DNA of 28,174 nt from a virus, in the IMG/VR virus record IMGVR_UViG_3300042691_002536, positions 1-28,174 of that record. One strand, written 5' to 3'. A program made the translations under genes and the position numbers. Shown here in pieces: positions 1 through 28,174 of this stretch (within the stretch, counting starts at the first letter, position 1; each line of letters begins with the position of its first letter). Below the pieces are notes generated by a model. It had not been told where the DNA came from. It did no database searches and saw nothing but the letters and a program-made list of their open reading frames with translations.

Positions 1-653
1 AAAGGATTTGAATCCTGCCAGCCTTGCACGTCACGTATTTGAATCACAACCTGTCCTGTTCGAGCAATCAGTCGCTCAAACAATGCACGATGCCCTGGGT
101 GCCAAGGTTGCCAGCGTCCCAACATCTGCACAGTTTCTTTCCGCCAATCAAACCTAGGTCTACGACGGTTTTCTAAAATGTGTGTGCCCACAAACTCTAC
201 CCAGCGTTCAGCATTTTGTTCAGTGATGCGGAAGTCATACACATCAGGTTCTACAAACATCTTATTGGTATCTTCGTAACGGCCTGCATCAATGGTGTCT
301 AGCCATATAGTCCAATCAGCCTTGAAGTTGTGACGCATTTCTGGCAAGGGTGCTACAAAATCACAGATTGCAAAATCACCTGAACACTTTAAGGCAAACT
401 CGGCCATTCGCAGACTTTGACGGATACGACCTTCCTTGCTGAAATCCCAATCGTTGAAACGTTTGCGTATTTCATCAGCATTGAACCAATCAACTTTGGC
501 TTTCCAGTATGTTGGGGGCAGTTCTAAATGCATCATACGCTCTGGTGGCATATGAATGACATTGGAAAAGTCTTCTAGATATTTCTTGAGACGTTCTGCA
601 AAATAAGTTTTACCAGATCCAGGTAAACCCATTACTAGAATTTTAACAGGCAT
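1..653 (-). CDS. APS-kinase-like P-loop kinase fused to HxGH nucleotidyltransferase (C-terminus cut by window edge)
   Basis: An open frame of 217 codons runs off the left edge without a stop. The ATG at 653 has a good Shine-Dalgarno (AAGGAG). Residues 9-16 are a Walker A, GLPGSGKT. About 45 residues on, NADEIRKRF followed by DFSKEGRIRQSLRMAEFA matches the substrate-binding layout of adenylylsulfate kinases (CysC). Near residues 180-190 a second domain begins with GRWQPWHPGH; the HxGH signature is typical of the cytidylyltransferase/adenylyltransferase superfamily. Such kinase-nucleotidyltransferase fusions are known in aquatic T4-like phages, usually named after one half. The natural substrate is unknown; sulfate activation, NAD metabolism and nucleotide-sugar chemistry are all possible. 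A late promoter box lies just upstream. The domain call is secure, the reaction is not. Confidence 0.8.
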   Translation of the reverse strand, partial: MPVKILVMGLPGSGKTYFAERLKKYLEDFSNVIHMPPERMMHLELPPTYWKAKVDWFNADEIRKRFNDWDFSKEGRIRQSLRMAEFALKCSGDFAICDFVAPLPEMRHNFKADWTIWLDTIDAGRYEDTNKMFVEPDVYDFRITEQNAERWVEFVGTHILENRRRPRFDWRKETVQMLGRWQPWHPGHRALFERLIARTGQVVIQIRDVQGWQDSNP

Positions 654-674
654 GATTACTCCTTTGTAATGGGT

Positions 675-682
675 TATTTATA
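675..682 (-). promoter_or_regulatory. Canonical T4-type late promoter box
   Basis: The minus strand reads TATAAATA, identical to the T4 late -10 element used by the phage sigma gp55. A start about 6 nt downstream would give a leader of roughly 16 nt that includes the AAGGAG site of the kinase fusion gene. It lies in an intergenic space, just below the terminator of the preceding gene. Confidence 0.7.
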
Positions 683-686
683 GTCA

Positions 687-711
687 AAGAAAAAGGCGAC
701 ACAGGGTCGCC
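687..711 (-). terminator. Intrinsic terminator after the winged-helix gene
   Basis: A perfect 6-bp stem (GGCGAC / GTCGCC) with a 5-nt loop spans 695-711. On the minus strand it is followed by TTTTTCTTT. It closes the short winged-helix transcription unit and is followed at once by the late promoter of the next gene. Confidence 0.8.
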
Positions 712-738
712 CTTTTCACGTTCAATGCCTAATTGATA

Positions 739-1035
739 TTAGACAGTGATGCCCAAAGACTGAGCCTTGTATGCCAAAGCAACCATCTTGCGGCTGGCTT
801 CACCATGCTGATACTCAGTTACTGTAACACCGTTACCGGCCTTGCGGCTGTTAGCGTAGATAGCATAGCCACGCTGGCGGATGTTAGAGATGGTAGCAGT
901 AGGATTGGCAATGCCAAAACGCTTGCTGATCTGGCTCTCTGTGAGCGTCTCACCGTTGAGAACCAAAGCCTTGAAAAGGCGGCCCTGCTTGGTGTCAAAG
1001 TCAAAACTGCGAATGCTCTTAGTTTGATGTGTCAT
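739..1035 (-). CDS. Small winged-helix DNA-binding protein
   Basis: 98 aa. The start at 1035 (MTHQTKS) has AGGAAG 9 nt upstream; the longer reading from about 1074 lacks a ribosome site. The core TLTESQISKRFGIANPTATISNIRQRGYAI reads as a helix-turn-helix followed by a wing with basic residues (NSRKAGNGVTVTEY). Proteins of this layout (ESQI-RFG-ANP-ATI-IRQRGY) recur in aquatic T4-like phages as unnamed winged-helix proteins. It is monocistronic, with its own strong sigma70 promoter and terminator, which fits an early-expressed transcriptional regulator. That role is inferred; no target site was identified. Confidence 0.75.
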   Translation of the reverse strand: MTHQTKSIRSFDFDTKQGRLFKALVLNGETLTESQISKRFGIANPTATISNIRQRGYAIYANSRKAGNGVTVTEYQHGEASRKMVALAYKAQSLGITV

Positions 1036-1092
1036 TTTAAAAAACTTCCTATATAGTAAGGTTAGTTTCATCAATCTGTTGATGATTTATAA

Positions 1093-1121
1093 ATTATAGC
1101 GTAACTCTTAGAGAAAGTCTA
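1093..1121 (-). promoter_or_regulatory. sigma70-type promoter of the winged-helix gene
   Basis: On the minus strand the -35 is TAGACT (1121-1116), the spacer is 17 bp, and the -10 is a perfect TATAAT (1098-1093). The predicted start near 1086 leaves a leader of about 50 nt. The -35 overlaps the stop codon of the upstream PP-loop gene. The same TAGACT -35 is found before uvsW. Confidence 0.75.
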
Positions 1122-2195
1122 GTGGTTGTTTAACCATTTTGCGATGGAGTTGTCCGGATCGTAATAGTCCATGGGATTGAACTCTTCAAAAGAGATCCGA
1201 TAACCATCTTCACGAATGCCTGCGCTGGCAGGTAGTGCATAGTAAGGGGTGGTTGAGGTGAACTTGGTCTTGTATCGGTAATAATCTTGGTCATTGGTCA
1301 AACGCAAAATGGTTTGCTTGGGTATGCGTTTTACATTTTCCAAACCGGTGTAGTCAAACTCGTGGTTCACACTCCAACGTTGATAGTCTGCAGATGAGAA
1401 GAATGCTTCTACCTGTGTTGTTTGTTTGAATCGTGCTGGCATCTTTAGTGCCACTTCTTGCCATTTAAAATTCCAACCATACCACCAGGCCCAGTCGCCC
1501 ACAGTATCAATAGGTCTTGGGGAGTTGGTAAAGGTGGTTTCAATGACCTCTAAAATACATTGCCTAGACAGGTCCGATATACCATACACTGACAGCATGG
1601 ATGACAATTGACTTAGACTATAAGGCTTACTCAATACCTCTGGACCAAACTTCCTGAAAAAGATGTTCATCATTGGATTGCCAAACAAGTTGTCATTGAG
1701 TTCGCCAGTAAGCAGTATTCCGTCAACATTGCCATGTCCGGCCTGAAGTGTGATCTCTTCTACGGATTCTAATCTAGGAAACAACGGTCTCACATACTTT
1801 TTATAGAACAAAGGATATTCTTTGACACTTTCTTCGTTCATGGCCACTGTGATTTGATCCAATGATCTACCGGTCAGTAAAAAACAAGCCAGCATAAAGG
1901 TGCTGTCTATACCGCCGCTCCAGAGTGCATATATTGGCCTATTGAGATCTAACAATTCATTGGCACGACGGATTCCTGCCTCCTCGTAGGTCACTGCTGG
2001 CACGGTGAGATCAGGAATAGTATATTCGGGTTCCGATAGTTTAGGTGAGAATGGCCAAAACATTGTTTTGGTTCTATCAACCAAAAACGCATCTTTGTCC
2101 ATTTTATAAAGTTCTTGAATGATTGCAAGATCTGGCTGTTGACTGTTGAACTTGCCAAATCGCATTGATGAACCAAAAGCATAGAGTAGTTTCAT
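1119..2195 (-). CDS. PP-loop ATPase, asparagine-synthetase-like (no glutaminase domain)
   Basis: 358 aa. The motif SGGIDST at residues 93-99 is the PP-loop that binds ATP in asparagine synthetase, QueC, TilS and related enzymes. GELNDNLFG near residues 164-172 resembles the G-(D/E)-x-x-D-E-L-F-G element of the asparagine synthetase synthase domain, which favours that branch. There is no N-terminal Cys2 glutaminase domain, so ammonia or another amine would come from elsewhere. The start overlaps the stop of the upstream gene as ATGA, implying translational coupling. It probably adenylates a carboxyl or carbonyl group; modification of a nucleobase, a peptide or a cell metabolite are all open. 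The fold is well supported, the substrate unknown. Confidence 0.75.
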   Translation of the reverse strand: MKLLYAFGSSMRFGKFNSQQPDLAIIQELYKMDKDAFLVDRTKTMFWPFSPKLSEPEYTIPDLTVPAVTYEEAGIRRANELLDLNRPIYALWSGGIDSTFMLACFLLTGRSLDQITVAMNEESVKEYPLFYKKYVRPLFPRLESVEEITLQAGHGNVDGILLTGELNDNLFGNPMMNIFFRKFGPEVLSKPYSLSQLSSMLSVYGISDLSRQCILEVIETTFTNSPRPIDTVGDWAWWYGWNFKWQEVALKMPARFKQTTQVEAFFSSADYQRWSVNHEFDYTGLENVKRIPKQTILRLTNDQDYYRYKTKFTSTTPYYALPASAGIREDGYRISFEEFNPMDYYDPDNSIAKWLNNH

Positions 2196-2917
2196 TGCAC
2201 TCCTGCTCGCAGTTCCATTTCCAATTGTGAATTAACTAGATTCATCATTTCTTCACGGTCAGTGAGGGCGTTGATTTTGTCAACATATTTTTCCCAAAGA
2301 GCATTTAGCCTGGTCACTGATAACTGCACCGAAGAAACTTTATAGGTCAATTCCTTAAAAGCCTCAGCAGGTGTTAAACCAGCAATGCTGGCCCACTCCA
2401 ATACCGCTGGTGTAAAGTGCTGTTGCTCGGTGTTGCAGAGCCGTAGTTCTTTGTCCATATAAGGAATAAAAATTTCATCGCCGGAGAATGTCTTTACTCG
2501 AGCCAAGTATCGCTCAATCTTGCTTTCTAACAACAGCAAGCACGACGACCTAGCATTGGCTAACCTGCGTCGAGCCAACCATTCACTGTTGATTTCGTTG
2601 GCAGGCATGTCAATGATGTCAAACAATCTGCCATTGGGTGTGTTTTCCACTGCTCGACCTGCATTGATATCGCCATGAGTAGTTGCATAAGAAACTTTTT
2701 TGACTACAATGCAGTTGATCTTGGTGTCATTGACATAGGCAAAGTTGTTGAAATAGTGGCCGCGCTCGGGTAGCCAGATGTTGCCAATTGAAGCATTGGG
2801 TATGCCTCTAGCAATGGCATTGGCCACTGACAAACTATTTGAGTTGGTCAATATACCGTAATTGATTTGATCAATTACAATGTGTATGTTGTTTTTCTTT
2901 GAGAAGGAATCTAGCAT
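2192..2917 (-). CDS. Unknown protein translationally coupled to the PP-loop enzyme
   Basis: 241 aa; I recognise no family. The N-terminal half (HIVIDQINYGILT, IPNASIGNIWLPERGHYFNNFAYV, INCIVVKK) reads as an alpha/beta domain. The C-terminal half is helical, with LARRRLANARSSCLLLLESKIERYLARVKTF and a charged tail. It overlaps the PP-loop gene by 4 nt (ATGA), suggesting a shared process, possibly as substrate-recognition partner. The only ATG lies 10 nt below a terminator-type hairpin, with no Shine-Dalgarno. Either initiation is unusual or the first codons are wrong; no earlier ATG, GTG or TTG exists before the in-frame stop. Confidence 0.7.
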   Translation of the reverse strand: MLDSFSKKNNIHIVIDQINYGILTNSNSLSVANAIARGIPNASIGNIWLPERGHYFNNFAYVNDTKINCIVVKKVSYATTHGDINAGRAVENTPNGRLFDIIDMPANEINSEWLARRRLANARSSCLLLLESKIERYLARVKTFSGDEIFIPYMDKELRLCNTEQQHFTPAVLEWASIAGLTPAEAFKELTYKVSSVQLSVTRLNALWEKYVDKINALTDREEMMNLVNSQLEMELRAGVQ

Positions 2918-2920
2918 AAT

Positions 2921-2944
2921 TGAAAACAGGGCCTTGCGGCCCTG
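2921..2944 (-). terminator. Intrinsic terminator
   Basis: A perfect 7-bp stem (CAGGGCC / GGCCCTG) with loop TTGC spans 2927-2944. On the minus strand it is followed by TTTTCA. It ends the transcript of the 91-aa gene and sits directly before the start codon of the next gene. Confidence 0.8.
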
Positions 2945-2950
2945 CCCCTA

Positions 2951-3226
2951 TCACTTGGTAGTTATGAACTGATAAAGTTCATTGGCCTTGGTCTTAATGA
3001 CTTCGGGTGTTGGGAAAGTTGGATAGGTAGGTTCCGACGGGAATTCTACGTTTTGAAATCCCAGGGTAGATGCCTTTTGTTGGGCAAAACTTACCTTGGC
3101 TTCCCAAGTTTGACGTAGTGCGTCTCGACTCGAGTAATAGTCTTGTTCGGCCATTTCTTTGGCCATCTTCAAGACTTCAAGTCTGATAACATAGCCGTTG
3201 GTTCCGGCTGAGGTTGTGTTACTCAT
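2951..3226 (-). CDS. Conserved small phage protein of unknown function
   Basis: 91 aa, acidic to neutral. The start at 3226 has AGGAG about 9 nt upstream. An N-terminal region GYVIRLEVLKMAKEMAEQDYYSSRDALRQTWEAK is strongly helical, and the C-terminal part is proline-rich (FPSEPTYPTFPTPEVI) before a short helix. Proteins with the layout GY-LR-E-L-MAK-M-EQ-Y occur widely in aquatic T4-like phages with no assigned role. It sits between the tmRNA terminator and its own terminator, so it is a single-gene unit. Confidence 0.7.
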   Translation of the reverse strand: MSNTTSAGTNGYVIRLEVLKMAKEMAEQDYYSSRDALRQTWEAKVSFAQQKASTLGFQNVEFPSEPTYPTFPTPEVIKTKANELYQFITTK

Positions 3227-3250
3227 TTTGTTTCTCCTGTGAGTGTGTAT

Positions 3251-3267
3251 GTTGACATAGTGTCAAC
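3251..3267. repeat. Perfect inverted repeat upstream of the 91-aa gene
   Basis: GTTGACA-TAG-TGTCAAC: 7-bp arms around a 3-bp centre. Each arm contains the sigma70 -35 hexamer TTGACA, one per strand, but no convincing -10 lies 17 bp away in the direction of the 91-aa gene. It may be an operator or a compact hairpin in the 5' leader. Confidence 0.45.
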
Positions 3268-3302
3268 GTAGATATGTATTGTGTTGTTGCGGCCTATGTT
3301 TA

Positions 3303-3331
3303 CCAAAACAAAACCCGCCGGAGCGGGTTTT
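3303..3331 (-). terminator. Intrinsic terminator of the tmRNA unit
   Basis: AAAACCCGC / GCGGGTTTT with loop CGGA (3310-3331) is a 9-bp stem. On the minus strand it is followed by GTTTTGG. Flanking A and T runs make it potentially bidirectional. It lies about 20 nt below the last tmRNA hairpin. Confidence 0.85.
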
Positions 3332-3349
3332 GGGAATTTTCTGTTTATT

Positions 3350-3655
3350 GGTATTCCTACCTCAGCGAGCCGATCAAGCGGCCAATGCGTATGAACTGTC
3401 GTTTGCAGTTACTTGTTTTGCTAGAATTACGTTCTTCGCCTGTCGTGCTGTCCACTCTGTTACTCTTTGCCCTGTCGAAGCCATGACTGGCCCATCATAA
3501 AGAAACTGGGTAGAAACTAAAATCATCCGGAACTAACGGAACATATTCTTCTGGAAGATCTAAGATATTCATACAATTTCCTTATGGTGGACCAGGCGGG
3601 AGTCGAACCCGCGTCCAGAACACTTTTCTCTTTGCTTCATACAGCAATAAAATTA
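3350..3655 (-). ncRNA. ssrA: Circularly permuted two-piece tmRNA; tag ANDSSYALAA
   Basis: On the minus strand the acceptor half comes first. It has T-arm GCGGG-TTCGACT-CCCGC (3612-3596), acceptor strand CTGGTCC (3595-3589), discriminator A and encoded CCA (ending 3585). After a spacer of about 90 nt the other half begins with GGGCCAG (3493-3487), which pairs with CTGGTCC over 7 bp with one G-U. It continues TCATGGCTTCGACAGGG, matching the TGG-TTCGAC signature at tmRNA 5' ends. A short P2 helix can be drawn between AGAGTA (3466-3461) and TGTTCT (3622-3617). The tag frame, GCA AAC GAC AGT TCA TAC GCA TTG GCC GCT TGA (3406-3374), encodes ANDSSYALAA-stop. GGCCG/CGGCT can enclose the stop as P5, and GGTA-GGAA-TACC (3361-3350) follows. 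The RNA should rescue stalled ribosomes and tag products for ClpXP-type proteases. Exact mature ends are not visible. Confidence 0.9.
3495..3572 (-). CDS. 25-aa ORF filling the tmRNA intervening segment
   Basis: ATG at 3572 follows AAGGA with a 7-nt spacing. The frame runs 25 codons to TGA at 3497-3495, one nucleotide before the predicted 5' end of the coding piece. The product begins MNILDLPEEYVPLVPDDF and is acidic and hydrophobic, with no family I recognise. It lies wholly inside the spacer that must be cut out to mature the two tmRNA pieces, so translation and RNA processing would compete. The ribosome site and exact fit argue against chance, but a 25-codon ORF alone is weak evidence. Confidence 0.4.
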   Translation of the reverse strand: MNILDLPEEYVPLVPDDFSFYPVSL

Positions 3656-3659
3656 CTTA

Positions 3660-3992
3660 TTACTCTCTGACCAATACTAGTCTATCACAGTTGCAATATG
3701 CATCAAACCGAACTTCTTCTCTGTATCCATATGGCACTGAAGTATATGCAGGTGGCACATAATGATAGTTGGGTTGTGGTGCGTAATAGACTGTAGGGGG
3801 CGAATAGTATCTTGGCTGTGACAGCCCGTAGCCGATGGCACCGCCAATGATTACAGGTGCTACCCAACGGTAATGATTGTGATGATGGTGGTGCTGAACA
3901 TGCGGGCGGTGATGATGACGGTAATGTCTATCATTGGCCCAAGCACTTGATCCAACCAACGTCAACGCTACTGCTAAAATTAACTTTTTCAT
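3660..3992 (-). CDS. Secreted histidine- and tyrosine-rich small protein
   Basis: 110 aa. The ATG at 3992 has a strong site (AAGGAGG). Residues 1-19 (MKKLILAVALTLVGSSAWA) are a clear Sec signal peptide with an AWA cleavage site. The mature part opens with a His cluster (RHYRHHHRPHVQHHHHHNHYRW), then a small-residue hydrophobic stretch WVAPVIIGGAIGYGLS, then a Pro/Tyr-rich region and a C-terminal CNC. Similar periplasmic proteins with His or PXPV-like regions are common in betaproteobacteria, so host acquisition is plausible. A metal-binding or envelope-modifying role is inferred from composition only. It is the first gene after a sigma70 promoter and precedes the tmRNA acceptor piece, whose T-arm starts about 50 nt below its stop. 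Confidence 0.75.
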   Translation of the reverse strand: MKKLILAVALTLVGSSAWANDRHYRHHHRPHVQHHHHHNHYRWVAPVIIGGAIGYGLSQPRYYSPPTVYYAPQPNYHYVPPAYTSVPYGYREEVRFDAYCNCDRLVLVRE

Positions 3993-4019
3993 TTGTGTCC
4001 TCCTTGTCCGGACATTTGC

Positions 4020-4048
4020 ATATTACTTGATCTTGTCGTCTGTGTCAA
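4020..4048 (-). promoter_or_regulatory. sigma70-type promoter of the secreted-protein/tmRNA unit
   Basis: Minus strand: perfect -35 TTGACA (4048-4043), 17-bp spacer, -10 TAATAT (4025-4020). The same -35/-10 pair precedes the primase gene. The predicted start near 4013 falls in the 10-bp palindrome TGTCCGGACA (4005-4014), leaving a leader of about 20 nt with AAGGAGG. Confidence 0.75.
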
Positions 4049-4050
4049 GA

Positions 4051-5715
4051 TCAAATTAACTTGATCAATCCAATTTGTGTTTGGTCCTTGTTGCCATAGG
4101 CAATATAATCGGGCCATACATCTTCGATAAAAAATCCATCAGCATCTACTGAGCCACTGCCCACAGTGACCATTAACGTCATGCCATTGGGGAAAAGATC
4201 ATTGCGCTTCCATGCTTCGGGTTCTGGGCCTGTGTTTCTTTCTTCTTCAGGCAACGATGTGTCAATCCAAGGTGTGTTGGTTTCGTCGCGTCCATTGGCT
4301 TCTGCTAGAAATTCATTGGTCTCAAATCTTGATAAACCTTTGTTAAACGAACCAGTAACTGTGGGTTTGCCATTGTTATCCAGCAATGGGCGTCTAATCC
4401 CATCAGTTCCTGCAGGTCCTAACAAAACTTCATAGATGTAAAATTCTTGTTGCTGTCCTGGGGGCAAACTGAACAAATGACTGCGCCCGCGATAGAGTGT
4501 AATCTCAGGGTTGAGGTTTAGTGCTGTGGTTTTCTTTTTGGCACCTACGGGTCCAATCAACTGCTCACTGACATTGCCTTCCAGTGCCCAGCCAATGCGG
4601 GTAGGATCTTCATCAATGCCGTTGACCCATAGTATAGTAAAATTAACATCCGGTGGATTGGCATCTGCTCCTTCAAAAGGATCGCCGCCATCGGCGCTTC
4701 TGTCTCCTAAGATAACATTTTCTTCGTAGCCAACTAACCTTCCGCAATAGTCATACACAGGTTCTTGTCTGACAAACGTTGGATCAGCAGGTGTCAAGGC
4801 TTGAATTGCCAATGCATATAGTTCAGGGCCTAGTGTTGCTGGCCAAATATTTTCATGCGTGATACCATCAACTTTGACAGGATAACTGGCTGTTTGATTG
4901 ACCGATGAAACTATTTTTTGTGCCTGTTCAATGGCATCAGCCATTCTTGGAGAATCAGGTGGCGGATACTCGCTGGCTGAAACTTCCATGGCCGCAAGTG
5001 CTGCCGCTGGTGGTATGGCCGCGTATGCTGTGGCTGGTTCTCCAGGAACATAGGTTTTTCCTGTTCTAAGATTGTGCTTGTGTCTAAAGTCTGGAAACAA
5101 TTCTCTATTGACTTGTTTCTTGATGGCCTTGCTTACACCTTTGATACGGTTGGTAAACTGTTCAATTTGGTTACTGGGTATTTCGTCTAGTTTGCCAAGT
5201 TTGCGACTCAGTGAGCCCAAGATACTATCTGGTTTATAGGAGCCAGTGTTGATACCACCCTGAGCATCCAAACACAGTTGAGGTTTGGCAAGTCTTCCAA
5301 GGTCGCTGAGAATTGAGTTGGCCGCGCCAAACATGCTGTTGGTTACCTGGCCCAGAACATCAGGTATTTGTGGTGCCTTCATTGGCACCGGACACATGCC
5401 ACCCAATGACAACATTTTTTGTAAATCGGCAACAGCACCATTGACTCGCTTTAATACTTCGCCAACTCCCAAATGATCCTGGAATGCTTTTACTTCATCA
5501 CGTAATTCTTTTAGGGCATCTTTAAGGTCTGTTAGATTGGCCAGTCCTTGATCTTCTAGAATCTCATTGAGGTTGGCCTCAATACAAAGGAGGTTGCCTT
5601 TGAGCATGTTATCAATACCGCCAAACAAAATAGCACAAATGATATCTTTGATTGGTTTATTTAAAATGCCTTTGGTAGTGACTTTGACTCCAGGAATAAC
5701 AGGTATACTTGCCAT
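4051..5715 (-). CDS. Putative virion (baseplate-associated) protein
   Basis: 554 aa, no family firmly recognised. The N-terminus (GILNKPIKDIICAILFGGIDNMLKGNLLCIEANLNEIL) is helical and hydrophobic, followed by a coiled-coil-prone segment around residues 60-100. The central part is Pro/Ala-rich. The C-terminal 200 residues have a beta-rich character (PEITLYRGRSHLFSLPPGQQQEFYIYEVLLGPAGTDG). It is the last gene of a run that begins with a PAAR protein and includes an M15 peptidase, so assembly near the baseplate hub is inferred. It follows the peptidase gene by 10 nt. The ATG at 5715 has only a weak ribosome site. Confidence 0.6.
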   Translation of the reverse strand: MASIPVIPGVKVTTKGILNKPIKDIICAILFGGIDNMLKGNLLCIEANLNEILEDQGLANLTDLKDALKELRDEVKAFQDHLGVGEVLKRVNGAVADLQKMLSLGGMCPVPMKAPQIPDVLGQVTNSMFGAANSILSDLGRLAKPQLCLDAQGGINTGSYKPDSILGSLSRKLGKLDEIPSNQIEQFTNRIKGVSKAIKKQVNRELFPDFRHKHNLRTGKTYVPGEPATAYAAIPPAAALAAMEVSASEYPPPDSPRMADAIEQAQKIVSSVNQTASYPVKVDGITHENIWPATLGPELYALAIQALTPADPTFVRQEPVYDYCGRLVGYEENVILGDRSADGGDPFEGADANPPDVNFTILWVNGIDEDPTRIGWALEGNVSEQLIGPVGAKKKTTALNLNPEITLYRGRSHLFSLPPGQQQEFYIYEVLLGPAGTDGIRRPLLDNNGKPTVTGSFNKGLSRFETNEFLAEANGRDETNTPWIDTSLPEEERNTGPEPEAWKRNDLFPNGMTLMVTVGSGSVDADGFFIEDVWPDYIAYGNKDQTQIGLIKLI

Positions 5716-5725
5716 AGTGCTTTAC

Positions 5726-6430
5726 TTATGCCCACTTGAGATCAGGTGGCAAGTTGGGACCTGCACGACCGCCAACCTGTTGATAAGGAGCGGCACCGGT
5801 TCTTGCAACCAACACAGAAACACTGGCTGGACTGTTGCCTCCCAATGCCACATGAACCCAACGTCCTTCATAGATCAATTGACTAAACGGTCCCACATTG
5901 TTTTTGCCAATATACTTAAACAAGTCTTTGGCTTTTTCTGCAGGATCACCTTGTCCTAAAATTTGAATGTCTGTTGCACGGCCACATGGGTGATCACCAA
6001 TGCTGTTTTTAGCACCCAATGATCTATCAAACGCAGGTGTTCTATATCCTGAACTAATGGTAATTTTAAAACCTGCGTCAATCAATGGATCCAATACATT
6101 CTGACAAATTTTTTGCCAGTTACAGGCAATTTGAGTCACTGACAGGTTGGCGTCAGGATTAGCCACCGGCTTATACTTCATCTGAGAAAATTTAAAGTAT
6201 TTGCTACAGGGTTTGTCCCACATGGAATCGTCATAGTTCTCACAGCCTTCGGGCGGAGAAGGTTGTTCTTGTGGCGGTGGGGGTGCTGTGCCTTCTCCAC
6301 TGCCAGGACCCATGGACGCCTGCATGTCGGCTTTGGCCGCTTGATGACCTGCTGGTGTATCTAGGTAATATTTTAATCCGCTGGGTGTAACTGCTACGCC
6401 GCCGCGGCCTTCTACTGGTTTATCGCACAT
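5726..6430 (-). CDS. M15-family zinc peptidase, virion-associated endolysin type
   Basis: 234 aa. Residues 1-62 are a low-complexity Gly/Pro-rich region with PPPPQEQPSPP. The catalytic domain follows: ISSGYRTPAFDR (125-136), SIGDHPCGRATDIQ (143-156) and GRWVHVAL (189-196). These match the M15 D-Ala-D-Ala peptidase pattern, with zinc ligands H147, D154 and H193. Such enzymes cut peptidoglycan stem peptides. Position between a PAAR gene and a likely baseplate gene suggests cell-wall penetration at infection more than late lysis, though a lysis role is not excluded. There is no signal peptide. The ATG at 6430 has no strong Shine-Dalgarno and sits just below a terminator-like hairpin that carries a late promoter box. 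Confidence 0.85.
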   Translation of the reverse strand: MCDKPVEGRGGVAVTPSGLKYYLDTPAGHQAAKADMQASMGPGSGEGTAPPPPQEQPSPPEGCENYDDSMWDKPCSKYFKFSQMKYKPVANPDANLSVTQIACNWQKICQNVLDPLIDAGFKITISSGYRTPAFDRSLGAKNSIGDHPCGRATDIQILGQGDPAEKAKDLFKYIGKNNVGPFSQLIYEGRWVHVALGGNSPASVSVLVARTGAAPYQQVGGRAGPNLPPDLKWA

Positions 6431-6432
6431 GT

Positions 6433-6458
6433 AAAAATAGCCCTCTCAAGGGCTATTT
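6433..6458 (-). terminator. Intrinsic terminator upstream of the M15 peptidase gene
   Basis: A perfect 10-bp stem AAATAGCCCT / AGGGCTATTT with loop CTCA (6435-6458) is followed on the minus strand by TTTAC, giving a run of five T including the stem end. It lies between the stop of the 167-aa gene and the peptidase ATG. Confidence 0.65.
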
Positions 6459-6461
6459 ATT
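6454..6461 (-). promoter_or_regulatory. Late promoter-like box overlapping the terminator stem
   Basis: Minus strand AATAAATA, 7 of 8 matches to TATAAATA. A start about 6 nt downstream would fall in the hairpin loop, so new transcripts would lack the stem. Their leader would contain GAGAGGG about 10 nt before the ATG. Confidence 0.45.
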
Positions 6462-6477
6462 TGTTATGAACCTATTT

Positions 6478-6981
6478 TTATTCTTCATCATCCCTGTCAA
6501 TCAATTCCATGACTTGATCAGGGCTTCCGGGATCTGTGACTTTAACAAGCACCATACCAAGATCATACTCAACATAACTGCATAAATGCTTGCTATAAAG
6601 TGTTGCACACTCGAGAGTATCGCTGGTTAATAAGCCTGTGGATATATCGTAACTTCCGCGGGCTTGTGCTAGTTGTTGACCACGGCTACCACCAATTAAC
6701 AACGGGCCCTGGGCATAACCAGAAAAGCCAAATCCATTAAATCGAAGATTGTAGCCGTATGACGTTGCAAGTTCTCGCTCTGTGTCATTGGTAGGGTAAT
6801 AAAGACGTTCGTGTGCCTGGGCTCTTGTTATAGGCCCAAGATTCGATTCGCCAACAATAGCCATCAAGTCATTTTGTGCTTGGGTTCTGGCGCGGTTAAC
6901 TTCCAATACCCAAGGTGGCATATTGTCTTCGAATTCTTCTAGTTGCTGATCGGCATCAAATTCATCATTAGTTTCAGGCAT
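6478..6981 (-). CDS. Acidic protein of the PAAR/peptidase cassette, unknown function
   Basis: 167 aa. The ends are very acidic (NDEFDADQQLEEFEDN at the start, DRDDEE at the stop). The middle contains AQAHERLYYPTNDTERELATSYGYNLRFNGFGFSGYAQGPLLIGG, a Tyr/Gly-rich stretch with no recognised domain. GGAG lies 7 nt before the ATG, and the start overlaps the PAAR gene by 8 nt. Its place between the PAAR tip protein and the M15 peptidase suggests a virion or assembly role in the same structure. Function is not known. Confidence 0.65.
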   Translation of the reverse strand: MPETNDEFDADQQLEEFEDNMPPWVLEVNRARTQAQNDLMAIVGESNLGPITRAQAHERLYYPTNDTERELATSYGYNLRFNGFGFSGYAQGPLLIGGSRGQQLAQARGSYDISTGLLTSDTLECATLYSKHLCSYVEYDLGMVLVKVTDPGSPDQVMELIDRDDEE

Positions 6982-7681
6982 TGTCTACTCCAAAAGGTAA
7001 TCTAGGCCATGGTGGGTATTTTTCTTTCATGGCTGGTGCATTTAATATTCTATCTAAATAATTTGCATGAAGATTTTTAGCATCTTGTTCAGTGAAATTA
7101 AAGTTAGCGGCTGTTGATACAGTAAATGCCGCGGTTGCTGGAATGGCGGCTACAGTGGTGGCACTGGACCCAAACGGCAGTGACGAGTATCTACCGGCAA
7201 CACCAGAATCCAATGCGGCGGATGTTACTGCTCTGCCTAGAGCCACTGATGCGGCCGCCAATGTTTCTTGACTGATGTTTGGTGGTCCAACAACAGGTGT
7301 TGAAGGTGTAACGCTGGCGTCGCTATTGTTGCCTGCACCTGCTCCACCACCTGCACCTGCTCCACCACCTGCACCTGCTCCACCACCTACGGCACCAGGA
7401 GCAGAGCCGCCGCCCACATTGGTATCTCCAACAAATACATTAGGGCTACCTTCGGCTCTAACACTACCCAACTCGTCTTCGTCGCCCTGACGATTTACTG
7501 GTATGCCTTCTATATAAACAGTCAAGCATCCATTGGCTGTTAGGTCATCGTCATCATCTTCAATGATACTGCCGTCCACAGACACAGGCAAGTTGTTGGC
7601 AAATACAGTAGTTTGAATTACTTCTGTAATTTCGCCATCATCATCGCTGAGATCACCCAATCTATGGACGGGTCTTGTCAT
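6974..7681 (-). CDS. PAAR-domain spike-tip protein with Gly/Ala repeat linker
   Basis: 235 aa. Residues 1 to about 90 read as a PAAR domain: PVHRLGDLSDDDGEI, then VFANNLPVSVDGSII, CLTVYIEGIPVNRQGDED and SPNVFVGDTNV, with the repeated short beta strands typical of PAAR. PAAR proteins cap the central spike of T4-like tails (gp5.4) and type VI secretion needles. A flexible (GGAGAG)n linker follows, encoded by an exact 18-bp tandem repeat. The C-terminal 100 residues are Ala-rich and end in a segment (NLHANYLDRILNAPAMKEKYPPWPRLPFG) that may dock another baseplate protein. It overlaps the preceding gene by 4 nt and the next by 8 nt. Confidence 0.8.
   Translation of the reverse strand: MTRPVHRLGDLSDDDGEITEVIQTTVFANNLPVSVDGSIIEDDDDDLTANGCLTVYIEGIPVNRQGDEDELGSVRAEGSPNVFVGDTNVGGGSAPGAVGGGAGAGGGAGAGGGAGAGNNSDASVTPSTPVVGPPNISQETLAAASVALGRAVTSAALDSGVAGRYSSLPFGSSATTVAAIPATAAFTVSTAANFNFTEQDAKNLHANYLDRILNAPAMKEKYPPWPRLPFGVDNA
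7332..7385. repeat. Three perfect 18-bp tandem repeats inside the PAAR gene
   Basis: CCTGCACCTGCTCCACCA is repeated exactly three times, in frame, and encodes the Gly/Ala linker of the PAAR protein. Identity at synonymous positions suggests recent slippage expansion. Confidence 0.9.
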
Positions 7682-7995
7682 AACTGAAAGCCTGAGGGTG
7701 CTACTTGAATGCCACTGAGTGCAGATGTGTATTGATCCGCCAGCGGCTTGTCCGTGGATGCAATCATTACTACCAAATTAGCATTGAGTTTGATATTCTT
7801 GGTTGCATCAGGGGTTACAGTCATAAAATAAGGCATCAATGCAGGAGCACCCTTAGGACCCATTTGCAGAACAACAGGACGATCAATAATGACCTTACCT
7901 GATTCTTCGCCTAGGTATCTTGCAATAACTTCCTCGCCGTTACTGAGTTTGATTGATACTACATCGCCTTCTTTGTAGGGTATCGAAATTAACAT
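7678..7995 (-). CDS. Small conserved beta-barrel protein (Sm/SH3-like), PAAR-adjacent
   Basis: 105 aa from the ATG at 7995, chosen because AAGGA lies 5 nt upstream; a GTG one codon earlier is too close to that site. EGDVVSIKLSNGEEVIARYLGEESGKVIIDRPVVLQM reads as a series of short strands with the G-E-E-V-x-A-x-Y turn seen in small Sm-like or SH3-like barrels. The rest (PYFMTVTPDATKNIKLNANLVVMIASTDKPLADQY) is amphipathic. The start is just below the nrdB stop and the gene overlaps the PAAR gene by 4 nt. Similar small proteins are found in aquatic T4-like phages. Function unknown. Confidence 0.65.
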   Translation of the reverse strand: MLISIPYKEGDVVSIKLSNGEEVIARYLGEESGKVIIDRPVVLQMGPKGAPALMPYFMTVTPDATKNIKLNANLVVMIASTDKPLADQYTSALSGIQVAPSGFQL

Positions 7996-8004
7996 CACTA
8001 TCCT

Positions 8005-9105
8005 TTATAGTTTAAAGCCAGCAAAGGTGTCTTTGCTTACGTCTTGTTTGATACCACCAATCACATAACTTTCAATTTCAGTTTCCTGTGGTGCTACCTG
8101 CAGACCCTTTGAACTGAGCCAGTGTTGTGTCCAAGGCAACGGATTATCGTTGGCACTTTGTTCATAGCGGGCTTCTTGACCCAGACCCTTAAGGCGTTTG
8201 TTGGCAATGTGCTCAATAAACTTGTGCAACAACTTTTCGTTCAGACCCACAATGGCTCCGTGGCTGAACAAGTAATTAGCCCACTCTTTTTCTTCGTCAA
8301 CCACCGTATCATATATTTCGCCAATCATATAGGAGTTTTCGTTGACAATTTCAGTCATCTCAGGATCATCACCGCGTTGCCAATTCTTGATGATGTGGCT
8401 GGTAATGCTGAGGTGTTGACTTTCATCTCTAGCAATCAGGCTGATAATCTTGGCTGAGCCTTCCATCTTTTTCAACTCGCCAAAGGCAAATGAGCAGGCA
8501 AATGAAACATAAAAACGAAGTGCTTCAAGTGCATTGACATTGACCATAGCAAGGAACAGTTTCTTCTTAATGTCTCGGATATCGCCTTTGCCTGTGACTT
8601 CGTATTGTTGTGCGGCGTCAATGAAGTCATCATATGCGCGAGTCACACTCTTGGCACGAGCCACAATCTTTTCATCGTCGAGGATTGTGTCAAACACTTC
8701 TGAGGGATTTGAATATACGTTCTTGATGATGTGAGTATAACTGCGACTGTGGATAGTTTCAAAGAATTGCCAGGTGTTCATGCAACCTTCCAACTCAGGC
8801 AATGAGCAGTAGGGCATGAAGGCCATGGCAGGGCCGCGACCTTGCACAGAGTCCAAAAGAATCTGATACTTGAGATTGGAAGTGAAGATAAACTTTTGTT
8901 CTTCACGGAAGTCAAGATAGTCACTGCGATCCTTTTGCAATGATACTTCTTCGGGACGCCAGAAATAGCCCAACTGTGTTTGTGTTAGTTTATCAAACAC
9001 AGGATACTTGAAGGTGTCAAATCGTTGGGCATTTAGAGCCTCTCCAAAGAACATAGGTTGTTTGGTGAAGTCGACTTTGAGTTGATTGAATACAGTAGCA
9101 GTCAT
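8005..9105 (-). CDS. nrdB: Ribonucleotide reductase class Ia, beta subunit
   Basis: 366 aa, close to the E. coli NrdB length. It holds the diiron-tyrosyl radical cofactor that starts ribonucleotide reduction in NrdA. Ligands are visible in register: D85 (ILLDS), E116 and H119 (FETIHSRSY), radical tyrosine Y123, E194 (NALEAL), and E228/H231 (ARDESQHL). The C-terminus (SKDTFAGFKL) resembles the tail that docks into the alpha subunit. It follows nrdA by 12 nt in the same operon, giving the phage its own dNTP supply. Start at the only early ATG; the upstream AAGAAA is a weak ribosome site. Confidence 0.97.
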   Translation of the reverse strand: MTATVFNQLKVDFTKQPMFFGEALNAQRFDTFKYPVFDKLTQTQLGYFWRPEEVSLQKDRSDYLDFREEQKFIFTSNLKYQILLDSVQGRGPAMAFMPYCSLPELEGCMNTWQFFETIHSRSYTHIIKNVYSNPSEVFDTILDDEKIVARAKSVTRAYDDFIDAAQQYEVTGKGDIRDIKKKLFLAMVNVNALEALRFYVSFACSFAFGELKKMEGSAKIISLIARDESQHLSITSHIIKNWQRGDDPEMTEIVNENSYMIGEIYDTVVDEEKEWANYLFSHGAIVGLNEKLLHKFIEHIANKRLKGLGQEARYEQSANDNPLPWTQHWLSSKGLQVAPQETEIESYVIGGIKQDVSKDTFAGFKL

Positions 9106-9117
9106 GAGTTTTTCTTT

Positions 9118-11454
9118 TTAAATGGTGCAGGCTTCGCAGGCTTCTGCGTCGTCGGCTGGTTGAGGAACTACAGGCTGAACCATCTCAGTGGCGGCCACGA
9201 TGTTGTCTTCGTCTTCACCCTTGGCATCATAGGTGTTGTGGTAGTATGAAGTCTTCCAACCATACTTGTAGGTAGTGAGCAAGTCTTTGAACATCACACT
9301 CATTGGCACTTCACCATTTTCATAGTGTTTGGGATTGTAACTCCAATTGCCTGATATGGCTTGATCAAAATACTTTTGCATGGCCGCTACAATACGAATG
9401 TAGCCTTCATTGACTCCTTCATCCCAAAGGAATGTGTAGGCATTTTTGAGACTACCATACTGTGGAACAATCTGCTTGAGTGGACCCTTCTTGGATTTCT
9501 TGGTGCTCATGTATGCACGGGGAGGCTCAATGCCGTTGGTTTCGTTTGAAACCACACTACTAGACTCACTGGGCATCTGTGCTGATAGTGTGCTGTGGCG
9601 CATGCCGTGCGCCAAGACTTCCCGGCGTAGTGCTTCCCAGTCATAGTGTAGATCTGTTCCCAGGAACTCGTCAACATCATGCTTATAGGTATCCACAGGC
9701 AAAATACCCTGTGCATATTTGGTTCTGTCAAATGCCGAACAACGACCTTTTTCTTGAGCCAACTGAACACTGGCGCGAATCAAGTAATACTGAAATGCTT
9801 CTGTCAAACGATTCACTGCCTGTGAGGCTTCTACATCACGGTAGTGTAGGTTCTTCTTGGCAAGGTAGTGTGCTAGGCCAATATAGCCAATGCCGAGACT
9901 GCGGCGAGCCTTGGTAGACAACTCTGCGGCGATCACAGGATAACGCTGATAGTCAATGATCTCGTCCAAGGCACGAACAGCGAGATCGCACAGGGTCTTG
10001 AGATCATCCAGTTCACGCAGATTGCCTACATTGATGGCTGACAGGATGCAAAGAGCAATTTCGCCTTTGCTGTCATCGAGTGTTTGGATTGGATCTGTAG
10101 GTAGTGTAATCTCTTGGCAGAGATTGCTCATCTTCACGGAATCTTGGAAACTGCTGTGGCTGTTGCAGTGGTCGATGTTCATGATGTAGATGCGACCAGT
10201 TTCTGCACGTTCTTTTAACAGGTTAGTAAACAACTCCATGGCTGGAACTGTCTTCTTGGAAATAGACTTGTCGTTTTCATAGCGAAGGTAGAGTTCGTCA
10301 AATTGATCGTTGTTGCCAAATGCTTCGTATAGTCCAGGAGTGTCGTGGGGTGAGAATAAGGTGATGTTGGCTCCGGCCAGGAGACGTTCGTAAAACAGTT
10401 TAGAAATTTGAATTGAGTAATCTAGTTTACGCACACGATTGTCTTCGGTGCCTTTGTTGTTCTTTAGCACCAGAACGTCTTCGATTTCTCTGTGCCAAAT
10501 TGGAAAGTGAACAGTGGCAGAGCCGCCACGCACACCGTTTTGTGTGCAACTGCGAACTACACTTTCAAAGACTTTGAGAAAGGGAATAACACCTGTGTGT
10601 GCCACTTCACCGCCACGAATCTTAGATCCAATGGCACGAATACGACCCACATTCAAGCCAATGCCTGCACGTTGAGCAATGTAGTAGCCAACGGCGGAAC
10701 TGCTGTTGAAGATTGAAGGAAGTGTGTCGTCGACATCTACAAGAACGCAACTGGCAAACTGTCGAATTGGTGTGCGGACACCCGACATCACAGGCGTAGG
10801 AATATTGATCTTGAAAGTAGAAATGGCGTCGTAGTATTTGCGAACATAACTCATGCGAGTATCCTTTGGATACTGTGCAAATAGAGTAGCGGCAATCAAC
10901 ATATACATGTATTGTGGCGTTTCAAAAATACGACCACTGCTACGATCCTGCACCAGATACTTGTCTACCACTTGGCGCATACCTGCATAGGTAAAGTCTA
11001 GGTCTCTGTGATGGTTGATCCACACATCCAATTGGCGCCATTCATCTTCGTTATAGTAGTTTACAACTTCAGCATCATATACTCCGCGCTCAACATTCTT
11101 GGCGACCAAATTAGATAGAGGAATGTAATCAAATTGACCAAACACATCTTTGCGTAGCCCGTAGAGCAAGAGTCTAGCGGCCGCATACTGATAGTTGGGC
11201 TTTTCCAAACTGATCAAATCGCTGGCGCTACGAATAAGAATCTCTTGGATTTCGGCTGTGGTAATGCCATCACGGAACTGCAGATCCGCATTCATTTCAA
11301 TTTGGCTGACAGAAACACCAGCAAGGCCTTCACAGGCTTCTTCAACCATTAGGTGAATCTTGTTGATGTCTAGAGGCTCTCGTCTACCGTCTCTTTTTAC
11401 TACACTAATTGTGGATTTCATTGTTTTTTCTTTTTCTGCTAATAAGTTGTTCAC
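9118..11454 (-). CDS. nrdA: Ribonucleotide reductase class Ia, alpha (catalytic) subunit
   Basis: 778 aa. It reduces NDPs to dNDPs using the NrdB radical. An N-terminal ATP cone is visible (VVKRDGRREPLDINKIHLMVEEA). Active-site landmarks are FASCVLVD (C236), MSNLCQEI (the N-x-C-x-E radical site) and ALCILSAIN (the second redox cysteine). The tail CEACTI supplies the thioredoxin-reduced pair. No intron or intein interrupts it. I chose the GTG start at 11454 because AAGGGG lies 6 nt upstream. The ATG at 11421 (MKSTISVVKRDG) aligns better with the E. coli N-terminus but has only a weak purine stretch, so it remains an alternative. Confidence 0.97.
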   Translation of the reverse strand: MNNLLAEKEKTMKSTISVVKRDGRREPLDINKIHLMVEEACEGLAGVSVSQIEMNADLQFRDGITTAEIQEILIRSASDLISLEKPNYQYAAARLLLYGLRKDVFGQFDYIPLSNLVAKNVERGVYDAEVVNYYNEDEWRQLDVWINHHRDLDFTYAGMRQVVDKYLVQDRSSGRIFETPQYMYMLIAATLFAQYPKDTRMSYVRKYYDAISTFKINIPTPVMSGVRTPIRQFASCVLVDVDDTLPSIFNSSSAVGYYIAQRAGIGLNVGRIRAIGSKIRGGEVAHTGVIPFLKVFESVVRSCTQNGVRGGSATVHFPIWHREIEDVLVLKNNKGTEDNRVRKLDYSIQISKLFYERLLAGANITLFSPHDTPGLYEAFGNNDQFDELYLRYENDKSISKKTVPAMELFTNLLKERAETGRIYIMNIDHCNSHSSFQDSVKMSNLCQEITLPTDPIQTLDDSKGEIALCILSAINVGNLRELDDLKTLCDLAVRALDEIIDYQRYPVIAAELSTKARRSLGIGYIGLAHYLAKKNLHYRDVEASQAVNRLTEAFQYYLIRASVQLAQEKGRCSAFDRTKYAQGILPVDTYKHDVDEFLGTDLHYDWEALRREVLAHGMRHSTLSAQMPSESSSVVSNETNGIEPPRAYMSTKKSKKGPLKQIVPQYGSLKNAYTFLWDEGVNEGYIRIVAAMQKYFDQAISGNWSYNPKHYENGEVPMSVMFKDLLTTYKYGWKTSYYHNTYDAKGEDEDNIVAATEMVQPVVPQPADDAEACEACTI

Positions 11455-11509
11455 TGCTGGCCCCTTGTTAAAGATAGATTACTTAACCTGGGTCCCTGGC
11501 ACAATATGT

Positions 11510-11959
11510 TTACACTTTAACCAGTCTAGCAAGGTCGCTAGGGTGCCATATGCGAAGCATCTGCATCCTAGTTGAATCTATATCAATGACCTCGCCATCG
11601 TAGTAATTTAACACTTTTTTGTCTGGCGTTACAACCAATAACTTTGTTTCAGGATAATCCTGTAGTTGACACAGAACCAAGTCACAATCTTGGCCTATCA
11701 ATACCAAAGTGTAAAATATGCCCAGGCCTTGTGCAGAACCGCAGAACTCTCCATGTCCTACCAGTTCCCAAGGATTAGGCCAAGTTTCTTCGCGCCAAGG
11801 ATCTATGGCCTTGTTTACCAGTGGAACAAACTTCCACCATCTTGCGATTTCATTCAAGGCGTCAATGTTGTTAGATTGGTTTAACTGTTGACGCCAATCG
11901 CGCCAGATCAATAATCTGGTCTGCTTGTCAGTGAACCAATGCTCCATATCGTGTTGCAT
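11510..11959 (-). CDS. Unknown protein upstream of nrdA
   Basis: 149 aa from ATG 11959. Trp-rich (HWFTDKQTRLLIWRDWRQQL, WREETWPNPWELV), then GHGEFCGSAQGLGIFYTLVLIG, LVLCQLQDYPETKLLVVTPDKKVLNYYDGEVI and a C-terminal LRIWHPSDLARLVKV. No known family is recognised; the second half looks alpha/beta. It lies between the exonuclease and nrdA, so a link to nucleotide supply is possible. An AATAAATA late-type box ends 7 nt before the ATG, which would give an almost leaderless transcript; AGG 5-6 nt upstream is the only ribosome-site remnant. Confidence 0.65.
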   Translation of the reverse strand: MQHDMEHWFTDKQTRLLIWRDWRQQLNQSNNIDALNEIARWWKFVPLVNKAIDPWREETWPNPWELVGHGEFCGSAQGLGIFYTLVLIGQDCDLVLCQLQDYPETKLLVVTPDKKVLNYYDGEVIDIDSTRMQMLRIWHPSDLARLVKV

Positions 11960-11966
11960 CAATACC

Positions 11967-11974
11967 TATTTATT
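11967..11974 (-). promoter_or_regulatory. Late promoter-like box before the Trp-rich unknown gene
   Basis: Minus strand AATAAATA, 7 of 8 to the T4 late box, overlapping the exonuclease stop codon. The ATG is 7 nt downstream. Confidence 0.4.
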
Positions 11975-12653
11975 TTGATTGGTAATACTGTTCTACACGT
12001 TGCAACCACAGTTCGGTATAATGATCAAATTCCGTGCCTTCTATGATAAACTCTTGATAGATGTTGTCTGCTGAGCACATGAAAATCACGCCCTTGCGGA
12101 TTGTGGTTCCCCAGACTTCATTGTGTGCTAATGCGTATGCGGCAGTCTGCACAAAGTAATCTTCAATCCACTCACGCTTTTTGAGTTTGTTGGTTTGCTT
12201 GTGATCCATAATAGCCTCATCGCCATTGTGGATTCCCACCAGGTCAGTGGTTCCTGCATACAGGCCAGGAAAATACAATTGAACTTCAGTGCCCCAGACT
12301 TCGTTACAGTTCACTAGACCTTGATTGATAATAGTCTGTGCCATTTGGTGGCTTTGTTGACTGTAAGGATTAGATCCTGGTTCACCAGTGGCGCCGGTTA
12401 GAACAAAATTTTCCAGCCACTTGTGCATCCTGGTGCCACGGCTGGCGGCCTCGGTGGTGATTTCTTGGGCCTTGGTCTCACCAACACGGCGCCGCCAGTT
12501 GGCTAGGGCCTGGCGCTTTTCTTCGCTTTTGGTTTTGTCTAAAATTGTAGTAACACTTGGGACACGCGAACCATCAGGTGTTTCGTATAAACGACTGGCA
12601 CCATCAATTCGGTTGAGTTTTTTGTAGTTGAATTTTGGATTATAACTTGGCAT
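11970..12653 (-). CDS. PD-(D/E)XK exonuclease (Cas4/RecB/MGME1-like)
   Basis: 227 aa. Motifs in order: SVTTILDKTKS, then SRGTRMHKWLENF (the R-G-x-x-x-H of RecB-type nucleases). Acidic residues follow near E123 (EVQLYFPGLYAG), D137 (GTTDLVG) and D150-x-K152 (AIMDHKQT), and then Q/Y in YFVQTAAYALAH. This is the PD-(D/E)XK set shared by Cas4, RecB nuclease and mitochondrial MGME1. Related exonucleases are common in aquatic T4-like phages. It probably trims DNA in recombination or degrades host DNA. The start is set at 12653 because a consensus sigma70 promoter places the transcription start at or next to that ATG; an ATG two codons earlier (12659) would lie upstream of it. No Shine-Dalgarno. Confidence 0.85.
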   Translation of the reverse strand: MPSYNPKFNYKKLNRIDGASRLYETPDGSRVPSVTTILDKTKSEEKRQALANWRRRVGETKAQEITTEAASRGTRMHKWLENFVLTGATGEPGSNPYSQQSHQMAQTIINQGLVNCNEVWGTEVQLYFPGLYAGTTDLVGIHNGDEAIMDHKQTNKLKKREWIEDYFVQTAAYALAHNEVWGTTIRKGVIFMCSADNIYQEFIIEGTEFDHYTELWLQRVEQYYQSK

Positions 12654-12661
12654 TGTCATTC

Positions 12662-12690
12662 ATTATACACACGAGTATAAGAAATGTCAA
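12662..12690 (-). promoter_or_regulatory. Perfect-consensus sigma70 promoter of the exonuclease gene
   Basis: Minus strand TTGACA (12690-12685), 17-bp spacer, TATAAT (12667-12662). Both hexamers are perfect. The predicted start, about 7 nt past the -10, is 12655-12653, at the ATG itself. It lies between two minus-strand genes, so it restarts transcription for the exonuclease. Confidence 0.85.
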
Positions 12691-12694
12691 TCAA

Positions 12695-13042
12695 TTACCA
12701 AGCAATAATCCAGGAAAAGGTAGTGTTGGTAGTAGCATTGGTTCTGCGATCAATGGTATAACCTAAATCTGAAAAATAGGTTACAATCTTTTCCATTTGC
12801 AGATACTTTTGACGATCATCTCTGGCGCCTGTCCATACGTCAAAATATTCAGTGGCCATGGCATAACCTGTGTCTGTGAGATTCTTGGCCATGGTAGTGG
12901 TTGATGTTACTGTTACATCAACTGCACCGTCGGCAGTGGCCAATAAAATTTCTTCTTCAAGGTCCCGAATTTCTCGCAACACAGCAAGATCATTGAGTGC
13001 CTTGGCACGAGCCTCTGCGGCTGTTAACATTACGCGACTCAT
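12695..13042 (-). CDS. Conserved small phage protein (YFDVWTG type)
   Basis: 115 aa. An N-terminal helical region (TAAEARAKALNDLAVLREIRDLEEEILLATADG) is followed by TVTSTT. The segment YFDVWTGARDDRQKYLQMEKIVTYFSDLGYTIDRRTNATTNTTFSWIIAW is highly characteristic of a protein family I have seen in many aquatic T4-like phages, usually labelled hypothetical or structural. The start overlaps the stop of the gene before it as ATGA. It ends the long coupled run; the exonuclease promoter follows at once. A virion role is a guess from context. Confidence 0.7.
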   Translation of the reverse strand: MSRVMLTAAEARAKALNDLAVLREIRDLEEEILLATADGAVDVTVTSTTTMAKNLTDTGYAMATEYFDVWTGARDDRQKYLQMEKIVTYFSDLGYTIDRRTNATTNTTFSWIIAW

Positions 13043-13374
13043 AGTCCTAGTGCCTTTCTGGCCTTGTCAATGGCCATGTCTTTGACTTTATTTGCATTTG
13101 ATTCAGAATCTTCTGCACCGGTAGGAATAGTAGTTAACATAACTTCTTTATCATTGACGTCTGAAACCAGATCGGAGTTTTTGTTTTTCAAACCAACAAT
13201 AAAGTCTCTAATACTTGATTCTTGTCCCTGTGCAGAATAGCCTAGTCTAGACAACATACCAACAAGTTCAGCCATTGGTAAATTTGCCTTGCCGTCCATG
13301 TGAGCCTTAACAACTAACATTTTAACGGCGTTGGCAAAATCAGTGTCTACTTGACTAAGTTCACTCAGCGTCAC
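13039..13374 (-). CDS. Unknown helical protein
   Basis: 111 aa. The open frame extends further upstream, but that would overlap the preceding gene by about 100 nt. The GTG at 13374 has GGGAG 7 nt upstream and gives a 14-nt overlap, so it is taken as the start. The product (TLSELSQVDTDFANAVKMLVVKAHMDGKANLPMAELVGMLSRLGYS) is predicted helical, resembling a small DNA-binding or scaffold fold, with an Asp/Asn-rich C-terminal half and a basic end. No family recognised. Confidence 0.65.
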   Translation of the reverse strand: MTLSELSQVDTDFANAVKMLVVKAHMDGKANLPMAELVGMLSRLGYSAQGQESSIRDFIVGLKNKNSDLVSDVNDKEVMLTTIPTGAEDSESNANKVKDMAIDKARKALGL

Positions 13375-13999
13375 TCTTAATCTCCCGTCCGGTAGGCTCT
13401 GATTCAGGGCCTGAACTGCTAGGAAACACAGGAGCGGGTTCTTCGCTGTCAGCACCCAAATCACCTAAATCTGCGGTGGGTGCGGCTGTTGGATTAGTCA
13501 ACGCTTTGATAGCACCATCAATGCTGTCTTTGGTTTGTGTCAGTGTTTCCATTGCAGTTTCAATGGCAGTTTTGATTGTTGAACCAAACTGTTCACCTTC
13601 ACCATCACCAAATTTGGCTTTGATCTGGTCTACCAATGTGATAAGATCACTACCCAGCATGTCTGCTACGTCTTCGATCATATCTTGGAATTCTTTACTC
13701 ATGCTCTGAGTAGCCAATACTACTTCTGCTTGTTCTAGATCAGCATCGTCTAACTCTGCTTCATGTAGAATTGCATCAACGTTGGCTAGATCTTCATAGA
13801 TCTCTTTGTGCAAAATTGCACGAGTATATGCTTCTCCACCGCGGCTGGCTAGGCTGTCAATTTCTTTAGCAACGATGGCCAATTGCTCACGCAATTTGCG
13901 ACCACCAATGCTTTCATCAATGACAATGCTCTGCTTACGCAGGGCCTGTCTAGCGGCTTCAGCGGGTGTGGTAATTGTTGAAATGTCTTGGAATTTCAT
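13361..13999 (-). CDS. Acidic coiled-coil-rich phage protein
   Basis: 212 aa, strongly acidic. The N-terminal 100 residues (EAARQALRKQSIVIDESIGGRKLREQLAIVAKEIDSLASRGGEAYTRAILHKEIYEDLANVDAI) are helical, with DESIGGRKLREQL conserved-looking. The middle is also helical. The C-terminal 45 residues are disordered and Pro/Glu/Ser-rich. Composition resembles scaffold or chaperone proteins of virion assembly, but there is no proof. GGAG is near the ATG and a CTAAATAA late box lies 18 nt upstream, supporting late expression. Confidence 0.65.
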   Translation of the reverse strand: MKFQDISTITTPAEAARQALRKQSIVIDESIGGRKLREQLAIVAKEIDSLASRGGEAYTRAILHKEIYEDLANVDAILHEAELDDADLEQAEVVLATQSMSKEFQDMIEDVADMLGSDLITLVDQIKAKFGDGEGEQFGSTIKTAIETAMETLTQTKDSIDGAIKALTNPTAAPTADLGDLGADSEEPAPVFPSSSGPESEPTGREIKSDAE

Positions 14000-14017
14000 G
14001 TTATCTCCGATCTGGAT

Positions 14018-14025
14018 TTATTTAG
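14018..14025 (-). promoter_or_regulatory. Late promoter-like box
   Basis: Minus strand CTAAATAA inside GCTAAATAAATCC, overlapping the stop codon of the basic-protein gene. The leader would carry the GGAG site of the acidic protein gene. The same GCTAAATAAA core recurs at 14709 and 22485. Confidence 0.5.
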
Positions 14026-14288
14026 CGTCGTTTTTTATTAAGACGAGCCACTCTTCTGGACAGTGGATTAAACCGTTTGGTTCGTTTGGTCTTAATTTTA
14101 ATCCTAGCACCCATGCGGGCTTTGGTTCTGCGTAAAACGATGCGTTTTTTAATGTCGACTTTTCGGCTACAACTGCTGGCGGCACTGACTACACGCCCTT
14201 TTCTGCGTCCAGTGGTGCATCTTACTTTTCTGGCAATTTTTTTGCCTTTACGAGCCCAAACAATCTTTGCTTCGACAATTAACTTCAT
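14022..14288 (-). CDS. Very basic small protein, possible nucleic-acid binder
   Basis: 88 aa with more than a third Lys/Arg. It starts MKLIVEAKIVWARKGKK, passes through CTTGRRKGRVVSAASSCSRKVDIKKRIVLRRTKARMG and ends RFNPLSRRVARLNKKRR. RRKGRVVS, two cysteines and the terminal basic motif recur in proteins of aquatic T4-like phages with no assigned function. Binding to DNA (packaged or replicating) or to RNA is the natural inference. It lies 9 nt below the gene for a membrane-anchored coiled-coil protein and above the acidic coiled-coil gene. Confidence 0.7.
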   Translation of the reverse strand: MKLIVEAKIVWARKGKKIARKVRCTTGRRKGRVVSAASSCSRKVDIKKRIVLRRTKARMGARIKIKTKRTKRFNPLSRRVARLNKKRR

Positions 14289-14297
14289 TTGTGATTT

Positions 14298-14594
14298 TTA
14301 CTTAGGTAAATGAGTGAGGATGTAACCTAACATACCTAACAACGCAACAATAACTGTGGCCGTGGATGTTACCATTACATTGAATCTGCGGTCTTTGGAT
14401 TCACCAATCAAGTTTTTTACTTCTTTGAAATTGGTGTCAGATGATTTTTTGAAAGCATCAAAATCCTGTTGCAAGTGGTCTAGGCGTAGTTCCACTGCAC
14501 TAAATTTTTCTTCTAACCTATGGTAACGCTCAGCACAGAGTTCAACGTGTAGGTTGAGGTCTTTATTCTCACCTTCAGCAATATTTCTACCCAT
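14298..14594 (-). CDS. Coiled-coil protein with C-terminal membrane anchor
   Basis: 98 aa from ATG 14594 (MGRNIAEGENK). A GTG 13 codons earlier has no ribosome site, and the chosen ATG has only a weak GGA. Residues 15-65 form an amphipathic coiled coil (RLEEKFSAVELRLDHLQQDFDAFKKSSDTNFKEV). A hydrophobic segment near residues 73-95 (VMVTSTATVIVALLGMLGYIL) is a membrane span, followed by a three-residue tail. The architecture recalls XhlA-type lysis accessory proteins and phage membrane organisers. A role in lysis or superinfection is possible, not shown. Confidence 0.6.
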   Translation of the reverse strand: MGRNIAEGENKDLNLHVELCAERYHRLEEKFSAVELRLDHLQQDFDAFKKSSDTNFKEVKNLIGESKDRRFNVMVTSTATVIVALLGMLGYILTHLPK

Positions 14595-14708
14595 TATATT
14601 TTTTCCATGCAAAAAAAGCAGACTCTTGTCCACTAATTTTTGTGTTTGATATATGGTGCCTTAAATTGAGCCAGGGTGAGTCGTGGTGTTACTTTGGGTT
14701 ATTTGACT

Positions 14709-14716
14709 TTATTTAG
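14709..14716 (-). promoter_or_regulatory. Late promoter-like box upstream of the coiled-coil membrane protein gene
   Basis: Minus strand CTAAATAA within GGCTAAATAAAG, inside the 127-nt space before ATG 14594. A start here would leave a leader of about 110 nt, longer than for the other boxes. Confidence 0.45.
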
Positions 14717-14721
14717 CCAAA

Positions 14722-15141
14722 TTACAGTGACTCATGGCGGATAAAAAAGGTGTTGGCATCTGCACCAGAGGTGATGATCTTGGGTTCTAACTTGGCAGTT
14801 TCATTGAGTCCTGTCTGCATAGGTAATCCATTGGCTTCTGAAATCAATGTTTGTTCGTTCATTAGACCCACTTTGTCTACAATCCACTTGTAGGACCAAA
14901 CAGTTTGACGACCGCTGTGATTTTTACCAAAGAATCCATCAGTGATGTCTTGATCTGTGACCATGTCAACTCCAGACAAAATAGGTTGCCCTCGCATGCT
15001 CACCAGATCAATCAATATGTGCAGGTTGTCGCGGCTTTTGCTGGAATCAAGCCCAATGTCAAACAATGTCCAGGCTGTGAAGAATTCTGGATCCCCTCCA
15101 AAATGTGCGCCGGGAATTGTCCAACTTTTCTTTTCTGACAT
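14722..15141 (-). CDS. Unknown conserved-looking phage protein
   Basis: 139 aa. SWTIPGAHFGGDPEFFTAWTLFDIGLDSSK, then LIDLVSMRGQPILSGVDMVTDQDITDGFFGKNHSGRQTVWSYKWIVDKVG suggests a compact mixed fold with many aromatic residues. I recognise no domain. The start overlaps the previous stop by 1 nt (TAATG), so translation is coupled. It is the last member of the run descending from 18.65 kb before the intergenic late box. Confidence 0.6.
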   Translation of the reverse strand: MSEKKSWTIPGAHFGGDPEFFTAWTLFDIGLDSSKSRDNLHILIDLVSMRGQPILSGVDMVTDQDITDGFFGKNHSGRQTVWSYKWIVDKVGLMNEQTLISEANGLPMQTGLNETAKLEPKIITSGADANTFFIRHESL

Positions 15142-15926
15142 TAGGGTATGAGTTTTGTTGGGGTGGTAATTGCTTTGGCCAACCCGTAGCCGATGGCGCC
15201 AGCGGCGGCCACTTTGGCAATGGAACTTAAAAAGCCCTTGCCTGAACTTGTTCCAGCCACTGCGGCACCGGCACCAAGCATGGCCGCTTCGGCATTGTCC
15301 ACATGGTCAAGTTCCCATCCTTTGCCTTTGGCCAATGTTTCCAACATTGGATAAAGATCACTGCGACGTGCTCGTGTGCGATAATACTGTAACAGTCGAG
15401 TAACACACACTTGCTTTTGAAAAGTGGTTAAATTTTCCCAATCAGTGATCAATCGACGCATGCTCTTGTAGTTGGAAACATCAATGCCCATCTGCGGTTC
15501 TAATCTAAACATCAGTCTGATGGCAGTGGCACGATCCAATGTGCCATTGGCCAGTCCTCGCAAAAAGTCCTTGGCCATTTTTTCTTTGACGTGCAGTCTT
15601 GTGCCCAGCACAGCATTTTGTTCCATGCCGTTGAGTTTCTTTGCAGTCTTTCCTGTGGGGTTAGTGGCAATATGCAAAGCCTGATATAGGTCGGTGCCAA
15701 CAACACGTGGCTCACGAAAGCCACCAAACATCATTGTTTTACGAGCGTATGCCTGTGCAAAAGGTGCAGTTTCAAATTCCTTATTGAACACATACAGAGT
15801 CAACAAACTCAAGAATGCGCTGTCTACTGCATCTCTCAAAGTCATTGCAGACAGATAGTTGTTGCGGAACATGCGACTTTCGTTGCAGTTCTCTCTAATG
15901 AAACTGTATTCTTCTTGGTTTTCCAT
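15141..15926 (-). CDS. Unknown protein with C-terminal Gly/Ala hydrophobic region
   Basis: 261 aa. The N-terminal part (FRNNYLSAMTLRDAVDSAFLSLLTLYVFNKEFETAPFAQAYARKTMMFGGF) is helical and resembles unnamed proteins of aquatic T4-like phages. The middle is basic and helical (KKLNGMEQNAVLGTRLHVKEKMAKDFLRGL). Residues 215-250 are Gly/Ala-rich with possible membrane character (AAMLGAGAAVAGTSSGKGFLSSIAKVAAAGAIGYGLAKAI). AAAGG lies 6 nt before the ATG, and the start overlaps the previous stop by 1 nt. Function unknown. Confidence 0.65.
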   Translation of the reverse strand: MENQEEYSFIRENCNESRMFRNNYLSAMTLRDAVDSAFLSLLTLYVFNKEFETAPFAQAYARKTMMFGGFREPRVVGTDLYQALHIATNPTGKTAKKLNGMEQNAVLGTRLHVKEKMAKDFLRGLANGTLDRATAIRLMFRLEPQMGIDVSNYKSMRRLITDWENLTTFQKQVCVTRLLQYYRTRARRSDLYPMLETLAKGKGWELDHVDNAEAAMLGAGAAVAGTSSGKGFLSSIAKVAAAGAIGYGLAKAITTPTKLIP

Positions 15927-17107
15927 TATATGCCTTTGCCCATGAATGCGGGTCTATTTACAAATTTAATCTTGCCATGTGGTGTTGCTGACACATAGCC
16001 TTCGTGGCCGCCATCAGTTCTAACACCATCAGGATGCTTGGCTATGTGTGCATCCAATTGATCTTTGATATCGTGTTTGAGTTCAGACATTAACACTATG
16101 ATCTTCCAAGTGGTATCATAGGCTTTTTTATACTGTTGCAAGTGTGTGATGATATTTTCTTGCTTCTTGGCTGTTAGGCCTGCAGGACCTTTAATCCAAT
16201 CCATGAACTCGCGTGATGCACTGGCTTCAATCTGCTGACCAGCACGGGCTTTGGCTGTGATAAAACTCTTAAACAAATCTGGCAAGTTGGCAATCTTGAG
16301 AGCACCAATGTTGAAAGGATCCAACATGTCATCAATCTGTTGTGCTGGCGCACTAGCCAACAAGTTTCTCACTGATTCAATTTCTGCCTTGGGCTTTTTT
16401 AGTTTAACAGTATCATCAAGTTTGGTTTCTGGTCCAAACACAATCATTTTGGAACTACTGGAAATATTGTTTAGTTCAGGAGTGGTGGGTGTTGGTTCTG
16501 CAAATGCATCTGCGGCAGAGTCTGCAGAATCATACACTCCGTGTATGGCCACACCGGCTTGACTGCGTTTAATCCTAGCACCAATTTCTTGTGCCAAATC
16601 AAACTTGTAGTTGATCTTGTTGGGTTTAAAACTGATCTTGCTATCGTCAACTTGTAGTTCTGCTGGTGTCATCCACAACATGTCGCCTTGGAACATTTTG
16701 CCTACACTACGTTTGGGAGTGATGGCTTTTAGTAATTCATAAATGCCGGCAAATTTAGCGGCATATTCAGCACGACCTTGTTGGTCAGGACGACGATTGT
16801 AAATCATTGAACTTAGTTCATCGGCTGTGGTAGGTCTGCCGTTGTATTTTTTAGCGCCAATACCTGCTTTGTCAGTGACGATGAAAGTATTCTTATCTAA
16901 CCAGCCAAAAATAACTGCTGGTGAACCATCCCACTTGATTGTTGTGACAATGTGATGATTGTCAATTGCATGTTCAATGGCTTGTAATGCTCGGCGAGCA
17001 CCATTGAGACCGTTCTCGTCAAAGAGAATATCTTCGGGATGGTCAATCCTGGCTTTGGCTTCAAACAGAGCCGGCTTGTTGTTGCTGACTACTTCGGTGA
17101 TTCTCAT
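15926..17107 (-). CDS. DUF6267-like protein with ligase/nucleotidyltransferase-type motifs
   Basis: 393 aa. TIKWDGSPAVIFG (K58-W-D-G61) matches motif I (K-x-D-G) of the covalent nucleotidyltransferases: DNA ligases, RNA ligases and capping enzymes. GKMFQGDMLW (137-145) fits the motif III position. Near the C-terminus, HEGYVS (368-373) and KIKFVNR (378-384) look like motifs IV (E-G-x-V) and V (K-x-K). A long helical insertion lies between. I recall this family in aquatic T4-like phages as DUF6267, uncharacterised. A polynucleotide ligase or nucleotidyl-transfer role is inferred from the motif order. It overlaps its upstream neighbour by 4 nt and the next gene by 1 nt. Confidence 0.65.
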   Translation of the reverse strand: MRITEVVSNNKPALFEAKARIDHPEDILFDENGLNGARRALQAIEHAIDNHHIVTTIKWDGSPAVIFGWLDKNTFIVTDKAGIGAKKYNGRPTTADELSSMIYNRRPDQQGRAEYAAKFAGIYELLKAITPKRSVGKMFQGDMLWMTPAELQVDDSKISFKPNKINYKFDLAQEIGARIKRSQAGVAIHGVYDSADSAADAFAEPTPTTPELNNISSSSKMIVFGPETKLDDTVKLKKPKAEIESVRNLLASAPAQQIDDMLDPFNIGALKIANLPDLFKSFITAKARAGQQIEASASREFMDWIKGPAGLTAKKQENIITHLQQYKKAYDTTWKIIVLMSELKHDIKDQLDAHIAKHPDGVRTDGGHEGYVSATPHGKIKFVNRPAFMGKGI

Positions 17108-18402
17108 GATGATGGGTGACTGTCAAAATAGGCCTTCATGGCATTTTCATATTCTTGGCCGCGACGTGCGGCATAGGCTTCATCAGTCTCACCAGAGATG
17201 CGAGGTAATTTAGCACTGGCAGCGGACGCGGCATTATGTGCGGCTTGATGGCGTCTTTCTTCATCGGTGCCAGCAGGAGCAGGTTCACCTGGCTTAGGTT
17301 TGTCTTTGGGGTTTGGTTTGGCAGGCTTAAACGCATCCAACAATCCCATGGCTTCTTTGGCCCAGTCGTGCAAGTGACCAAAGGCCACATCGCTGGAATC
17401 TTCACCACGTGTAGATCTTTCGCTGGCGGCCAATGCAATCCACTTGCCAACAAAGGCATTCAATGATCTAGTATTGGTCTTGACAAAGTTGGTAATTGCA
17501 GTTCTGTATTCAGGTGGCTTCTTGGCAAGATCCAAGTGACCAACTAAACTTGCTTGTATTTTGTTTGGGTCAACAATGTTGACTGGCTTTCCTACTAGGG
17601 CCTGCAATTGCGGAGTAGGCAAGTTTACATATTTCTTCTGCACAGTTTCAACAATGTCTAATACAAGACGTTGCATGTTTTCTTTGAATTCGTTGTTGGC
17701 TTCTAGGCTTGTGTGGAGTTCACTGCCAGGTGTAAACAATGCCGCATTGATTTTATTACCGTCTTTGTTGAATGCATCAATGGTTGCATCGTCAAACTTA
17801 AAGTCTGCTGGTGCATCAAGTCCTGTGCCCATGCCTACCATTTCACGGAATTCCCAGTCTAGTAGAGTCACTGCGACCACAGTTGATACAGCATCCACGT
17901 GACCTTCTTGACTTAGGCCCTTGATCTGTTCTGGTGCTGTCTTGCTGGTGATGTAGGTCATTATTAACTTGACAACGTCACCGGCACGCCATTGCTGTTT
18001 GGCATGAACGTTTACACCAGCAAGAATATCTCGTTGATGTGATTTTAAATGTGTGATCAATTGATCGCGAGTTACTTCGCCAATGTCTGATCCTGTCTTG
18101 CTTAGATTGGCGGCAACAGTAAATGCGGCCATGATTATTTTATTAAGCGGAATTTGCTCTAAAATTTCACCGCCTGGAGCCTCTTTGTCACCGTCGGTTC
18201 TACCTGTTCCTAGATTGGTTTGTCCGCCTGATTTGATCAAGCGGTTTACTTGATTGGCAATGGTGTCAACAACTAGGTCAAGTCTTGAATTGCTACCCTG
18301 AAGGCTACGGATGAATCCTGTGATTCCATCGCCGCCAGCCATGGTCTGGATTTTGGCCATAACGTTGTCCAAAAAGCCTTCTTCGAGTTCTTTTACTTTC
18401 AT
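17104..18402 (-). CDS. Large unknown phage protein
   Basis: 432 aa. It begins MKVKELEEGFLDNVMAKIQTMAGG, and most of the chain is helical (LNKIIMAAFTVAANLSK, VVKLIMTYITSK, TVVAVTLLDWEFREMVGMG). The last 90 residues are Pro/Lys- then Ala-rich and charged (KPNPKDKPKPGEPAPAGTDEERRHQAAHNAASAASAK). The N-terminus recalls virion or head-packaged proteins of aquatic T4-like phages but no family is certain. Overlaps on both sides are 4 nt (ATGA), showing strict coupling with the ligase-motif protein. Confidence 0.6.
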   Translation of the reverse strand: MKVKELEEGFLDNVMAKIQTMAGGDGITGFIRSLQGSNSRLDLVVDTIANQVNRLIKSGGQTNLGTGRTDGDKEAPGGEILEQIPLNKIIMAAFTVAANLSKTGSDIGEVTRDQLITHLKSHQRDILAGVNVHAKQQWRAGDVVKLIMTYITSKTAPEQIKGLSQEGHVDAVSTVVAVTLLDWEFREMVGMGTGLDAPADFKFDDATIDAFNKDGNKINAALFTPGSELHTSLEANNEFKENMQRLVLDIVETVQKKYVNLPTPQLQALVGKPVNIVDPNKIQASLVGHLDLAKKPPEYRTAITNFVKTNTRSLNAFVGKWIALAASERSTRGEDSSDVAFGHLHDWAKEAMGLLDAFKPAKPNPKDKPKPGEPAPAGTDEERRHQAAHNAASAASAKLPRISGETDEAYAARRGQEYENAMKAYFDSHPSS

Positions 18403-18653
18403 TTTTCTTCGCTCTCTTTAATGGATCTAACACCACGGGTGAACTTGGCAGGATCGTTGTTTTTAATGGCCAGTTGTAGTCTACGGACTAGATCATCAGC
18501 CTGGTGCTTTGGATAACTGGTTTCAATAATTTTTACTAGATTGATTACCCGGGCAATGGCCTGTGTGGCCAAACTTTCGACCAATAGGTGCTTGTCGCGC
18601 TGTGGCACAAGCGTGGTAATTTCATCTAGGATACTACGAGTTTGTTTCTGCAT
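18399..18653 (-). CDS. Small helical phage protein, first gene of the long coupled run
   Basis: 84 aa, all-helical and charged: SILDEITTLVPQRDKHLLVESLATQAIARVINLVKIIETSYPKHQADDLVRRLQLAIKNNDPAKF. No family recognised. The ATG lies 9 nt below a CATAAATA late box and has no Shine-Dalgarno, so its transcript may be near-leaderless. It overlaps the next gene by 4 nt. It diverges from the plus-strand gene at 18702 across a 48-nt space. Confidence 0.65.
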   Translation of the reverse strand: MQKQTRSILDEITTLVPQRDKHLLVESLATQAIARVINLVKIIETSYPKHQADDLVRRLQLAIKNNDPAKFTRGVRSIKESEEK

Positions 18654-18662
18654 GGTTGAGTC

Positions 18663-18670
18663 TATTTATG
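18663..18670 (-). promoter_or_regulatory. Late promoter-like box, divergent region
   Basis: Minus strand CATAAATA, 7 of 8 to the T4 late consensus, placed 9 nt before ATG 18653. Predicted leader is about 3-4 nt. Confidence 0.55.
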
Positions 18671-18678
18671 GTAAATAG
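18671..18678 (+). promoter_or_regulatory. Possible late box for the plus-strand gene
   Basis: Plus strand GTAAATAG, right beside the opposing minus-strand box. It is a poorer match (TAAATA core only). The gene below has a clear AAGGAG. Confidence 0.3.
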
Positions 18679-18701
18679 CCCTATAAGGAGATTGTATAAA
18701 A

Positions 18702-19106
18702 ATGCAATTATCACCAACTGCACAACAAATTCGAGAACTTGCTGATAGATTGTCAGCAATTAACTTAGAAATCACCGAAAAAGATGACCCTCTTACCGGT
18801 GAGCCTGAACATGAAATTGATTCCACAGAACTCAACCGTTTGAAAATTGCTCTTAAGCCTTTGGTCAGCGACGAAATGCAAGGACGCTTTGTCCAGGTTT
18901 TGAACAAAATGCGCTCTGGCACACCTGTAACCACAGGCGAAGCAAAATTGATCACTGTGGCTTTCATGAGTATGGCCGACATTGTTGCCGGCGACAACGC
19001 ACTGATTTCTCGCTTACGCAAGGACATTGCTGATTTTAACACGTCACATGATGATGCTGACATAGCCGCTGATGTCAATCCCAATTTGGAAATTAACAAA
19101 CCTTAA
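18702..19106 (+). CDS. Plus-strand unknown helical protein
   Basis: 134 aa. AAGGAG is 11 nt before the ATG. The product is acidic and helical (SPTAQQIRELADRLSAINLEITEKDDP; STELNRLKIALKPLVSDEMQGRFVQVLNKMRSGTPVTTGEAKLITVAFMSMADIVAGDNALISRLRKDI). It has no recognised domain, but GTPVTTGEAKLI is a plausible conserved turn. It is preferred over a 145-aa antisense frame because of its ribosome site, composition and fit between neighbours. It converges with gp41, overlapping its stop by 4 nt. Confidence 0.7.
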   Translation: MQLSPTAQQIRELADRLSAINLEITEKDDPLTGEPEHEIDSTELNRLKIALKPLVSDEMQGRFVQVLNKMRSGTPVTTGEAKLITVAFMSMADIVAGDNALISRLRKDIADFNTSHDDADIAADVNPNLEINKP

Positions 19107-20512
19107 GCATCTCGAGTTAAACCCATAGCCCTAAGTTTGTCCCTGTTGATATTTGAAGTCACTGGAACTGCTTGGGGCTTTTCTTTGATCTCTCCAGTTT
19201 GAGGATCTACCACAGTAGTGCCCTTGCGTATTTTGTTAAACACCTCAGATGCACTGGATGTAGTTGGTTCAGCATCGTCAGCAAGATCTGAAATCCTAAG
19301 TGTAGATGGATTAAACTCTAGATCCAGTTTTTGACCCACTGCACTGGAACTACGAGTTTTCATGAACTGGATTTGCACACGGCAACGTTCGCGCATGGTA
19401 GGAGTAGAATAGATACCAAACACGTTGTCTGCTGTTTGAATCTTACTCAAACCGCCAGCAATCATTGAGTGGTCAAATTCCACACTTTCCACAGCACTAC
19501 GATTCAACTGCGATGCTGTGGCCAACAACAGTTGCTCACTGACCACCATGTTACGCAATTCTTCAGATACAATTTTGTCCTTGATAAACAGATCTGCTAC
19601 CGAAATCTTTTGCCCTGCTGGCATCATCAAGTCCAGATAGTCCACTAGGATAGCATCAATTTTGATCTTACGCTGTGTTTGAAATTCTTTGATCCAGGCC
19701 AGCAAGTCATTGGCAGTTACACCGTTGGGCAATTGCACAATCTGCAACACGCCAGACTTTTTGCCTGCCATCTTGACTTTTAAGTCTACATCTTCTAATT
19801 TCTTAAACACTTCTCTAGTGGCAGTTTCTGTCAGCATGGCATCCATACGCATGGCGCACAGGCCTTCAGCCAACTCAAGACTAAAATAAACAACGTTGAG
19901 TCCTGCACGGCTCCAGTTCAAGGCCAAATTCTGCAAGAACAAACTTTTACCTGCACCAGATGCACCTGCAAAAATATTGAGTTCGCCGCGATTGAATCCG
20001 CCATAGAGTTTGTCGTCTAGTGTGCGCCAGCCTGTGGTGATTTGTCCGTTGCTGTCTTTGAGTCGTTCTAGTCGACCTTTGGGATCTGCAAAATAGTCTG
20101 TGCCAAATGTTTTAGGCAAACCAATTTGCACAGCATCCTTGATCAGTTTTTCTACCGAACCATACTGATGCTTTTCCAGCATGTCAGCACTACTGAGGAT
20201 GGCCTTTTCCAAAGCCTTGTGCCTGGCAAAGCCTTCAAACTCTTCCAAGAACCATGAAGCATGTTCATTGGCACGATCTTCTAAGTTGGTCAACTCAATG
20301 CCGCAGGTGGCAGAAATTTGTGCCACGTCTGGAATGTTACCTTGATCAACCAAATAAGTTTTTAAGAATTCTGCGGCTGACCTCAATCTGCGGTCAAAGT
20401 GTTCCGCATCAAGAATGTTCTGGCATCTGGCCGCTAAGTCTCTGTTACTGACCAAAAACTCCAAGAACAGTTTTTGTAGTTCAAACCCATACTCTTTGAT
20501 ATCATCGGCCAT
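19103..20512 (-). CDS. Replicative DNA helicase, DnaB/gp41 type
   Basis: 469 aa from ATG 20512. The start overlaps the previous stop by 1 nt (TGATG) and has a GGGGGAAAG ribosome site, better than an in-frame start 15 nt earlier. An N-terminal helical domain is followed by the RecA-like core: TGWRTLDDKLYGGFNRGELNIFAGASGAGKSLFLQNLA (Walker A GASGAGKS at about 183-190), FSLELAEGLCAMRMDAML, ILVDYLDLMMP (Walker B) and ATASQLNRSAVE (sensor/H3). It unwinds DNA 5' to 3' on the lagging strand as a hexamer and partners gp61 primase, encoded two genes upstream. The C-terminal 60 residues are disordered. Confidence 0.92.
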   Translation of the reverse strand: MADDIKEYGFELQKLFLEFLVSNRDLAARCQNILDAEHFDRRLRSAAEFLKTYLVDQGNIPDVAQISATCGIELTNLEDRANEHASWFLEEFEGFARHKALEKAILSSADMLEKHQYGSVEKLIKDAVQIGLPKTFGTDYFADPKGRLERLKDSNGQITTGWRTLDDKLYGGFNRGELNIFAGASGAGKSLFLQNLALNWSRAGLNVVYFSLELAEGLCAMRMDAMLTETATREVFKKLEDVDLKVKMAGKKSGVLQIVQLPNGVTANDLLAWIKEFQTQRKIKIDAILVDYLDLMMPAGQKISVADLFIKDKIVSEELRNMVVSEQLLLATASQLNRSAVESVEFDHSMIAGGLSKIQTADNVFGIYSTPTMRERCRVQIQFMKTRSSSAVGQKLDLEFNPSTLRISDLADDAEPTTSSASEVFNKIRKGTTVVDPQTGEIKEKPQAVPVTSNINRDKLRAMGLTRDA

Positions 20513-20709
20513 CAGTCTTTCCCCCACCGCAACATCATTACTGCGGCATCTTCTTTGTTGTCAAAGTCAAAAATCATATAATTTTCAGTCAATTCCGTTT
20601 TATAACATCCGCCAGGCAGGCCAAATTCTTCAATGACCCAGATACAGGTTTTGTCCCACCACTCAGCGGTATCTTGACCCAGTTTCCAGTCCACTCTAAC
20701 TTTATACAC
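20512..20709 (-). CDS. Small protein between primase and helicase genes
   Basis: 65 aa, GTG start with AAGG 7 nt upstream. YKVRVDWKLGQDTAEWWDKTCIWVIEEFGLPGGCYKTELTENYMIFDFDNKEDAAVMMLRWGKD has a ferredoxin-like strand/helix alternation. Small proteins of this type sit at the same place in other aquatic T4-like phages. It overlaps primase by 8 nt and helicase by 1 nt, so it is co-translated with the primosome and may adjust it. No function is known. Confidence 0.7.
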   Translation of the reverse strand: MYKVRVDWKLGQDTAEWWDKTCIWVIEEFGLPGGCYKTELTENYMIFDFDNKEDAAVMMLRWGKD

Positions 20710-21670
20710 ACCACCGCCTTGCTAGTAATTTAATCTTCAATGGGTTGGACTCAATTGCCGATAATATACTTTGTAGCGTGGCGATTCTACCAAATTGTTG
20801 CACAGCATCGTTGGCATCTTTGATGTCCTCAGGCCAGTCTGGAAAACTAGCACTCCAGCCCAGGGCGGCCGCTTGTTCAAGAAGTCCTCGACCAGCAGAG
20901 TCTCTGTCAGCAACAACCACTGGTTCTGTGTCTAGGTCTTCAATGACTTTGGCCTGCTCAGGATTGATGCTGTTGGTCATTACAGCAACACCACCAATGC
21001 TGAGTGCATCATACTCACCTTCAACTACCACTGTGTATTTTCTTTTTCTATTTTGTGAGTCCAGGTTGAACACATAGCCGGCAGGCCTGTGACTGATCAT
21101 CTTGGGTGTTTTACGATCTGGTGGTGTGCCAATCCATCTTGCTTGATAGCCCACCACAGTATCACCATAGGTATAAGGCAGTATAACACGATTCTCCATG
21201 CCCAATACTTTGGTGGTAGTCTGTAGAAATGTAGCCAGTCCCAACACATGTCGTTGAGCAAGATAAGCCTGTGCAGAGTCTGAGATATCATCAGTGACTG
21301 GCCACGGAAACTCTATACTGGGCCAAGTTACTTGGAATACTGCTGGCTCTGGATTTATGTCTTCTTCTACTTGATCCCAGAGTTGTATTTTTACTCGTTG
21401 TATCTCGCCTTCGTCAATGCCCAAAGTTCGCATCAACTTGATGAGTTTAAATCCTAGTCTAGAACCCGGGCGCCAGCCTGTGGTGTAGTTGCAATTGAAA
21501 CAGTGGTAGCCTACACGATCGCCTTCGAACTTGAAGCCACCACGATGTCTAGTATCGGGCCTTGATTGCCCATTGTGAACACACATGGGGCAGTTCATGG
21601 TCAACCAGCCCTGCGGATTTGACCGCATAGGAGGTAGGTGCGCTTTTAAAAGGTTTTCAACCAGACTCAT
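20702..21670 (-). CDS. DNA primase, DnaG type (T4 gp61 role)
   Basis: 322 aa. N-terminal zinc ribbon: C27-x2-C30 ... C57-x2-C60 (CPMC / CFNC) with GGFKFEGDRVGYHC between. Toprim domain: VVVEGEYDALSIGG (E218) and VVVADRDSAGRGLLEQA (D255-x-D257), then WPEDIKDANDAVQQFG. It makes RNA primers for lagging-strand synthesis with the gp41 helicase. It opens the primase / 65-aa / helicase operon. The ATG is exactly 7 nt below a sigma70 -10 and there is no Shine-Dalgarno, so the mRNA is probably leaderless. Confidence 0.92.
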   Translation of the reverse strand: MSLVENLLKAHLPPMRSNPQGWLTMNCPMCVHNGQSRPDTRHRGGFKFEGDRVGYHCFNCNYTTGWRPGSRLGFKLIKLMRTLGIDEGEIQRVKIQLWDQVEEDINPEPAVFQVTWPSIEFPWPVTDDISDSAQAYLAQRHVLGLATFLQTTTKVLGMENRVILPYTYGDTVVGYQARWIGTPPDRKTPKMISHRPAGYVFNLDSQNRKRKYTVVVEGEYDALSIGGVAVMTNSINPEQAKVIEDLDTEPVVVADRDSAGRGLLEQAAALGWSASFPDWPEDIKDANDAVQQFGRIATLQSILSAIESNPLKIKLLARRWCV

Positions 21671-21690
21671 AGAGTGTATATTACACTCTA
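21670..21690. repeat. 8-bp inverted repeat over the primase -10 and start codon
   Basis: TAGAGTGT-ATATT-ACACTCTA, perfect 8-bp arms. The -10 element fills the centre and the ATG touches the left arm. It is placed like an operator. The right arm also encodes the last codons of the upstream gene. Confidence 0.5.
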
Positions 21691-21706
21691 ATTAGTATTT
21701 TGTCAA
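21678..21706 (-). promoter_or_regulatory. sigma70-type promoter of the primase/helicase operon
   Basis: Minus strand perfect -35 TTGACA (21706-21701), 17-bp spacer, -10 TAATAT (21683-21678). The predicted start is 21671-21670, at the primase ATG. It overlaps the end of the upstream structural-type gene, so early and late units overlap. Confidence 0.8.
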
Positions 21707-22478
21707 GTGTTCCAGCGTTGCTTGGACTATCTGCACGAAGGGTTCTTAGCCAACGAACACCGCCATAGTAGTTGTATGGATCAATGCCAGTGTAGCCTGC
21801 TAGGTCTAGATTGGCAGTGGTGTAGTCCTGTGGTTTGAGATTAGCCCATAAAGTTGAGCCTGTCACTACTTCATCAAGTGTGCCTTGCACAATGACACGG
21901 CCCGAGTAGTTGCTGGCATACAATGCCACAGTGAACAAGGTGGTGTCTTTGCGATAGAAACTTGGACCGTTTACTGCGGAACTCACATACCGTCCGTCAA
22001 CCAGTGTCCAGTTGTCAATTTCGATGGTGGTTCTATTGGTAGGCACCACAGCGTCTTTGACTTCCACATCAAACACAGCCTGTTGAGCACGATTCCAGGT
22101 CAATGCTGTTTCTAGTCCGTTGCCATCAACAAAAGTAGCACCAAGTTGGTAAATGCCTGAGGGCAAGGTCATTAGGTCTCTAGCATACACAGTTAAACGT
22201 GCTTGACCATTTTCTGCCACAGTTGCCATTGCCCTACGTCGGAAAATTGTAGTGCCGGTCATTCGGTCCCACATGGTCAAGGTCAGTTCTCTGTTGAGTA
22301 GACTCACGGGTCTGCGATCGCTTCCGGATACTGTGATGTCAAGTAGATTGTCCACACCCTTGAACCAAATAACTCTACGATCAGTGTAGGATGCTACATG
22401 TCTGGTGAGGCTGGGACCGTTGCCGGCACCAGCGTAGTTTAGGTTTGCTGTGGGTATGCTTGAGTTCAAATTTGCCAT
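21681..22478 (-). CDS. Probable virion protein (beta-rich, baseplate/tail type)
   Basis: 265 aa, beta-rich throughout: RRVIWFKGVDNLLDITVSGSDRRPVSLLNRELTLTMWDRMTGTTIFRRRA, then TLPSGIYQLGATFVDGNGLETALTW. The pattern of strands with a 'L-V-D-N-x-P-Y-S-L' type turn recalls immunoglobulin-like N-terminal domains of upper baseplate or fibre-attachment proteins. The second half has NWTLVDGRYVSSAVNGPSFYRKDTTLFTVALYASNYSGRVIVQGTLD, a jelly-roll-like repeat. It carries its own late box 6 nt before the ATG and no ribosome site. A structural role is inferred from composition and late expression. Confidence 0.6.
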   Translation of the reverse strand: MANLNSSIPTANLNYAGAGNGPSLTRHVASYTDRRVIWFKGVDNLLDITVSGSDRRPVSLLNRELTLTMWDRMTGTTIFRRRAMATVAENGQARLTVYARDLMTLPSGIYQLGATFVDGNGLETALTWNRAQQAVFDVEVKDAVVPTNRTTIEIDNWTLVDGRYVSSAVNGPSFYRKDTTLFTVALYASNYSGRVIVQGTLDEVVTGSTLWANLKPQDYTTANLDLAGYTGIDPYNYYGGVRWLRTLRADSPSNAGTLDKILIRV

Positions 22479-22484
22479 GGTGGT

Positions 22485-22492
22485 TTATTTAG
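22485..22492 (-). promoter_or_regulatory. Late promoter-like box directly before the virion protein gene
   Basis: Minus strand CTAAATAA within GCGCTAAATAAACC. Only 6 nt separate it from ATG 22478, so the predicted start is the ATG itself. Confidence 0.55.
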
Positions 22493-22517
22493 CGCGAAAC
22501 CCGAGTCATTTAAGAGA

Positions 22518-22525
22518 CTAAATAT
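22518..22525 (+). promoter_or_regulatory. Late promoter-like box of the plus-strand gene
   Basis: Plus strand CTAAATAT, 9 nt before ATG 22535, with no Shine-Dalgarno between. It mirrors the divergent minus-strand box 26 bp away. Confidence 0.5.
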
Positions 22526-22534
22526 CCTTGCATT

Positions 22535-22909
22535 ATGGATAGCAAAGCAAAAGAATTCCTCGAAAAATTCCCGTTTATGTGCTTGGTCCGCTACAGCGAT
22601 CGCGAACTGGTTGGTATTATCCAAAACAGTGATCAACATGTAGTGACCATGTATGTCTACAACTATTTGCGAGACGAAACAGATAAACTGGCCTTTATTG
22701 AGGCCGGTGAAGAATGGTGGTGGGGGTCAAATCGTGTGTTGCCCATCAACATTGTGCTCAAAGAAAACATGCGACGTTTTGCTTACGCACTACACACATA
22801 TTCTACCAAAGACTTTGAAATGATCTACGGGCAAATGACCAGCCTTACCAATGTCATTACTAAACGCACAAAACGTCGTCAAATCAGCCTAATTAGAAAA
22901 CTGGATTAA
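22535..22909 (+). CDS. Plus-strand conserved-looking phage protein
   Basis: 124 aa: FPFMCLVRYSDRELVGIIQNSDQHVVTMYVYNYL, then EEWWWGSNRVLPINIVLKENMRRFAYALHTYSTKDFEMIYGQMTSL and a basic C-terminus ITKRTKRRQISLIRKLD. The Y-x-D-x-E-x-x-G-I-x-Q-N-S-D segment and the W-W-W-x-S-N-R motif look like a conserved small beta domain known from aquatic T4-like phages without a function. It is divergent from the virion protein gene and converges with the DnaE-like gene (4-nt overlap). Confidence 0.7.
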   Translation: MDSKAKEFLEKFPFMCLVRYSDRELVGIIQNSDQHVVTMYVYNYLRDETDKLAFIEAGEEWWWGSNRVLPINIVLKENMRRFAYALHTYSTKDFEMIYGQMTSLTNVITKRTKRRQISLIRKLD

Positions 22910-23496
22910 CTGTAGCCGTAACTGATTTGTTCACAGATCAGATTCATCTGTGCTACTATGGCCACTGCATAGGCTGTTCCGTGGCTCTTCTTAAAGTAGT
23001 ATTCGTCACCCACAGGCTTGACCCAAACTTCACGCATGACGCGATCCCAAGACTGCCCTACTAGGTAACGTTTGGCCGGTCTAATCATGGCTAGAACAGC
23101 GGCCAACTGTTCAATGCAGGTTGGCTTCATGGTGCGTAAAATGTCACTGTGATTGCCTACATGAAATAGCAAACTGGTAAAGTCTGGTTGCTCTAATAGA
23201 TCCCACAAGGGCTCTTGCTGAGCCAACTGCTCCAGATGTTCTTTGTTTTTGACCTGCTGATAAAGGCCCACGTTCAGTAGGTCAACTTTGAAGAATCCTG
23301 TTTGCTCAGCCTGCTGATAATCAATGTCACACCAGCCAGTGAAAGGATTAACCGGCACAGGATGAAAGTAAACTCCTGTCTTGTGCTTTTGCATTTCTCT
23401 GTTGGTGCCCATTTGCATGGCAGGGACTCCAGGGATCAACTTTAACAGTTGTTCTCTGTCAGCAAAGTCAACATCAACGTCAGGTCGTTTGATCAT
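22906..23496 (-). CDS. Condensed DNA polymerase III alpha (DnaE)-like protein
   Basis: 196 aa, against about 1160 for bacterial DnaE. PDVDVDF (5-11) matches the PDFDVDF palm motif holding catalytic D401/D403 of E. coli. GFFKVDLLNVGLYQ (67-80) matches the F-x-K-x-D-F-L-G-L block with the third aspartate. IEQLAAVLAMIRPAK (128-142) and FKKSHGTAYAVAIVAQM (168-184) match later DnaE blocks (A-L-x-R-P-G and N-K-S-H-A-A-A-Y-A). The order is kept but the thumb, most fingers, PHP and beta-binding regions are gone. Relatives occur in aquatic T4-like phages. It is last in the uvsW operon, coupled by an ATGA overlap. A regulatory or host-replisome-directed role is more likely than full polymerase activity. 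Confidence 0.75.
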   Translation of the reverse strand: MIKRPDVDVDFADREQLLKLIPGVPAMQMGTNREMQKHKTGVYFHPVPVNPFTGWCDIDYQQAEQTGFFKVDLLNVGLYQQVKNKEHLEQLAQQEPLWDLLEQPDFTSLLFHVGNHSDILRTMKPTCIEQLAAVLAMIRPAKRYLVGQSWDRVMREVWVKPVGDEYYFKKSHGTAYAVAIVAQMNLICEQISYGYS

Positions 23497-23654
23497 TTCT
23501 TCAACTTCTCTTTAAGAATTTCAATGAGTTCTTCCTGCTGGCGTTTTAATTCCAACATTTCTTGGTGCAAGGTAGAAATCTTTTCATCAAATTTACTGAT
23601 TCGACGTTCTAAAGATGCCACCACGCGATCTGCTACAGCAGACTGTTGATCCAC
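23493..23654 (-). CDS. Short coiled-coil protein
   Basis: 53 aa from GTG 23654, chosen because GAGGA lies 6 nt upstream. An ATG at 23696 would add 14 residues but has AGGAG 13 nt away and a 64-nt overlap with the zinc-finger gene. The body (VVASLERRISKFDEKISTLHQEMLELKRQQEELIEILKEKLKK) is an uninterrupted heptad coiled coil. It overlaps the DnaE-like gene by 4 nt (ATGA), so it may dimerise and act with that protein. No function is known. Confidence 0.6.
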   Translation of the reverse strand: MDQQSAVADRVVASLERRISKFDEKISTLHQEMLELKRQQEELIEILKEKLKK

Positions 23655-24304
23655 TGAACTTCCTCGGGATGACGCTTTATCTTTTTTATCCACCATTCTG
23701 TGTCTATGCTCCTGGCAATTGTGTCCAACTGTCCTGGTTCCATCCTTTCCAGTAAGTGCTGTGCTTTAGTAGATGAATACAATATCCACGGACTTATTCT
23801 ACCCATGACTATCATGTTCATCAACGCCACAGGTGCAATCTTACTAAAAAATTCTTCCCAGGGTGTGTTAGATCTTTCGCTCCATTCTTTTATAGTTAGT
23901 AACGTGCGCTCGGCCGCTCGTTCCGCTGTTTCCCTCTTGCTGGATTCCTGGATGTATAATGCGTAGGTTCCAGGCTTTTGCCAGTCAGCGATTCTAACGT
24001 TCATCTTAAACAACCACTGTATAAAACGATCTGAATTAACAGGTTTAAGTTCTATTAGGTAGTTGGCAAACTTGACAAAAGACAAGTAGTCGGGGCTACG
24101 AATAAAGTCTTCTAGAGTGCGCGGCTTTTTAGCGTGTGGACTCACATGCTTCATAAAGTCCAACCACACTTGAAAAGCAATGCGGCTAGGTGGCTCTTCC
24201 GACTCCATCCATCTACGTTTCTTTTCGCACATATGGCTGGCCAATGTGCGCTCTCTGGTAAATGAACGGTTACACCACCGACATTGATATCCTGTGTCAG
24301 ACAT
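23633..24304 (-). CDS. Zinc-finger protein conserved in aquatic T4-like phages
   Basis: 223 aa. An N-terminal finger C-x2-C-x12-H-x-C (QCRWCNRSFTRERTLASHMC) opens the protein, followed by EKKRRWMESEE and a helical body (FQVWLDFMKHVSPHAKKPRTLEDFIRSPDYLSFVKFANYLIEL). GRISPWILYSSTKAQHLLERM is a recognisable block. I recall this family from cyanophage-like genomes as unnamed; a DNA- or protein-binding adaptor for replication or late transcription is inferred from its operon. The start overlaps the preceding stop by 1 nt (TAATG). Confidence 0.75.
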   Translation of the reverse strand: MSDTGYQCRWCNRSFTRERTLASHMCEKKRRWMESEEPPSRIAFQVWLDFMKHVSPHAKKPRTLEDFIRSPDYLSFVKFANYLIELKPVNSDRFIQWLFKMNVRIADWQKPGTYALYIQESSKRETAERAAERTLLTIKEWSERSNTPWEEFFSKIAPVALMNMIVMGRISPWILYSSTKAQHLLERMEPGQLDTIARSIDTEWWIKKIKRHPEEVQWINSLL

Positions 24305-24795
24305 TATTTAAACAGGTCCTTGATCTTTTTATCTGCTACGTTCATGGCCTCTGCGGCTTCCTTTAACGTATCGCCGTCATTGATGGCCTTAAACAATTCA
24401 ATTTCTTCCTCACCAAGATGCGGGAACAATTCAATTAACCACTCAGTTATTCTGTCTTTCTTTTGGCCTCTGGGCGGCACAAACTCGTGCCTGAGTTTTT
24501 GTCCTAGCCCTACCAAGGACAATACCTGCCAACGCAGTTCTTCGTGTGCAGATGTAGTGGCCACAAAATCAATGTTGCAAAGATCATTGACCATTAGCAA
24601 ATAGTGTTCTTGAATGTCTCTGCTACCTTGAACTTGGCTGGCCCAACGCTGTGCCATAAAGAGATTTAACGCACGGATGTCTTCGTCACCCAATGAGTTA
24701 TAGAAGTTTTTCTTGCGTAGGTCGACCGCAGTCATAACCTGGTCAATAGGTAACTGATGCTTGGCACTAGCAGTTTCTTTTTTCTTGGTAGCCAT
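24304..24795 (-). CDS. Probable clamp-loader small subunit (gp62-like)
   Basis: 163 aa. ALNLFMAQRWASQVQGSRDIQEHYLLMVNDLCNIDF resembles the central block of T4-like gp62 (F-x-x-x-R-x-x-S ... N-x-L-x-x-L-D). It is followed by ELRWQVLSLVGLGQKLRHEFVPPRGQKK, comparable to the basic P-R-G-K-R loop, and a C-terminal helical LKEAAEAMNVADKKIKDLF like the final gp62 helices. gp62 bridges gp44 to load the sliding clamp. Similarity is weak and judged by eye, so this is a candidate call. The location in the uvsW replication operon supports it. Confidence 0.45.
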   Translation of the reverse strand: MATKKKETASAKHQLPIDQVMTAVDLRKKNFYNSLGDEDIRALNLFMAQRWASQVQGSRDIQEHYLLMVNDLCNIDFVATTSAHEELRWQVLSLVGLGQKLRHEFVPPRGQKKDRITEWLIELFPHLGEEEIELFKAINDGDTLKEAAEAMNVADKKIKDLFK

Positions 24796-24804
24796 GTGTG
24801 TATT

Positions 24805-25311
24805 TTAAAACCAAATCTTGTTTAGATCAAGAACTTCTGGCACTTTATTTGCTTCTTTTAAGAAAAAAGCACAGGCCGGATCCTCACCTGGCATGAGTGG
24901 CACAGCCAAGATATGGCCAAATTTGAGTTTGGGCACATACCATTTGACTTCTTGATAGATGTTGACGATCTCAACTGTGTGCCACTCTGGCTTGTAGCCT
25001 GTGATGGGATTAAAGACAAAAGTGCTGAAGCCACGATCGTTGAGACTCATGATATTGATCACTTCAGGATCACCGTGATCAGGTTCCCCAATCACCAATG
25101 ACCAATCCAAAGGCATCTTGACTTCTCTGTTGCCAATACGCAACACAGCCGCTGGACATGAAAAACTTTCAAGGAATACCAGCGGCACAAACATGTAGTC
25201 TACTTCCTGTGGGTTGGAATAGTCCAACACACCATAGCGGAGATCTTCATCAATCTCATTGGGTAGCCGATCCAAATCATAGGCCACGTTGTCAACTGTC
25301 AATATATTCAT
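24805..25311 (-). CDS. Conserved phage protein next to uvsW, unknown function
   Basis: 168 aa. NILTVDNVAYDLDRLPNEIDEDLRYGVLDYSNPQEVDYMFVPLVFLESFSCPAAVLRIGNREVKMPLDWSLVIGEPDHGDPEVINIMSLNDRGFSTFVFNPITGYKPEWHTVEIVNIYQEVKWYVPKL: a beta-rich single-domain protein. The blocks D-W-S-x-V-x-G-x-P-D, S-L-N-D-R-G-F and F-N-P-x-x-x-x-x-P are familiar from aquatic T4-like phages, where it lies beside uvsW and has no known role. The start is coupled to uvsW by an ATGA overlap. Confidence 0.7.
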   Translation of the reverse strand: MNILTVDNVAYDLDRLPNEIDEDLRYGVLDYSNPQEVDYMFVPLVFLESFSCPAAVLRIGNREVKMPLDWSLVIGEPDHGDPEVINIMSLNDRGFSTFVFNPITGYKPEWHTVEIVNIYQEVKWYVPKLKFGHILAVPLMPGEDPACAFFLKEANKVPEVLDLNKIWF

Positions 25312-26765
25312 CGATATTTCACTTTCTGTGTTTCGTAAGGGTAGTTGGCTTCGTCATAGAATTTTTTACGTTTGGTCAAATGTCGCTTGGCAAACTTTGC
25401 AGTAGATGTTACATCCCAGATCTGCACAAAGTCTTTGTCCTGCGCTTTGCGAATACCACGGCCAATACTTTGAATGACTCTAACAAAACTCTTGCCTGGC
25501 TCGACCAGGACTAGGTTAAAAATGCGTGGAATGTTAATGCCCACGGCGGCCACGCCATAGGTGGCCACAATGATCTTACTGTCGGCAGTGGCCACTTCGT
25601 CGTATTCTTCTTTGCGGTCTTTGCTTTTCATTGCACCTGATACAAACACTGAATCAGGCATACGCTCTACCAACATTTCTCCACACTTGACTCGGTCTAC
25701 CAATACCAAGGTGTTGCCTGTGTCGGCAATGGCCAGTAATGTAGCGGCCAGTGTGTCCAACCTAGTGGTGTTGGTGGTAAGATATGTAAGTTCCTCTTGA
25801 TAGGTATTGTAACTCACCGCATCATCAAACTGTAGCACCTTGACATGGCAGTTGCTGAGCACACCTAGGTCCTGCAGTTCGCTGGCCTGTAGCCTGTGTA
25901 ACACTTCGCCAAGGCTGGCAATGAGACTGATGTATTCGTGTTCTTCTTTGGGAACAGTTCCTGTGAGTCCCCAACGCAATGGAACCTGTGCAAAAATACC
26001 AGTAAGAAGTTGACGTAGCACATCAGCCTTGGCCATGTGAACTTCGTCAACAATCACTGCCACCAAGTTATCTGTGAGTGCGTCAGGGCCTACAGCACTG
26101 GCACCATCTTTGAATCGTTTGAGTAAACTGTTGATGCTTTGCCATGTGGCAATGGTATGCGTGTGTCCTAGATCCTTTTCATCACCAAAGTATACACCAA
26201 CATCAAGACCAAGGTTAACATAGTCTGCCTGCGTTTGCTTGACTAGATCCTTGTTGGGCACAATAACAAGAGTGCGACCATAGGGCTCGCAAAACTTGCT
26301 CATGCCTGCTGTGATCAATGTCTTGCCAGCACCTGTGGCAATTTCCTGCACACCCTGTGGTGTAGCAAAAAAACGATTGATACACTCAACTTGGTAGTCA
26401 CGCAACACAATGGGTTGGCCTTCTGCAGGATGCCCTTTCGGCCATACTGTGTCAGCAAAGGTGTCCTCGGTAACTTCAGGAAATCGGAAGTCATGAGGTG
26501 TTCTTTGATCAACAATTTCAATCTGCCATCCTTCTTCGTCCAATATGGGTAGCACACGATCCAACAAGTTTAGATAAGTGCCACCAGCAGTGGTAAAGAA
26601 GCCAACCTTACCATCCCAACGTCCTAGGCGATATGCTGGCACGTGGTATGCATAAGGTAGCAGATACTTTAGTTTTGATTCACAGCGACGTCTAGTGCTG
26701 GCATCAAGGTCATGGAACTTGACGTTGACTTCATCGCGGATTTCTAGTTTACAGATTCCTGGCAT
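25308..26765 (-). CDS. uvsW: UvsW recombination/branch-migration DNA helicase
   Basis: 485 aa, near the T4 UvsW length. The N-terminal domain (LKYLLPYAYHVPAYRLGRWDGKVGFF) is the small DNA-binding domain of this family. SF2 core: LRDYQVECIN (Q-motif region), ATGAGKT (Walker A, 145-149), VDEVHMAK (DExH, 240-243), GLTGT (motif III), then VATYGVAAVGINIPR and QSIGRGIRK (motifs V and VI). It unwinds R-loops and migrates junctions, switching replication from origin- to recombination-dependent modes. First gene of its operon. The ATG is 7 nt below a sigma70 -10 and has no Shine-Dalgarno, so a leaderless mRNA is likely. Confidence 0.95.
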   Translation of the reverse strand: MPGICKLEIRDEVNVKFHDLDASTRRRCESKLKYLLPYAYHVPAYRLGRWDGKVGFFTTAGGTYLNLLDRVLPILDEEGWQIEIVDQRTPHDFRFPEVTEDTFADTVWPKGHPAEGQPIVLRDYQVECINRFFATPQGVQEIATGAGKTLITAGMSKFCEPYGRTLVIVPNKDLVKQTQADYVNLGLDVGVYFGDEKDLGHTHTIATWQSINSLLKRFKDGASAVGPDALTDNLVAVIVDEVHMAKADVLRQLLTGIFAQVPLRWGLTGTVPKEEHEYISLIASLGEVLHRLQASELQDLGVLSNCHVKVLQFDDAVSYNTYQEELTYLTTNTTRLDTLAATLLAIADTGNTLVLVDRVKCGEMLVERMPDSVFVSGAMKSKDRKEEYDEVATADSKIIVATYGVAAVGINIPRIFNLVLVEPGKSFVRVIQSIGRGIRKAQDKDFVQIWDVTSTAKFAKRHLTKRKKFYDEANYPYETQKVKYR

Positions 26766-26772
26766 AGTAGAT

Positions 26773-26801
26773 ATAATAACATAACCCTTGCCAAAAGTCT
26801 A
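26773..26801 (-). promoter_or_regulatory. sigma70-type promoter of the uvsW operon
   Basis: Minus strand -35 TAGACT (26801-26796), 17-bp spacer, -10 TATTAT (26778-26773). The start is predicted at 26766-26765, the uvsW ATG. The 10-mer GACTTTTGGC running from the -35 into the spacer is shared exactly with the AAA+ ATPase promoter. Confidence 0.7.
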
Positions 26802-26906
26802 AGACTTATCTCGCCAAAGACACAAAAAAAACATTATAAAGGAAGAGGTATAGATACTTAGTGCTAGACCGTGGTTTTTTTGGACAACCTCGCCAAGATA
26901 TTTTAG

Positions 26907-26936
26907 CCAAAAAGAAAGGGCCCTTTCGAGCCCCTT
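26907..26936 (-). terminator. Intrinsic terminator after the AAA+ ATPase gene
   Basis: Minus strand AAGGGGCT / GGCCCTTT stem with two G-U pairs and loop CGAAAG (26936-26915), followed by CTTTTTGG. It lies about 55 nt below the ATPase stop. The rest of 26766-26989 holds the uvsW promoter; no gene was found there. Confidence 0.65.
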
Positions 26937-26989
26937 CCCCACCTGCCCCTTCCCACGCGACTAGTCAGCGGGCCGGTGTAACCGGTAAC

Positions 26990-28045
26990 TTACTCGCCAC
27001 GCTTCATAACAGTGGTCTCAGCAAGTCGCTTCCACTTGTCGCCAGCACCTGTCATCTTCTTCAAGTCCGCAATCTTGATCACGGTGCGAAGGCTGAGTTC
27101 ACGGAGTTTGTCTTTGTTGCCATCAACGAACTCAAAAATCTCTTGCTTCTCAGCGTCGCTGAAGTCATAGTGGTCCAGCATACCGTCTGTCATGATCTGC
27201 TTGATGCGAAGCATCTTGTCACGAGTGGTATCCAGAGTCAGATCCAAGTAGTGGCAACGGCTTTCCAATGCACCCAAGTGATCCTTCAACTTAGCACTCT
27301 TGACATGCTCAAACTTGATGTTGGTGATGAAGATTGCACTACCTTTGAACTCGAAGCGATCAGGCACACCTTCCGAACGCAACATGCGGCTGTCAGTGTT
27401 CCAGCAGATGGTGCGCTTCTTGGAACTGTCCAAAGCCGCCTTGAGAATGTTCAGCGACAAGTCATCAAGCAGAACGCTGTCGCAGTCGTCAAACACCAGC
27501 ACATTGCCAGCGTCAGCATAATTGTAGAGTTTGCAGTAGAGACCAATGGCACTCATCGCACCTTTGACCACTTCGTAGCGAGGACGCTTGCCGCCAATCT
27601 TGTCAAACATAGCGGCCTTGTCCAGCACTCGCTCAACACCATACGACTTGCCAACTCCAGGAGGGCCAACAACAATCATGGCACGAACGGAACCATCCAC
27701 AGCACCTTCCGTCATTTCTTCCAAGATGTCAAAACGTTCACGGATGCGCTCAATGGCTTGTTCGTCAGTTTCTTGCACTTTGACTTCCTTTCGTTTGGGA
27801 GAGTTGGTGTTGCTTTCAATGCTGGAGGTAGCACAGTCAGCGGCGCTGGCTGGCTCGACATCGCGCATGGAATTGACTTTGATGCGAACTTCGCGGCCTG
27901 CGAACTCGCCAAGGCTTTCGTCGGCAAGAACGGTAACATAGCCGCCTTTGGTGCCTTCTTTGAAGTCAGCAATCAGTTGGAACGTTTGATTGCTGATGTT
28001 GAAATTACGGTAAGAACCGCGTTTGATGGTGATGTATGCTGACAT
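26990..28045 (-). CDS. AAA+ ATPase of unknown role
   Basis: 351 aa. The N-terminal 60 residues (AYITIKRGSYRNFNISNQTFQLIADF, GREVRIKVNSM) form a small beta domain, followed by a charged disordered linker. The AAA+ core has Walker A GPPGVGKS (127-134), Walker B NVLVFDDCDSVLL (181-193), sensor-1-like SAIFITNIKF, and an arginine-rich ESRCHYLDLTLDT. The C-terminal helical part ends KIADLKKMTGAGDKWKRLAETTVMKRGE. Related single-domain ATPases occur in many large phages without assigned function; roles in packaging, replication remodelling or protein unfolding are possible. It is monocistronic with its own sigma70 promoter and terminator. GGAG lies 7-8 nt before the ATG. Confidence 0.85.
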   Translation of the reverse strand: MSAYITIKRGSYRNFNISNQTFQLIADFKEGTKGGYVTVLADESLGEFAGREVRIKVNSMRDVEPASAADCATSSIESNTNSPKRKEVKVQETDEQAIERIRERFDILEEMTEGAVDGSVRAMIVVGPPGVGKSYGVERVLDKAAMFDKIGGKRPRYEVVKGAMSAIGLYCKLYNYADAGNVLVFDDCDSVLLDDLSLNILKAALDSSKKRTICWNTDSRMLRSEGVPDRFEFKGSAIFITNIKFEHVKSAKLKDHLGALESRCHYLDLTLDTTRDKMLRIKQIMTDGMLDHYDFSDAEKQEIFEFVDGNKDKLRELSLRTVIKIADLKKMTGAGDKWKRLAETTVMKRGE

Positions 28046-28089
28046 AGTTTACTCCGTTTCGCGTGGGTTGAACATCTACTACAATATCT

Positions 28090-28118
28090 ATTATGCACTC
28101 ACTGGAGCCAAAAGTCAA
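28090..28118 (-). promoter_or_regulatory. sigma70-type promoter of the AAA+ ATPase gene
   Basis: Minus strand -35 TTGACT (28118-28113), 17-bp spacer, -10 CATAAT (28095-28090). Leader about 38 nt with GGAG. It shares GACTTTTGGC with the uvsW promoter. Confidence 0.75.
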
Positions 28119-28134
28119 CCGTTTTTTGACGGTT
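28117..28134 (-). terminator. Small terminator-like hairpin before the ATPase promoter
   Basis: AACCGT / ACGGTT, 6-bp stem, 6-nt loop, with GACTTTT after it on the minus strand and TTTAG on the plus strand. It overlaps the first bases of the -35. It probably ends the unit beyond the right edge. Confidence 0.5.
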
Positions 28135-28142
28135 TTTAGCGG

Positions 28143-28160
28143 TGTTGCATTTCTGCAACA
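28143..28160. repeat. Inverted repeat with GAAA tetraloop
   Basis: TGTTGCA-TTTC-TGCAACA: perfect 7-bp arms. As minus-strand RNA the loop is GAAA, a GNRA tetraloop. It sits near the right edge upstream of the terminator hairpin, perhaps in the 3' end of an off-window transcript. Confidence 0.5.
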
Positions 28161-28174
28161 TCTGCTGAGTTTGG

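Follow-up and report, generated by a model that had tools for sequence, protein, structure and literature searches.

Permuted tmRNA genes have so far been viewed as two RNA halves with a disposable spacer between them, and the locus described here raises the question of whether that spacer, when the gene is carried by a phage, has a role of its own. Our analysis indicates that the locus very likely comprises a beta-type, circularly permuted (two-piece) tmRNA gene, carried by a T4-like phage, whose intervening sequence (IVS) contains a protein gene. The window, by which we mean the whole 28,174-nucleotide stretch of DNA that was analysed, is a linear 28-kb virus record from IMG/VR. It encodes the T4-like replication proteins NrdA, NrdB, a DnaB-like helicase, and a UvsW-like helicase whose nearest relatives are in jumbo phages, e.g. 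Sinorhizobium phage Phosso, and the element that hosts the tmRNA is probably a jumbo phage of the T4-like type, in keeping with the preliminary description of the locus as a phage-encoded permuted tmRNA.

The precursor is encoded on the minus strand in the order 3' piece, IVS, 5' piece, and each element that had been proposed for the two swapped halves was recovered at its position (Table 1). A search with cmscan gave full-length matches to both RF04321 (tmRNA_permuted; 131.4 bits against a cut-off of 47, E 8e-26, 3646-3374) and RF01850 (beta_tmRNA; 125.7 bits against a cut-off of 84, E 3e-38), and ARAGORN returned tmRNA* with the tag ANDSSYALAA, identical to the tag read from the sequence beforehand. 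The 5' piece contains the acceptor 5' strand GGGCCAG, a D-loop-like segment (TGGCTTCGAC), the tag, and downstream structure, and the tag frame has an alanine resume codon, a hydrophobic C-terminus, and a stop. The acceptor stem formed between the halves spans 7 bp and includes the G3.U70 pair that is required for alanine charging; this pair is preserved in 157/157 of the distinct relatives gathered, and relatives also retain the acceptor pairing and a tag frame.

Table 1. Features of the permuted tmRNA locus in the window.
Feature	Position	Strand	Basis or remark
Sigma-70-like promoter, TTGACA-17-TAATAT	4020..4048	(-)	5' of the gene preceding the tmRNA
tmRNA 3' piece, including P2 strand	3585..3646	(-)	RF04321 match starts at 3646; mature 5' end presumed
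T-arm	3612-3596	(-)	Within 3' piece
Acceptor 3' strand, CUGGUCC	3589-3595	(-)	Within 3' piece
A73-CCA (ACCA)	3585-3588	(-)	End of 3' piece
IVS, CCA to G1, 91 nt	3494..3584	(-)	Presumably removed on maturation
Helix 5' strand, CAUAAGGAAAUUG, holds the Shine-Dalgarno sequence	3574..3586	(-)	MFE fold; end-swap pairing test
Shine-Dalgarno sequence of nested ORF, AAGGA	3579..3583	(-)	Inside IVS-closing helix
Nested ORF, MNILDLPEEYVPLVPDDFSFYPVSL then stop, 25 codons	3495..3572	(-)	Purifying selection relative to L165; L138 homolog
Helix 3' strand, CAGUUUCUUUAUG, codes last codons (..VSL) and most of the stop	3496..3508	(-)	MFE fold; end-swap pairing test
tmRNA 5' piece, G1 = 3493	3340..3493	(-)	RF match and ARAGORN; 3' end approximate
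Tag reading frame, ANDSSYALAA then stop	3374..3406	(-)	ARAGORN and coordinates
Intrinsic terminator	3309..3332	(-)	3' of tmRNA 5' piece

The promoter in Table 1 is a possible candidate for the whole unit and serves as a lead only, as such promoters were no more numerous in the window than in shuffles. Immediately 5' of the tmRNA, at 3660-3992 (-), lies a gene that is probably on one transcript with the tmRNA; its product is rich in His, Tyr and Pro, seems to carry a signal peptide, and has no Pfam match. In a related contig (L342), with 82% identity in the protein at window positions 4051-5715, the upstream neighbour gene has another gene and no tmRNA after it (downstream of 4771); judged from this contig, the tmRNA is optional at this site.

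The identification of a permuted tmRNA thus stands, while the preliminary account of the locus missed the ORF, led by a Shine-Dalgarno (SD) sequence, that lies between the halves. The window IVS reads UAAGGA AAUUGU AUG ... UUUAUGA U, and the UGA stop of the ORF (3495-3497) falls one base short of the 5' piece. Two homologs of the ORF were found besides the near-identical contig L117. One (L165) has the counterpart peptide MNILDLPEEYVPLIPDQFSFYPVSL and differs from the window ORF by 11 bases, of which synonymous changes affect 7 of 15.7 sites and non-synonymous changes 4 of 59.3 (pN/pS 0.15, Fisher p 0.001). The other, recovered by a degenerate-codon search, is a free-standing gene of another phage (L138), outside any tmRNA, with its own SD and stop (MNILDLPEEYVLFVPDEFSFY then stop), located ~250 nt 5' of a tmRNA whose IVS holds a different ORF; the additional PVSL of the window peptide, relative to this copy, derives from the helix strand. 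The coding capacity of the window ORF, and purifying selection on it, are well supported by these comparisons.

To place this ORF among its relatives, 157 distinct viral permuted tmRNAs with a closing helix were collected from IMG/VR, mostly as metagenome contigs, together with the isolate Melnitz. The shortest of their IVSs has 30 nt and the longest 478 nt, and RF04321 matched above its cut-off in each of the 17 slot loci that were tested. An ORF of at least 16 codons that starts just past the helix is present in 101/157, which is not a frequency because part of the set was picked by patterns that favour coding IVSs. In a sample of 83 distinct IVSs picked by T-arm sequence only, 25 carry ORFs, and 22 of these stop at the terminal UGA; shuffles that preserve the IVS ends gave a mean of 1.5 and a maximum of 6 such ORFs over 100 rounds. 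Most testable cargo pairs have pN/pS values of 0.15-0.4, for example L056/L167 (p 8e-10) and L302/L301 (p 7e-7), and a few pairs (L122/L187, L025/L197) gave no purifying signal. Some IVS ORFs have no SD, and the short ones among these (L061/L103/L110, L006/L063) are probably due to chance. A search of 84,980 bacterial species genomes for coding-type IVSs returned a single match, and this locus (L304) encodes a tmRNA of the usual one-piece form; the control is weak, as the pattern was derived from phage sequences.

The proteins encoded in these IVSs are diverse, falling into 51 clusters, 42 of which have at least one SD-bearing member. They include an IscU/NifU scaffold protein (L194; Pfam NifU_N, E 3e-55), a thioredoxin (L097; Pfam Thioredoxin, E 4e-21), a CxxC/HxC peptide of the L138 type, and many hydrophobic peptides of 22-24 aa, such as that of L008. 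The alpha-type tmRNAs of marine phages use the slot as well, for instance for a 78-aa membrane-like protein in L311/L316/L324. Three IVSs (L176, L178, L147) are two-gene cassettes; the second ORF of L178 has a homolog in L053, where it is the sole IVS ORF, and the 112-aa second ORF of L176 had been considered as an acetyltransferase from a likeness by eye, an assignment that we dropped, as it matched nothing in Pfam or PHROGs. The 5' pieces of L055 and L125 are identical over 165 nt and their cargoes are unrelated, and those of L073, with a non-coding IVS of 65 nt, and L097, with its thioredoxin in 272 nt, are 95% identical. Outside the tmRNA, at least 14 cargo families are represented by conventional phage genes, among them stand-alone counterparts of IscU (87% identical, in L015), thioredoxin (89%, L212), the L069 type (73%, L029), and the L133 type (78%, L349). 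In-slot copies often end in SL and a stop or in SLYD, as would be expected if the helix strand sets the C-terminus, whereas stand-alone copies end otherwise. We conclude from these sequence relationships that the IVS of phage tmRNAs, whether beta- or alpha-type, appears to be a slot in which genes can be exchanged.

Searches for close isolate relatives in INPHARED found none for the window tmRNA, with T-arm matches to tRNAs and unrelated tmRNAs only, and none for L097; the L194 query matched only in its IscU part and in short stretches. Intron families had no match in the window or the 17 slot loci, and there was no homing endonuclease among the identified cargoes, with NifU_N and Thioredoxin being the Pfam matches in a scan of cargoes from relatives of the window. 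Several loci depart from the common form in other ways. Several phage permuted tmRNAs (L097, L155, L067, L172, and others) have unusually long predicted tags of ~23-31 aa (e.g. ANADTFDFSAMSFTGNTVRGAANESRFALAA), which recur in many loci, the usual length of a tmRNA tag being 10 aa. A divergent permuted tmRNA (L218:2928-3403; T-loop GTGCGAAT, D-loop TTTAGATTTGAC) likewise has an IVS that encodes a thioredoxin, and here the stop falls immediately 5' of the 3' helix strand. At L123:6480-6876 the 5' piece is joined to a second T-arm half, followed by the start of a new IVS ORF; what appears to be a tandem array here more probably reflects recombination, or an assembly error, between TTCGAC motifs.

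It could be argued that the window holds an ordinary phage permuted tmRNA with a non-coding IVS, in which the ORF is fortuitous or a side effect of the helix sequence. A 25-codon ORF in a single sequence is weak evidence of coding, and 56/157 of the collected IVSs have no such ORF. This explanation nevertheless seems very unlikely to us, as it does not account for the pN/pS of 0.15 between the window and L165, the free-standing L138 homolog with its own SD and stop, the 22 terminal-UGA ORFs observed where 1.5 were expected, or the recognizable thioredoxin and IscU at the same place in relatives. It is extremely unlikely that the locus is instead a recent relic, a non-functional fragment of a host tmRNA acquired by the phage. 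In favour of a relic, the gene after the upstream neighbour is not a tmRNA in the relative with 82% identity in the neighbour protein. Against it, the window tmRNA is structurally complete, with the G3.U70 pair, a tag ending in ALAA, and a terminator, and the same architecture with intact tags recurs in many diverse phages.

The reading that we prefer, a protein gene nested in a tmRNA precursor, draws attention to how the IVS ends are built. In the predicted fold, a 13-bp helix of CAUAAGGAAAUUG and CAGUUUCUUUAUG prolongs the acceptor stem and buries the SD. Across 139 IVSs, coding and non-coding pooled, those positions of the IVS ends that vary can pair within the same IVS in 0.83-0.96 of sequences, compared with 0.43-0.64 when ends from different sequences are combined, and the IVS-closing helix is, by this comparative measure, conserved and covarying. 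Within the T-arm sample, the core of an SD is found in the helix 5' strand of 23/35 coding IVSs versus 4/49 non-coding ones (p 3e-8). Since the pairing is found in coding and non-coding IVSs alike and the SD tracks the ORFs, the helix would be a general part of these precursors, with its 5' strand adapted to serve as an SD in those that hold a gene. The sequestration of the SD in the folded precursor counts against the preferred reading: the median probability that the SD is unpaired is 0.01 in the full precursor, 0.57 in a nascent transcript that has reached only the beginning of the IVS, and 0.11 once the IVS is excised.

We infer that the IVS ORFs are translated around the time of tmRNA maturation, and the simplest reading of the folding predictions is one in which translation of the nascent transcript would be followed by helix closure, SD silencing, and processing. 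The ends of the IVS would pair with each other and prolong the acceptor stem, the purine-rich 5' strand of the helix would serve also as the SD, and the 3' strand, together with UGAU ahead of G1, would provide the last codons and the stop. Because the helix strands carry both SD and stop, a small gene could be swapped in the slot with the RNA ends held constant. Ribosomes would bind during transcription, before the SD is paired; once the 3' strand is synthesized, the helix would close, shutting off the SD and making the acceptor available for cleavage by RNase P and for processing at the 3' end, to yield the two-piece tmRNA. Removal of the IVS is to be expected, as known two-piece tmRNAs lose theirs (PMC11915505), and the mature tmRNA, once charged with alanine, would be expected to act with host SmpB in the rescue of stalled ribosomes.

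The timing of translation could also be reversed, with the protein made not on the nascent precursor but on the IVS after its excision. Cuts at CCA and G1 would free a mini-mRNA with a 5' SD and a 3' stop, so that protein output would follow maturation; the segment would begin UAAGGA.., ~12 nt ahead of the AUG, and finish ..UGAU, and predicted SD exposure does rise on excision, from a median of 0.01 to 0.11. The ends would still pair after excision, however, leaving the SD unpaired at that median of 0.11 and at 0.01 in the window family, and excision would leave those ORFs that stay open up to the junction without a stop; we regard this order of events as unlikely. Another reading is a feedback loop comparable to the regulation of arfA mRNA, in which cutting or trimming of the IVS would create a non-stop mRNA and its product would be tagged by the tmRNA of the same precursor. 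In 11 cargo families, 8 of them with an SD, no stop interrupts the frame, which reaches the GAU/GGG junction in phase, and homologous cargoes differ at just this point, being open in L086 and closed by a UGA stop in L189. The stop lies within the IVS in more families than this, and we consider such a loop quite unlikely. A broader scheme, in which the gene slots use the helix as start and stop signals, output is tied to maturation, and open frames give self-tagged non-stop mRNAs in a feedback loop, may be entertained as a tentative idea that is probably not correct in full. Translation from the nascent transcript remains the order that we favour.

The spacer of a phage tmRNA often appears to be a working, exchangeable site for protein genes, in which the same nucleotides would be shared by an RNA-processing helix and the start and stop signals of the ribosome. 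It would add small proteins to phage genomes, including that of the isolate Melnitz, that go unnoticed in automated annotation owing to their position within an RNA gene. It also raises the question of how translation and maturation of one precursor are reconciled, and offers a natural system for studying the origin of two-piece tmRNAs.

The permuted tmRNA part of the locus is not new, contrary to what the preliminary description implied, as phage cases have already been reported: two-piece tmRNAs are described for Methylophilales phage Melnitz, with 53 suggested cases among 402 tmRNA-bearing phages (Buchholz et al., 2022, PMC9004378), and RF04321 was built for the permuted form (PMC11915505). 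What appears to be new, on the comparisons made here, is the nested, exchangeable protein gene in the IVS, and no earlier report of protein genes in tmRNA IVSs was found in the open-access literature. Like the members of RF04321 and RF01850, these genes have the order 3' piece, IVS, 5' piece, the T-arm, the G3.U70 acceptor, and the ALAA tag end, but among the contents of permuted IVSs a survey of 97,179 tmRNA sequences names a repeat as well as a tRNA gene, with no mention of protein genes (PMC11915505), whereas the phage IVSs here often encode one or two proteins. Melnitz and related marine phages share with the window a phage-encoded two-piece tmRNA with an SD-led IVS ORF; unlike that of the window, the Melnitz tmRNA is alpha-type, and its ORF extends into the 5' piece. 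This ORF (L306:15985-16437, MZ577097 45984-46436; MFKWLSKTRLVVITRDYFRERNRKADAKIPKYLSGTRSVYD/GGELGSTGRNRKV then stop) is unannotated, was not reported by the authors (PMC9004378), and is retained in relatives with an 8-codon in-frame length difference. A glutamine riboswitch (RF01739) lies directly 3' of the tmRNA at L312:7891-7939, as reported for Melnitz, and is thus downstream of the tmRNA and outside the IVS, so that it was rejected as IVS cargo of Melnitz-type tmRNAs.

A protein gene inside a removed segment of an RNA gene, with its ribosome-binding site sequestered, is also found in the T4 intron endonucleases such as I-TevI, in which the site is buried in RNA structure (PMC2988022), and in tmRNA group I introns, the only place in tmRNA where the survey mentions homing endonuclease (LAGLIDADG) genes (PMC11915505). 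In contrast to those systems, there is no intron and no ligation here, the identified cargoes are thioredoxin and IscU, and the SD and stop would lie in a processing helix. The nearest precedent in kind is the IVS ORF of 23S rRNA (S23p, e.g. in Coxiella), which likewise occupies a segment cut from a structural RNA with no re-ligation and whose product in Coxiella is reportedly unlikely to be made (PMC4990558), a precedent that speaks against translation of the phage ORFs. The two differ in that the 23S rRNA IVS encodes one conserved protein, while the phage tmRNA IVS appears to accommodate many exchangeable phage genes.
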